From Acytostelium subglobosum LB1 (lineage: Eukaryota > Evosea > Eumycetozoa > Acytosteliales > Acytosteliaceae): a stretch of 64,000 nucleotides of DNA. The notes beneath the pieces are model-generated. The model did not search any database. It saw only the letters and a list, made by a program, of their open reading frames with translations, and was not told the origin of the DNA. Shown here in pieces: positions 1 through 64,000 of the stretch (position 1 is the stretch's first letter; every line of letters begins with the position of its first letter). The translations under genes and the position numbers were made by a program. Location of the stretch: positions 645,158 to 709,157 of the forward strand of contig NW_012236517.1 in assembly GCF_000787575.1 (NCBI RefSeq). The letters run 5' to 3'.

Positions 1-723
1 GCCGCAGAGATGGTGCCCAATCAAGCATATCATATCATAACATATCATAGCAATCAATCAATCAACCTCATAGCAATCTTGTTGTTTTGTTTGTTGTTAA
101 GTTAAAATGATTGAATGATGTAAACTCATTCACAGTCAGTCACATCCACAGTCACATCAACCTCAGAATCAGTCATCCAATCCCTTGCATCCATTCATTC
201 ATTCATTCATTCATTCAAGTCAACTCAATCAATCAAATCATTCATACTTCCTTAAACTTGGACATACTCAAACATCCATCCAGTCAACTGTAATCACAAC
301 AATAGAAGTAGTCCCTTTGGCAAGACAGCCATCCATTAATCAATCAAGCAGGACAAGGCAACAGAAAGCCTTTCTAAAGAGTAATTTTCAAATGATCAGA
401 ATGACTCCNAAGTCACTCTTTTCAACCATCCAACCATCCAACCATCCGATCCAATCAATCCATCCATCCATTCAACCATCAACATTCACTCACTCACGCT
501 CTTTGCTCGACAAGTTCATTCGACAAGTTCGTCCGATTGCCTTTTGTGTCCACACTTTTATTGTTGGTGTGACTCTCCCCCATCACAAGGTTCCAGCGGG
601 CCGACCTGACTTGCCCCTTAATGCATCAGCTGACTGACCAAACCAACCAACCAAACCAACAAACAAACAAACAAACAAACATATAAACAAACAAACAGGA
701 TTATCGCGCCTGACTACAGACAG
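1..723. other. Intergenic / upstream region, repeat-rich
   Basis: This stretch precedes the RRM protein gene. It consists of (TCAA)n, (CATT)n and (CCAT)n short tandem repeats, for example around 45-65, 180-225 and 425-475. The open frames here read as Ile/His/Ser/Gln-rich strings produced by the repeats and show no domain, so I do not call a gene. Position 409 is an N. An (AAAC)n tract at about 641-697 lies just before the start of the next gene and is probably 5' untranslated or promoter sequence. Confidence 0.6.
641..697. repeat. (AACC)/(AAAC)n microsatellite
   Basis: A run of AACC and AAAC units, interrupted once by ATAT, ends about 25 bases before the ATG at 724. It is probably transcribed in the 5' leader of the RRM gene. 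No other function is visible. Confidence 0.8.
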
Positions 724-3700
724 ATGGCTCCCACTTCAAACATGGCCTTCAAGATGTCTAGTGATAGAATGAGAAATATCAGCAGTAGCAAGAACATGGG
801 AGGAGGTGGAGGAGGTGTCAGTAACAGTAGTAACTCGGTTACAGACGTGGAGGGGTTTGCCGATGGGTCGACTTCATCATCCTCCTCGTCATCTCCCTCA
901 CCATCAGCACCATCTACACCGCATCCAGAGTACAACGAGTCATCACACATGCCTGATGACACTGGCAGTGTATTACTGGAAGATATGGACGATGTCAACT
1001 CTTCCAACTTCTCTCCAAACATGCAATCCGATGGTGACAATCCCCAGTATATGATATCATCCAAACAAGAGAAACGCCACACTGCTGATCGAAGTATGTA
1101 TCGCTCAATCAATAATTCAATCAAACAATCAATTATATTTACATATCCATCCATTCATTAAACATCCACAGAGTATATATTCATTGGAAACATACCTCAT
1201 AATGTCACAACAGTAAGTCTAGATAGAATTGGCGTCATCAAACCATCATCCTGGAATGATCCCATTCTTACCACCCGCCCTCCCCAATTATCATCAATCA
1301 CAGGAACAATTCTATCCAATAATTGCCAAGTACAATCCTTTCAGCTTCAGGATCAAGGTCAATGAACTTGGACAATCACTTGGATATGCCTTTGCCGGCT
1401 TCAGGGTATGTCCATAACACATCATTCCCCAACCCACCCTATCCATCATACTCATCAAACCCTACTGGCATCTAGACTGAAGAGGAAGCATTATACGCCA
1501 AGACATCACTTCATCTTTCAAGTAAGTAATAATATATCAATCAATCAATCAATCAATCATCTCAATCCTAACCCAACTAATCAATCAATCAATGAAACAG
1601 AGTGCCTACACAATGAGCTCAAGGTATATTGGGCAATACCAATATCAACTTTGTATGTGACCAATGTTGATACTAAGTTGGACCAACAAGAGTTCTTGGA
1701 GACATTCAGTACCTTTGGCGCACTGGACTACAAAGAGTGTGTATTTATAAACAACTATGCATTCATAAAGTTCCAATTCAGGGCTGATGCCGAGAGTGCC
1801 CTGAGCAACTTGAACGGCACCTACATTGGTGACCGGCCAGTCAAGATCAAATGGAGCGACTCCTGTGACCAACGATCAAGCATACATATAACATTCAATC
1901 CACAAGATGTAAGTAATACCTCATTCATTCATTCATTCATTCATTCAATACATGATCTAACCAACTCCACTTAACCTACCCTAGGCCAAACCTGGACTTC
2001 ACAAACTGATATTCTCCAAGTGTAAGGAGTTTGGAAAGATCAATCACTATAATATACCAAAGACGCCAATGGGTGACTACCAGGGTTATGGCTTTGTCCA
2101 CTTCAAAGACTCTCAAAAGGGTGAGGTGGCCACTGAGCAGGCACTAAAGTACTTTAGTGAGAACCTGTTGAATGGTGTCAAGATCAACTGTTCATTCTCC
2201 AAGAAGAAAGTGGCAGCCTCCACAAGGAAGCAAACCAAGTCACTTAACAAACACTACAAGGGTGGAGTGTCTCCAGGTGGCGGTGGTGGCGGTGGCGGTG
2301 GATCGATGATCAGCAACAACAACAATATTGCCAATACAGCTGCCATGTATAAAGGTGGCCCAATTGGATCATCCAAGAAGTCATCGTCATCATGGGACAT
2401 TGAGACATTGTCAAACTTCATCATGCATCAAGGACATGGCAGCAATCAATATGTCGCACATTCTGGACAAGGACACTCAATGTCTGGCAACACCAGCACT
2501 GGTCAATCACAACCAATGTCACACCCACAACATCCACACCAACAACAACAATATAAATATAGCAACACTGGAAACAAACAATCCAAGAAGTTCCATCAAT
2601 CACATCAGCATCACAATTCACAACAACAACAACAACATCATCAACAAGCATTGGAACAACAACTACAATCATTGATGATCTCACAACAACACCATCATCA
2701 CACCTCCCAAGGTCAGTCCGATACTTGGAGAGGACAACAACAACACTCCAACCTTAATCAAGCCCAACAACAACAACTACAACCACAACATCACGTGAAC
2801 AAACAAAGTGGCCATATATTCAGCGCACTTCAAATGTCCTCAATCCCCAACACAAGCGCCACTCACACAAATAGCAACATCAACAACAGTAGCAGTAACA
2901 GCAGCAACAATACACCAGGGTACCGAACCGTCACTCCTCCTCCTCTTCCCCTCTCCTCGACATCGTCCACACCATCCAACTCGCTGGCATCCTCCTCCAA
3001 CTCCACTGTAAATCAATCCTCGTTCACATCGGATGTGTCTCCGCTTGGCGCTTTGTACAGCCCGCCCGCCAGCTCCCTCGCATCCACCCCCCGCTCACTA
3101 ACCGGCAGTGGCAGCAGCAGCAGCTACAGCATGTTGCCCATGCCGCTGTCTCCCCCGCTGGAGCCACATTGGACGACGACGTCATCCAGTTACTTCCTAA
3201 ATTCACAGTCACAATCGTCGCCGCCGCTGCCACTACCACTGCAGCATTCACATGCCGGCCTCCTCCCACCCGTTGAGTATCCATCATCCTCATCCTCATC
3301 CTCCACTGTACTTGGCCAGCTTCACAACAACAACCAGCAACAGCAACAGCATCGCCAGTTCCAATCTTCTGGCATCATTGGACAGTCATCGCCATCTTGG
3401 ACGTCGACATCTGGCCTCAACAAGTCATTGCCTTCTTCATTCATGTTGGATGATGATACATACCAGCTCACTCCTTCGCAACAACAGCAACACCATCATC
3501 ATCACCAGTTGCAACAACATGTACTTCACAATCACACATTCGACTTTCCACCTCCTCCACCTGTCTGGAGGAGTGGCGCCACTGACAACACTCAGTTCCA
3601 TCGATCATCTTCCTCCTCCTCCTCCTCCTCCAAGCCACTTGGACACTCACTGGATACAATGAGGTCGGCAAGCATTCCACTTGAAAGCAGCCGACAACAG

Positions 3701-3871
3701 ATACAGTCATCGTCATCAACATCAAACAATGCATCCAATTCAAACTTTATCAACAACCTATTGCTACAACAGTATTTCCAGAATGCTGCAGCATCCCAAC
3801 AACAACAACAACAGAATGATCAACAACAAGGTGGTGGCGGTGGAGGCCAACAACATCGACAGTTCAATTAA
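724..3871 (+). CDS. RNA-binding protein with three RRM domains and a Gln/Asn/Ser/His-rich tail
   Basis: I infer six exons: 724-1093, 1172-1212, 1304-1405, 1476-1521, 1601-1908 and 1985-3871. All introns are GTAAGT or GTATGT ... AG and the joined frame stays open for 917 residues. RRM1 (about 124-190) has an RNP2-like strand YIFIGNIPHN and an RNP1-like strand GYAFAGFR. RRM2 (about 195-280) has TLYVTNV and NYAFIKFQF. RRM3 (about 290-370) has KLIFSKC and GYGFVHFKD. From about residue 385 to the end the protein is low complexity, with a Gly run and Gln, His, Ser and Asn tracts. The triple-RRM layout resembles poly(A)-binding and ELAV/TIA-type mRNA regulators, but I cannot assign an orthologue. 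Prion-like tails of this kind often promote granule assembly (inference). The small introns carry TCAA repeats. Confidence 0.85.
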
Positions 3872-4956
3872 TCAACTCTGTTTGTTCTCAAACTCTCCTC
3901 TCTTTCCACCCTATATAACTATATACTCTACTCTCACTCCTTCTCCTCTAGGCATTGGACATCATTGTCGACAATGTCAGTGGATCAATCATTCAACAAT
4001 AATCCATCATTTATTCATCCAATAACAAACATTCAACATTTAATCATTCATTCATTCAATGTATAAATAAACATTCTATATATATATTATATTTATAAAT
4101 ATATACACAATGACGGACGAGCAAAGAGTAGGGAAACTAATTAGTTGTCCGACAAAGGTCATCGCGCGAATCGCCAATTACTTTCAGATCTGAGGGTAAC
4201 CGCGCGAGTACGATCTAGATCAACAGATGTGCGTGCGTCGCGAATATGTATCCATTCCTGGCGTTTGTTGTTGACAACCAACATTCATTGTATTGTTGTT
4301 ACGCAACACAACATGTGTGAATGAGATGTAATAATAATAAGATGTAGATTTCCATACACACACACCCATACACGCATTGATTAATGAGATTGTTTACAAC
4401 ACAACCAAGTTTCGAAAATCATTGACTGAATAATAAATCTCTGCAAGTCATCCATCCAAAGGCAGTTGGCACCCATGGGTGATCCTATTCTGTTAACACA
4501 TCAACACACACACAAACATTTACACACATACACTTAATAACACAACAATTCAATTTTTAGTGTTGGTGTGGGGTGACTGTCATTCATTTTCAGCGGTAAC
4601 AACATGGGTATGAGTATGGCTTGTGTTTGACTTTATCGAAAAATCAAAATAATCTTATTAATTATAAACAATTTAAATCAAATTAAATTAAAAAAATCCA
4701 ATCCACTTTAAGGGTCAGTGAATGAGAGTATGGGTAGATGAGCGAGTGTGAGTGTGTGGGGCGGTGGGTTGCTGTTGGACGGGTGGGTTGTTGTCGAAAG
4801 CCATCAACACTCTCATGCTACTCTGTCAGGGACTGAGCGAGAGATTCCAATCATTTATCATCATTCATACATACAATCAAATCCACTTATACGTATACTA
4901 CAACTCTCTTTCTCTGTGTTTCTATAAACCTTTAAACCCACAACAAACAATATAAA
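3872..4956. other. Intergenic region between RRM gene and cofilin
   Basis: The 3' flank of the RRM gene (AT-rich, AATAAA near 4066) is followed by a non-coding island of raised G+C at about 4105-4260 with several CGCG steps. A 12-bp palindrome CACCCATGGGTG lies at 4470-4481; its CACCC half resembles dictyostelid G-box elements. The last 300 bases are the cofilin promoter and leader, with poly(dA)/poly(dT) runs. No convincing coding frame was seen. Confidence 0.6.
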
Positions 4957-5925
4957 ATGGTATGTTGACAACGATCTTCCTACATTATATTACAACAAAC
5001 AACAAACAACAACCAGTGCAACAACAACAACAATTTGACCCATTGGTATTGCCAATACTTTGATGAGAAGTTGGAGAAAGGGAAGAAATAAGGAGATTAC
5101 AAGCCAAAAGTTAATGACAAAGGACAAGCAATCAAATCAAACGATAACCAACATAATTCTTTCAGATTGATCAAATGATCGAATGATTGAATGTTTGATG
5201 ATTGATTATTGTCTGTTATTGCACATTCTGAGTTCTCTATCTCCTCTTCTTCTCTCCAATGGACATTGTTGTTTGATTGATTGTTTGTTGAAAGTCATTT
5301 CATTTACAAAATATCTAACATAATAATATCTCAACCATTTCTATTTCCCTTAGTCCTCCGGTGTCAAGCTCGCTCAAGACTGTATCGAAATCTTCAACCA
5401 GATGAAGTTGGGTCGCAAATTCTCTGCCATCTTCTACAAGATCGGTAACAACAACCAAGAGATCGTTTTGGACAAGACCCTCCCAGCCGGTTCCAGCTTT
5501 GCTGAGTTCTTGTCAAACGTCCCAGCATCTGACTGCAGATACGTCATCGTCGATTACGCCTTCACTGAGGNAGGGAGCCAACAAGAACAAGATTACCTTC
5601 GTCTCTTGGTAAGTTTAATCATATGAAGTGGAGGGCGGGAAGGAGAAGGAAGAAGATATTTTGATCTTTTTTTTTTTGATCATTTTTGTTTTTCAAACTT
5701 CCCTCCCTTCCAATCAATCAATAATCAATCAATTACTAACCTTATTCTCCCTTTTAAACAATATATAGGTGCCCAGACAACGCACCAATCAAGAGCAAGA
5801 TGCTGTACACCTCCTCCAAGGATGCCATCAAGAAGGCTTTGGTCGGAATCCAGATTGAGATCCAAGGAACCGATATCTCTGAGATCCAAGAGACTGAGTT
5901 CTTCGGCAAGGCCACCAGAGTCTAA
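4957..5925 (+). CDS. Cofilin / ADF, actin-depolymerising protein
   Basis: The predicted protein binds G- and F-actin, severs filaments and drives actin turnover in the cytoplasm and cortex. Exons are 4957-4959 (the ATG alone, followed directly by GTATGT), 5354-5608 and 5769-5925. It begins [11 protein letters not shown] and contains the family patterns [22 protein letters not shown] and [10 protein letters not shown]. The third exon supplies [12 protein letters not shown], the actin-binding long helix region, then [10 protein letters not shown] and [10 protein letters not shown]. Apart from one surplus base the length is 137 residues, as in known dictyostelid cofilin. The surplus base sits beside the N at 5571 and shifts the frame; both flanking frames read as good cofilin, so an assembly error is far more likely than a pseudogene. 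Ser near the N-terminus is the usual inhibitory phosphorylation site in the family. Confidence 0.9.
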
Positions 5926-6196
5926 ACACTTCAACGTCCATCGTACTGAGTATTGTTAAAATAGATCCAAGCAAACCAAACACCACCTCCACCTAGGTAC
6001 TTAATAAACAAAGCATGCTTTGAATTATGTAACAGTAGCAACTAAAGAGTTAATATAACTCTGTATCTCTATCTATATCTCGTTTCCATGGTGATTAAGG
6101 GTCACTGTCCATTTGAGAGAATAGTGACGGATTGATTGATTGGTGTTTGATGGATAGATAGATGAAGGCAATTAACAGTGTGGTTAACTTATTTAT

Positions 6197-6821
6197 TTAC
6201 TTCTTCAACATATTCTTTACAAATGGTTCATAGTTGATGGCACCATCACCAGAGCCAACTGATTGTTTGAGCATCTCCTCGACCTGTTCCTCATTCAAAC
6301 GCTCACCAAGGTTGGTCAATATATGTCTGAGATCTGAGGCTCCAATCAATCCTTTGCCATCCTTGTCAAACACCTGGAATGCTTCGATCAACTCTTGCTC
6401 ATCGAAATCGTCGACAACCTTCTTTCCAAGATAGTTAAACAGACCTTCAACTGTCAGTGCTCCATTACCTGTTTGTGAGGGTTGTGTGACAACATTGTGG
6501 TCAGCCAATCAATCATGGTGATGTTATGCCAATTGCATTCGGTCGATCAATCAATCAATCAATCAAATCATACCTCCAAACTCTCTTATTATATCGTTGA
6601 TATCAGTTGCTGATGGGTTTTGTCCAAGCCATCGCAAGGCAGATGCTATCTCTGCTGGCTCCAATCTGCCATCCTTGTTTGAGTCGTGCAGAGTGAATGC
6701 TTCTCTAAACTCTGCCTGTGCTTCTTCGTTCAACTTGGACTGATGATAGGTGATTGATTGTTAGGATATTGGGGTATGATTGTGGCCAGGACATGGCATG
6801 TCATGTCATTGTAATTACCAT
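6197..6821 (-). CDS. EF-hand protein, myosin essential-light-chain / calmodulin-like
   Basis: The gene is on the minus strand with exons 6821-6819 (ATG only, then GTAATT), 6739-6574 and 6468-6197. Joined, they give 146 residues starting M-SKLNEEAQAEFREAF. The first EF-hand loop reads DSNKDGRLEPAE and looks able to bind calcium. A second Asp-rich loop is DKDGKGLIGASD; the last region, GSGDGAINYEPFV, matches the C-terminal part of Dictyostelium myosin essential light chains. Length (about 150) also fits that class. The likely role is binding an IQ motif of a myosin heavy chain, but a calmodulin-like protein remains possible. The 3'-most intron contains ATCA repeats. The ATG-only first exon parallels the neighbouring cofilin gene. 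Confidence 0.75.
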
Positions 6822-7503
6822 TTGACGCGTTTACTTGGTGTTTCTTTTATAATACAAATACACTATAATGAAATAAATAAGATGTAATAGACTACTAATG
6901 AATAGTATGATTGTTTGATTGAATATGTGTGTGGTGGTCTCTGATGGGTCTTTTTTTTGATTTGATCACTTTTTTGGGGTCCACAAGATCAACTTTTATG
7001 TGAAAAGTGTTGTAGTTGAATGAATGAAAAGAGACACTTCCCATCAAATTCAATGTGACCAACGTCTAAAGATGTATGTCTTTGTGTCAATCAATTAATA
7101 CCAAGACCAATCATTCGTCAATGTCAATCAGAGTGTGTGTCAAATCAATCAACATTGATGAAGTGATTGGATTGGTATTGGATTGGAGTGTTATCTATAT
7201 TGATGGCCATCATGTCGATCAATCAATCAATCAATCAATTAATTAAAGTCCAACACACACTACCTTGACAAAGGCTATAAACAATTTAACAACGCTTCCG
7301 TTTCATTTATTATGGTATTGGAGGTAGAAGAAGGAGTAGGGAGTAAGGGAGGGAGGGAGGGAGTAGGGGGAGTAGTGGATGATGTTGGTACAACATTGTA
7401 ATGTAAACAAGGCAGTGGGATGGCATGGTAACGGACATGGCACATGAGTAGTTGGTGTGGAAGTTGAAGTATGGAGTATCCAGTCATGTCTTGGAACACT
7501 GGA
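6822..7503. other. Intergenic region
   Basis: An AT-rich spacer lies between the 5' end of the EF-hand gene and the 3' end of the epimerase gene. It carries TCAA repeats at about 7215-7245 and a GGGAGGGA run near 7345-7370. No coding frame with domain content was seen; the open frame that enters 7275-7503 is only the alternative frame of the epimerase gene. Confidence 0.5.
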
Positions 7504-9369
7504 TCAATGAAGCTCGGAGAGGAAGAATCGGACAGTGCCTTGGTAGGTGGTTGTGGCCGGTCCACTGAGGAATACATAGTCGTCCTCAGCACGCCACTCC
7601 ACATCGATGTTGCCGCCATCCATTTGCACTGTGCACTTTCGTTCGTTCTTGCCACGCAGGACACCGGCCACGACGATGGCGCAGGCGCCTGAGCCGCAGG
7701 CCGGCNNNNNNNNNNNNNNNNNNNNNNNNNNNNNNNNNNNNNNNNNNNNNNNNNNNNNNNNNNNNNNNNNNNNNNNNNNNNNNNNNNNNNNNNNNNNNNN
7801 NNNNNCTGCCAAACACGCGCGCGCACTTGGTTGGGCGCCAGAACCTCGACAAACTCCACGTTGGTCTTGTCGGGGAAGATTGGGTGCGACTCGATCAGCT
7901 GGCCGTAGAAGTTCATCGGGAAGTCCTCCACATTCTCCAGGTGGACTACGCAGTGAGGGTTGCCCATGCTGACCAACGTCGAGTTGATCGAATGGCCTTT
8001 GAATGGTATCAGCTTGCAGTAGTCCTCGCGGTTGGACCTTGTTGAGAGCAGGCGACTGCCTGATGGTGATGGTGATGGTGATGATGTTGAGGTTGCGACG
8101 CCTTGGCCAGTGTGTTTGCCAAAGGTTGTGGATGTAGTCGATGTCATTGTTGGTCGCTGAGTAGTTTGATGGGATGGATGTGATTGATTGATCAGAGCTG
8201 GGAATGGTGACACTATATTTACACTGTTGTTGTTGTTGTTGTTGTTTGTTGTCTGTTGTTGTTTGATTATCTACATTGGGCTCGAGTCCTGGGATACTGA
8301 TTGGGTCCACTGTGGTAACCATCTGTGGCTTGCCCATACACACCTTAACCCAGAGTGTACGCGAGTTGTTCTGTGGATGGCTGGGCAGTGGACAGCACTG
8401 CAGTACTCCGGCCACGGTCTTGACCGTCAAACAGATGGGATTGAACTGATTGTACGGTGACTGTGTTTGGAGACGTGGCTGCTGGTCAGTCTTTGTAAAG
8501 AATGGCACAAGGTGCTGTTGTAGGTGGGCCTGGCCATTGGATGCGCCGCCCGTCAGAGGACTGGCTGGCGCGCCAGATGAGGGCGGGGAGTTGTAGTGAT
8601 GGTTCTCAACGATGTGGCTCGAGCTACCAGCGTTGTTATACGGGCGCACTTGGTAATCAATGATGAATTTGGTGAGACATCGTATGCCGTTGCCACATAT
8701 CTCTGCCATGCTGCCATCCGCGTTGAATATCAGCATCTGGTACTGCGCCGCCGTGACGTTGGAGGGTGGCGGTGTCACGACCAACATGTGATTGGCGCCC
8801 ACGCCTGTTGTGCGATCACATAGGTAGCGAGCGATAAGTTGGAGCTCGGCCAGCGAAGGCACCACATTCTGGCCGGTGATCTCGTTGCGCAGACTGTCAA
8901 TGTGGAAGATGACAAAGTCGTTGCCACAGCCGTGCATCTTGCAAAAGTGCAGCACCAATGGCGGGTCATCCTGCGCGGCAGGGGTGGCATCGCGGCCGCC
9001 AGCCAACGATGTGTTGGCCAAGTTGTGCCTGCTATTCAGGTCGATGTAGTTGGCAGCCGTGCCTGATGTTGTGTTGTTACTGCTGCCGCGGCTATAGTGC
9101 TTTGCAAAGTCTGGCGTCTCAATCAGTGTGTAGTTATAGTCGATCATTGGCACGGCAGCATTGTCATCATCGAACGGCACCATCATTGTGACTTGATGAT
9201 CGTTGGTAGAATTGGTGTATAGTGTTTGGACGTTATGATGGCCACTGCCGTTGTCATCATACTCCTCGTCCAAGTACTCGTCGTCATCATCATACTCCTC
9301 GTCGTCGTCATCAAACTGGAGATCATGATGATCAGCCACCGCTGTATTTATATTGTGATCCAAGTCCAT
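7504..9369 (-). CDS. Diaminopimelate-epimerase (DapF)-like enzyme with acidic N-terminal extension
   Basis: DapF interconverts LL- and meso-diaminopimelate with two catalytic cysteines. Here the first half has MHGCGNDFV, CDRTTGVGAN and NADGSMAEICGNGIRC, the last holding the first catalytic Cys. The second half has VSMGNPHCVVHLENV, IESHPIFPDKTNVEFV and ACGSGACAIVV with the second Cys, and ends at FLSELH. About 140 residues before the domain are Asp/Glu-rich and low complexity. The second half lies in another frame; an intron 8222-8060 (donor GTAAAT, acceptor ATCAG) joins the two halves in frame. The 100-N gap at 7706-7805 falls exactly between VRARVW and ACGSG, where the family has only about six residues (RGxGET), so the true gap is probably short. 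Dictyostelids are not known to me to make lysine by this route, so the substrate is uncertain. Confidence 0.8.
   Translation of the reverse strand: MDLDHNINTAVADHHDLQFDDDDEEYDDDDEYLDEEYDDNGSGHHNVQTLYTNSTNDHQVTMMVPFDDDNAAVPMIDYNYTLIETPDFAKHYSRGSSNNTTSGTAANYIDLNSRHNLANTSLAGGRDATPAAQDDPPLVLHFCKMHGCGNDFVIFHIDSLRNEITGQNVVPSLAELQLIARYLCDRTTGVGANHMLVVTPPPSNVTAAQYQMLIFNADGSMAEICGNGIRCLTKFIIDYQVRPYNNAGSSSHIVENHHYNSPPSSGAPASPLTGGASNGQAHLQQHLVPFFTKTDQQPRLQTQSPYNQFNPICLTVKTVAGVLQCCPLPSHPQNNSRTLWVKVCMGKPQMVTTVDPISIPGLEPNVDNQTTTDNKQQQQQQQCKYSVTIPSSDQSITSIPSNYSATNNDIDYIHNLWQTHWPRRRNLNIITITITIRQSPALNKVQPRGLLQADTIQRPFDQLDVGQHGQPSLRSPPGECGGLPDELLRPADRVAPNLPRQDQRGVCRGSGAQPSARACLAXXXXXXXXXXXXXXXXXXXXXXXXXXXXXXXXXXPACGSGACAIVVAGVLRGKNERKCTVQMDGGNIDVEWRAEDDYVFLSGPATTTYQGTVRFFLSELH
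7706..7805. other. Assembly gap (100 N) inside the DapF-like gene
   Basis: Exactly 100 Ns, so a placeholder length. The reading frame on both sides requires a true length of 2 modulo 3. Confidence 0.98.
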
Positions 9370-10717
9370 CTTCCTCGGCTAAGTGACCTTGTTCAGTACA
9401 GTAGTATTCGCCTCTTCTGGATGTGTTACCAAATATAGTGATGATGGCCAAATATGGTTATGGTTACCAAGTTTGGGTTTGTGTGTTGGATTAATTTAGT
9501 GTTGAATGATTGAGTGAGTGTGAATGATGATGAGGTAGGAATGAGGAAGTCCAATCAGTATGTAATAGAGCGAAAGAGAGGAATATAGAGATAATGTAAT
9601 TATATATAAGAGATAAAGAGTATGAATGTTTTAGATTGATAGTTTAATAGTTTAGATAAATAGTTAGGTACTGTACCAAATATCAACCATCATCGAAACG
9701 GGTGATGAGAGTGTGGCCGTGGACTTGATCGGACCCATATCATCTCCTCTTCCTCCTCCTTCAACTACCACTACCATCATCAAAAAAAGAGAAGAGAGTC
9801 TCATACGTCAATAGAGTGGACCCAAATGTGGTGCCGTTTGCCCATTGCCTATTGATGGCCCACCAACACAGCCAGAGAGGTATCAATATCGCAACGAATC
9901 CATGTTTGAAAAAAAGATAACTTTACATGTGATATTTTGACACCAAAAAATGTTTAAACTCTTTAAAAAATGAGGCCATTATGAGGAGATATTGAAATGT
10001 AGAGAGGAGGAAGGAAAGGAAACATCATAATTATTCATTCATTGGTCACCTGTCTGCCCAGGGATCCGATTGTTGTGATAAACAAAGAATTAGGAAAGGA
10101 TAAACTGTTGCTTTCTTGCTCGTGATTGTGATCCGTTCCAACTCCTAAAAAAAAACAAAACAAAAACAAAACCAAACATAAAAAAAAACAATGTATGTGT
10201 CTAAAAGTCCAACACAACACTTCACCGATACCCACCACACCACTGACTTGGTCCTACCTCTGAGCCTTTGCTCCTCCCATCACTTTCATTCTTTTCCCCA
10301 TGACACACAGGTCAACCCCATTGGGTATCAATTATCTCACACATCACCCCCATCATACACCGCTATTACCCCCTACCTCTACCACAGACGACCATCCAAA
10401 CAATCATAATTCACCTTGATACACTCACACTCATAAACAACAACAAAACACTCACCCCCTACTATTCACATGGTTTAGTTTGAGTGCACGTTCGTGCTCA
10501 CCTCCCTCATCCATCCCTTCCATTCCCAGGCACACTCACTCACACCTTTCACATCATTCACATCATTCACCAACAAGTGGATTGCAAGTCTCTTCTCACC
10601 CTACCCTACCCTTCATTCATTTCATCCAATCTATCTATCTCTTTCAATCAATCAATCATATATATTAGTTTATAATTATATATATCTCAAAAGTAGTTAA
10701 CAAAGACTTAGTGTCAC
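9370..10717. other. Intergenic region with divergent promoters
   Basis: This 1.35-kb spacer separates the epimerase gene (minus) from the twin-zinc-module gene (plus), so it should hold both promoters. It contains poly(A) and poly(T) tracts, a C/T-rich stretch at about 10240-10620 and an AT-rich segment before 10718. The short open frames are Ser/His/Pro-rich products of the skewed composition, not genes. Confidence 0.6.
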
Positions 10718-13243
10718 ATGAGTTTAGAATCAGCTGCAAAGGACATTGCTTCATCCTCTGCTCACAGCCTTTACAGGTTTTCTATATTCTGACATTAAAT
10801 CAATTATTAATCAATCAATCAACTTTTATTAATTAATTTCATTATTATTATTAGAATGAACAAATTGTCAAATAGTCAACAGCAGATACTTCTGCAACAG
10901 CAACAACAACAGCAACAACAGCAACAACAACATAATAATAATATTGGCAGTAATAGCTCACTTTTGCATTTTGATGCGAAACGCAAATATGTAGATTCAC
11001 TTGTTGAGGACTTGCCTCGTGCTATGAACAACAACAACAGCAGTAGCATCAATAGCATTAGTAATAATAACAGCAACATCAACAATATCAATAACATTAC
11101 AAATAACAACAATGCAACACATGGCAACATAAACTTACTGAATGATATCAACTTGTTCTCTATGGTTCATAGACCTGTCAATAACAAACAGACAGCAGTG
11201 ATTGACGCATCTGCTCATTCTAAACCTCATTCATTGGTCAATGCCACATATCAATTGCCACATGCCAATGTCAATGCCAATGCCAATGTCAATGTCAATG
11301 CCAATGCTCATAGTTCATCGTTGATCAACAACGGAAACAAACCTTTCAAGCACTTTGCTCATCACTCTGTCGAATCACTTCCATGTGATCCATCTCTTCA
11401 ACATCATATCAGCCATCACAAGAATAACAACAACAACACAAGTATAAAGAGACCGATTAATGACGTGCTACACAACCTTCCATGCAATGATGCCTCTGAT
11501 TGTTGCAAGCCACCACAACGTAACACCAACAACAATGGACATGTATCACCCGTAGCACATCACAGTCATGACCATGACGATGAAATAGACGATGATGATG
11601 AGCTTGACGACTATGATGACGACGAGCATCATGATGACAGTGACGATGAGTACTCTCCCCATAGAGACCACTCAACCTCGTCCTCCGCCACAGCATCCAA
11701 TGGTGGTGGGTCAAAGCCCGCCTACCGAGTGGATAGGTCGCTGCTACTTGCCAATGGAAAGGCGTCCGCCGAGGAGGCGGATAGGAGTGGCATGTCGACC
11801 GATAACCCCTGCTGTCCCAACTGTAACATACCGGCCGCCCGACGACATGACAAGCGACGTTGGTGGTGCAGAAACTGCACCAAGTCCTTCACACCGTTCC
11901 GCAAGGGCAACCGACTGAATGCCAATGGTGACGTCATTGGCAACACAGCCCCACAGTGCGGTCGTTGCCACCAACAGGCATCAAGGAAGCATGACAAACG
12001 AAGATGGTGGTGTAAGTCCTGTAAGAAGCCATTCACTCCATGTAAGTACCATCCATCGATTGTTCACTCAATTGTTAAGTATCCAAATCTAACCTTAATA
12101 CACACAATACTAGCATCTGGATCCAATTCTCATGACCAATACAATGTCTGTGATAACTCACAAATCATATACTTGATGGGAGGAAAGGATGATACATTGT
12201 CCGACAAGTATGATGAATGTGAGGAGATTGCTGCTGATGAGAAGCCGGCTGCCGTTCGTACGACTGAGAGTGGAGCATCCAAGTTCAAGTTGTTACTCAA
12301 TCCTGTTCTAGCCGAGGACGAGGGTGTCAATGGCAATGGTCTGACCATCAATGGCAGCAGCAAGAAGTCAAAGCATAGACATGATATCCTTGACGAGGAT
12401 ATCATGACATTGAACAGTCTTCAACATCTCCATCATTTCCTAAGCAAGGACATTCAATCTTCATCATCATCACAATCATCAACACAACAGCCGTCCAGAG
12501 AGAAGGCCATTGTTGTTGACAGCAACAACTCCACAGCAACCTCAACAACATCCTCAATCAGGATGACACCAATCACACCAACACCACCCACACACTGTAC
12601 AGATACATCACCCAATCAACGACCCAAGTTTAACTCACTGAAGCTGACCAACAACTACGACATCATTGACAATGAGGAAGTCCTCAAAGGAATTTTCCGT
12701 AGCTCTCCTCCATCAGTTGTCCATGACATTGGCGGCGCCGCCAGTGGCAGTGGCAGCAACATCAGTCACCGACCCCAACAACAACAACAAACCATTCAAA
12801 GGAATCACTCAATCATTGATATGCTTGGACCAACGATGCCTGAGATTCCTGCTCCGAAGCAATCCACCAGCAACACTTCTACGCCCTCTCCATCGTCCTA
12901 CTCCAACATGATCCATGTGATGCCTCACACATCGCCCAGCCGCTCCAAGACGCCCAGCGAGATAATATTGGACAACTCGATCGAGACACTCATCCAGCTA
13001 AATGGCGCTGAGAACTCGCCGCAAGTCATCTTTGAGTGGTTGGAGAGGAGTCCCTACCTGTATCTCTTTGAGAAGATAGTTGGGTCTGAACGTCTGAAGC
13101 AACAGATGTCTCTAGTGCAGCCAAGCGGTGCACTGCTCAACAGCACTGCTTTAAGTAGTAACAAACACATTGGCAATGGTAATGGCAATGGCAATGGAAA
13201 TGGAAGTGGCGGTGGCATTAGAATGCTATCTCCATCAAAATAA
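10718..13243 (+). CDS. Protein with two HDKRRWWC-type Cys4 zinc modules; low-complexity N-terminus
   Basis: Exons are probably 10718-10776, 10855-12041 and 12114-13243; joined they give 791 residues. The second intron is GTAAGT ... TAG and 72 bases long, so it does not interrupt the frame. The first intron has a weak donor (GTTTTC), so translation could instead start at 10856. The N-terminal 280 residues are Gln-, Asn- and Asp-rich. Two repeated modules follow: CPNC ... RRHDKRRWWCRNC and CGRC ... RKHDKRRWWCKSC, each with two CxxC knuckles and ending in a SFTP or PFTP motif. They look like zinc ribbons that could bind nucleic acid, as in transcription factors or transposase-type ribbons. The C-terminus has a conserved-looking SPQVIFEWLERSPYLYLFEKIV segment in two parts around Ser-Pro. 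Function is unassigned; a nuclear role is an inference. Confidence 0.7.
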
Positions 13244-13318
13244 ATTAACATTATAACAACAATCAACAATCTTGAACCCATCAGACTATGTGATGGATTG
13301 GTTAGTCTTCTGATGACT

Positions 13319-15101
13319 TTATTGTTGTTGGAGTGTGATACTGATGGTATGGGTTGTGTGAGTCGCCTCAACACCGTCAACTTGGCCTTGAGTCCAGGTC
13401 ACGTCTACATTTGAGAACATTCCACCAATGGTCGAGTTGTTGACGGCTGACACCAGATTATAGGTGGCTGGCTGAGGGATGGTCTCAACAAACTTGACAA
13501 TCAGGTCTGATTGAATGGATGACACACCATCTAGTACAATTGGAGTGAAGGAGGAGTCTGTCTTGAATGAGTCAATTAACTGCACAGTTGCACCAGCACC
13601 AGAGTTGAATGATCCTTGTACGGTTAGACTCTCACCCAATAAATTGGCAATTGATACTGTTCCACCAAGACGATTGAGTGTGCCCTTTACGGTTGTAGAC
13701 ACAGGGTTGAAGGTACCAGCGATCATATTGATCTCACCACTCAAAGTGATACCATTGGTGGATAGTGTGGCATTGTTGGAGACCAGTGAGAGTGATGTAT
13801 TTGATAGGAATGTGAGATCATCGAGTAGGACAAGTTTGCCAAACAATCTTATACCTCCTTCATGAACAAAGAATGCCTTGGAGTTGATGTTGAGGGTGGC
13901 CATCTCTTGGACATTGATTGTTGTGTTGGTCAATGGTGTCCTAACATGATTGATTGTGTTGGTGTTTGTAAAGTTGAGTGTTATGGATTGATTGTATTGG
14001 AGAGTGATCAATGATTCAATCGAAGTGTCTTTGACTACAACATTGGAAACGCCTTCAATTCTTAAATTGTTGATAGATGATGATTCCAGTCTAATATTCT
14101 TAACATTGTCAATGAGTACAGAACCATCACATTTCATGTTTTTGATTGTAATGAGCTTTGGGTAGTCTTTGACGATGATCTTGCCCAATGATGAGACAGT
14201 TGTGATAGTAATTCCTAAGTCACTTTCTTTTGGATCGACTCCAATCAACTTGAGTGTACCATTATTAATATTGAGGAGGTCCACCATTAAAGAGCATTCC
14301 ATCATTTGGAGATATGATAAAACTCGTCACGGTCAAGGTAGTATCAGCACTCATAAATACAGTGTTGTTGAATAATAGTGTACCAATGGTACAGGTACCA
14401 TTGAGATACAAGGTGTTCTCATTGTTAACTGATAAGGCTGTATCACTGTCCAACGCATTGATACCAGCATAGATGTAAATTGAATAATCTGATCGAATCA
14501 TAGAATTGGTAGAGATGGTCGGGGCAGTATGGAACTCTACTGAGATTGGATAGTCTAATGTCTCTCTCCAGTATATCCAAATCCTTTCATTGTTCCTAAC
14601 TACAACTTTTACTTGAGGTCCAAAGTAGACATTGCAAGAGAGATTCAAATCGAATCCAGTGAGTGATATGATTGATTGACCAGTTACGTTGAAATTTGAA
14701 ACTTCGACATCAAAGTATCCATCTTTATCCGCGGCCATGATATTGGCATTATGGACACTTACAGACTCTTGAACATAAAGGAATATCTTGGCTGGAATCA
14801 GTGTCACACCAGGACCCTTTATAATCAAAGTTTTGAGATTAAAGTCTGGTGATCGAGTTGTCTTCATGTCGATGAATTGAAGTTGGCATTGATCTCGAGA
14901 CGAGTTTGAGTTGGAGTAGTCAATGACAACGTTTGAGTATTCAGTTGGGGCAACTCCTCCTACCCAATTGACTTTATCAAAAAAGTCACAAGATGCTCCA
15001 AGGGAACAATCATTCGATGTATTAAAGTAAAAGGTGTCCTGGTCATCAGCTTTGACTACTAAAGTACATCCTATTAAAATAGTTAATAATTGTATATTCA
15101 T
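13319..15101 (-). pseudogene. Secreted/cell-surface beta-rich protein, interrupted by one frameshift
   Basis: Read on the minus strand, the start MNIQLLTILIGCTLVVKA is a classical signal peptide. The mature part contains a VNWVGGVAPTEYSNVVIDYS motif and then many short beta-strand-like repeats (NGTLKLIG, GTLNRLGGTVSI, GSFNSGAGATVQLIDSF) typical of large dictyostelid surface proteins. Close to 14280 the frame changes by one base: the first segment reads SPNDGMLFNGG and stops, and the other frame continues LLNINNGTLKLIGV. The total (1,783 bases) is one base off a multiple of three, about 593 residues. A sequencing error or a recent mutation would both explain it. No transmembrane segment is obvious. 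A truncated copy lies just upstream at 15447-15870. I do not know the function. Confidence 0.65.
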
Positions 15102-15446
15102 TATAATATAGTTTGTTTGCTAGTAATGTAATAAATTGATTGGAGAGAGGCGAACCAGTTCCGGAACGGTTTCACTCTTTATAATTTTTGATCATCACTA
15201 TCAGGGAACTCAGAATGATCAGACACCCATTCACATGACTATTTTTGGAAATTGATTGAAGTATTCAAAAGAAAACTCCTGGGACCTTCAGCTGGCTTTA
15301 TGGATTGATTGATTGATTGATAAATCGATTTGTTTGGATCAATGAATGAGAGGATGACTCGTTCCATTCTGTCTACTAATATTGGTGTTAAACATAATTT
15401 ATAACAACCTAATTTATTATATATTTATTATAAATATATTTATTAT
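15102..15446. other. Short intergenic region
   Basis: AT-rich spacer between the secreted-protein gene and its decayed copy, with TGAT repeats at about 15301-15325 and alternating TTTATTA near 15415-15445. It probably holds the promoter of the minus-strand gene at 13319-15101. No coding frame was seen. Confidence 0.5.
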
Positions 15447-15870
15447 AATTATTGGAATGAAATACTAATGGTATCGATTGTATTTGTTTGTCTAATTCCT
15501 TTAGCTTGATCTGAGTCCATGTCACTTCAACATTTTGGAACATGCCATCAATGATTGACCGCCGTCACCAGTTTATATGTTGCTGGCTGAGGACTGGTCT
15601 GGACAAACTTGACGATCAACTCTTTTTGAATGAATGATTGGCCATCAATCGTGATTGGTGTGACAATGTTATCAGGTTTGAATGAGTCAATCAATTCAAT
15701 TCGTGCACCAACACTCGAGTTGAAGGTGCCAAAGACCATAAGACCCATATAATCAACAGTGTCAATGATTGACACAGCTCCTCCAAGATGATTGAATGTT
15801 CCGTTGATTGATGATAACATTCCTGGGTAGAATGTTGAGGGTGAGGGAAACCCACTAAGGATGGATGAAC
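15447..15870 (-). pseudogene. Truncated, frameshifted copy of the adjacent secreted-protein gene
   Basis: Read on the minus strand, SINGTFNHLGGAVSI, GTFNSSVGARIELIDSF and KELIVKFVQTSPQPATYKL match GTLNRLGGTVSI, GSFNSGAGATVQLIDSF and SDLIVKFVETIPQPATYNL in the C-terminal part of the gene at 13319-15101. After AVN the frame is lost, but another frame resumes with GMFQNVEVTWTQ, matching GMFSNVDVTWTQ. Nothing corresponding to the signal peptide or first two thirds is found upstream. It is therefore a remnant of a tandem duplication. The two copies differ at many positions, so it is not recent. Confidence 0.75.
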
Positions 15871-16504
15871 TTCATAAGTTCCTTGTTAGTGAACAATGTT
15901 CACGTCACATCTACTTTGTGTTGTTGATTGATGGTGACCAGAATATAGAGTTGAATGGATGGAAGTGAATTTGAAGAATTAATGAATGTTCGAATCAATC
16001 AAAACGCTTTAATAGTCCAAAATGAGTGTGATGAGTGATAGAAATATAAATAAAGATGAATACATGTGCAGGTATAATAGATAGAAATGATGTAGATAAA
16101 CAAGTCTCTCGATTGGGTAATGATGATTCTTCAAAGGACTTGTTCGATTTTTATTTATTTAGTTCGAATTGTTTTTAGTGTGTTTTTGGGTCTCCCACAC
16201 TTTGCGAAGATATCTTTTTTGAGCTCGATCACCTCCATCAAGACAAGTCTTGTGATTGATTCGAGAGTGTGTAATTGTGTTGTTGTCCACTCCACATTAA
16301 GATCATTTGTCATTCATTCCTCGACACCTAGACAATCTCTTTAGTAACTAGGATCACCCTCATACACTCACTTTTCCCCTTATCATCATCATCAACAACA
16401 ACCTTTCTTTGGCAAAGTGTTTGTGGACTTCGAAGATTGATTGATCACTATCAATTTATCATACATACATATATATACATACATATACAACACATAACAT
16501 AAAT
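15871..16504. other. Intergenic region
   Basis: Spacer between the decayed gene copy and the small membrane-protein gene. The first part is TTGA-repeat rich; the last 150 bases contain TACATA repeats and are the likely promoter of the gene starting at 16505. The open frame seen here (about 16120-16344) is hydrophobic but has no conserved motif and no good context, so I do not call it. Confidence 0.5.
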
Positions 16505-17283
16505 ATGGATCAACCATTATTTGGAGAGACCAACAAGCAAACTCAACTCATCCAGTATGCGATCGGTGGAGCAATAGCCGCATTCACTGTTGTAAGTTGA
16601 GTGTTTGGACGATCACACACACACACATAAACGATCGAACAAATGACTAATATGGACATATATACAGTTCTCATTGATCGTTGGTATCTTGTTTGGATTG
16701 AAGAATAACTCAAGAGACTTCACATTGGTCTTTGTCTTGGCGTTTATATTCATATGTACAGGCGTTCTGATGTGGTGGTGGAGAGACAGAGATGATGCCA
16801 TCCACCCCAAGTTCAAGTGGCTCTTGATCCTTCTCTTGCTCACGACACTCCTTGCTGGAATTGCCGTCAATGTTTATGCCTGGGAGAAGCCACCCCTGCC
16901 CCAGCCAGAATGGTATGTCCTTGGAATTAAGTTTGGTCGCATGACATTCGATTGGTGTCACATGATCACAATCCAATCACGTGATTGTCAACAAAATCAA
17001 TCAGACCTCTAACCTTTGACAATCGACCAATCAATGTAGCGAGGGATTATATATCACAGACAGAAGAATGTGCATTCCATGGTTCAATGGAACTGCTTGC
17101 GAGACAGGATGCTACAACATTGACTTTGGTATCCCATTGATCACCTGTATGAACTGTACCGTCTGTCCACCAGGCAACAACACTGCCGAGGTGGAGATCA
17201 CTGATTATGCACCAGACATCTACAGCTTCCCATTGCCAGGCTCTGGCGAGAAGCCCAAGATTAAGTCTGCTGACCCATATTAA
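16505..17283 (+). CDS. Small multi-pass membrane protein with Cys-rich tail (unknown)
   Basis: Exons 16505-16591, 16668-16912 and 17040-17283 join in frame to 191 residues, starting MDQPLFGETNKQTQLIQY. Three hydrophobic helices are visible: about 18-38 (split by the first intron), 46-62 and 77-95. A DRDDAIHPKFKW loop lies between the last two. The C-terminal 95 residues hold six or more cysteines (CIPWFNGTACETGCYNIDF, CMNCTVCPPGN) with N-glycosylation sites NGT and NCT, which suggests that this part faces the lumen or exterior. I do not recognise the family. Splice signals are GTAAGT ... CAG and GTATGT ... TAG. Confidence 0.75.
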
Positions 17284-17407
17284 GTTAATCTATCAATCAA
17301 TCATAAATGCTTTGTTGTGGAACTTATATATATAATAATAATAATAATAATACTTTAGAGGAGTGACAGACATGTATTTGATCATTTGGTAGGTCTGGAC
17401 ATCCAGA

Positions 17408-19486
17408 TCAACTGGCCGCATGCTCATCAGACGCATTCTGTGTGTGTTGCAGATGACTTTGGACAGTTTGAAGCAACTCGTGTGCTCCAATCTCTCCTTG
17501 CTCTGAGGCTAGTTCGAGCCATCCAATCGCTTCATCAACAGCCTCTTGTGTTCCAACATTGAGGTACATCTTGGCAAGTTCGTACTGTGCGCCAGGGTGA
17601 CCTTGACTCGCCGAATTCAGGTACAAAGAGTGCGCTGTCTCGTAGTTCTGCTCCAGGTGGTGACCTTCGGCATACATGCTGCCCAGGTAGTATTGGGCTT
17701 CGGCATGGCCCTGCTCGACAGCCCTGCTCCAGAGTTCGTAGGCGTGTTGGTAGTTGGGTTGCTGTCGTGTGAAGTAGTAGCGTCCAAGATAGAACAATGC
17801 GTCGCTGTTGCCGTACTGCGCGGCCGACGACCACAGCAGGATGCCGAGATGTTTCATGGTCGGCAGGTCGTAGAGCAGCGAGCCGAGCGTGGCGGTGGCA
17901 TGCGTGTCACCCATGAATGCCAGCTTCTTGAGATAATGTGTGGCCTTTGTGAGATTGAAGTAGCCGCCAATGTCGTTGATGATCATGTAGACCAGCTGCT
18001 CCATCGAGGATCGCAGTCCCATCGATGCGGCAATGTCAAAGTAGAGGCGGGCTGTGTCCTCATCGATGGCTGGCACGCCCACGCCCTTGAGATGCATCTC
18101 GCCCAGCATGCCATAGGCCACGGCCTGTCTGCCCTGCGCTGCGAGCTCAAAATGGTGGCGGGCCTTTGCCATGTCCGGCTTGACAAACACGCCAAAGTAG
18201 TACATATTTCCGAGGAACACGTTGGTCAGTCCATGTCGCTCGTCTATCTCGTTAAAGGCTTGGAGGGCAGCCTCGTACAGGCCGTCCAGGTAGTGCTTGC
18301 GCGCTTGATCAAATCTCTGTTGGCACTTGGCGGCCAATGCCACGCAGTCTTCTGGCGACATCATCTTTGCCATTATCTCTTTGCGTGCGATGTCCTCCTC
18401 ATCGATGTTTGTTGCCAGTGAGCCAATGTCCACACAGGCTAGCAGGCGTTTCAAAAGTCTCTCACTCTCGATGCCTGGTGGGGACAGGTCCAAGTGTTCG
18501 AGCTGACCAGCCAACAGCAATCCCAATTCATTTCGTGTGATCTTCTTTGATTGGTACTTGCTCGCAGTCGCAGTAGCAGTCGCAGTAGCAGTAGCAGTAG
18601 CAGTAGCAGTAGCAGTCGCAGTCGCAGTCGCAGTCGCAGTCGCAGTCACGACTGGTTCAACGGTGGCCGTCAGTGATTGTGTTTCCAGTGGTGTATCGAG
18701 TGATGGTGCAATGGCTGTTGTTGCATCCTGTGGTTGTTGTTGTTGTTGACTCCTAATTGCATCGATCGCCTCACTAATGTACATCTCTTCTGACCCAATC
18801 ATAACAACACTCGGTGATGAATGGCTTGCTACCTCTTCAGTATTCGTCGGCGTCTTTACCGTCTCATACTTTGCTCTTCGTCTCTCTTGCTGTGCTGCCT
18901 TTTGACGTCGTCTCATTATCTTGGGCATGAAGTTATTGATAAAGTCGTCGTGCATCTCTTCAAACAAGTTTCTTGAGCCGAGTTGATCGATGGCCTCTTG
19001 AAGCATTCTCTGATCATGTTCACGCTGTCTCTGTTTCATCAGATGAGTGCGACATGGATGATCCTCTGGCAATCTAGTAAATAGTGCTCCAATATCAAAG
19101 CTTTTCTTTACTTTAACAATGACATTGTCGTCGTCGTTGATATCATTGGTGTTTACTTTGTCATTGTTGTTATTGTTGTCGGTGTTGATGTTGTTGTTGT
19201 TGTTGTTGTTGTCGTCATTGTTGATGTTATTGTTGTTGTTGAGTGATATTGTGTCACCTAGGTTGATTGCACCAGCCATGCTATTGTAATGTCGTCTATA
19301 ATGTTGTTGCTGTTGTTGAGTGATCTTGTGACTATGACTAACATTGACATTGACGCAATTTATACCCCTGTTAGTCAATGCTGACTGACAGACATATCTA
19401 CGTATTGTTGATGACAACATCATAGATATTAGTAGTATAGTAGTATTGTTTGATCGATTGATTGAATGAGTAAGTGAATGATTCAT
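17408..19486 (-). CDS. Sel1-like repeat protein, possibly mitochondrial
   Basis: A single-exon frame of 692 residues. The C-terminal half (about residues 400-680) is a row of Sel1/TPR-like helical pairs, such as FYLGRYYFTRQQPNYQHAYE, LWSRAVEQGHAEAQYYLGSM and AEGHHLEQNYETAHSLYL. Sel1 solenoids are protein-protein scaffolds. The N-terminus offers a second start at MMLSSTIRRYVCQSAL (residues 22-23), which looks like a mitochondrial targeting sequence, so the later ATG may be used. Between about residues 70 and 310 the chain is low complexity: an Asn/Asp run, a basic helix, and an almost pure Ala-Thr repeat encoded at about 18555-18651. The protein could be a mitochondrial or ER assembly factor, but no specific role can be read. 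Large frames on the opposite strand are shadows of this gene. Confidence 0.85.
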   Translation of the reverse strand: MNHSLTHSINRSNNTTILLISMMLSSTIRRYVCQSALTNRGINCVNVNVSHSHKITQQQQQHYRRHYNSMAGAINLGDTISLNNNNNINNDDNNNNNNNINTDNNNNNDKVNTNDINDDDNVIVKVKKSFDIGALFTRLPEDHPCRTHLMKQRQREHDQRMLQEAIDQLGSRNLFEEMHDDFINNFMPKIMRRRQKAAQQERRRAKYETVKTPTNTEEVASHSSPSVVMIGSEEMYISEAIDAIRSQQQQQPQDATTAIAPSLDTPLETQSLTATVEPVVTATATATATATATATATATATATATATASKYQSKKITRNELGLLLAGQLEHLDLSPPGIESERLLKRLLACVDIGSLATNIDEEDIARKEIMAKMMSPEDCVALAAKCQQRFDQARKHYLDGLYEAALQAFNEIDERHGLTNVFLGNMYYFGVFVKPDMAKARHHFELAAQGRQAVAYGMLGEMHLKGVGVPAIDEDTARLYFDIAASMGLRSSMEQLVYMIINDIGGYFNLTKATHYLKKLAFMGDTHATATLGSLLYDLPTMKHLGILLWSSAAQYGNSDALFYLGRYYFTRQQPNYQHAYELWSRAVEQGHAEAQYYLGSMYAEGHHLEQNYETAHSLYLNSASQGHPGAQYELAKMYLNVGTQEAVDEAIGWLELASEQGEIGAHELLQTVQSHLQHTQNASDEHAAS
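18555..18651 (-). repeat. GCAGTC/GCAGTA hexanucleotide repeat coding (Ala-Thr)n
   Basis: About 15 copies of a six-base unit CAGTCG or CAGTAG on the plus strand read as alternating Ala-Thr on the minus strand inside the Sel1 gene. The two unit versions are arranged in blocks, a sign of slippage. The frame is kept. Confidence 0.9.
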
Positions 19487-19690
19487 AGTCGAATCACAAT
19501 GTCATCACCAACTTCAACTTTCAAGAAAAGACGAATTCCATCTTTTTGGATTTGAATTAAATGGACAATTTTGTATTTGAAGTGATTGATGGTAATAACC
19601 ATATATTATAGTTTATTACAAATAGATTTATACAATTATATAATATATATAAATAATAATGTATACAAAGGAAGGGATCACGGAAGTTCC

Positions 19691-19930
19691 TTAGTTGACA
19701 TGGGCATCAATGTGGGCAGTGAGGATGTTGCATCCAGCGAGGTTGATGTTGGCATCAACGTTGGCATCGACATGGATACCAGAGAGGAGACCACCGACAC
19801 AGTCAAGGAGACCGGCACTCTTGTTGGACGACTGCATGCCAAAGCTGGAGGCGGAGCTGGCAATCGATGAGTTGGACATTCCCAAGGAGGAAGTTGGAGT
19901 CATGTTCTTCAAGGCAGAGATGAGAGTCAT
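19691..19930 (-). CDS. hssA/2C/7E-family small protein, copy 1 (intronless)
   Basis: 79 residues. It begins MTLISALKNMTPTSSLGMS, has a Ser/Gly middle and ends in a Cys-containing repeat-like half (DANVDANINLAGCNILTAH). This is the layout of the dictyostelid hssA/2C/7E family, abundant developmental small proteins of unknown biochemical role. It is almost identical to copy 4 at 61390-61629 (about three residue differences), and both lack the intron that splits copies 2 and 6 after codon 4. Upstream sequence shared with copies 4 and 5 includes a TTTAAAATGATCAA block and a TATA-like box. The gene lies next to a 100-N gap. Confidence 0.9.
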   Translation of the reverse strand: MTLISALKNMTPTSSLGMSNSSIASSASSFGMQSSNKSAGLLDCVGGLLSGIHVDANVDANINLAGCNILTAHIDAHVN

Positions 19931-19976
19931 TTTTAAGTTTAGTTAAGTTAGTTAATTAAGTTAATTGATTTGATGA

Positions 19977-20010
19977 TTTTAAAATGATCAATTTGGTACA
20001 GTATTTATAT
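19977..20010 (-). promoter_or_regulatory. Conserved hssA-like promoter block (copy 1)
   Basis: On the plus strand TTTTAAAATGATCAATTTGGT is followed by TATTTATAT (a TATA-like box on the minus strand) about 70-80 bases before the ATG. The same block precedes copies 4 and 5. Its conservation outside the coding region could mark a regulatory element or simply recent common descent. Confidence 0.5.
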
Positions 20011-20017
20011 TAATTGT

Positions 20018-20117
20018 NNNNNNNNNNNNNNNNNNNNNNNNNNNNNNNNNNNNNNNNNNNNNNNNNNNNNNNNNNNNNNNNNNNNNNNNNNNNNNNNNNN
20101 NNNNNNNNNNNNNNNNN
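20018..20117. other. Assembly gap (100 N)
   Basis: Exactly 100 Ns directly upstream of hssA copy 1; true length unknown. On the far side the sequence changes from AT-rich spacer to a more GC-rich stretch leading into the F-box-like gene. Confidence 0.98.
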
Positions 20118-20424
20118 TGCCCAGCTCGATCGAGTCTCGCTGAACACATGACTCCTCCTCTAGTCTTCTCTTGTTGCTTGTTGCATTGTCTATTCACGGG
20201 AATTCTATCTAACGACATCACATCAGTGGCCTTGTGTAAGGACATACCCTCGCACAAACTCGATGAAATTTCGCTGCCTCGGGGTTACAGGTCACAGGCA
20301 TTTAGTTCAGAACTTCGGGATCCCAAGTGCCTTCTTCAGATCAATGCCCTCAATGCTCCATATTCCTCCATTCATTAATACGATATATATATATATTAAA
20401 TATAGACCAGATAGACTTGTGACC

Positions 20425-21747
20425 ATGCTCCCTGTATTGCTATGGAGGCCGATCATCGACGCCTTTTGGCCCTTTCCTGATGACGCCGACGAAATGGAGA
20501 GATACACCCATGTCAGAGCTCGCTTGCAGCTGGCGCTCGTGTGCTGGAACTTTCACAGCATCGTCAAGTCATCTAACGATCGTCTGCACTTTGTTGGAGA
20601 TGCGCTGACGGAGTACTTGGACAGCCACATCCACTCGCCATTCTGCTTGCTCTCGACATCGCCCATCACTCTCGAGCTGAGAATGCAGGCGCATCATCTC
20701 AACAGGCTGAAGCCACGATCCTTCACAGAGTGCCTCGAGCGAATGAATCTGCACCACGTCATACAGTTGCGCGCACCAGTCAGGATGCTGCCGTTGAGCC
20801 ATCCGCTTCCCCAACTGCGGTGCCTCGAGTTGGTTGTCTACGATGACCTCTCCACCGGCTTCAGCTTCGAATCAGAGTTGGACACACTGCGGCAGCTCGC
20901 CACGCGACACAAGTCCGTCGAGAAGCTCTCGCTCCTCGCTCTCCTGAGCTGGGAGAGCAGAGACAACGACCACTACGAGCAACTGCTTGAGGCTTTATCC
21001 CACAGCTCCGCGCTACCACTCAAGGAGCTGCGGATCCTCGACGAGCGGGAACACAACTGCATCTCGACGCATGTTGTCGTAGCACCCGGCGCCCTCTTCT
21101 CGCGATTGAACCACTTCAAACAGCTCGAGTCTCTCTGGTTGGGCATCAGCCGCCCTGCAGTCTGGCGCAATGACAAGGTCTTCTATGAAGCCCTGGTCCA
21201 CTTTCTCAGAGGGGCGACAGCATTGCGGTCATTGGAGATGCCGCATATCGAGGTTACTGGCGAGACGAGCATTCTCTTCCAACACCTGGTGCAACACCAA
21301 CAGAGCAGCCTCACCGACCTATGGCTAGGAGAGGTGGACGACACCATCCCAATCAGATGTCTCCCGCCCGTGCTCCGTCACCTGAAGCGGCTGAATGTGA
21401 ACTTCCTCACACCAGAAGGAATCGAAGAGGATGATGGCTGGGAACCCAGCCAGCTGCTCATAGATTCGTTCAACAACGTGGATCAACTCTATCACTATAA
21501 CTGCTGGTGCACACCTCTGTCTCTGGCTACCATCACAAGGATCATCGCGGCCAACCATCGATCGACCGCCATCTATTGCCTCCATGTCTCGCTGGGCGAG
21601 GCAGACGACGTCGATCACCTGGTTGACACTATCCGTCTGAACAACACTCTCCAGACCATTGGCTTCCCACACATCACCTGCGAAGCAGACACGCAGAAGA
21701 TCAATCAATTACAATCGTCATCTTGTCGGGTACGCTTGGACGAGTGA
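20425..21747 (+). CDS. F-box-like / leucine-rich-repeat-type protein, copy A
   Basis: Predicted start MLPVLLWRPIIDAFWPF, 440 residues; the frame is open further upstream to 20263 but that part looks like spacer. The N-terminal 50 residues have the F-box-like pattern LLWRPIIDAFW ... LQLALVCWNFHSIVKSSND, matched by copy B at 24136 (IIYRHIVDILW ... LDLVCWDFHSIVRSLND). The remainder contains irregular Leu-rich segments such as LPQLRCLELVVYD, HFKQLESLWLGIS and LRHLKRLNVNFL, compatible with a degenerate LRR fold. F-box/LRR proteins recruit substrates to SCF ubiquitin ligases; that role here is an inference from the pattern. It is single-exon and placed between hssA-like genes, in a block that looks rapidly evolving. 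Confidence 0.7.
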   Translation: MLPVLLWRPIIDAFWPFPDDADEMERYTHVRARLQLALVCWNFHSIVKSSNDRLHFVGDALTEYLDSHIHSPFCLLSTSPITLELRMQAHHLNRLKPRSFTECLERMNLHHVIQLRAPVRMLPLSHPLPQLRCLELVVYDDLSTGFSFESELDTLRQLATRHKSVEKLSLLALLSWESRDNDHYEQLLEALSHSSALPLKELRILDEREHNCISTHVVVAPGALFSRLNHFKQLESLWLGISRPAVWRNDKVFYEALVHFLRGATALRSLEMPHIEVTGETSILFQHLVQHQQSSLTDLWLGEVDDTIPIRCLPPVLRHLKRLNVNFLTPEGIEEDDGWEPSQLLIDSFNNVDQLYHYNCWCTPLSLATITRIIAANHRSTAIYCLHVSLGEADDVDHLVDTIRLNNTLQTIGFPHITCEADTQKINQLQSSSCRVRLDE

Positions 21748-22021
21748 AGAATCATGGGTGATTTTTGATGATCGTGGTCATGGCTGGACATCAACGTCGA
21801 CAACTTCAACACCATCAGCCACGACTGATATGTGGCGATTCAACAAGCACACAACAAGTGAACCTAGTTCACATTGACAAACACACAATCAAACATCATT
21901 ATGATCAACTTCAAGCTGGATGAAGTTATAATAAATACATGTATAGTTTATATATATCAAATTTGGAGCAAGTGCGACAGAGGCTTTCGATCGACAACAT
22001 AAACAACAACAACAACACACA

Positions 22022-22056
<35 letters not shown>

Positions 22057-22324
22057 TCAACATCAACATCAACAATCAATCAGAGGATAAGGGCCTAATA
22101 ATAGATAATGTTGACTGGGCACGAGGTTGCCACCCTCCAACAACTGACCTTCCCGATCAGAGCAACGCAGGCTAATAATAGGGCTTGAGTACGTGATGGG
22201 CGAGCACACTGGACCATTACAGCTCGATTTAAATAATGTTGCAACGGTCGATTGTGCTCGTTCTAACGGCCAAGCCAGACACAACCATCACTTTGAATTC
22301 AAATCAGACAATCGAACTTCTAAG
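21748..22324. other. Intergenic region with (AAC)n/(ATCAAC)n tract
   Basis: The 3' flank of F-box-like gene A followed by a trinucleotide and hexanucleotide repeat at about 21998-22078, which reads as Asn/Ile-Asn on the plus strand. An open frame over it (from about 21939) has no conserved content. A second frame beginning at 22236 (MLQRSIVLVLTAKPDTT) may be the decayed beginning of the ORF described next. Confidence 0.5.
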
Positions 22325-23094
22325 AGTCGACATACAACTCATCAATCACATACAACTGCATCGTTACGACGCAATACAATCCTATCCAACAACACGATCA
22401 TCATCATCATCATCATCATCAACATGCCATACGAAACCCCAAGCGCGCGATTACATTTATCCAGCACAGACGCTTCATCAAGGACAACAAGATCCCAACT
22501 GCCAGACGCTGCTATGCTGTGAAGAATAAGTTCATTGAAGCGATGGACTTTGTTTCTGGAAGTACTAATGGTAAGGAGTACCTGGAACAGATGTTCAAGG
22601 CATCACAGCAGGAGCAGTCGACGGTAAGCAAACTCGCCTCGGTCCTCAATCGCTACCCAAAGCAACACAAACCATTCCTTATTGCACAGCTTCAGCAACA
22701 AGGACTCAGCAAGTGTGAGATCACCAAGACAGGTATTGCAGTGTCGAAGCATCAGTGGCAGAGAGCGTGCCAGCTTGTGAGCGGCGCAGCCAACAAGGCC
22801 ATGCTCCCATTCTGGAGCGGCAACAAGCGCACTCGCGTGTCGAATGCCAAGGCCTGTGTGATTGACTTCTTCAACAAAAAGTTGGTTGAGGATGGCCACT
22901 GCTTCCCAAGCGCTCACCAGACCTCGGTGCTCAAGAGGGTGTCCAAGAGCTGCGCCACACAACAGTCTGTCACCACGATGAACTACTACGTCACTATGAA
23001 GGAATTGTTTGCACTCTATCAGGTTGAGTCCATCGCCAACGCGAACAGATTCATGCCCATCAAGAGCATATTAAGTCTACTCCACCTCAATTAA
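22325..23094 (+). pseudogene. Possible mobile-element-derived ORF, 5' end unclear
   Basis: An open frame runs from about 22325 to the stop at 23094 but has no ATG until 22540. The part from about 22445 reads like real protein: ITFIQHRRFIKDN, ARRCYAVKNKFIEAM, then a helix-turn-helix-like GLSKCEITKTGIAVSKHQW, CVIDFFNKKL and MNYYVTMKELFALYQ ... RFMPIKSIL. Upstream, another frame from 22236 is also protein-like, and the two meet inside a (CAT)n/(ATC)n repeat at about 22395-22425, which suggests a slippage frameshift. The pattern of a V-x-D-F-F segment followed by YxxxKELFxxYQ and a final F-x-P-hydrophobic segment reminds me of mobile-element-associated ORFs of protists and cnidarians; this is only a recollection. 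It could equally be a dictyostelid-specific gene with a missed first exon. Confidence 0.4.
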
Positions 23095-23240
23095 TACCAC
23101 AATATTGCCTAATCCCTGGAAGATCATTTCTGAAAGGACATTATATTTTTCGTTGATGGATCTTGTATTTCATTTATTATATTATAAGTGAATTGAATAC
23201 CATATCAAATGCTTCGTTGATTGAATCGATGTGATCACAC

Positions 23241-23554
23241 TTAGTTGATGGTAACACAGACGTGGGCAGTGAGGAGATCACATCCGAGCAGGTTGAGGTC
23301 GACATCAGCATTGACGTTGACATGGAGGTTAGAGAGACAACCGGTGAGACCATCGAGCAGACCAGCATTGCTGTTGGCACCCTGCATTCCATAGCTCATC
23401 GAGGAGCTTGCAATTGATGACTTGGACATACCCATCGAGGCAGTTGGTGTCATGTTCTTCATAGCGGCTATGTTTGATTAAGGATGTTAATATTAATTAA
23501 AATATAAATTGAGAGTGATTATGATTAATACTAATACTTACCAATAAGAGTCAT
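23241..23554 (-). CDS. hssA/2C/7E-family small protein, copy 2 (with intron)
   Basis: Exon 1 is 23554-23542 (MTLI plus one base, then GTAAGT) and exon 2 is 23467-23241. The 79-residue product starts MTLIAAMKNMTPTASMGMS and ends DLNLLGCDLLTAHVCVTIN, with the family's Ser/Gly middle (SSSMSYGMQGANSNAG). The intron after codon 4 also occurs in copy 6 at 63530 but not in copies 1 and 3-5. It lies just 3' of the possible mobile-element ORF and 5' to 5' with the F-box-like gene B. Confidence 0.9.
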
Positions 23555-24135
23555 TTTAGGATATTGTTTGAGTTTAGTTAATAATTAAATAAATATTATT
23601 TGTTTGATGATTTGAATTGAATCACCAAGTTGGTTTATTTATAGTTAATTGTTTGATTGATATTTATTCCAACGTCTTGGAGGTTTGGTATTAAGTTGAT
23701 CATATTCCAACTATCTAATAACAATTAAGGTAATAGTAATCAATTTACAATTCCCCTTAATACATATCACTTAATTACTTTTAACTTGTTACGTCATCAC
23801 ACACTTTAAAGTGTTATTATAACCTTTAGTGTGTGGCAGGGGGGCAGGGGGAATTTTAACCGTCTTTCGATCAATCAATCAATCAATCAATCAATCAACT
23901 CGTTCATACACATAAAGAGAATAATATTTGATTCAAATTTGATAATATGATTTATATTTGTTCCTTCCTCTAAGTTGATAAAACTAAAAAGAAGAACTTA
24001 CAAGTATTGTGATGATTCAGTTTTAATGTGGTCGTCTTCACACATGATCTGAACCAGTACCGAGGTGGGTTAGTGTGCCGACATTGGATAGTCAATCTAA
24101 TTTGATCATCACTCCACACAAACACATAATTAAGA
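23555..24135. other. Intergenic region, divergent promoters
   Basis: AT-rich spacer between hssA copy 2 (minus) and F-box-like gene B (plus). It contains a TATA-like segment near 23635, a G-run GGCAGGGGGGCAGGGGG at about 23837-23853 and TCAA repeats at 23871-23900. No coding frame was seen. Confidence 0.5.
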
Positions 24136-25563
24136 ATGGTCTTTCCAAAGATAATTTATCGCCATATAGTTGATATACTATGGCAGAATCATTATAATCA
24201 AAGAGAAGAATGTTCGATGTTCCAACATATGGCTACCGGTTACTTGCCAGAAGAGTTAAGACAAGGAAGGGCTTGGTTACTATCGTTGGATCTAGTGTGC
24301 TGGGACTTCCATAGTATTGTAAGATCATTGAACGACACCCTAACATTATCATTCAATGGAGTGTATCACAAGTATGATCAACTACTCCCACATCTTACTG
24401 GCGACATCAGTGTAGTGGCTCATGAGTTGACCACGCTGACCATCAGACACACTGAACAATGGCCAGAGATGTCGATCATGGAGACGTTTGGTAATGCCGA
24501 AATGAAGGCCTGGATGCGTGGCGCCACACGATCACTCAGTACCGCCAACATCACATTGAATAAGTGTAGCCTCCAGATGTTGGAGGGCGCAGACATTGAC
24601 AACTTGGAGACGCTGGGCATCGAGGTGTGCAGTTTGCCAAGCGGCCAGAACGATGACGTCCCACAGGTGCTACAGGCACTCTTGGACGCCAACCCAAACA
24701 TCCATACGTTGAACATCACGACGCGTAACAATGACTTTGACTCGCCTGTCATCTACAAGAGGTTGATGAAGGTGTTGGCTGTGCTGGGGACCGGAGTGCG
24801 TCGCCTTTCAATCAAGGACTGCGGCACAATGTTTGAAGAGATCAATGTCAACTGCGATGACTTCTTCAACGACCTGGCCAGCAGTGCACCTTCTCTCGAG
24901 CATCTCACTCTCAGGACCAAACATGGAGTCGATCCTACAATGAGTCCACGCATCGAGTCGCCACACTTCTACAACTTGTTCGAAGGGTATCTCAAGATGC
25001 AAAACACTCTCAAGTCGTTGGAGTACAACGAGGAGATGCCTGTGGAGGCCGAGCGATTGGTAGCGACCATACTTCAATGCCCCAACATCGTGGATACCAA
25101 GTTTGTGGACGGTCTGCCATTGCAATACCTCGTGCCATTCAGTCGCCGTTTGGATCGGCTCATGGTGTGCATCGACTTGGATATCACAGAGGTGGCCACT
25201 GAAGTGCTCGAGAAGGTGTATCCATTCCTCAACAATGCTGATCGATTGTATCTGATCGTGCGTGACCTGGAGCCACCCATCGTGCCCATCATCAATGAGG
25301 TGATCAGACGCAGCCAGAACAAGCAGCTCTGGATAAGGATCGTGCCCGAGCTGCTGGACTTCTCTGACGCCGAGGTATTTGATCCAATCGCACCGGTCGT
25401 TGAGTCCAATCAAAACTTATCCTTCTTCCGGTTCGAAGTGGAGTGTTCCCGAGCTGAAAAAGGTGATCTAGCTGCACTTCGCAATGTGATTGAACAGCAT
25501 CCAACCATCATCAACAAGTCTACAGCATTGACAATAGAGACTGAATACGTTCCTGGTTGGTGA
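24136..25563 (+). CDS. F-box-like / leucine-rich-repeat-type protein, copy B
   Basis: A single-exon frame of 475 residues starting MVFPKIIYRHIVDILW. The F-box-like N-terminus matches copy A at 20425 (see LDLVCWDFHSIVRSLND). Leu-rich stretches such as LETLGIEVCSL, SLEHLTLRTKHG and DRLYLIVRDLE give a degenerate LRR appearance. The two copies share little beyond the N-terminal 60 residues and overall plan, so they are old or fast-evolving paralogues. The start at 24136 is preceded by an AT-rich leader and fits the start of copy A. Role in ubiquitin ligase targeting is inference. Confidence 0.7.
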   Translation: MVFPKIIYRHIVDILWQNHYNQREECSMFQHMATGYLPEELRQGRAWLLSLDLVCWDFHSIVRSLNDTLTLSFNGVYHKYDQLLPHLTGDISVVAHELTTLTIRHTEQWPEMSIMETFGNAEMKAWMRGATRSLSTANITLNKCSLQMLEGADIDNLETLGIEVCSLPSGQNDDVPQVLQALLDANPNIHTLNITTRNNDFDSPVIYKRLMKVLAVLGTGVRRLSIKDCGTMFEEINVNCDDFFNDLASSAPSLEHLTLRTKHGVDPTMSPRIESPHFYNLFEGYLKMQNTLKSLEYNEEMPVEAERLVATILQCPNIVDTKFVDGLPLQYLVPFSRRLDRLMVCIDLDITEVATEVLEKVYPFLNNADRLYLIVRDLEPPIVPIINEVIRRSQNKQLWIRIVPELLDFSDAEVFDPIAPVVESNQNLSFFRFEVECSRAEKGDLAALRNVIEQHPTIINKSTALTIETEYVPGW

Positions 25564-26349
25564 GTGATCCCGACCGACTTCAAACCCCATCATCATTGCC
25601 CAATGCCAACAACATGTACGCACTACCAACAAAATACTACAACTACTACATACCTCGACAATCGACTGCCATCAACTCATACATTCACTCATTCACTCAC
25701 AATCGATCATGTGATAATGAGCGAGTGAAGACATGATGGCGACTGACGTTACAAGTTCATTCTCAATGTGGTATAGTAGTAGATCGATCACACAACTTAA
25801 AAGGTTAAGAAACACACTCCATTGGATGGGCTGACTGGCAGTCTTGATGGATGAATAAACTCGACAACAACAATCAACTCGCATCCATCCATGTGATTGT
25901 AATGGGTGATATTCCTTTCCCAATGATGATTGACTTGTAGTACTTGTGTCTTAGTAAGTGTGAGTGTGAGGGGGTATCACATGATTGACTGATCATACCC
26001 ATCACACTCATCATTCTCATCACGATCACCACTCACATGACACTCATCACCTTCACCCCAATGATCACTCGGGTTTATATGTGTTTGATGTCTAAGACAA
26101 CACACATCTTGATCAGAGTTTAAGTTGGACGAATGGACTATTGAGTCAGTCCACTTAGATTGAGAGATGGGTTGTAGTCCTGGATATTCAATCAATCAAT
26201 TACTTCACATTGGAGGTATGGACGTCGACCTTCCATCCATCACCGGGATATAAATCCAGACAATGTCCACTCATTCAATCATTCAATCATACAAACCAAT
26301 CAATCCTGGAATCTTAAATTTATAAATATATATATATAACACAATAACA
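25564..26349. other. Intergenic region
   Basis: Spacer of 786 bases with many CATT, CATC and TCAT runs; both strands hold short Ser/His-rich frames produced by these runs. A GATA/ATAT-rich leader at about 26310-26349 belongs to the next gene. Nothing else could be identified. Confidence 0.5.
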
Positions 26350-27096
26350 ATGGAAGTACTAAAGGATGTAACACCATCAGTCTTTAGACTGGCAAATGGA
26401 ATATGGACCAAGAGTATGGACGCTGAGTATAAGGAACCAGTTGCCTATCCTTACTCTGTTACGAATATCGCTCAGTATGCCCCACCACGATCACTACTGG
26501 AGCGCTTTGAGAGACGTAGGAACGAGTTGGACAAGTCACTGCCACTCGGCCGTCGCCTAGAGACCATCAACTGCTTCTTCCATCCAACGAGCGAAGCACA
26601 TCTAAGGAGATTGTTGCTGGATGGCTGGACCAGCTTCAATGCCGCCGACATTGTATTCCACACCAACGCCTGTCGTGCCATCAAAGAGGGCAACACAGCA
26701 TATCCCAAGCTGGTCATTGTCCGCCTATCCCTGGGAAGAGATGGAGTCGACTACACCAATGCCAATGGTCGTTATCGTGTTCGTGATCTAAGCAGTGCCA
26801 TCACATCCTTTATACTTGGTTATAAATCTTCAACAATGCCTAATGCGCCATACACTGGTGTGTCGTCCTCGCCGCTGCAGTCCAAGCTACAGGTGCAGAT
26901 GCAGCAAAAGCCCAAGCCATTGCCAACATTTGTAGTCTCAACCAGTAGTAGTGCATCCATTAATGCCAACGCCATTGCCAACTCCAAGTTTGATGCCTCT
27001 GGCGCCATGAAGGGTGACGGAATGACCTGTCTATCTTGCCGCTATGAGAACGCCGGTAACACCAAGTACTGTTGCCGATGTGGAGGACATCTTTGA
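26350..27096 (+). CDS. C-terminal zinc-ribbon protein (unknown)
   Basis: 248 residues, single exon. The first 160 residues look globular and conserved: a basic helix LLERFERRRNELDK, then INCFFHPTSEAHLRRLLLDG, FNAADIVFHTNACRAIK, YPKLVIVRLSLGRDGVDY and NGRYRVRDLSSAITSFILGY. A linker rich in Ser, Ala and Gln follows. The last 30 residues form a Cys4 ribbon, CLSCRYENAGNTKYCCRCG, like RanBP2-type or other single zinc ribbons. The order of strands and the F-H-x-N/T segment faintly recall ADP-ribosyltransferase (PARP-like) folds, but the key residues cannot be matched, so I leave it unassigned. Confidence 0.75.
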   Translation: MEVLKDVTPSVFRLANGIWTKSMDAEYKEPVAYPYSVTNIAQYAPPRSLLERFERRRNELDKSLPLGRRLETINCFFHPTSEAHLRRLLLDGWTSFNAADIVFHTNACRAIKEGNTAYPKLVIVRLSLGRDGVDYTNANGRYRVRDLSSAITSFILGYKSSTMPNAPYTGVSSSPLQSKLQVQMQQKPKPLPTFVVSTSSSASINANAIANSKFDASGAMKGDGMTCLSCRYENAGNTKYCCRCGGHL

Positions 27097-27170
27097 TTGA
27101 TTGATTGATTGATTGGAATGGTACCATTCTAATTGCCATCCATGCCATCTACTGTACAATAAACATCTAT

Positions 27171-28351
27171 TTATGAATCCAAATGGCCATCAATGAACAT
27201 GTCTTCGTTGTAGTATGTCGCTCTGATCTTTCGTCCTGCAAAGTATCGATCACTTAGTTGTGAGTGACCCTTCTTGGCCTCATCAACCGTCTCATAATGT
27301 ACAAAGATGCGCACAGCGTCGTCCGGATGCACCTGTCTGCCATTAACAATATGCACAAGTACAGTACGCACTCGGCCATACTTTGTGCACTCGCGCTTCA
27401 TCTCTGAGTTAAGGTCTTCGTCAACGTCCTCCTTTGATATGATGTTCTAGATGTATATGCATGCATTAGTTAGTGTGATCATGATTGATCGATGTCCGCT
27501 CCAAACGATCAACATACAGTGAGCAGTAATATCTTTGTTGGTGCGCTGGAACTGTGTCGATCACGGGACATGCGCTGATGAGTGTCGCTGGTGGGCTGTT
27601 CGGACATGCCCTGACTCATTCTTGCCCTTCTCTGATATGCATCATCTCCAGTAGTATCTTCAGTATAATGTGTTGTTCTAGATGATGACGATGACGATGA
27701 TGATGATGATGAAGATGAAGATGCAGAAGATGTGTTGTGATGATGATGTTGATGTTGTTGTTGTTGATGTTGTTGATGATGATGACCCCTTGATGATGAA
27801 TCATGCCTCCTGTCATCATCTCTTCTCAGCTTTGCCATTTGCATCTGTTTCTTCTCCTTCAGATACTCTTCATAATCATTCGGTTTGAATGGATTATATT
27901 CGTCCAATACCTCCTCTTCCTCATCATCACGCTGATGATGTTGATGTTGATGTTGTTGTTGTGAAAATGATGAACTATGATGTTGGTGATGTTGTTGTTG
28001 GTGAGGTTGGTGAGGTTGATATAGTTTGTTTGTTGTTGAGGTCGTAGTAGATGATGGTGATGCAGCCAAGGTCGAAGTCGAGGTCGAGGCGGAGGCCGAG
28101 GTCCTTGGTTGTTTAGTGATCGGTTGTGAAGTGGATGATGTTGTGGTAGGTCGTTTGAGTGATGCTTGTAATAATCTTGGCGGTAACTTTACTGATGTAA
28201 TAGGTGTATTTGTAGATGTTGATGACGACGATGAGTCTTTATCCTGGGTCATACTACTTGATGTTGAAGTTGATGTTGTAGTTTGGACATTAGTGGCTGA
28301 TGATGAAGTCAATACACTATCCTCTTCCTTTATATCATCATATAATCCCAT
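27171..28351 (-). CDS. SPF45/RBM17-like splicing factor with C-terminal UHM-type RRM
   Basis: Exon 1 is 28351-27518 and exon 2 is 27446-27171 (intron GTATGT ... TAG); together 369 residues. The start MGLYDDIKEE, the middle motif LDEYNPFKPNDYEEYLKEKK and the C-terminal RRM (TKILLLTNIISKEDVDEDL, KRECTKYGRVRTVLV, DDAVRIFVHYETVDEAKK, RYFAGRKIRATYYNED) follow human SPF45/RBM17 in order. The R-Y-F triplet is the signature of U2AF-homology motifs, which bind ULM peptides of SF3b1, U2AF and SF1 during 3' splice-site choice. The G-patch that SPF45 usually carries between these parts is not visible; the region is instead Ser/His/Gln-rich. Expected location is the nucleus. The intron lies within the RRM after its first strand. 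Confidence 0.8.
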
Positions 28352-28656
28352 CTTATATATTATTAATCGAGAGAGAGAGAGAAGTTATATAACTAAAGTT
28401 ACAACAACCAAACAAATAGATAGATAGATAGATAGACAATCAAATTACTTGAAGTTGTCAATCAAAGAACCATCAAAAAACATCCAAAATGGGCTTTTCA
28501 AACCCTTCATCAGTCTTTTGATCACCACTCATTCACATCATTCATTCAATATCTCTACTTCTTTCGTGTATAAATAGATATATATATTGTAGTGATTAAT
28601 TAGATATATAGGTTGTTGGTAGTGACTTAGAAAAGTACAACATTACCATCAAAGAA
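28352..28656. other. Short intergenic region, divergent promoters
   Basis: 305 bases between the SPF45-like gene (minus) and TPLATE gene (plus), with (GAGA)n at about 28370-28382 and (GATA)n at about 28417-28436. It should contain both promoters. No gene was seen. Confidence 0.6.
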
Positions 28657-31600
28657 ATGGAGATAGAGATTCAAGATGAACTTAATAGCAGTGACCCTAT
28701 CAAGCAGATGAGCGGTCTGCAGAAGCTCAACTTGAACTGGGTCAATCAAGGACGTGATCCAACATTGTTCTTTAACTCACTAATCAAGGTATGATATCAT
28801 TGGACATTCACTCATTCGATCGATCAAACAATCAATCATGTTCAATCAATCAATCAATCATGATCAATCATTGACACGATGTTGTTGTTGATCATTTATA
28901 TAGTGTATAGGTGATAGCGATAATAAGACAGCAAAGATACTGTCATATAACATACTAAAGAGTTGCAAGGCTGCTCAGAATGAATGGTATGTCATGCATG
29001 TCACCAGATGATTAATGAATGATAGGGGGACGGCAACACTCACACAGACACTCACTCATGATGATCATCATTAAATAGGTCACAGGCCATACCTGTACTT
29101 GTCAAGGACTTGAAGAGCGATGATGTAGAGGTGGTCATTAGCATTCTAAAGTCATTGCCACATATATCACCATTGTTGACAGAGTTACTGATGGTCGGCA
29201 ACGCAGACTTTGGACATCTGGTACGCCACGCTAATCAGGCGGTGCGTCGAACAGCCCTCGATACATTGATGACCCTGTTGTTCTATCGTAAGGCCGTACT
29301 GCTGCAGTACAAGAGCTTTGTCAGCACGGGCTGGGACCTGATAGTTGAGAAGCTGCTGGACGAGCAGCTACCATCCGTGTACCAGGCGGCGTTCAATGCC
29401 GTCTCGACGCTGTTCTCAGAGATCTCGAGATCAGTGTCGCATACCGACGAGTTTGACAACAGCCCGGCAAGACGCCAGGCACTGTCGGTGCATGGAGACA
29501 ATGTGGCCGCCAAACTGGTCGATCACTTTGACGTGCTGCTCACGCGCTCCGAGCACATTGAGATGTCAATGCGCCACGTCGCCGTCAACACACTGGCCTA
29601 TCTGGCCGACACTATATCACGCGCGGCTGGTGTGCCCCTGTGGCCTACAACCGATGCGCCACGCCTCTCAACCAAACAGAAGCCCCTGACGTCGCCACAG
29701 AACATCGTCAACAACCTCGTCGACCACTTCCTCAGCCTGCTTGGCTCCACAAACGACGCTCTCGTCTTCTCGGTGGGCAAGGCTGTGCTGGACCTCCTGC
29801 TCACACAGGCCAACCAACACAACGACACGTGGATCCAACCCGTGCTCACCGCATTCGTCGGCCTGTTGCGCCGCGAGGGTGTCACGCTCAACCCACTACC
29901 CATCCTGCTGGCGATCATGGGCGTACTGCCAATGCTTAACGACGACCTGCTGCTGGCCACACTCGTACGTATCTTCCCCTCGATCAAGTCCATCACCGAC
30001 TCGAACCAGCGTGTCAGCTACCTCATCCGCACATTTGAGTTGTTGATCGATCGCTACGTAACATCCACGGGCAAGGCCAACCTCTTTGGACCATTGATGA
30101 CCGATCAGTGGATGGTGTCCACGCTTCAAGACGAGGGCAGTAGTTTCCGCGAGGAGATCGTTGTGTCCATGGTAGCGAGCCATCACAACGTCCTGTCGCG
30201 TAGCATATCACAAACAGACGAGCAGCAATCGCCACCAATGGGCAGCAGCGGCAGTGGCATCTCTGGATCATCGTCCTCCTCACAGATGTCCAAGACCACA
30301 ACACTGTTCTACCTGCATCAAGTCGCCCTCAACATTGCCGAGGTGTGCCTCAAGTGTGTGTTGTGGCCTGTCGAGCGTCTGTACGCCCAGGAGTACTGTA
30401 TCCGTTTTGTGGACTGGTTGTGCCGCGTCACGCTGCACACTACCCAAGAGTCGGAGCACTCGCAGAAGTTGGTGTCCCTTCTGCGCTCTGAGCTGCTTGA
30501 ACAGATCGTCAAGATCCCATCAGACTACATCAGTCTACAATCAGTGTTCCTTATCGCCCAGCACCTGCTTAAGTCGCCCAGCAACAAGGTGTATGAGCAG
30601 AGCGACTCGATGCTGCTGGCCAACATCTTGCGTCTACGATTCCTCTTCCTGGACAACCAGGCTCGCTTCACCCAGTTCAACGGAAGCGTTCGCGACATGG
30701 TGATGGGCGTACCAATGTATGCACGCGCAATGCAAGCCAATCTTCACCCGCTGTCGGCCTTTTGGTTAGGCGCACTCGAGTGTCTCTACCTCCTAGGCGC
30801 CACAGTGCCCTCAGCCGAGACTATTGTCCTCCGAACTCTGGACGACCTCGTCAACACATATCCCGCCAACAAGGGTCTGGTGTCGCGCGCCAAGTTTGTC
30901 AAGAAGGCTCTCACAGTTCCACAGCTGCGCGCCACTCCATCTTTCGCGACTGCCAACCTCGACTTTGCCTTTTGTCTTCCCATCGAGTTCATTGAGAGTG
31001 CCATCTCATTGCGATCAGCTTCCGATATCTTTGCCTACGAATGCAAGAAAGCCATCACTGGCCTGGCTGGCGTGCATTATGGTTCGTCGATACGTGACCG
31101 CCCTTCAAAGGAGGCCGCACTGGTCAGTGGCTGCGGTGACCCTGTCTGGGTCGAGGTGATACACACTGCGCATCCAACACTCCACACCATCTCGCTGCAG
31201 GTCACCGTTACAAACAACGTGCGATTCCCTCTCAAGAACATTACCGTGGCACTCGGACTGACTGGCCACCTCGAGTTCCCGCACCCACTCACACAATGCA
31301 AGCATCAGATCGCAAAGCTGTTGCCCGAGAAGTCGTACAGCTTTGAAGTGCCCCTCTCTGTTACCGGCCTCGATCACAACGCCGTCACATTCTCCGTCAC
31401 GTACAATCACCCAAGTGGCATGAGCGAGGTGGAGAGCGCAAGAGGCAACAAGCCGGCACCAGTCACAATGGTGCCAATTGAGACGCGATGCATGGACTAC
31501 ATACTCGATTGGAACCAGTTCCTCATCCCCTTCAAGTACAACCAGCATCAGTTCCTGCAGCAATGGCCGCGCTTCGAAGCCGCCTTCCAGGTGGACGTGG

Positions 31601-32136
31601 TGTTTGAGGGCGAGAATGTGACGCGCGAGCTCATCAACAGCTGCCTGCTGCACTACCCCTTCCACAATGTGGAGACGAGCTACTACGACGAGCACAACTT
31701 CCAGTTTGCCTTCTCGGCGTCGACCTGGTTCAACGACCAGCTGTGCTTCACTGTGACGGGCATGGACAAGCCGGTGCCCGCCGACTACTACCACAAGAAG
31801 ATCATACAGGCCCGTTTCGAGTTCCGCTCGTCCAACGCCGGTGTATTGGCATCGTTCCAGAACGTTCTGGATCTCTGGATACACAAGCTGCCGAGATCAT
31901 GCGATCAATTCCTGGCCAGACTTCAATGTCCAGGCGAGAACTCATTATTCTCGATCACCTCAGTCAAAGATCAATCATCAAGCGCATCATCAAAGTCAAC
32001 ACCATCAAAACAGAGCATCAGTGAGATAGACCTTCTCAACAAGTGGAAAGAGTCCAAATCCAATGTACAAAAGCAACAACAGCAGCTACCACCATCGACC
32101 TCATTGCTTCAGACGATCGAGCAAGAGTTCTATTGA
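28657..32136 (+). CDS. TPLATE-like large subunit of the TSET/TPLATE endocytic adaptor complex
   Basis: Exons 28657-28788, 28904-28986 and 29079-32136 give 1,090 residues. TSET is an ancient adaptor complex related to AP and COPI that acts at the plasma membrane; TPLATE is its beta-type large subunit. The N-terminus, IQDELNSSDPIKQMSGLQKL, and the following HEAT-like helices resemble the start of plant TPLATE (short repeats of D-x-x-x-Q and VxILxxLP). The appendage part from about residue 760 reads DPVWVEVIHTAHPTL, LKNITVALGLTGHLEFPHPL and FLIPFKYNQHQFLQQWPRFE, in the same order as plant TPLATE's appendage (DPV, GLSG-L-F, LLPHK-x-F-x-x-WP). A coiled, Lys-rich tail (LLNKWKESKS) ends the chain. 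AP-1/2 beta is less likely because the clathrin box and typical trunk motifs are not seen. Large minus-strand frames here are shadows. Confidence 0.85.
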
Positions 32137-32601
32137 CATCGCATTGTGTGACACAATGATCGAACAGGTCCAGCAACCTCCCTCCCATCACAAAGCAAGC
32201 ACATTGTATTATTAAATGTTACCTTATGTATGTCAACAATTACCAGGTCAAGGCAAAGTCAAGGGCAAGGGTAGGACCAACCTTATAGATTATGGAAATT
32301 TCCGAACATCATTCAGTCTAGACCCATCAGATTTGAATGAATCTTTTTGATTCAATTTCATGGGGGGATATTCGGAGCCCAAACGAGGGGCAAAGGGCGT
32401 AAACTCGGTTCAAAAAGTTGCAAAATGTGCCGAATGGCCCAAAAAGGAAGAGTATGGTCCTTGCTAGCCCCATGTTAGTGTATTTGCTATGAGTGAATGA
32501 TGGATTCTTTATATACATTGACAATAAATATATTCTCACCATAATATTATAACTACAGATAATATATCATACAGATAAATACAAATATACAGATACAAAC
32601 A
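32137..32601. other. Intergenic region
   Basis: 465 bases. The central part (about 32240-32470) is richer in G+C than other spacers, with a short hairpin-like GAATGAATCTTTTTGATTC near 32334-32352. A minus-strand open frame (32327-32542) exists but has no recognisable motif. The last 60 bases are AT-rich leader for the next gene. Confidence 0.45.
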
Positions 32602-33303
32602 ATGGCAACAGTACAAGAGATTATTACAAAGTCCGATGAGATGTATGAGAGATCAGAGTTCGCCGCACTGTTCACTTTTATGGAGGAGTCATTGGCATCA
32701 CATCCAGAGGAGGTCAATATTATGTGGCGTGTGGTGCGTTCATACTTTGAGCGCTACGAGTCGTTGACTGATGTACCAGCCAAGGTCGAGATATTGACCA
32801 AGGCCATCGCACTTGTGAACAGAGGACTCGAGTTGGAGGAGACCAACGCACCACTGCACAAGTGGTGGGCCATCATCACCAGCAGTCTGGGTGACCACGG
32901 TCCCACCAAGGACAAGATCGCCAACGCCTTCAAGATCCGCGATCACATCCAGCGCTCGCTCGAGCTCAACCCAAGCGACCCGACCACCATGCATCTGATG
33001 GGCCGTTTCTACTACCAGATCGCCAACATCAGCTGGGTGGAGCGCACCATCGCCACCGCCCTGTTTGGCGCGCTGCCCGTGTGCACGTTCCAGGACGCAC
33101 TGGACTACTTCCTCAAGTCGGACGCCGTCGAGACCAGCACCATTCGCATCCGTAACGGATTGTTCATTGCTGATACATACTATGGCATGAAGGATTGGCC
33201 AAAGTCCAAGGAGTGGTACCTCAAGGTGGCCCAGATGGTTCCCAAGTCTGATGCCGAGCGTGCTCAAGTAAAGCAAGCTCATGACAAGGGTAACAGCTGG
33301 TAA
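32602..33303 (+). CDS. Regulator of microtubule dynamics (RMD/FAM82)-family TPR protein
   Basis: 233 residues, single exon, start MATVQEIITKSDEMYERSEF. The order of motifs follows RMDN1-type proteins: a helical pair with IMWRVVRSYFERYE, then HKWWAIITSSLGDHGPTKDK, ELNPSDPTTMHLMGRFYYQI, ISWVERTIATALFGALPVCT and DTYYGMKDWPKSKEWYLKVA. These are TPR-like repeats; the family binds microtubules and/or sits on mitochondria or ER in animals. No targeting sequence or transmembrane helix is evident here, so it is probably cytosolic or peripheral. Length is close to the soluble family members. The cell-biological role in amoebae is an inference. Confidence 0.85.
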   Translation: MATVQEIITKSDEMYERSEFAALFTFMEESLASHPEEVNIMWRVVRSYFERYESLTDVPAKVEILTKAIALVNRGLELEETNAPLHKWWAIITSSLGDHGPTKDKIANAFKIRDHIQRSLELNPSDPTTMHLMGRFYYQIANISWVERTIATALFGALPVCTFQDALDYFLKSDAVETSTIRIRNGLFIADTYYGMKDWPKSKEWYLKVAQMVPKSDAERAQVKQAHDKGNSW

Positions 33304-34245
33304 ACACCAGGTTGTCTTGTCTTTGTCTTATCTTTCGCCGCGCACATATGTATGTATATTGGACCAAATCATTCATCCCGTCATCCAATGGAATGAACCC
33401 CTTTGACCCAATAAACCCCTTGGGATTGATTGAGCTCATCATAATTACAATGATGATGTTCACAATCCCTAAGTATTGTATTTACAAATGACACTATATA
33501 GTGTCATATTCTGTGAATCACACAACTATCTCAGTGAGGAGAGAGACTGGTTGTCGACAATCATCATCACCACTCACCACTCACACACCAGCCGACCGAC
33601 CGTCAGTCATCCATCACTCAAACAAACACACACTTTCTTTCACCACACACACACAAACAGATTGAGATAATAACTTGATTTGGAAGTGTTGTCGATTATG
33701 GTCAACACTCAAACACACGCATCAACTCAACTCAACTCAACTAAACGACAGACTGATAGGAATGGTTGCTGAACCATCCAGCTCACATGTGGCATGCCGA
33801 TGATTATCCATCCACACACTCATTCACCAAAGTATTGATTGATATGTACTATGCTTGTCCAGTATTATTATCAAACATATGTCCTCTCTGCATATGCATA
33901 TGTGGGTTGTTCATTGCCATCATCATGGAACAACACCCCTCCATACCCACGTCCCATCCAAGTAGTAGAATGACTGGTCGTGAGGTGACCGGACATACGC
34001 ATCTTCCGTCACTGACTGGTCTGGATGGACAACCTCACTACAAGCATATTGTTGTTCACACTACGCATTGGATAATTATCCACTTATTCTCAGACTTCTT
34101 ACCTCGACAACTGTCCATTACTAGCTTTATAGCTTTATAGATAAAGAGAGACAAACAATCCTGTCTGACTGAGTGTGTGACAGATTGAGAGAGAGAGACA
34201 CACAAGAGATAGATAGAGAAGTAGTTGGACAACAAACTATATCAA
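33304..34245. other. Intergenic region
   Basis: 942 bases between the RMD gene and the large glycosyltransferase-receptor gene. It contains ACAC runs (33585-33660), CAACT repeats (33722-33742), GAGA runs near 34186 and a complex promoter-like segment. Open frames here are short and Ser/His/Thr-rich. No gene was seen. Confidence 0.5.
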
Positions 34246-37200
34246 ATGCTAGGTACACTCAAGCAAGGAGGATACACCTCCTCCTTCAACAACAAATATT
34301 TCATATATATATGCTGTTGCCTAGTTGTCCTGGCTACATGGTCTGTGACTACAACCTCAGCCAGTAGTCTTGGAACCAGGTTCAGTCGAAGCAACAGTGT
34401 AGTCACTACAACAGACATCAAGTCACTACGAGAGGAATATGACTATATTTTAAAGTATGTATAAATATGATAATATAATACACACAAGGATAATATGACA
34501 TTTCCAAATCAGGTAAAACGACATTGATCATTCACACAATCAATCACACTTCAACACAACAATAGAAATATCAACAACTTGGACTTTAGTTATGACAAGG
34601 CCATATGGGATATAACAAAGAGTTTAAATGCGATACAGTATAAATCAAACTTTAATAACAACCAGTCCTTGGACTTGAGTAAGTGCGCCAGACATCCCAT
34701 CCCATGCTATCGCTAACTAATTCATCAACTCGTCTCCAAACAACAAAGATTGGTTCCCATTTGAAAGTCCAAACAACGATAACAAAGACAATGATAACAA
34801 CAACAACATTGAAAAGGAACATAGTGAAGGCAACAGTTTGTCAACAACTACATCGACAACAACGTTGCCACAAAAGAAACTGAACATTGCTATTGTAGTG
34901 TCCAGTTTTGAAGGTCTCTACTCAACCTCTGGTATTGGAACGGTCTACTCGATTCTGGCCGACTTCCTTGTGGCAAGAGGTCACGAGGTCACCGTTGTGT
35001 ATGCCAGTGATGAGGTCACCGATCGTATGTCTTTCACTCAGTGGAAGACATTGCTGAGGGATAGACGTGGCATAACATTGGTCAGCTTGCCGCCCTCGCA
35101 GGTCGTCCTGGACAACCCGCATCTAGTCAAGCGCTCGTACCGTGTCTATCAATACCTGCGCGACACTCAGTACGACCTGGTGCACTTCCCCGACTTTGAG
35201 GGCATGGGCTACTACACATGTCTGGCCAAGCACAGTGGCCAACACTTTGCCTCCACAAGTCTTATAGTCGGTCTGCACGGTCCTTCGGCATGGGTCATCC
35301 AGTCGAACCGCAAGCATGGCGCCACACAAGAGTCTGAGTTTGAGCTCGACTACATGGAGCGCAAGTCAGTCGAGTACGCAGACCATGTGTGGACGCCCTC
35401 CATCTACATTGTCGACTGGCTCAAGAAGCAGGGCTGGCTCATCCCTCAGGAGCGCCTCTCACTGCTCCCCTTCCTTGCGCCAGTTGTCTCAGAGGACTCC
35501 GCCACAAAGCATCACCTGCAGCAGGACAGGACCACGCAGCCGATCCAAGAGTTAGTTTTCTTTGGTAGACTGGAGAAGAGAAAGGGTGTCGTGCTGCTGG
35601 CCGACGCACTTGACCTGCTGGCCCGACACGACAGCAGCACGTTTGAGCTGCGAAACATTCGCGTCACCTTCCTTGGTCGCGCCTCACACATCGACGAGGT
35701 GTCCTCCAACAAGTACATCAAAGAGAGGGCCAAGCGCTGGCCCTTCAAGATCGAGTTCATCGCTGACAAGACATCCGAGGAGGCTTTGGACTACCTGAGC
35801 AAGCCTGGTCGTCTGGCTGTATGTATTACAAACTCAACATATCATTCGTTTCGTTCAATCACTCACTCACTAACTCACTCACTCAATCAATCAACATAGA
35901 TCATCCCATCACTTGAAGATAACGCGCCTTACACTCTGTATGAGTGTTTGTACCGTGGCATTCCATTCATTGCCAGTTCGACACCATCGATGATCCCACT
36001 CATTGATGCACGTGACAGAGATGACGTGACATTCGACGTCAAGCCATATCTCCTGTTGCGTAAGCTGTCGTCCGCCATGAAGAAGGGCGTCACCATCGCT
36101 CGTCCAACCTTCACCGCCGACAAGTCCCTTCAGTACTGGACGTCCTTCTACGCATCGCTCGAGAACCAACAGTTGAGGATGTTGGCAGCCAGCACTGAGG
36201 ACAGCAGTGAGCAACAGGAGCCATTGGTTTCCGTGTGCATTGTTCACTACAATCGTCCACAGTTGTTGTATCAAGCATTGGTATCCATTGAGCAGCAACA
36301 TTATTCCAACTATGAGGTGATCCTGGTGGACGATGGAAGTAACACAACCGAGGCTCTGCATTACCTTGACAAGCTGGACGAGAGCTTCAAGTCCAGAGGC
36401 TGGCAGCTGATCCGCACAGCTAATCGCTACCTTGGTGCGGCCAGAAACACAGCTGCACGCGCAGCCCGCGGTCAATATCTCTACTTCCTGGATGATGATA
36501 ATGCCGCCTATCCACAAGCCCTCAGCACCTATGTGCGCATTGCTCAGCATACTGAGGCCGATGTCGTCACTGCACCTCACTCGATCATCATGACAGTCGA
36601 CCAGCCCGATGCCAACACTCCCATCGATCGCCAATGGGCTCCATTGGGTCCATCACTCTCAGTCGGCCTTTTCAAGAACTGTTTTGGTGATGCCAACTTC
36701 TTTGTTCGTCGCGATGTCTTTGACAATGCAGGCGGATTCACGGAGGAGGTCGGCGTCGGTCTGGAGGACCACGAACTGCTTGCCAAGCTGGCAATTGATG
36801 GCCGTCGCATGATAGTTGCACCTGACCCCTTGCTCTACTACCGTATGCACGACACACGAGGCCAGATGGTGTTCAAGACCGAGAAGCACCTGAATCAAAT
36901 GCGTTACATACGTCCATATCAGAGCGCCTTTGGTGGTGATGCCAAGCCTGTCATGAAGCTTCTGGCCAGTATCCAGGAGGACCCAGCCACATTGGCCCCA
37001 CCCACGTGTAACATCACAATTACATCGGTCAGTCCCAACAGAGGCCCCGTGCGTGGTGGTACCAGAGTCCTCATCTCTGGTTCAGGCTTTGATTGTCAGT
37101 TTGCCAACATCTTCTTTGGCCAACATCCATGCCAGAAGGTCGAGATGGTCAACTCGCGTCAACTGTACTGTGTGACGCCCAAGGGCTTTGGCCCCGAGAC

Positions 37201-40200
37201 TGTGGACGTCATCATCTGGTCCAAAGGACGTCCAAGCACATTGTTTGCCGGTTTCACCTACGTTGCCGACCGTGCTCCAACACTCACCGAGTGTGATCTG
37301 GATGGCGCTGGCAACATTGAATGTCGTTTCAGCACAGAAGTTGGCCCAGTCAAGCCAGGCTCATCTGCGTGTAACACATTCTTCTCACCGGGTACCGTCA
37401 ACATCTTGGGTTCATCGCCAGTCTGTACCTTCACCAACAACGACACGCTCACACTTACTCCCAGCAGTGACGCATCCATCGATGTTGGCGACACTGTGGA
37501 GACCCTACCTGGAACCATCGAGTCACCTGATGGTGAGTTGAACAATCAAGAGTCCACACAGGTTAAAGTGAAGGACCGTCTGCCACCACTTGCTGTTATC
37601 AAGGCCCCAACTGAGACCGGTACTTGTGGTCCTATGATCCTGGACGCAAGATACTCTCTTCCTGGCTCCGGTCGTCATCTCAAGTATGAGTGGAAGTTAG
37701 TGTCGGCGCCCGACCACCAGAGTGAGCTCGAGTCCATCGTCCAGAGCACCAAGGATGCCTCCCTCGTCATCTCCAACTCATCATTCCAAGCTGGCTCGTC
37801 CTACACATTCCAGCTCATCGTCACCAACATCATCGGCCTGCAGGACAACTCCACCGTCACAGTCAATGTTGTCGCCGGAGATGGCTTGCACACAATGATC
37901 GAAGGCCCACACGAGATGACCATCAGCAAGAATGATCTTCAAATCGAGGCTGAGGCATGGTACACCAGTTGTGTCTCGTCGGGTGAGGACCCCAAGATCA
38001 CCTACCAATGGACAGTCACACCGCCACTCACATTGGGACAGACCAACAGCAAGACATTGTTTGTGCCATCCGACCAATTGAAGCCAGGTGCATCATACGT
38101 GTTCACACTCAATACTGCCGCCGCCGACAAGAAGGCCACAGCTACTATCAAGGTCAATGTCCGAAAGACTCCAGTCTACACATTGATAAAGGGTGGAGAC
38201 AAGACTGTTAGCAGAGGACAGACAGTCACACTTGATGCCTCACAATCGAGCGACCCTGATGGAGGCAACCTCCAGTACTCATGGACTTGCACTTCATCAG
38301 ATGGATCAGATTGTCCCCTGAGCTTGCCCTCCGAGCCAATCGTAAGCTTCAACAGCAGTGAGCTGCCAGTTGGTGCCTACACCTTCAAGGTTACTGCGAC
38401 ACCAAGCGATGACCCCAAGCGCGCATCCAGTGCGGTTCGATCAATCATTGTGACCGACACTCCAACCATCAATGTTGAGATCGACACCAGCATGCTTCCC
38501 AAGCATATCGACCCCGGCCAGAAGCTCGTGTTCAAGTCCATCCTAGTCAACAACTCGATCCCAATCTCGCGTCTGACATTCGACTGGAAGATGGACGCCG
38601 GCCAGCTCAAGATGGACCAACCATACGCCACACCCACCAACCAGCGCAACCTGGCTCTCAAGTCTGGTGCACTAGGCGCCAGCACAATGTACACCGTGAG
38701 CGTCCATGTCATGGACAAGCTTACCAATATGACAGGACAGGCCTCAACCACGTTCCGCACAGAGGCCGTGCCGTCCGGTGGCATGATCAAGACCAATGCC
38801 ACCAATGGAACTGTGTTTGACAAGTACGAGGTCACCCTGGGCAAGAACTGGGCCGCCGACTCTGGCATCCTTGGCTACAGCTTCCGTTATAGCATTGGTG
38901 CCGACCCTCAGGAGTACCCAATTGGTGAGCGTCAGCCCTCGCCAACCATCAGCACTTACCTGCCCCCAGGAGAAATCAAGGTCAAGGGTTACGCAATCAG
39001 TGGAAACGGTGCAGCATCGTCATCATCCACCTCCATCTCTGTGGCTCAGCCATCTGCCGACGACAAGGAGAAGGTGTTGTCATTCATCACAGACCTCGTC
39101 ACCAAGGACAATCTGAACCTGTATGACATCACATTCGCCATTCGTTTGGGTAACAGCATCCTGCCACCAGCAGGCGCTGGCAAGCTCGTTTCCGACGCAC
39201 AGGTCTCTCAGACTGTGAGCTCAATCAAGACATCGGCCATCAACTTGATCTACAACATGATGAGCACTAAGGAGATGACCTACACGCCAGAGGGCATGAC
39301 ATCAGTGGTTGACATCCTCGACCTGGCCACGCACATCAACCAGGTGGTGCCACCCCAACATCTGTCCAATGCCCTGGCCATCATGCGTCTGATCACTGAG
39401 AACTACATCCAGAACCCGATCCTGCCATCTGGTATCACCTCATCAGTGAACGTGGTCAGCAACGTCAACTACCCAACTTGGCAAGCAGCTCAAGAAGTTG
39501 GACGCCAGCATGAAGGACACCGCACTCAATGTGTCCAACACGCTCAGTGTCACTGCCGACAACATTGCCTCTGCACTTTTATACCGTGCCACAAACGGTG
39601 AGGAGCCGATCATCATGGGCAAGGAGGGCGTCACCATCTCAATCTTCAAGCGTGATCCTCTGGCACTCAACGCCGAGGGGTGCCCTGGCCATGGGCCAGT
39701 CGGACGACCCATCGTTCTACTTTGCTCCGGGCTTCCTGACCAAGGTTGCCGATCGTGTCAAGACCGTCGAGGAGGTGGGCGCCAAGTACATCACATTCGA
39801 GGGCAACCCACATTTTGATACCAAGGTGGCCGATGGCTTCACGTACATAAGTCGTAACGCATTCGCTTTCAACTTCCAGGACGAACACAATCAAGAGATC
39901 GCATACCATGAGGCCGATCAGCCCATCGTTATCGATGCTGGACAATACCCGAATGATCACGACTACAAGTGTGTCTGGTGGGATGACACCACATCTCTCT
40001 GGTCCAGCGAGGGCTGTACTACTGAGTTCCGTAGTGGCCGTGTCGTCTGTCAATGTAACCATCTGACCCAGTTTGCATTGCTAGGACGTGTCCGCGCCAA
40101 GAGCAACCTGACCAGGATCCTGATCATTGTTGGATCGGTCGTTGGTTGTGTCCTGTTTGCCGGTCTTCTCGTCGGTATGTTCGTCGTGGCCAAGCGCAGA

Positions 40201-40932
40201 CGTCAAGCCAAGAAGAAGGACCCCAAGAAGCCAGAGGACAAGAAGAAGGAGGAGGCCAAGGAGAAGAAGGAGGCCAAGAAGATTGCCGCCAAGGAGAAGA
40301 GGGCCACGGCAGCCGCAACCGCAGCAGCCAAGAAGGCCGCCTCAACCAAGGGCAAGGAGAAGGACCCTGCCGCCGCCGATGAAAACAAGCAACCTGGCGA
40401 GGGTGAGGGCGAGGGAGACGCGAGCAACATCAACGTACCAATTGCCGCCGCAGTTGGACTGGATGGCGAAGCCAGCAGCAGCGCCAAACAGAGGATCACC
40501 GAAGTATCATTTGGTGATGAGAACGAGAATGACTACATTCTACAAGAGTTCAAGGAGATCTACGAGATTGTCAAGCAGCGTGAGCAACTGGCCACACCAA
40601 AGAAGCAACCGCCCCCAGTGTCGCCACTGACCACCAACGGCTCAATCAGCTCCGCCGAGCCGAGCCCCGCCACATCGGTCCCATCAATCGCCTCGACACC
40701 CGAGCAACACGGAGTGTACACCGAGGTACATGAGCAAGCAGCACTGCGCATCCAGCGAGTGTGGAGACGTCATCAGGCGCAGGTACAGCTGGCCAAGGAA
40801 CTCGAGGTCGAGAACCTGATGGACAACATTGGTAACCTTTTGGCCGACATTGACAACATTGATCCATTGGACGACAACAACTATGGTGATGACTTCTACG
40901 CCGACATGGATGCAGAGATGAACGACGATTAA
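34246..40932 (+). CDS. Giant membrane protein: GT4 + GT2 glycosyltransferases, IPT/TIG, PKD/REJ-like repeats, GPS site, TM, IQ motif
   Basis: Exons 34246-34454, 34566-34678, 34749-35818 and 35900-40932 give about 2,140 residues. Order: signal-anchor helix (about 24-45, NKYFIYICCCLVVLATW); GT4-like domain (about 115-510; GIGTVYSILADFLVARGHEV, ELVFFGRLEKRKG, PSLEDNAPYTLYECL); GT2-like domain (about 570-800; PLVSVCIVHYNRP, VILVDDGSN, YLYFLDDDNAAYP); IPT/TIG (about 833-920; SVSPNRGPVRGGTRVLISGS); PKD/REJ-like beta modules (about 1020-1420); GPS motif (about 1825-1860; CVWWDD ... VCQCNHLTQFALL); transmembrane helix (about 1871-1893); Lys/Glu/Ala-rich tail with an IQ motif (AALRIQRVWRRHQAQ). GPS sites in adhesion receptors and polycystins self-cleave before Thr in HLT. 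Two single-base frame breaks (about 39475 and 39680) have good sequence on both sides and lie in or near short homopolymers, so they are probably errors. Donor and acceptor of sugars are unknown. Confidence 0.8.
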
Positions 40933-41052
40933 TCATATATGGATGCACAACAGAACTGTTCTGTGCACATCAAATAAATTATTATTATTATTATTACTAT
41001 CTATATACAACTGTGATTGATTGATTGATTGGATTGGATTGAATTGCATTGA

Positions 41053-41478
41053 TTATCTTCTTGGTGCCATACTACTTCCAATTATAAATAGACCAGCCAA
41101 ACCAAACAGAGCACCAAGTACACCAACACCTCCATGAGCATGGTATGATTTGAATAACATTGTGATTGCTCCATAACCAAGAAGTGTTGGAGCGACCACA
41201 ACACCTGATACTGGATCCTTTGTTACTCCTGTTGATAGGTTCATTGTACCCATGAACTGATAATGATGATGTTAGCGTCTAACTTCATTCATTCATTGAA
41301 TGAATACATTACTTACTCTTGCGACAAAGTATGCACCACCGAATACCATTGCAGCACATATCGGTACGTTTGATATGGTTGATAGAGCAGAGTCTCTGAA
41401 CCATCCATTGACTACCAATGCTGTAGTACTTCCAACACAACCAAAGAGTATTGGTACACCAAAGATCATAGCCTGCAT
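41053..41478 (-). CDS. Small multi-pass membrane protein (unknown)
   Basis: Exon 1 is 41478-41317 and exon 2 is 41256-41053 (intron GTAAGT ... CAG), 121 residues in all. Hydrophobic segments are AMIFGVPILFGCVGSTTALV, STISNVPICAAMVFGGAYFV, VVAPTLLGYGAITMLF and VGVLGALFGLAGLFIIGSS, so about four membrane helices. The C-terminus MAPRR is basic and presumably cytosolic. I do not recognise the family; size and helix number are like small organellar membrane proteins. A GCGGCCGC palindrome lies in the upstream region at about 41562-41569. Confidence 0.7.
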
Positions 41479-42221
41479 TATTGTATTTGTTTGTTTGTTG
41501 TTGTGATTGAATAGAGTTTAAGATAAAGATATATTGAATGTTGTAGAATAGATAAGATGTAGCGGCCGCTACTATTTATACAAAACAGATAGTAGACGAT
41601 GATGACAGATGACACTTTGACAAGCAAAGATCATGATTTTAAATTGAATCGTTGAAATTTGTGAACAATGGGAAATCCCACCAAGACCACCTTCATCAAG
41701 CCATTACCTTATTTGGAAATAGAAATCGACAACTCTTTGTTGTTGTACACATTTGTGATAAGAGAGATAACATGTAACTCTAATCAAACCATCTTGAGAA
41801 CATTTTTAAGAATGACTAATTGATTATGTTTATTATCTCTCAGTTGACTTTGTTAAATATACAATTATCATTATCACTAATGTAATGATATAAACAATGA
41901 TATATGTTTATCTGTGCAATTGTCTTGTTGATAGGTACATTTGAAATCTAACAACTAGGATGTCATGACTAATGAAGCATTGCAGTTCATAAACAAATAC
42001 CCCTTGTCGCGCTTTGCCTTGGGTCAAACCCCAAATTGACAAGCCGACAACGAAGATATTTTTTGCGACAAAACTGTTTCCGATACCGGGACTCACAACA
42101 GTTGGTACCTAAAACAAACAGGTTCACCATTGCTTCTTTTTAGAAAAGATATACACATTTAAAACATATAAACTTATAAGTTACATCTTTATATTTATAT
42201 ATAGTAAAGAACACTTCAGTA
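41479..42221. other. Intergenic region, divergent promoters
   Basis: This spacer lies between the small membrane-protein gene (minus) and the permease gene (plus). It contains the palindrome AGCGGCCGCT at about 41561-41570. On the minus strand 42110-41908 reads PTVVSPGIGNSFVAKNIFV and GLSIWGLTQGKARQGVFVYE after a possible TTTTAG acceptor; composition is protein-like, but no start exon or family match was found, so it is left uncalled. Confidence 0.5.
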
Positions 42222-44331
42222 ATGACAGAGACTCAACCTCTACTTCAAGAAGTGTATGTCACAACAATAAGTCAATGTCTCTATTTGAATGATTGAATGA
42301 TTGAATGATAGAATGAATGATGTTGTAAGAGTAGGTGATGTGTTGGTGCGATTGATCAATCGATCTGAACACACATCATTCAATCAACACACAATAATAA
42401 TGACTGGTCATAGTGTGTTGTGTAGTATTACATTACACTTCATCCTACAAATAACAACTACGACAAGAGATAGAGATAGAGTGACACAGAGTTAGAGTGG
42501 AGGAGGAGGACAACAACATATATAAAGAATGAATAAATTAACTAATCACTCATCATCCTCTTCATCATCATCATCATTGTCAACAATGCCATTATTATCA
42601 CCAATTGCTATTGATGCAAACTATGATGATAACAACATTGACAACATTGACAACAACCATATCATTCCAACAAACAATGATATGATTATAAACAACAACA
42701 ATAGTGATAGCGGAGGAGATGTTAATAATGACATCATCAACAACAAAGGTGATGACGATGTAGCTATAAACAATGAACTCAAGAAGAATACCCTGTCACT
42801 GACTCATTGTCTGGCCATGTCCATCTCGGGCATTGGACCAACTTGTATGTGTTTGGTGACTGACTTGAACACGACCACATAGACTGGCTACGCCATGACC
42901 ACGGCAATGACCTAATCACATCCATCACAATCAATCAATCAATCAGGCGGACTTTACTTTGTCGTTGGCCAGATCGCCAAGGTGGCTGGAGCCAACGTAC
43001 CCTTCACACTGATCCTGGCAACGATTTGCTGCCTGTCGATGGCATCTACGATCAGCACGTTTGGAAACTATATATATAGCTCGGCGTCGTTCTACTGCTA
43101 CGTGTCCGAGGGTCTCGGAGGCACGATGGGCTTCATTACTGGCTGGTTCATGCTGGTCGGCTATGGCATACTCACCGTGCAGACCGTCATCCAGTTCAGC
43201 TCGTGGACGTCCGATGTATTCATGAACGACCTGTCGGCCGATGTGCCCTGGGTTGTGTTTGCCGCCATCGTACTGGTACTAATCGGTTCACTGGCATACA
43301 TTGGTATCAACCCAGCGCTCAAGATCAGTCTGGTGTTGGTGTGTTGCGAGACCGTAATCCTGCTGGTGCTCACAGTCATCATCGTGGCCAAGGGTGGTGC
43401 CGAGGGTAACTACCCCCTGGCGTTCACACCTGTCGGCAAGTACAGCGGCGGCTTTGGTGGCTTGAGTACTGGATTGGTGTTCTCGATCCTCGTCTTTGTC
43501 GGCTTTGAGTCGGCTGCCATTCTAGGCGCCGAGACTAAGAACCCCAGACGCACCATCCCCCAGGCTGTGGTCGGCAGTGTCCTCATCACATCCACATGGA
43601 TGACCTGGGGCATGTACGCCGTGATCATTGCCGTGGGACCAAGCAATGCCTTCACACTATACGAGATCAACTCGCCCATGCACGTGTTTGCCAAGAAGTA
43701 CATTGGACAGTGGTTCGCCTATCTTATCGATATTGCAGGCATCAGCACGACGTTCAACGTGTGCACGGTGAGCTTCAACAATATGTACAGGATACTCTAC
43801 TCGCTGGGCAAGGCCGACATGCACCCATCATTCAACCTGCTCGCCAAGACATCTGTGCGCTTCAAGACTCCATTGGCATCGATCATCTTCTTCACGATTG
43901 CACAGGCAGTGTTTGTCATCATCATTGCCGCATGCTTTGGACTCAAGACCACTGGCTCATGGAAGGCCTATGGCTACCTGTCGTACATTGGCACACTCCC
44001 ACTGATCTTTGTCTTTATCTTTACCAACATTGCCGTGATCTTCTACGTCAAGAACAAGCATCCACAGGACTTCCACAGGTTCTACCATCTGGCGCTACCA
44101 ATCTTCTCTGGACTGCTCTTTGTCATTGTGCTGTTTGGCAACTTTTATCCAGACTATCCAACACCGCCCAACTCCTACTGGCTCATCTTTTTGGGTGTGG
44201 CTATGCTGGCAGGCATCATCCTGGCGCTGGTGCTCAGGAGCAAGAAGGGTATGTTTGAGAACATGTTGTTAATGATCCAGAGTGGAGGTGAGGAAACAAA
44301 CAGTGAACCAAAGCATGTCCACATTCAATAA
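42222..44331 (+). CDS. Amino-acid/polyamine permease (APC superfamily)
   Basis: Exons are probably 42222-42253 (MTETQPLLQE, phase 2, donor GTATGT), 42528-42844 and 42947-44331, total 577 residues. The AAG acceptor of the second exon is unusual; if wrong, translation starts at 42529. After an Asn/Ser-rich cytosolic N-terminus, the transporter core begins with SLTHCLAMSISGIGP, the conserved first-helix motif. About eleven or twelve membrane helices follow, for example GGTMGFITGWFMLVGYGILT, WVVFAAIVLVLIGSLAYIG and GLVFSILVFVGFESAAILG, the last carrying the family signature (F-V-G-F-E). AETKNPRRTIPQAVVGSVL is the typical loop after helix 6. It should move amino acids or related cations across the plasma or endolysosomal membrane; substrate cannot be read. 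Confidence 0.85.
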
Positions 44332-44506
44332 ATATCTTATGTGTATGTGCGCATGGATAGCGTCTGATCGTGTCGACAGGACATCCTAGCCATCACTTCC
44401 CAAACCTGTTCAGACTCATATGTACTCCTGTCAACTTGGGATTTGATTCTATCATTTAATGTTGGTTGACTGAACCGAGGTCACTCAAATAGAGGAAAGT
44501 GTTCGG

Positions 44507-45176
44507 TCAAGGGGCTGATGGGTAGCCTCCATTGAAGGCCTTGAGCTCTTGCTCACACTTGCCTGAGGGGTAAATGAAGATCCATACGGCCAAGTCCTTT
44601 GAAGGATGGTCAGCACGACGGTGATTGATCCATTTGAAGTCAGTGGTTAGGAAATCGAGGATAGTTGGTATCAATCTCCAGTTCTCGTTGGTCCATACCC
44701 CATCTTGTCCATCTTTGATCCTTTTGAAACTTGTTAAGGCCAGAGTTCGGTTCAAATCTGTTGTGACATCTAGGATAGTATCCCTTTTTGGGGTTTCGTC
44801 GGCTTGGACTCTCGTGGCTACTCCGGCTGGGTTGATTTGGATCATGGCTACCAATTTCCCATTCAAGAGTGCGGACCTGATTAGTCCAATCATATCATTG
44901 GCAGGCATTGGAAATTCGGTGGAACGTATTCTCTTCCTGACATCTTCGTCTGACCACCAAAATGATTTCTAATAATCATTTAGATAGATTGATCAAGAAA
45001 TGGAATAATGAGATTGTTAGAAATTATTATAGTAATAATAGTTTCTCTATCGTATATTTATAATATTACACACTTAATAATGAACTAAAAGGAATGAATA
45101 AGCAGTCCATTGTTGATTGGAAAATAGCTTGTTTTTCTTGATCTTTGTTAGATGTACATCCATCTTTTGTTTCCAT
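44507..45176 (-). CDS. Hypothetical protein, 188 residues
   Basis: Exon 1 is 45176-45072 (METKDGCTSNKDQEK ... IPFSSLLS) and exon 2 is 44968-44507 (KSFWWSDEDVRKRIRST ...), joined in frame through an AT-rich intron with a weak GTGTAA donor. Visible features are FPMPANDMIGLIRSALLNG, a VAMIQINPAGVATRV strand pair, and WIFIYPSGKCEQELKAF near the end. No signal peptide, membrane helix or known motif is evident. The even G+C and lack of homopolymers argue for a real gene. An unspliced start at an internal Met (MPANDMI) is possible but would drop the well-formed KSFWWSDEDV segment. Confidence 0.6.
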
Positions 45177-45608
45177 GGTTGTGTTTGAGGGTACTGTCAA
45201 TGTCATTGAGGTGAGTGAGTATGAGATGTGTCTATTTAAGACAATGTATTATTGATAAGTTTATTGAACTTATATGACTCTGGAGGATGATAATGACAAT
45301 GAACTCGGTTCCACCCTTAATGACAAGTCACCTCAGTACATCTCAATCCAATTGATCAATTAGGACTATTGGTAGATGTCTTTAGACGGGGTCGCCACCC
45401 ACATCCGGATCAAACAACTTGATTCCTACTTATAGTACAGTGGATCTATGTTTATCGTTAACTTCATTTAGTCTTCATTTACATCCATCCCACTAGTTCC
45501 AAAAGATAACTGATTCATCTTATTACAAAAAATTTCATTTATGATTCATTCATTCAATCATTCGATCAATCATATTAATACATATATATATAAAAATATA
45601 AAGATTAA
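45177..45608. other. Intergenic region, divergent promoters
   Basis: 432 bases between the hypothetical gene (minus) and the FNIP gene (plus). It carries a TATA-like run (TATATATATAAAAATATAAA) at about 45582-45601, just before the FNIP gene start. No coding frame was seen. Confidence 0.6.
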
Positions 45609-46733
45609 ATGGACTCACTTCCACTGATTATCATCAGAGAGATATTCAATGAGTTGATCATTCATTCAACTTGTGATCATGATCAAACAGATCATTCTGC
45701 TAAAACATATGAGAATAGTCTTAGGTTGGACATACTCTGCTTTGGCCTAACCTGCAAACGAAGCTTCAAACTCATGTCTAAGCTGGTACCACGTATCAAG
45801 TTCAACGCTAATACGCCATGCATTGAGCATGTCGTCAACAATGACGATCAATGTGGAGTGATCTATGGATGCCAGCTCTTATCTCAGCCCAACTCATTAC
45901 CTCCCAATTTGAAGACAATACTCTACGTTCATAGCATCGCGATCATACCTGGCGTTCTTCCACCGACCATCACTAGGTTGTGGTTTGGTAGGCTATACAA
46001 CATTCCATTGCCACCTAACGTGCTACCATCATCACTAACAGAGCTCAAGATGAGCGTAAATTGGGACCAACCTTTGGAGCAAGGCACACTGCCACAGTCC
46101 ATCACTCTTCTGGAGTTTGGCCAAAATTTCGATCAAGTGCTGCTGCCCGGCGTTCTTCCAGAGTCTCTCCTATCCCTGACCTTTGGATCGTTCTTCCAAC
46201 AGATGCTCGCTCCTCGTGTACTTCCTTCATCACTTACTTATCTCGAGTTTGATCAATCGGAATTGCCTACATCGATTAGTCCCCCTGATGAGATGTTCAT
46301 CGTTGCAGGATCCTTGCCTCAATCACTCCAGACGTTGATCCTACCTGGATGGTTTCAATGTCTAACAAAGGACATGGCACCATCATCACTCAAACGTCTA
46401 CAATATGGATTTTGTACTGGTGTTCCAGCTCAAGGGGAACTGCCATCGAATCTCGAGTACATCAGCTTCAAGGGCCTTGGTGGACCCCTGATGTCGGGGA
46501 CGTGGCCCTCATCAATCCTCAAACTCAAACTTCCTTTGGACTATTCGCTTAACATTGTACCAGGCCAACTCCCTCCATCGCTCACAAAGTTGACCTTACG
46601 CAGGATTCGCAAACCCTCAGTATCGGGAGCATTTCCAGCGACATGTGTGTGGATGACTCATCGCCGCTGGCTTCGCTCCCATTACGGAGCTTGCGCTCCT
46701 TCATTCCCTACTTCCAAATTCTCCGCTCTATAG
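45609..46733 (+). CDS. F-box-like protein with FNIP-type repeats
   Basis: 374 residues, single exon. The start MDSLPLIIIREIFNELI with DILCFGLTCKRSFKLMSKLV is F-box-like. From about residue 95 there are 9-10 repeats of roughly 22 residues of the form LPxSLTxLxFGxxFxQPLxPGVLP, for example ILPGVLPESLLSLTFGS and VLPSSLTYLEFDQ. This is the FNIP repeat, hugely expanded in dictyostelids and linked to F-box proteins. The C-terminal 25 residues break the pattern and are encoded by a GC-rich, hairpin-prone stretch (GGAGCTTGCGCTCC at about 46695-46708), so the original 3' end may have been replaced. The neighbouring 46.76-47.13 kb repeats support local rearrangement. Confidence 0.85.
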   Translation: MDSLPLIIIREIFNELIIHSTCDHDQTDHSAKTYENSLRLDILCFGLTCKRSFKLMSKLVPRIKFNANTPCIEHVVNNDDQCGVIYGCQLLSQPNSLPPNLKTILYVHSIAIIPGVLPPTITRLWFGRLYNIPLPPNVLPSSLTELKMSVNWDQPLEQGTLPQSITLLEFGQNFDQVLLPGVLPESLLSLTFGSFFQQMLAPRVLPSSLTYLEFDQSELPTSISPPDEMFIVAGSLPQSLQTLILPGWFQCLTKDMAPSSLKRLQYGFCTGVPAQGELPSNLEYISFKGLGGPLMSGTWPSSILKLKLPLDYSLNIVPGQLPPSLTKLTLRRIRKPSVSGAFPATCVWMTHRRWLRSHYGACAPSFPTSKFSAL

Positions 46734-46778
46734 TTTTATACACTCTTCTTCTTTTAAAAAGGTATCCGTATCAATAAT

Positions 46779-46878
46779 GTAGAATTGTAGTAGAAATAGA
46801 GACTTTAAGTTCAAAATATTAGAAATACTTTAATCCTAATTAAAGAAGGTTGTTTTCCTAATTCTACTACAATTCTAC
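46779..46878. mobile_element. MITE-like inverted-repeat element, copy 1
   Basis: The 17-base left end GTAGAATTGTAGTAGAA at 46779-46795 is the exact reverse complement of 46862-46878; the whole element is 100 bases and AT-rich inside. It has no coding capacity. A second 100-base copy follows 163 bases further on. The structure could be a small non-autonomous transposon or a hairpin RNA source. Confidence 0.65.
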
Positions 46879-46941
46879 TTTCAGTACCTGTCACCGCCAT
46901 AGCAGTGAGCACGTTGGAAAATGAGTATCTGTCTAATCAAT

Positions 46942-47041
46942 GTAGAATTGTAGTAGAAATAGAGTTTAGAAGTTCAAAATAATAGAATTTAATTAATCCT
47001 AATTAAAGAAGGTCATTTTTGTAATTCTACTATTATTCTAC
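46942..47041. mobile_element. MITE-like inverted-repeat element, copy 2
   Basis: The left end is identical to copy 1 (46942-46958) and the right end at 47025-47041 differs from the perfect complement at two adjacent bases. Length is again exactly 100. Flanking sequence on both sides also resembles that of copy 1 (GTATC-GT and GTTTGCACG versus GTGAGCACG), so the repeat unit is about 163 bases and was duplicated in tandem. Confidence 0.65.
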
Positions 47042-47070
47042 TTTCGGACCAGTTAGCGCTGTAACAGTTT

Positions 47071-47137
47071 GCACGCCCAAGAGAGTTACCAGGAGAGTTG
47101 TTTCAGCACGCCCGAGAGTGTTACCAGGAGAGTACTC
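47071..47137. repeat. 35-base direct repeat
   Basis: GCACGCCCAAGAGAGTTACC and its continuation AGGAGAGT at 47071 are repeated with two changes at 47106 (GCACGCCCGAGAGTGTTACC). The repeats lie between the inverted-repeat pair and the 3' end of the Crinkler-like gene. Confidence 0.75.
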
Positions 47138-47224
47138 ATCACGATGGTCAGCACGTACTTCCGATAGTTCACCAACTGTTCACCAATTGTTCACCGGTGT
47201 GGGTTGGAGAGAGGTGAGTTCTGT

Positions 47225-48021
47225 TTATTTAGCAGAGAGCGGAGTTTCCACTTTCTGTTGGTTTGATATCACGTCGTCAGTGATGTTGCTCCGTAACTTC
47301 AAAGAGAATTCTTGACCAAGATGGGGCTTTACGATAAGCTCAGCAGTCTTGTCGGAGTATGAGATGTGCCAGAGGTGTTCAACATTGGATGGGGGATTCT
47401 GGATGATGCCAATTCTCCTGGAGACGGACCTGAAGTCAAGGACCAAGTAATCAGTGAGCTTGTTCTTGAAATGATAATACAGGCCACCAGGGAGGAAGCG
47501 ATTGAGGTGACCTGTAAGCTCATCTCCCTCTNGTGTCAACTCGATGCCCCAGTTGAGACCGGTGTTGACGAAGAAGTCCATCAGGCCCAATGCCTCCGTG
47601 GTCTTCTGATGAGTGGTATCAGCCAGTGATCGCTTCTGTTTCTTCTGTGCTCGATTCACCTCCACAGGGTTGGACGTCGGGGCTTGCTCTTTCAAGGGGA
47701 TGAAGTAATCATCGTGGCCGGCAACTGGATGAATGTTATGGCCATCGGGCATGACTGAACGTGCTGCGCGATAGAACTCTTTCTGCCAGAATTCCTCCAA
47801 AGGGTCTCCATCGGTGCCAGTGGACAATGTCGTCTTGATAGATTTGTGGTCGATTCTTTCGAGTACAGTTTTGATGTATTCTTTGAGAGACACCAATGAC
47901 GCCTTGCCGACAAGCTGTGCTCCAAAGCACCTGATGAAGTAGATACCACGGAAGATTGGCGAGGCAAAGTAGAGTTTGGTGAAGTGTCGATAAAAAAAAA
48001 AAACAAAAAAAAAAAAAAAAA

Positions 48022-48068
<47 letters not shown>

Positions 48069-48726
48069 GTATGCTTGAAGGGAGCTCCNNNNNNNNNNNN
48101 NNNNNNNNNNNNNNNNNNNNNNNNNNNNNNNNNNNNNNNNNNNNNNNNNNNNNNNNNNNNNNNNNNNNNNNNNNNNNNNNNNNNNNNNTGCAGGTATTGA
48201 GAGAGAAGAGTACAGAATGATGTCTTACCAAAAAAAAAAAAAAAAAAAAAAAAAAGAAAAAAATAAAAAAAAAATTGGAAAAACACCTCATTTAGTGTCT
48301 CGGTACGTTTAGTGATGGTCACCGATTCAATATCGATACCTTCAGTCTGGTATGTTTCTTGTGCGAATGACCCAAACACATCTAATGGTAATGTCAATGT
48401 CAGTATCGATCAAACACATCACTCGCTCTCCTCTGTACTTACTTGCATGGCCAGCTCCTCCTGTAGCACCGGCTTGAGTGTGTATGTTAGTATTGAATGA
48501 AGACATTGCGCCGATGTTGTTTGTACTTACGAGCTGGGGGAAGATGCGCACGAACAATTGCCCGAGGGCCCATGGGTGGGATCAGTTCTTTCCAATCGCT
48601 GTCACTGAGTCCTTGCAGGGATTTGATTGTGAGACCTTGCTTCTTGATGGCCTCCACAGTGTCCTTGCGGAAATCTTTGGGTATCTCTGACTCATCAGAC
48701 AGTATCCAATTGAAGAGGTCGTCCAT
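47225..48726 (-). CDS. Crinkler (CRN)-family protein, interrupted by a gap
   Basis: Exons on the minus strand are 48726-48531 (start MDDLFNWILSDESEIPKDF), 48472-48443, 48381 to about 48289, then a large part from about 47983 to 47225. The N-terminus is SAM-like (GLSDSDWKELIPPMGPRAIV), as in dictyostelid and fungal Crinkler proteins. The C-terminal part has DPLEEFWQKEFYRAARSVMP, FFVNTGLNWGIELT-x-EGDEL, LNRFLPGGLYYHF and DYLVLDFRSV, the order typical of CRN C-terminal domains. CRN proteins are known as nucleus-targeted effectors of oomycetes and chytrids and also occur in free-living protists, where they are proposed to act in conflict or defence. A 100-N gap flanked by long T runs falls in what may be an intron, and one N (about 47532) interrupts a codon. 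The biochemical activity here is not established. Confidence 0.7.
48089..48188. other. Assembly gap (100 N) between two long poly(A)/poly(T) tracts
   Basis: The gap lies between A-rich tracts at about 47992-48065 and 48231-48275 (plus strand), one of which contains an uninterrupted run of more than 40 A. Such runs stop many sequencing methods, which explains the gap. GGAGCTCC directly before the Ns is a palindrome. Confidence 0.95.
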
Positions 48727-48917
48727 TGTCAAAATGGGAAGAGAATATACAGAGCGAGTATAAGTTAATTGAGAGGTAGTTGTAATAGTAGTTGTTGGTG
48801 TTGTGTGAATATTGAATGAGTGAGCACCAAAGGTTGTGCCTTTGTGTGTTAGAGGTGAAGATGATCTGCATGTCCCATTTTGGAAACTCATATATAAATT
48901 AAATCAAATTAAACAAT

Positions 48918-48930
48918 TTATCTCTAACAG
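48918..48930 (+). promoter_or_regulatory. Shared start-proximal motif, gene 1
   Basis: TTATCTCTAACAG followed by ATATAAC and the ATG at 48938. The same TTATCTCTAA plus CAG and TATA occurs at the same distance before the next ORF (49128). Confidence 0.55.
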
Positions 48931-48937
48931 ATATAAC

Positions 48938-49108
48938 ATGTCATTATTCAAAGAGTACTATTGGGACGAGAACTCAGAGTTCAGAGAGCGTCACAAAGCA
49001 TACATCAAACAAAAGGTAAGATGCGAATGCGGCTTCGAGGTCGGTCGCACCAATCTCAATCGACACAAGCAGGGCTACATCCACAAGCAATTGATGGCCA
49101 ACAAATGA
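48938..49108 (+). CDS. Small zinc-finger protein, virus/Polinton-like
   Basis: 56 residues, intronless, starting MSLFKEYYWDENSEFRERH. The second half is a compact zinc finger: CECGFEVGRTNLNRHKQGYIH, i.e. C-x-C ... H-x5-H followed by a short Lys-rich tail. Very small proteins of this shape, with a C-x-C/G knuckle, are common in eukaryotic large DNA viruses, virophages and Polintons, and rare as stand-alone host genes. Its stop is only 41 bases from the start of the next ORF, a spacing far tighter than any other pair in this window. A shared motif (TTATCTCTAA) precedes both. The gene overlaps the leader of the divergent Crinkler-like gene upstream. Confidence 0.6.
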   Translation: MSLFKEYYWDENSEFRERHKAYIKQKVRCECGFEVGRTNLNRHKQGYIHKQLMANK

Positions 49109-49127
49109 TCAAAGTGATATAAACTAA

Positions 49128-49141
49128 TTATCTCTAATCAG
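49128..49141 (+). promoter_or_regulatory. Shared start-proximal motif, gene 2
   Basis: TTATCTCTAATCAG followed by TATATAGA and the ATG at 49150. The match to the motif before the preceding ORF is ten identical bases, then CAG and TATA. Start-to-ATG distance is 22 against 20 bases. Confidence 0.55.
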
Positions 49142-49149
49142 TATATAGA

Positions 49150-50199
49150 ATGAGTAGATCAACCAGAGACATTGGCGGCAGACTGAAGAAGACGGGCGTG
49201 ACCGAGATCAAGCTCACCGGCAACTACACCAGAGCAGACATCGAGCGAATCGCTCAGCAAGACAGCAACACTCTCCAACGCTACGGCGCCAACGCCAGAA
49301 TAGAGGTCGTGCTCGACTACGGCAACCATCAATATCGATCAGGCAAGTTCACCAAGGTAGGCGAGCCGATCATCATGTTTGATCCTCACGAGTACGATGG
49401 TGCGCCGATAGCAGAGCCTGACACATTCAAATCGTTCTACATCTACGTACATCAAGCAAAGGGCAAGGCAGGAGGCTGCAATGGCGAATGGAACAACTGC
49501 CTCTACCACTGTCTCCTCGACGCCTATCCCGAGCAGGTCACAGAGCACTTTGGCAAACCATCGCGCCTCAAGTTGTTCCTCGATCTTGACGTCAAGCAAA
49601 AGGTCTCGATCAAGCGGATCCCAGAACTCGAGGCCAGACTCAACATCAGAATCAATGTCAAAGGTGATCACTGCTACGCCTCGGCCAGCAAGGCAACCAG
49701 AGAGGTCAACCTAATACTAACCAACACGCACTACAAGCTAGACAAGGAGGGCACCTACGTCGGCAAAGGCATCAGACATACACGACACAAAGATAGAGAC
49801 GTCTACATCAAGCCAATCGTATTCAAGTATCTCAAAGGCGAGCAGGTGCAGCTCTACGATGACGGCGAGTACATGACCATCAGCCTAGAGCAGTTCATCA
49901 ACAGCAAGAGACGTAAGTACCAAGACAAATGTGAGTACATCCGTATCCTCTCTGGCAAGTCCAATCCCAAGAAGCTAAAGAATCGCCAGGCTATGTTTGT
50001 TGAATCAGTGATCAAATCAGTACCAAACACGACCAACTATCAAGTATTGATCAGATATGGCGAGAACCCAACATCCAAACTTACAATCCATGCTCGAATG
50101 GTAGATGAACCAAATGGAATTGGAATATGTATTGTCAGAGATCAGAGTATATACAAAGATAACACCTATTTCCATATTCTATCAATTAATACAGACTGA
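49150..50199 (+). CDS. Virus/Polinton-like protein resembling the N-terminal region of protein-primed DNA polymerases
   Basis: 349 residues, intronless. The core reads WNNCLYHCLLDAYP, then LKLFLDLDVKQKVSI, IPELEARLNIRINVKGDH and EVNLILTNTHYKL. This order (N-N/D-C-L-x-x-C, short helix, I-x-x-IE-x-x-LxIxIxVxGD, INLxLxxxHY) is what I recall from the N-terminal part of family-B DNA polymerases of Polintons, transpovirons and related plasmids, upstream of their exonuclease domain. No exonuclease or polymerase motifs follow; the chain ends in a different beta-rich segment (FVESVIKSVPNTTNYQVLIR), so it is either a stand-alone relative or a truncated remnant. An OTU-type protease was considered because of the NCL core, but the preceding Asp is missing. 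The gene is compact and shares an upstream motif with the ORF before it. Confidence 0.5.
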   Translation: MSRSTRDIGGRLKKTGVTEIKLTGNYTRADIERIAQQDSNTLQRYGANARIEVVLDYGNHQYRSGKFTKVGEPIIMFDPHEYDGAPIAEPDTFKSFYIYVHQAKGKAGGCNGEWNNCLYHCLLDAYPEQVTEHFGKPSRLKLFLDLDVKQKVSIKRIPELEARLNIRINVKGDHCYASASKATREVNLILTNTHYKLDKEGTYVGKGIRHTRHKDRDVYIKPIVFKYLKGEQVQLYDDGEYMTISLEQFINSKRRKYQDKCEYIRILSGKSNPKKLKNRQAMFVESVIKSVPNTTNYQVLIRYGENPTSKLTIHARMVDEPNGIGICIVRDQSIYKDNTYFHILSINTD

Positions 50200-50317
50200 T
50201 CATTGATTGATCACTCACACTCACACACAATCAATCATAAACTTGAACATGATGTTCATTCATCCATTCATTAAATATAACACATTTGATCAATCAACTG
50301 ATACATATATAATAGAC

Positions 50318-51351
50318 ATGGATAGAGATATCAATAGGATTAGAGTGATCACAGGTCATCTTACTGCCAATACAACTGCGGCAACAGGTGGTATGTGTTG
50401 TTTGATTGATTGAATGATTGAATGAATGCCGATTGTTAACCATGGTCCATGACAACAGTTCCTGTCACTGTAACTACACCTTATGAGACTATACTGTTCA
50501 ATGTGAACTTGGAGAAACGTGTCGGTATCATTCAGTTCAACAGACCAACTTCAATGAACTCAATCAGTGACAAGCTTGTCGATGAGTTCTTGGATGCACT
50601 CAACAGATTGGACAATGATGGCAGAGTGAACTCTATTATCATCACTGGCAACGACCGTGCCTTTTGCTGTAAGATAGAGAGAACCATAGGCATAGAGGAG
50701 ACTCAGACGATGAACATACTCATTCATTCGTTCATTCATTCATTAAAACATATAGGTGGCGCAGACATCAAAGAGTTGGTACACGTTGGCTATGAGTCAA
50801 TTAGCAAGAGTGGCAACATGATTGATAGGATCACATGGATGGCAAGGACTACAAAGCCAATCATTGCTGCTGTTGGTGGTCTGGCACTTGGTGGTGGATG
50901 TGAGATTGCCCTGCTGGCAGACATTGTCGTCGCCAGTGAGAAGGCTCGTTTTGGTCTGCCAGAGATCAAGATCGGCACGATCCCCGGTGCAGGCGGCACG
51001 CAGCGTCTTACAAAGGCCGTAGGAAAGTCCAAGGCAATGGAGATGATCCTTACAGGCCGTATGATGGACGCCGCCGAGGCCAAGTCATACAACTTGGTCA
51101 GTCGCGTCGAGAAGGACCAGCAAGCAGTGATGGAGGCGGCGATGGCCATCGCTGCCGACATTGGCTCAATGTCATTGCCCATTGTCACCATCGCAAAGAA
51201 AGCAATCAATCGTTCATTCGAGACCAATCTCACCGAGGGTATGAACGCCGAGAACGACCTCTTCCTCTCGACCTTTGCCTACGACGACCGCAAAGAGGGC
51301 ATGGATGCATTTACAAAGAAGCGCAAACCGGTCTGGAAGAACAAGTATTGA
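50318..51351 (+). CDS. Enoyl-CoA hydratase (crotonase family), probably mitochondrial
   Basis: Exons 50318-50390, 50459-50668 and 50756-51351 give 292 residues. Enoyl-CoA hydratase adds water to trans-2-enoyl-CoA in fatty-acid beta-oxidation. Conserved parts are VGIIQFNRPTSMNSIS, FCCGADIKEL (oxyanion-hole region), GGLALGGGCEIALLADIV with the first catalytic Glu and GLPEIKIGTIPGAGGTQRLT with the second, as in ECHS1. The C-terminus LSTFAYDDRKEGMDAFTKKRK follows the short-chain hydratase pattern and gives no 3-hydroxyacyl-CoA dehydrogenase domain. The N-terminal stretch contains Arg, Thr and few acidic residues after MDRDINRIRV and may be a mitochondrial presequence, though not a strong one. The second intron is CATT-repeat rich. 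Confidence 0.9.
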
Positions 51352-51500
51352 TACTTGATTGATTTGACTGATGTTATGTATGAATGAAAGAATGAATGCT
51401 AGATACATTGTTGTAGAGTACCATCGCTGGCTATCGGTTACATGTTATTACTATTTATATATATATATATATATATATCTATATATATCTATCTATTTGA

Positions 51501-52496
51501 TCATTTTGTGTCCTTCTTTATCCTTTCGCTACCATAGAACACTTGATGCATATCATACATGTCTTGATGGGATAGATGATGGAAGGTGGCGCCTTTGACC
51601 ATCTCTTGCCAGACGGTCGGCTTCTCGGGGTACAGCTCCGCCACCAATGTATAGGTGACATTGTTGTCGAAGAAGCAGAACGATGTGGTCAGATCGTTGT
51701 GACCATAGTCGATGCACTGCTTGTTCTCGTACCACTCCATCATTTTGTCCAGGCCGCCGCGAGGCAAGATGATACCGGCACCGCCACCACAGAATGGTTT
51801 GGGATTCCATGGTGTACCAATGCACTGTCCTAGAATGGCCACTGACTCTGGATCATATGGCAGCAGCATCTTCTCCATACGCTCTACATTAACATAAGTA
51901 TCATCATCCACCTTAATATAAAAGTCTGATCTATGTGAGCAACTGATTATTAATTGAATGGAGGTTAGCATGTGTGTCTTTGGATGAGCAATGTCGACAA
52001 GGATTGCTATTCATACCATTTCTGTGCATGCTTCCAAGCCTTCCATTGTTTGATGTCATTGCCTAATGAACTGGCATCGCTCTCGTGTGTAGCGATTGTG
52101 TCGTGGGGACTGCCCATATCTGTCTCTGAGTAATAGAACACTCTCCAGCCCATGTCCACTGCACGTTTGGCCCAAGTCTCCCTAACAGCCTTTGTCCTCG
52201 TCTCCTTGAATACATCTGAAGTCAACACCACAAACGTTACCATTGGTGGTCCCGGTGTAGGTGATGGTGTCACAATAGGCTCACATTGTTTCAATGTATG
52301 TGACTGATTTCCTGATCCTAATAACATGTATTCATTCTTCAATGTTAGTGTGTTGTTGTTGTGTTGAGGAAGCGAAGCGAGGAGGAAGAGACTAACCTGA
52401 ATGTGAACTATCATATGTTTTAAAGTCCATCACCTGTATAAAGATCAATGAGACGATCAGCAGAAAGAATACTGCGCCAAGTTTATAGTACAACAT
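51501..52496 (-). CDS. GT31 family beta-glycosyltransferase (fringe / C1GalT-like), type II membrane protein
   Basis: Exons 52496-52397, 52317-52017 and 51942-51501 join in frame to 280 residues. The start MLYYKLGAVFFLLIVSLIFI is a signal anchor, so the catalytic domain faces the Golgi lumen. After a short Pro/Ser/Thr linker comes VTFVVLTSDVFKETRTKAVR, then WAKRAVDMGWRVFYYSE, the metal-binding YIKVDDDTYVNVERM (DxD-type motif) and FCGGGAGIILPRGGLDKM. CFFDNNVTYTL and a closing HHLSHQDMYDM segment complete the fold. This order is typical of GT31 enzymes such as fringe and core-1 galactosyltransferase, which use UDP-sugars. A short CCS segment at the second splice junction depends on my acceptor choice (51945-51943). 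Confidence 0.85.
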
Positions 52497-53208
52497 GATT
52501 GTTTATGTGTATGTATAAATATAAATATAAAATATAAGAGATATAAAGCTATATAGATATTTAGTTAAATAGATAGTTATAAATAGAAAGATGTAATAAA
52601 TGAATATGTATGTATCTTGAGAGACTCGAATCTGAACTGAAGCCTTTGACATATCCACGAATAAAGTGACTCACTCTCCCTCACCAACACAGAGAAACAA
52701 GAGAAGAGATGACATGTAACGACAGAGGGTACCGACAAAACGTTGAAAGTGTTTGGATAGTGTCCTGGTTGGGGGCAATTGTGGGGGGTATCTGCCTGAC
52801 AAGGCAGTCTCCAACAAACCCCTAATCATCAAAAATATCAACCACAACACCCAAACACGCCAATTGAGGGGGGCCTAGGCCAAAAGATCTCGATGACCAT
52901 CGTTCGTGTTCAGTTGGGCACAGACACTTTGAAACGTAGAATGAATGCATGAACAGTGATCAATTCGGATGAACCTAATGCACAAGGAAGGCTGTGATTA
53001 CTTCCATTCTAGATCAAGTATGATCATTCTCTACCAATCAAACACAGAACAATCACACGACAAACATCCAAGGTTCCAGGGAAACTAGTGACTTTTCACG
53101 AAATAACTGACTTTGAAAAGGAATGGGCTTGATGGGCTGGGAATACCAGGTCAGCATTTTATGACATCCAATCAATCAATCAATTGTTATTAATATTATT
53201 ATTGATTA
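52497..53208. other. Intergenic region
   Basis: 712 bases. Near the GT31 gene it is AT-rich (its promoter). The middle (about 52740-52930) is unusually rich in G+C for a spacer and includes a short stem-loop CTGCCTGACAAGGCAG at about 52792-52807 and a GGGGGGCC run. No coding frame was found. Confidence 0.45.
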
Positions 53209-54444
53209 TTATTCGCTCAATTGATTAATTGGTGTGATTGATGGGGAGGATGATGGTGAAGTCGTGGGCGTAGTTGTTGATGTTGTTGTTATCTTGTTGA
53301 TTCTTAACAGAGTTGGAAATCTTTGAGCGACTACGTAGGCAACTATACCAAAGGATACGGCGATATTTAAACTAATCTTCTGACCACGCATCGGAAGGTC
53401 AAATATATAGTCGCACTCGTCTATTACTTCTGGACTCAGTCCTCCTACTTCATTGCCAAATAACAAACAAATGGGAGGAGGTCCAGCAGCAGCAGCAGCA
53501 TCAGCATCGGGAGAAGTTGACAATGATTGTACCAGGTGATCCAGACCTTGCTCGAGAAGCGGCATGCTTCGCTCATCCTGCTCGATGCCAACGATCTTGA
53601 CACCCTTGCTCTTTAACTCGCGAACACAATATAGTGCACTCTCTGCGTAGCTCCACGGGACAAATTCTTCGGCGCCAAGGGCTGTCTTTGATATTTGCTC
53701 GTTTGGAGGACTGCCCGTGATGCCGCACAGATAGACATGAGAGAATCCCGCGCCATCGCACGATCTAAACACACTGCCAGTGTTTGCAAGACTGCGACAG
53801 TCGTCCAACAGCACACTGATGCCTGAGGGTGGACTCTTCTCAAGGTCCAGACTGCTGAGCACCTTGGTTTTGGCCTCCAAGTCGACCATGTATTGGTCGC
53901 GTCTCCTGCGCAACAGTCTCTGATAGCTGCTCGTATGCTTCTTAAACGTTTGTTTGGTGGCACAGCGAGGACAGTATCCCTCCATGCCTCTAAGCTTTGC
54001 CGGCACCTTAAATGGCAAATGACAAGATGCCTCTATACAATGTGTTACCAAGTCATCATCCACTCGCTTCTCTTCTTTTGAATCAGGAGTAGTAGCAGAT
54101 TGTGATTTGTTGTTGTCGCCGCTATTGTTGATGTTGTTGTTGATGTTGATATTGTTGATGTCGATATTGCTTAGATCATTGTTGATTAAACTACTTGTTG
54201 TAGAGGTTGTAGTTGAGGTGACATGATGACGTCGTCCAAACACATTACCACCGACGTCAAGCTGCCAGCCAGCAGTCGAGTCCGCAGATGTAGCAGCTGT
54301 CTTTGTTGAGGTCGTATGAGTAGTTATTGTTGAAGCTGTTGTGAAAGTTGGATAAATAAGAGTGCCTGCTGTTAGAGATGAAGACTTGGGCGTAGTAGGC
54401 AATCTCCAGAGTTTAAACATCAGACATCTTCTTCCAACAAGCAT
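53209..54444 (-). CDS. SpoU/TrmH-family RNA 2'-O-methyltransferase with N-terminal zinc ribbon
   Basis: Read from the Met at 54444 (MLVGRRCLMFKLWRLP, likely mitochondrial targeting) the protein has 411 residues; an upstream ATG at 54549 in frame adds 35 hydrophobic residues. The catalytic domain has the three SPOUT motifs: VLLDDCRSLANTGSVFRSCD (motif 1), ICLLFGNEVGGLSPEVIDEC (motif 2) and FDLPMRGQKISLNIAVSFGI (motif 3), with the knot-forming order of TrmH-like enzymes. Ahead of it, THCIEASCHLPFKVP ... YCPRCATKQTFKK looks like a four-Cys/His zinc ribbon for RNA binding. The linker is Ser/Thr/Asn-rich. It probably methylates a mitochondrial rRNA or tRNA ribose; the exact target is unknown. Confidence 0.9.
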   Translation of the reverse strand: MLVGRRCLMFKLWRLPTTPKSSSLTAGTLIYPTFTTASTITTHTTSTKTAATSADSTAGWQLDVGGNVFGRRHHVTSTTTSTTSSLINNDLSNIDINNININNNINNSGDNNKSQSATTPDSKEEKRVDDDLVTHCIEASCHLPFKVPAKLRGMEGYCPRCATKQTFKKHTSSYQRLLRRRRDQYMVDLEAKTKVLSSLDLEKSPPSGISVLLDDCRSLANTGSVFRSCDGAGFSHVYLCGITGSPPNEQISKTALGAEEFVPWSYAESALYCVRELKSKGVKIVGIEQDERSMPLLEQGLDHLVQSLSTSPDADAAAAAGPPPICLLFGNEVGGLSPEVIDECDYIFDLPMRGQKISLNIAVSFGIVAYVVAQRFPTLLRINKITTTSTTTPTTSPSSSPSITPINQLSE

Positions 54445-56106
54445 TACGACTGTATGTATAAGTATGACAAATAGTATTGCGCTGTGCACTGTGCATCGAT
54501 GGCATACTGAGAGTGAGAGTGAGAGTTGCGTGGTGTCACACCACAACACAACCTTCGCTTCCTCGTCAACGACTCACATCATCAAACTGTTGTTGCGTAA
54601 AACTTGTGTTATTCAAAGACATGAATTTACATGGATATGGTAACTCCACATCCTTTATCCATATGTTAATATATGTTATAAAATATATTAATAATTATAA
54701 TATTATTATTATTATTATTATGTACATCCATCCAAGTTGGATTGTGTTGTGGTGGAGTGATGATGTGGTGATTGATGCGTGTGTATGGAGTGAATGATCA
54801 TTCATCATCAACCACATCCAACCCCAATACTCGCAATCACAAGACATAAGAATGCGTTGATTTTAAGTCCAATATCAGAGGGTAGGTGAACATAGACAAG
54901 GAGGTGGTTTGTGATTAATTGATAGATAGATAGAATGAATGATGTGATGGTTTGACATAGACAACAATAACTGACATGTTATAGATTGCATACATACATA
55001 CACATACACACACAAGGATAGTAGTATCTACAAACTTGTAGTGATCAATACAATCAATCAATCAAATCCAATCCAATCCAATCAATCTTTTAAATCAATC
55101 AAGTGTTATGATATTGCATTGAGAAGTGATTTGTTTGTGCTAGTATGGTCTGTTTGGTCGCACTATATTGAATGTAGTGTTGTTATAGTCTATCATCTAT
55201 CTACCTATCTATATTCTATATTTATCATATACATCAACTTCTTCTTTTGGAAATACAACTATTAAAGATAAAGTGCTTTCAATGTAAGTTTATCAATCAT
55301 TCAATTCAATCAAACAGGAGGTTGGTTATTGTTGGTGTGTGGAAGTGCAAGACTGTGGACATAACAGTATTGTTTTGCAACTGTTTTTGCATTATGGAGG
55401 CGGAGTGGACCTTACCATGCCCATCGACACCACAGGCTCGGGTGCCGTGGATTCGGTACAACAAAACGCGTTTTGATGGGGGATAGTACACACTCGGCAC
55501 CCTTGTTGTAAATCAAATCAACGACTTCTAAAAAAAAAGAATCTTGATGACAGCCTATCCAATGGCCCTGTTCCCGACAAAGATCAACTCACACTCTCCA
55601 CTTACCCTGCGAAGCATACTACAAGCATAAACACACACAAGCTCCCATCCTCTTGACATATCTCATCAATCTACCAATCTACCAATCAAACAATCACACA
55701 TTCACAAGCTCTCTCTTTATCTACCTACATCTTTTAACTTACTTATTATTATAACAAATAATTATAGAAATATATATAAATATTAGTAGTGAGACATTAT
55801 AATAGCAATCAAACAACCAACCATTCAACAATCGATCAAGAAGTCTGTGAACTGATTGTAAAGGTGTGTGTTTGATTGATTGATTGTGATCGTGGGGGAC
55901 AGACTGCGGGGACACCCACTGACCGAACTAGCCAAACTAATACCCAACCTACATCCATACTTAGACAACAAATCCATATCAAGTATACTTATCCTAAAGT
56001 AGTATACATAACCATATATTATCAACTCAATCAACTCAGTCAATAATACAACAACGTCAACAACCATAATACAATATTATAACAACATAAATTATAACAA
56101 ACAATC
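54445..56106. other. Intergenic region with a hairpin-prone segment
   Basis: 1.66 kb between the SpoU gene (minus) and the coiled-coil gene (plus). It contains (TTA)n near 54699-54720, TCAA and ATCC repeats, and promoter-like AT stretches. At 55440-55447 GGGTGCCG pairs exactly with CGGCACCC at 55495-55502, around an inner AAAACGCGTTTT palindrome, so a small structured RNA or operator-like site is possible. No protein gene could be supported. Confidence 0.5.
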
Positions 56107-59031
56107 ATGGTTGGATTCTGGAACAAACGTAGGAATACATCATTGAATAAGAATCCATTGGGTTCATCAGCTCCACAACTATCAAAGAATGCATCACAAG
56201 CCGACTTTAATGATTATATTGCAAACTCCACCGAGGATTATGTGGACCCGGCCTCAATCGCAATTTTAAAGTCATCAAAGGGCATCCCATTGCCCAACAG
56301 CATGCTGGGCCGCAGTGGCAGCCGCGAGTTTAGCAGCCAAGGCTCACACAATGGCAGCAGCAAGGACGGCGCCTCCTTCTCCTACCAAGACCTGCGTTCA
56401 AACTCGTACAACTCAAACAACAATAGCTGGCGCTCAAAGTCATCGTCCGAGGACAGCCACAGCGGCTCGCGACGCCGCGACTCCGTCGCCTACACTGACA
56501 AGGAGGTCTTCCCCAACGGCGTCAAGCGTGAGCTTAAAGGCATCATGTTGATGGGCGAGGGCAACGATGACGTGCTGATCCGTGCCAGGACCTACATCAA
56601 TCACAATGGAGAGCTTCACTTCACGCTCGAGGATCTCGAGCAGTACATGCTGCCCGCCGGCTTTGACGACTCACAGCAGGTTCAACTCAAGATGCCCATG
56701 ATATACTCAATGTCGCGCTCTGGCTTCGAGGTGGAGGACTCGCCAGAGGACCTTCATTGGGAGACTGACGATGCTAATGAGGAGGAGGGTGGCAAGAAGT
56801 CAGGCCTCTCGTCGTGGGCACCAAAGTCTCCAGACTTAGCCTCACAGCAACAATTCGAGGAGACCTTCCAGCAAATGCAGCAACAGCAACAACAACAACA
56901 ACAAAAGGCCAAGCGTTTGACCCTGGTCGAGCCAGTGGCACCTTTGAATGGAAGTGCCGAGGCACTTGCAAGTGCCGATGACAGCGACGACGAGGATCAC
57001 CTCGAAACAACATATGTCCTCCAGATGGGCAATGACGAGTACAAAGACGATGATACCGACGCCATCGATCTCAAGACAGAGGACATCTCCAAGATAGACA
57101 CCATCCATCTGAGGACTGAGAACCTCGACTACAACGACGAGGACAACAGCAGTCAGATCACCGACGACGACTCATTCTCAGACTACATGAACGACTATCA
57201 GTTCTTCTCAGCCAATGCCAGTGCCAATGCCAACGTCAACATGCAGAGACGCAAGTCAAGCAGTCTGTCACAACCAACCAGCGCCAGCTCCAGCAGAAAG
57301 AACTCCAACTCACGACAACAGACCAACAGCGCCGGTGTTAGTGCCAGCTCAAGTAGGAAGAACTCTGGCACCAAACCAGCGGACCAGGTTGTTCCACAGC
57401 CTCAACCACCCGTACAGAAGAAGCTACCGGCCGTAGTCGATGAGGATGATGACGATGATGAAGACACCAGCTCATTGGATGACGACGATTCATCAATGTC
57501 CGACGATGACTACAAGTACATGTCGGTACGTGCCGGTGCCAAGGTTCAGGAGGATGTCGTACAGGACGACCAAGTGGAGCTAGAGTATGTCATGCCCCGC
57601 AAACAGTCAATCATCAACTACTTTGACTCTGTACAAGTACAACCAAGACAAGAGGCCATCCAACAAGAGAAGGATAGGCTGGAGCGAGAGAGAGCGGAGC
57701 GAGAGAAGACAGAGAAAGCAGAGAAGGCACAAAAGGCCGAGAAGGAGAGATTGGAAAAGTTGGAGATTGCTGAAAAGGCCAGAGTGGAGAAGTTAAGACT
57801 TGAGCAAGAGAGAATAGAGCGTGACAGAGCCGAGAGACAACTGCGAGAGAAGGCTGAGAAGGATAGATTGGAGAAGGAGCGAATCGAGAAGGCCAGGCTG
57901 GAGAAGGAAAGGATCGAGAGAGACAGACAGCTCAAGGAGAAGGAGAGACAGGAGAAGATCAGGATAGAGAGGGAGAAGCTGGAGATCGAGACAAGGGAGC
58001 GTCTGGAAAGGGAGAGACTGGAACAAGAGAGACGTCTACAGGAGCAGCTCGCAGCTGCAGCAGCCGCCTCTGCCGCCAAGTCCAAGATTGACAGCGATGA
58101 CAAGGCACTTCTTCAATCCATCGCCGACCTCATTGACATTTCATCCATTCCAACTGTTGCCACTACTGTCAGCAACCACAGCGTCTCCAACAACAACGTC
58201 CCAGCCAAAGTCAACTACCGATCAAGTGTCCAGCTGACGTCGGCCCAACTAAACACCGTCGCCAACGGCGGTGGCGTCGCACCAAACAATGTTGGCGGCA
58301 ATGCCAACAACATTGATGACATCTTTGACAACATCATGAGCGTGACCAAGGAGCGCCGCTTCACCATCTCCTCCTCACCGCTAGAGATGCAACGTGCACT
58401 GGAGCTGGAGCGCAAGAAGGATGAGCAGACCAAGTACTCGCGCTTTGAAGAAGAGCGAAGGAGGAAACAGATGGAGGAGGAGCGCAAGAAGAAGCTGGCC
58501 GAGGAGGAGACCAAGCGCCGTCTGGAGAAGGTGGAATTGGACCGCCAGCGTCGCCAGCACGAGGAGCGCATGAAAAAGCTCCAGCTAGAGGAGGAGCGAA
58601 TCAAGCTGCAGGCCGCCGTCGCCATCCGTGATCAGGAGAGGAAGGAGCAAGAGGAGGAGGCCAGAAGACAGAGGCAGCTGCAGAAGGAGATTGAGCACCT
58701 TGACAACACGACCAAGAACGTGCTGTTGGCGCAGAGCCTTGTGGACAACCCCTACGGATCAATCAGACTGTCCGACGATTTTGAGACCAACCAGAGGATC
58801 TTTGACAAGATTCGCGAGCTCCAGGTCGAGGACCAGGCAAGCGACAACGACCTCAGCGACGACGATGTGGACTACAACTACTCAATCAGGAAAGGACAGA
58901 AGGTTGCCCAGGCATTGGCCAAGGCGGCTGCTGGTGGTCAAGACGACATCGACAGTGATGACTCTGATGGCGAGTCGTCCGAGGAGATGGAGTATCATCA
59001 TCAACCAAGGAAGTCCAAGTTTATCAAGTAG
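56107..59031 (+). CDS. Large coiled-coil protein with acidic and Ser-rich N-terminal half (unknown)
   Basis: 974 residues, single exon. The N-terminal 150 residues are Ser/Asn-rich and basic (MVGFWNKRRNTSLNKN). A conserved-looking globular piece follows (VLIRARTYINHNGELHFTLE, DLEQYMLPAGFDDS, IYSMSRSGFEVEDSPEDLHW). Then come acidic stretches (DDDDDEDTSSLDDDDSS), a Gln run and, from about 520 to 650 and 760 to 870, long Glu/Arg/Lys heptad-like coiled coils (RLERERAEREKTEKAEKA). The C-terminus is again acidic. The layout suggests a cytoskeletal or scaffold protein. No known domain was recognised; the piece around residues 150-210 is the best handle for a search. Minus-strand Ser-rich frames here are shadows. 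Confidence 0.8.
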   Translation: MVGFWNKRRNTSLNKNPLGSSAPQLSKNASQADFNDYIANSTEDYVDPASIAILKSSKGIPLPNSMLGRSGSREFSSQGSHNGSSKDGASFSYQDLRSNSYNSNNNSWRSKSSSEDSHSGSRRRDSVAYTDKEVFPNGVKRELKGIMLMGEGNDDVLIRARTYINHNGELHFTLEDLEQYMLPAGFDDSQQVQLKMPMIYSMSRSGFEVEDSPEDLHWETDDANEEEGGKKSGLSSWAPKSPDLASQQQFEETFQQMQQQQQQQQQKAKRLTLVEPVAPLNGSAEALASADDSDDEDHLETTYVLQMGNDEYKDDDTDAIDLKTEDISKIDTIHLRTENLDYNDEDNSSQITDDDSFSDYMNDYQFFSANASANANVNMQRRKSSSLSQPTSASSSRKNSNSRQQTNSAGVSASSSRKNSGTKPADQVVPQPQPPVQKKLPAVVDEDDDDDEDTSSLDDDDSSMSDDDYKYMSVRAGAKVQEDVVQDDQVELEYVMPRKQSIINYFDSVQVQPRQEAIQQEKDRLERERAEREKTEKAEKAQKAEKERLEKLEIAEKARVEKLRLEQERIERDRAERQLREKAEKDRLEKERIEKARLEKERIERDRQLKEKERQEKIRIEREKLEIETRERLERERLEQERRLQEQLAAAAAASAAKSKIDSDDKALLQSIADLIDISSIPTVATTVSNHSVSNNNVPAKVNYRSSVQLTSAQLNTVANGGGVAPNNVGGNANNIDDIFDNIMSVTKERRFTISSSPLEMQRALELERKKDEQTKYSRFEEERRRKQMEEERKKKLAEEETKRRLEKVELDRQRRQHEERMKKLQLEEERIKLQAAVAIRDQERKEQEEEARRQRQLQKEIEHLDNTTKNVLLAQSLVDNPYGSIRLSDDFETNQRIFDKIRELQVEDQASDNDLSDDDVDYNYSIRKGQKVAQALAKAAAGGQDDIDSDDSDGESSEEMEYHHQPRKSKFIK

Positions 59032-59279
59032 ATGCCCAAAGCATGGCAGAGCTGCACATGTATTATAAGTTCCAACAACCAAGTGCACAATAAACTACTT
59101 CTATCACTCTCTTGGCCCAAGTTGCCGCGCTACGTACCTACACAACTACATCGTTATCATTTGGTATGAATGCCAGGGACAACGACATCGTCGTGTCGTT
59201 GCCAATGGCTGTTTATTGAGAGAGGCTATTATTGAATGTACTATTATATCATTATGTTGAGGATGAAGATGATGATGTC

Positions 59280-60149
59280 TTAAGAGCTTTCGGACTGCGC
59301 TTGAGACTTGGCGAAAGCCTCACGCTGCTCGGTGTACAGCTGTGTGGCCGGCTTGGAGGTCTGAGCATCGTGCTCCTGTGCCAGCTTCGAGTTGTCGTTG
59401 ATGAGTTGGCTGTGTTGCTCCTTCTCCTTGCTGCTGATCTCGCGCACAAAGCGAGCGGGACTGCCGCCCCAGATCTGGTTGGCGGGCACACGCTTACCAG
59501 CGGTGACCAGCGAGCCAGCCTCGAGATGGGCGCCCTTCTCGACGACGGCACCGTCAAAAACGGCGGAGCCTGGGCCGATGTAGACGTCGTCCTCAATGAC
59601 GCAAGCGTGCAGGATGGCTCCTGGACCGACAAAGACGCGGTTGCCGACGACGGTGGGCTGTGCGCCCTTGGGACCATTTTCGCTAGAGCAATGTACAACA
59701 GTGCGATCGCTGATCACTGTTTCGTTTCCGACGACGATTGAGTTGACGTCGGCACGGAGCACTGTGTTGTACCATACTGATGACTTGGTGCCAATCTCCA
59801 CGTTGCCAATGACACAGGAGCTTGGTGCAATGAATGACTCTTTACCGAGTGATGCTACCTTGCCTCTAAGTGGTGTGACTCTAGAGTGTCTGCTCACTGT
59901 TGTAGTTCGTTGTTGACATCAAACAATAAAAGTGAATGAATGAATGATTGAATGGTCTATGTTAGAGTCGTCCCGTGTACTATATGTTGCTGATGCTGCT
60001 GCGGCTGGTGTTGCTGCTGTTGTTGTCTTACAGTTCTCCATATATGAGTAGTTGCCTTGCAGGTTGCAACCGAGCTTATCGAGTGACTTTCCAGTCGACC
60101 TGATAGAGTCACCGATCAGGTAGATTATATTCTTCATTGACAATGACAT
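59280..60149 (-). CDS. Gamma-type carbonic anhydrase-like protein (mitochondrial complex I subunit type)
   Basis: Exon 1 is 60149-60032 and exon 2 is 59896-59280; joined 244 residues. The first exon, with IYLIGDSIRSTGKSLDKLGC and LQGNYSYMENL, matches the N-terminal region that gamma-CA proteins have before the barrel. Exon 2 is a left-handed beta-helix of hexapeptides: FIAPSSCVIGNVEIG, SSVWYNTVLRADVNSI, VVGNRVFVGPGAILHACVIE and VYIGPGSAVFDGAVVEKGAH, then NQIWGGSPARFVREIS and a helix NSKLAQEHDAQ. In plants and several protists gamma-CA proteins form a spheroidal domain on the membrane arm of complex I. One of the usual zinc-binding His positions is present (VVHC, LHAC), but I cannot verify all three, so catalysis is unproven. 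Cellular site: mitochondrion by homology. Confidence 0.88.
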
Positions 60150-60441
60150 CTTCTTCTTCTTCTTATTCTTCTTATGCACACAACGTCGTCGTTGTTATGT
60201 TTCAAACAAGTAGTAGAGGTAAGTAGTATATAGTAAAGTAATAAATTGAATGATTACTCATTTCGAATCACAACCTCATTAGGTCGATCAGTCAAACTTT
60301 GACAAAAGTCCAAAAAAGTTTCCATTGACTCATTCCTAAAGTCTGATCAATTACTAGTTGATTGGACATGTGTTACTATTTGATGGTATAATAATAAAAT
60401 CAGTTTATTATTTATGGAGAGGAATAGTTTATACTATACCC
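60150..60441. other. Short intergenic region
   Basis: AT-rich spacer of 292 bases holding the gamma-CA promoter and, at the far end, the 3' flank of hssA copy 3. No gene seen. Confidence 0.6.
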
Positions 60442-60660
60442 CTAGTTAGTTACTGTAGCTGTTGCACTGATGGTTGTATCACCAATGGTTGCTTTGGCAT
60501 CGGTAGAAAGATCTAGGAGTCCTGATAGACCGTCAAAGAGACCGGCATTCTTGTTGGACGACTGAATTCCAAAGTTGGAGGCGGAACTGGAAATAGATGT
60601 GTTGGACATTCCCAAGGAGGAAGTTGGAGTCATGTTCTTTAAGGCAGAGATGAGAGTCAT
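60442..60660 (-). CDS. hssA/2C/7E-family small protein, copy 3 (divergent)
   Basis: 72 residues, intronless, beginning MTLISALKNMTPTSSLGMS like the other copies. The second half has changed: instead of the DANVDAN-x-NLGGCN-type segment it reads LLDLSTDAKATIGDTTISAT and has no Cys at all. Since the Cys residues of the second half are kept in the other five copies, this copy has lost or changed function, or the tail is under relaxed constraint. The upstream AATTAATTTGATTAAT context resembles the other copies only loosely. Confidence 0.85.
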   Translation of the reverse strand: MTLISALKNMTPTSSLGMSNTSISSSASNFGIQSSNKNAGLFDGLSGLLDLSTDAKATIGDTTISATATVTN

Positions 60661-61389
60661 TCTAAAGGTATTGAAATTAATTTGATTAATTGATTAGTTG
60701 ATTGATTGATTATTTTAATGTCAAATAGATAGAGTATTTATATTAATTGGTCCATCTTTGATTTATTGTAATATAATTCGAAACAATATATTTTTATTTA
60801 ATCTATTTCGATTTTATCTTTGAAGAGAATAAGAGATATATCTTATTTTTATTTGCAAATTGTACTCGGACACTCGGACTCTATCTCTCACTATCAATTA
60901 ATCAATCAATCCTTATACAGTGTTAACACTTGTCACTTAACTTCTGTGTGTGTGATCAGGAGATACAGATATTTGATAATAGTAGGATTGTGAAAATAAT
61001 AAGGAGAATATACAAATTTGATTAGAAATACATTCAAAGTAAGTAATAGGAATAGTTAAGATCATTATTTTTGAGACCGAGAAATGCTTCAATTTAGTAT
61101 ATTGCATTTATTACATTATTAAATTAATTGCCTATGGATGTAAATAAACATATCTGAAGTAGAAGTTGGTTGATCAGAGGAATTAACCTTATATCCAATA
61201 ATAATTAAGGATTATTAAGATTTTTATTTGTTATTGTAAACTATTAATAATAATGATTGATCCAATTTGTAAAGGAGATGGAATTTATGAGAATGGATGG
61301 TAATAACCAGAGTATTTAGTTTATTACAAATAGATTTATACACTTATATAAATAATTATGTATACAAAGGATTAAATCAGGGAAGTTCC
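60661..61389. other. Intergenic region within hssA cluster
   Basis: 729 bases of AT-rich DNA. It ends with the downstream conserved block of copy 4 (GGTAATAACC at 61299-61308, poly(A) signal region near 61320). No coding frame seen. Confidence 0.6.
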
Positions 61390-61629
61390 TTAGTTGACAT
61401 GGGCATCAATGTGGGCAGTGAGGATGTTGCATCCAGCGAGGTTGACATTGGCATCAACGTTGGCATCGACATGGATACCAGAGAGGAGACCACCGACACA
61501 GTCAAGGAGACCGGCACTCTTGTTGGACGACTGCATTCCGAAGCTGGAGGCAGCGCTGGCAATCGATGAGTTGGACATTCCCAAGGAGGAAGTTGGAGTC
61601 ATGTTCTTCAAGGCAGAGATGAGAGTCAT
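61390..61629 (-). CDS. hssA/2C/7E-family small protein, copy 4
   Basis: 79 residues, intronless, nearly identical to copy 1 (19691-19930), differing in about three residues (for example SIASAASSFG against SIASSASSFG). Near identity extends into the 5' flank up to the TATA-like box, then ends. The 3' flank is similar but has small insertions. It therefore shares a recent origin with copy 1 although they are 42 kb apart. The family is developmentally regulated in other dictyostelids; nothing here shows the timing. Confidence 0.92.
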   Translation of the reverse strand: MTLISALKNMTPTSSLGMSNSSIASAASSFGMQSSNKSAGLLDCVGGLLSGIHVDANVDANVNLAGCNILTAHIDAHVN

Positions 61630-62528
61630 TTTTAAGTTTAGTTAAGTTAGTTAATTAAGTTAATTGATTTGATGATTTTAAAATGATCAATTTGGTACAG
61701 TATTTATATCCATTGATCCACCCTGGATTAGACTGTTAATAAATATATATTGTCGGAAATTATTAGATGACACGTCATGGAATTTATTTATTATTTCTTT
61801 GATTCAACTTAAACTTAACAGTATTGTTATCACATGGGTAGCTGGAGTTATTACTAGTATCCATGTACTTGTTAACCCGCTCGCTCTCTAACTCACACCT
61901 ACTTTTACACTTGTCAAACCACATTTACTGACAAATTAAAAGAATCAATTTTAAGAGGGTGGTGTTCGAGTGTAGTAGAATATGATGTATATACAGATAA
62001 TACATTAGGGGTTATTTTAATGATGATGATGATGATCATAGTGAAGATGATCATGATCAAGATGATGTCATCCATTAATATTATTGTACTTTCATTACTC
62101 TTAAGGAGGTTGTTCTTAAATTGAATAGGTAGATGAATAATATTAATAAATTATTTAATTTAGTATTGAGATCATTATGAAAGGGATATGAACTCTAGAT
62201 ATTGTTATGTTTATCCTCAACGAGGTTTGAAAGATGACTCAACAAATTGTTATTAATGTTCTTAAAAGGAAGAGATGAATATTCAATATGATTGATTGAT
62301 TCATTGAGTGAGTGATAAAATAATGATAGTTTGTTTCTGGGTCATGGGTATTTTGTTAGTATGCTACATAATATTTCTTAGACAATATATTAATTTTGTA
62401 CAAACAAACAAATAAATTATAATTTGAATATGATTTAGGAAGGATGGTAATAACCATTATTACAGTTTATTACAAGGAGATTTATACAGTAGTATTATAT
62501 AAAGGATTAGAAACAACAGGGAAGTTCC
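61630..62528. other. Intergenic region within hssA cluster
   Basis: About 900 bases. Starts with the promoter block of copy 4 (TTTAAAATGATCAATTTGGT at about 61677-61696, TATTTATAT at about 61701-61709), then unique AT-rich DNA with (GATGAT)n near 62020. Ends with the downstream block of copy 5 (GGTAATAACC at 62446-62455). Confidence 0.6.
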
Positions 62529-62768
62529 TTAGTTGACATGGGCATCAATGTGGGCAGTGATGATGTTGCATCCACCGAGGTTGACATTGGCATCAACGTT
62601 GGCATCAACATGCAGACCAGAGAGGAGACCACCGACACAACCAAGGAGACAAGCATTCTTATTTGAGGATTGAGTGCCAAAGCTGGAGGAGGCACTGGCA
62701 ATCGATGAGTTGGACATTCCCAAGGAGGAAGTTGGAGTCATGTTCTTCAAGGCAGAGATGAGAGTCAT
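62529..62768 (-). CDS. hssA/2C/7E-family small protein, copy 5
   Basis: 79 residues, intronless, MTLISALKNMTPTSSLGMS start. It differs from copies 1 and 4 in the middle (SASSSFGTQSSNKNACLLGC) and in the tail (DANVNLGGCNIITAHIDAH). The promoter block with TTTAAAATGATCAA and TATTTATAT and the downstream GGTAATAACC block are conserved with copies 1 and 4. Cys residues of the second half are kept. Confidence 0.92.
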   Translation of the reverse strand: MTLISALKNMTPTSSLGMSNSSIASASSSFGTQSSNKNACLLGCVGGLLSGLHVDANVDANVNLGGCNIITAHIDAHVN

Positions 62769-63529
62769 TTCTAAGTTGGTATTGTTTAGTAAGTTAATTA
62801 AATTGATTGATTTGATGATTTTAAAATGATCAATTTGGTCGAGTATTTATATTCATTGTTCCACTTTGTATTAGACTGGAGCAATAATATGTTAATTAAT
62901 ATCCAGACATTATTACTTGATACATCACGGAATTAACTTATTATTTCGTTGATCCAAATTAAATTAACTTAACAATGTTGATATCATATGGTCGAGGGAG
63001 TTTGTATTTGATTCCAAGTACATACACCATCATACACTCACCAACTCACTCATTCGCACTTACTCACACTTTAGTTAACACATATATCTACCCAATTAAT
63101 GACTAACTGATTGACATATTGATCTACACTTAGGAATGTGTGTGTGTGTGTGTAATGGAAGAGGTGGAATCAGATAATAAAAGAGGGTGGTTGGTTTGAG
63201 GATGATGTGGATTTGTGTGAAGTGATGGTGATGGCCATCCACAAAAATGATTGAAATATGTTCAAAGATATAAGTAGTTGACGTTGATGACAGTTAATGT
63301 AGTGGAGACATTATCCTGATTTGGATGTCATTTTAAAAGAATGTTAATGACACTAATTCGAAAAGACACAGCATCAATTCAACCAATTATGGTAACCTCC
63401 TATCAAATATCTTTCCAACTGATTGGGTATATTCCACATTGTTCAAAAACTATATAAACAATAATATTTGATCATTTTTATATCATCAAATCAATCAAAT
63501 AATCTTAACAAATAATAATATAAACTAAA
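62769..63529. other. Intergenic region, divergent promoters of hssA copies 5 and 6
   Basis: 761 bases. The first 90 bases are the promoter block of copy 5; a (GT)n run lies at 63137-63152; the last 100 bases are AT-rich leader of copy 6 with a TATATAAAC box near 63450. No gene seen. Confidence 0.6.
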
Positions 63530-63835
63530 ATGACTATCCTTGGTATGTGTATATTCTTGAAATTAACTTCTTCAAATAAGAGATAATATTCTAACAATCA
63601 ATCAATCAATCAAATAGCCACCCTTAAGAACATGAACCCATCTGCCTCATTGGCCAAGTCTGGTGCCTCCTTCTCTGGATCATCAGCCAGCGGTGCCTCC
63701 CAAGGTTCAAGCCAGAGTGCATGCTGGAACCCATGTTTCCCAGGTATTCACATCGATGCAAATGTTGATATCGATATCAACTTGGGTCGTTGCAACTTGT
63801 TGGATGCTCACATCAGCGCCAATATTAACATCTAA
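63530..63835 (+). CDS. hssA/2C/7E-family small protein, copy 6 (with intron, opposite strand)
   Basis: Exons 63530-63542 (MTIL plus one base) and 63618-63835, 76 residues. The product reads MTILATLKNMNPSASLAKSG, then a Gly/Ser/Ala-rich middle, CWNPCFPGIHIDANVDIDIN and a LGRCNLLDAH tail. The intron is at the same codon position as in copy 2 (after codon 4, phase 1), supporting this as the ancestral structure of the family. It is the only copy on the plus strand in this cluster. Exon 1 donor is GTATGT; the intron ends in a TCAA repeat and ATAG. Confidence 0.9.
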
Positions 63836-63950
63836 ACACCCTCCATCATCTGGATAATGTATATAAACATTCAATTGCGCGACTTCGCTCCTTACTACTC
63901 CAATACATTATGTATATTTGATTGACTGATTGATTGATAAGAGTAAAAGT

Positions 63951-64000
63951 TTATTTACTGGTTCTTTTGGCTGTTGCCTTCTTGGTGACTGGTGGCTCGG
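63951..64000 (-). CDS. C-terminus of a basic protein (partial, runs off the window)
   Basis: Reading in from the window edge on the minus strand, the last codons give EPPVTKKATAKRTSK and a stop at 63953-63951. Lys/Ala/Thr-rich tails like this occur in H1-type or other chromatin proteins and in ribosomal proteins, but 15 residues cannot decide. A TTTATT polyadenylation-type signal region follows. Confidence 0.4.
   Translation of the reverse strand, partial: EPPVTKKATAKRTSK

What the first reader, a model, noticed from the sequence alone, without database searches (positions are those of the whole stretch)
34246..40932. Predicted fusion of two glycosyltransferases with a GPS-cleaved, TIG/PKD receptor-like ectodomain
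One continuous gene model joins a signal anchor, a GT4-like and a GT2-like domain, an IPT/TIG domain, PKD/REJ-like repeats, a GPS motif (CQCNHLT), a transmembrane helix and an IQ motif. I know GPS sites from adhesion receptors and polycystins, and GT2/GT4 enzymes from polysaccharide synthesis; I do not recall them together. A topology with the enzymes on the same side as the GPS ectodomain is implied, and autoproteolysis could release the catalytic part. The IQ motif suggests calmodulin control on the cytosolic side.
Basis: partly seen in the sequence, partly recalled or inferred. Interest (0 to 1): 0.82.

Follow-up and report, generated by a model that had tools for sequence, protein, structure and literature searches.

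The report
Glycosyltransferase pair on polycystin-like stalk
A gene of what looks like a social amoeba joins a bacterial-type pair of sugar-adding enzymes to a polycystin-like membrane stalk with a self-cleavage site, an unusual combination, although the assembled sequence has two reading-frame breaks just before that site.

Summary
From an ATG at 34246, four exons encode a hydrophobic N-terminus, GT4, GT2, IPT/TIG, PKD, REJ, a GPS with CQCNHLT, one transmembrane helix and a basic tail. GT2 to REJ lies in one stop-free stretch, so a gene break between GT2 and TIG is unlikely. I favour draft-assembly error over gene decay, without proof.

The GT4-GT2 pair is a bacterial-type module (40% identity over about 650 residues to an Anaerolineales protein), sporadic in bacteria. 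The stalk resembles the PKD1/REJ family. In the 30.7-Mb genome, GPS, REJ and K319L-type PKD were each found only in this gene. Best reading: a lumenal or surface bifunctional glycosyltransferase on a GPS-cleavable stalk. Topology, activity, cleavage and release are inferred.

The parts
34246..40932 (+). whole gene, ATG to stop, about 2,140 codons counted over three frames
34291..34365 (+). hydrophobic N-terminal segment (signal anchor or cleaved signal peptide, not decided), aa 16-40
   Evidence: hydropathy maximum 1.87 over 19 residues; coordinates
34455..34565 (+). intron 1, 111 nt, 29% GC
34679..34748 (+). intron 2, 70 nt, 46% GC
34928..35470 (+). GT4 N-terminal half (Glyco_transf_4, aa 168-348)
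   Evidence: 7.6e-13; coordinates
35552..35992 (+). GT4 C-terminal half (Glycos_transf_1, aa 376-495), interrupted by intron 3 at 35819-35899
   Evidence: 1.3e-8; coordinates
36230..36577 (+). GT2 domain (Glycos_transf_2, aa 575-690); DDG, DDD and ED residues kept
   Evidence: 3.3e-26; invariant columns in an alignment with 7 bacterial rows
37016..37228 (+). IPT/TIG domain
   Evidence: 8.2e-12; plexin-A1 9.8e-10
37988..39091 (+). REJ domain, holding a K319L-like PKD match at 38192-38422
   Evidence: REJ 6.9e-49, PKD 1.4e-21; coordinates
39465..39485 (+). first frame change (approximate place)
   Evidence: coding signal per frame
39660..39685 (+). second frame change (approximate place)
   Evidence: coding signal per frame
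39964..40083 (+). GPS, with CQCNHLT at 40048-40068
   Evidence: 3.3e-13; whole-genome search 5.2e-13
40123..40200 (+). transmembrane helix, followed by a basic stretch
   Evidence: hydropathy maximum 2.88
40735..40785 (+). weak IQ-like motif, below the Pfam cut-off
   Evidence: 15.2 bits against 20.3

Best explanation
One gene encodes a membrane protein with a bacterial-type bifunctional glycosyltransferase (GT4 then GT2) at its lumenal or outer end, held on a TIG-PKD-REJ-GPS stalk by one transmembrane helix with a basic cytosolic tail. The two enzymes probably add two successive or alternating sugars to a surface or matrix glycan, using nucleotide sugars inside the secretory pathway. The GPS is expected to self-cleave between L and T of HLT, so that an N-terminal fragment with both enzymes stays non-covalently on a C-terminal fragment of 288 residues and could be released. 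Shown here: domain order, stop-free join of GT2 to stalk, kept GT2 catalytic residues, GPS sequence, bacterial relatives of the whole enzyme pair. Inferred: topology, GAIN fold, cleavage, activity, location, release, and that the two frame changes are assembly errors.
For: Pfam domains; one stop-free stretch from the end of GT4 through REJ with even GC3 across the join; only two candidate membrane segments, one at each end of the enzyme-plus-stalk part; DDG, DDD and ED kept in line with 7 bacterial rows; GPS best PDB sequence match is an adhesion-GPCR chain, 7qu8, 5.2e-9; 9 of the 11 N-glycosylation sequons in the first 1,656 residues lie at aa 835 or later, in the stalk; bacterial proteins with the same GT4-GT2 order, one beside a polysaccharide pyruvyl transferase gene; a paralogue with an N-terminal anchor, GT4 and degenerate GT2 in the same genome; PMC1934368 passages: PKD1-family proteins are cleaved at the GPS with both halves kept together.
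Against: Two frame changes cut the frame before the GPS as assembled. No GAIN model matched. No second copy of the stalk exists in the genome to compare, and no other dictyostelid was available. The bacterial relatives are presumably cytosolic enzymes (recalled), so work in the lumen would be a change of place. The REJ stretch holds 2 cysteines, not the 6 of complete REJ domains. The PKD part also matches a bacterial M36-peptidase model better (2.6e-17) than the polycystin channel model (1.7e-9), both far below their cut-offs.
Confidence: 0.5

Rival explanations
1. The gene is decaying in this strain. The frame changes are real, and the product is a secreted or N-terminally anchored GT4-GT2-TIG-REJ protein without GPS, helix and tail.
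For: Two frame changes within about 200 bases and none seen in the rest of the coding sequence.
Against: The rest of the gene is open, and 1,257 bases after the second change stay open with strong coding signal up to 39,870 where one search stopped, and to the stop. The assembly is a scaffolded draft (three runs of 100 N), and two other genes seem to change frame as well.
Confidence: 0.2
2. It is a receptor, not an enzyme: a polycystin-1-like sensor whose GT4-GT2 head binds sugars but no longer transfers them, perhaps a partner of polycystin-2.
For: Stalk and GPS are of PKD1/REJ type; two PKD_channel matches in the genome; PMC11012017 names DDB_G0289409 as a putative Dictyostelium PC1 homologue (passages); a degenerate GT2 exists in the paralogue.
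Against: In the window gene the GT2 residues DDG, DDD and ED are kept. PMC3919814 states that PKD1 is absent from Dictyostelium (passage). The tail lacks PLAT and the channel helices.
Confidence: 0.17
3. The fusion is an assembly chimaera of two unrelated genes.
For: Draft assembly; no relative with the whole fusion was found in the collections searched, which hold no eukaryotes by design.
Against: The join lies in a stop-free stretch without N and without a step in GC3. The paralogue on C49 also carries an extra C-terminal domain, a sulfotransferase, in one 1,181-codon frame.
Confidence: 0.08

Closest known systems
PKD1/REJ family, single-helix members such as sea urchin SpREJ1, SpREJ8 and SpREJ9 (PMC1934368, passages)
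   Same: PKD and REJ domains, then a GPS just before a single transmembrane helix
   Different: GT4-GT2 and TIG in place of other N-terminal domains; no PLAT; only 2 cysteines in the REJ stretch
Bacterial GT4-GT2 bifunctional glycosyltransferases (L034 Anaerolineales, L035 Competibacteraceae, L046 Citrobacter plasmid)
   Same: Both domains in the same order in one frame, 36-40% identity over the module
   Different: No Pfam scan of these was made; their open frames end without a stretch aligned to the TIG-REJ-GPS part
Own-genome paralogue L021:1327-4872
   Same: N-terminal anchor, GT4, GT2-like region (27-30% identity)
   Different: GT2 has lost its DDG and DDD, and a sulfotransferase takes the place of the stalk
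Adhesion GPCRs
   Same: GPS sequence (7qu8, 5.2e-9)
   Different: One helix after the GPS rather than seven; PMC10445921 detected no GAIN domain in amoebozoan family-2 GPCRs (passage)
Two-domain polysaccharide synthases such as K4 chondroitin synthase (2z86, 2z87)
   Same: Best PDB sequence match of the GT2 part, 2.4e-13, two stretches
   Different: As the match shows, its two domains both align to the one GT2 here; the window protein pairs GT4 with GT2

Membership tests
PKD1/REJ family (features as in PMC1934368) | REJ domain | tested here: met
   6.9e-49, profile 11-428 of 452
PKD1/REJ family (features as in PMC1934368) | GPS upstream of the first transmembrane helix of the stalk | tested here: inconclusive
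   GPS 3.3e-13 before the helix, but in another frame than the REJ as assembled
PKD1/REJ family (features as in PMC1934368) | PLAT/LH2 domain after the first helix (present in 5 of 10 sea urchin and 5 of 5 human members according to the paper) | tested here: not met
   no PLAT among the families listed for 39676-40932 at E up to 1
PKD1/REJ family (features as in PMC1934368) | six conserved cysteines of complete REJ domains | tested here: not met
   cysteines 1261 and 1269 only within the REJ match, aa about 1161-1528
GT2 glycosyltransferase | profile match and catalytic acidic motifs | tested here: met
   3.3e-26; DDG, DDD, ED in invariant columns
GT4 glycosyltransferase | both GT-B halves match | tested here: met
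   PF13439 7.6e-13, PF00534 1.3e-8
Autoproteolysed GPS protein | HLT (or HLS) cleavage tripeptide with the GPS cysteines | tested here: met
   CQCNHLT at 40048-40068, full-length GPS match 1-45/45; the meaning of the tripeptide is recalled
Autoproteolysed GPS protein | GAIN fold around the GPS | not testable with these tools
   no family match for 39450-39674; structure prediction switched off
Autoproteolysed GPS protein | cleavage itself | not testable with these tools
   needs an immunoblot
Adhesion GPCR | seven-helix domain after the GPS | tested here: not met
   one hydrophobic segment in 39676-40932; no 7tm family listed
IQ / calmodulin-binding protein | Pfam IQ score over the cut-off | tested here: not met
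   15.2 bits against 20.3

The most novel reading that the evidence does not exclude
This is the amoebal counterpart of polycystin-1: a GPS-cleaved, REJ-stalked surface protein whose head synthesises glycan with a bacterially derived GT4-GT2 enzyme, and which sheds that enzyme or signals, possibly through polycystin-2, according to the state of the glycan it makes. GPS autoproteolysis would then serve the placing and release of an enzyme.
Probability: 0.15. Interest if true: 0.88.

Novelty: new variant of a known kind. Interest (0 to 1): 0.6.

Why it matters
If the reading holds, the only GPS, REJ and K319L-type PKD found in this genome serve a bifunctional sugar-transferring enzyme and not a GPCR or channel. 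It would give GPS autoproteolysis a role in placing and releasing an enzyme, show a bacterial polysaccharide module recruited into a eukaryotic membrane protein, and bear on the conflicting statements about a polycystin-1 in Dictyostelium (PMC3919814: absent; PMC11012017: a putative one).

Tried and rejected
Viral carriers: the exon-4 GT piece and the stalk piece gave no relative in viral contigs (pattern-based scans that find close relatives only). In the phage records 10 of 50,697 matched the GT piece, 0 over 80% of it.

Introns as the cause of the frame changes: judged unlikely from donor sequence, GC and coding signal, within the ranges scanned.

Two separate genes: judged unlikely, since there is no stop, gap or compositional step at the join. 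An in-frame intron there was not tested.

Number and donor of transfers: the tree of 10 GT4-GT2 rows is unresolved around the window gene (2 of 7 inner branches well supported); by path its nearest rows are bacterial, not the own-genome paralogue, but holding window gene and paralogue as one clade is not rejected (p-AU 0.246). No eukaryotic outgroup was available, so transfer from bacteria is inferred from distribution only.

How common the module is: 1 of 201 and 4 of 299 sampled genomes at E up to 1e-60; each count includes the seed genome, so 0 of 200 and 3 of 298 beyond it. At most 6 and 4 candidates per genome were scored, so these are lower bounds.

Structure prediction of the GPS region: switched off.

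Literature: ten answered searches of the held open-access library showed no paper on this fusion. Passages only were read of PMC10445921, PMC12716839, PMC8409312, PMC3482391, PMC6626334, PMC4335454, PMC6422961, PMC11012017, PMC3919814, PMC4999191 and PMC1934368; other papers were seen as listings. Most subscription papers, UniProt and dictyBase were not searchable. I recall, and did not see here, that Arac and colleagues (2012) reported GAIN domains in Dictyostelium.

Full report
What was checked. The finding places a two-glycosyltransferase, GPS-bearing membrane protein at 34246-40932 (+). I rebuilt the gene, searched its pieces against Pfam, NCBIfam and PDB sequences, searched the window's own genome and prokaryotic, viral, phage and plasmid collections, and read passages of papers.

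Gene model. Of 18 GT/AG combinations tried, 1 gives an open frame: exons 34246-34454, 34566-34678, 34749-35818 and 35900 onward. The three introns are 111, 70 and 81 nt, begin GTATGT or GTAAGT and are 29-46% GC. The fourth exon is stop-free from 35900 to 39601. The second GT4 half crosses the third intron, so exons 3 and 4 belong together.

Domains. GT4: Glyco_transf_4 7.6e-13 and Glycos_transf_1 1.3e-8. GT2: Glycos_transf_2 3.3e-26. TIG 8.2e-12. REJ 6.9e-49. K319L-like PKD 1.4e-21. GPS 3.3e-13. These pass their curated cut-offs; IQ does not (15.2 against 20.3 bits). PDB sequence matches agree: plexin-A1 for TIG (9.8e-10), adhesion GPCRs for the GPS (best 5.2e-9), bacterial GT2 enzymes with chondroitin synthase first (2.4e-13). 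NCBIfam gave no match over its cut-off for the four pieces sent; the PKD part matched a bacterial M36-peptidase model (2.6e-17) better than the polycystin channel model (1.7e-9). Hydropathy shows one N-terminal segment and one after the GPS. No GAIN model matched, and the piece 39450-39674 matched no family.

Coding signal moves from the frame of 35900 to a second frame near 39.47 kb and a third near 39.67 kb. Within the ranges scanned, 8 and 2 GT-AG stretches would match the frames, but none has the donors of the gene's real introns and they are 51-61% GC. As assembled the frame ends at 39601, before the GPS. The window is a scaffolded draft: 100-N runs at 7706-7805, 20018-20117 and 48089-48188 and single N at three places, none in this gene. 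A DAP-epimerase-like gene at 7278-9378 (-) carries matches to one domain in two frames beside an N run (introns not excluded), and a GT2-GT4-GT61 gene elsewhere seems to change frame near L020:5500 (read by eye). I therefore favour assembly error over decay, without proof.

Origin of the enzyme pair. The 344-residue exon-4 GT piece found 5 loci among 85 pattern matches in a collection of one genome for each of 84,980 species. Four of the 5 (L034-L037) hold one open frame aligned to both GT4 and GT2; the fifth contig begins inside the gene. Over the module, BLAST identity to the window protein is 40% (Anaerolineales), 39% (Competibacteraceae), 36% (Citrobacter plasmid), 34 and 32% (Bacteroidetes), 33% (G242), 31% (G217), 27% (G408) and 27% (own-genome paralogue). 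Of 72,556 plasmid records 116 matched the piece, 25 over at least 80% of it; beside the Citrobacter copy lies a polysaccharide pyruvyl transferase gene. The module is sporadic: 1 of 201 and 4 of 299 sampled genomes, each count including its seed genome. The window gene is nearer in identity to several bacterial proteins than to its own paralogue, but the tree is unresolved and one clade of the two is not rejected.

Own-genome context. GPS (1 match, 3 candidates scored), REJ (1 match, 2 scored) and K319L-type PKD (2 matches, both here) were found only in this gene. TIG is common: 150 matches, with 150 of 397 candidates scored. The one other GT4-GT2 protein found by search with the window protein is on C49: anchor, GT4, a GT2-like region without DDG and DDD, and a sulfotransferase. 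Two other places hold GT2 then GT4. Two PKD_channel matches exist. That the organism is a dictyostelid is inferred from the FNIP repeats in the window (the link is recalled); no tool named it.

How it most likely works. The N-terminal segment brings GT4 and GT2 into the lumen, the stalk holds them off the membrane, and the basic stretch after the helix fits a cytosolic tail. In line with that, 9 of the 11 sequons in the first 1,656 residues lie at aa 835 or later. GT2 keeps its acidic residues in line with 7 bacterial rows, so a working transferase is the simplest reading. GPS cleavage between L and T would leave 288 residues on the C-terminal side (40066-40929). In SpREJ3 and human PKD1 the chain is cleaved at the GPS and both halves stay together (PMC1934368, passages). 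Topology, cleavage, activity and release are inferred here.

Comparison. By REJ and a GPS before a single helix it resembles the single-helix PKD1/REJ proteins of sea urchin, but it has no PLAT and only two cysteines in its REJ stretch, so I say 'REJ-type stalk' and do not file it as a PKD1 protein. It is not an adhesion GPCR. PMC10445921 detected no GAIN domain in amoebozoan family-2 GPCRs (passage). On a Dictyostelium polycystin-1 the papers disagree: PMC3919814 says PKD1 is absent (passage), PMC11012017 names DDB_G0289409 as putative (passages). Whether that gene is the orthologue of this one is open and is the first thing to check.

Novelty and score. Ten answered searches of the held library showed no paper on the fusion (listed under Tried and rejected); subscription papers and database entries were out of reach, so it may be annotated elsewhere. 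Each part is known; a bacterial-type GT4-GT2 head on a REJ-GPS stalk is the new element. Interest 0.6: surprising and directly testable, held down by the frame changes and the lack of an orthologue.

Noticed in passing
L021:1327-4872 (+), own genome C49: One 1,181-codon frame with N-terminal anchor, GT4, a GT2-like region without its DDG and DDD, and a sulfotransferase (2.6e-17).
   Followed up: partly
L020:2629-6525 (+), own genome C36: GT2, GT4 and GT61 domains in a row in three open frames, with an apparent frame change near 5500.
   Followed up: partly
L019:2414-5875 (+), own genome C50: GT2 frame (567 codons) followed by a GT4 frame (499 codons), possibly one gene with an intron.
   Followed up: partly
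window 7278-9378 (-): Diaminopimelate-epimerase-like gene with domain matches in two overlapping frames around a run of 100 N. Such an enzyme in an amoeba suggests transfer from bacteria; not tested.
   Followed up: partly
window 7706-7805, 20018-20117, 48089-48188: Three runs of exactly 100 N, and single N at 409, 5571 and 47532: scaffold gaps of a draft assembly.
   Followed up: no
window 45609-46733 (+): FNIP repeats (1.8e-41).
   Followed up: no
L042:1-1308 (-), G217: The gene after this bacterial GT4-GT2 homologue runs off the locus and ends in a stretch that looks like the start of a sulfotransferase (by eye), echoing the sulfotransferase fused in L021.
   Followed up: no
L036:3006-7772 and L037:2913-9803 (+): Bacteroidetes relatives are very long open frames (1,589 and 2,297 codons) with further glycosyltransferase-like stretches; their GT4 motif is divergent.
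   Followed up: no
L044:1321-4008 (+), G408: A bacterial homologue whose GT2 part seems to lack the DDD motif (by eye), as in the amoebal paralogue L021.
   Followed up: no
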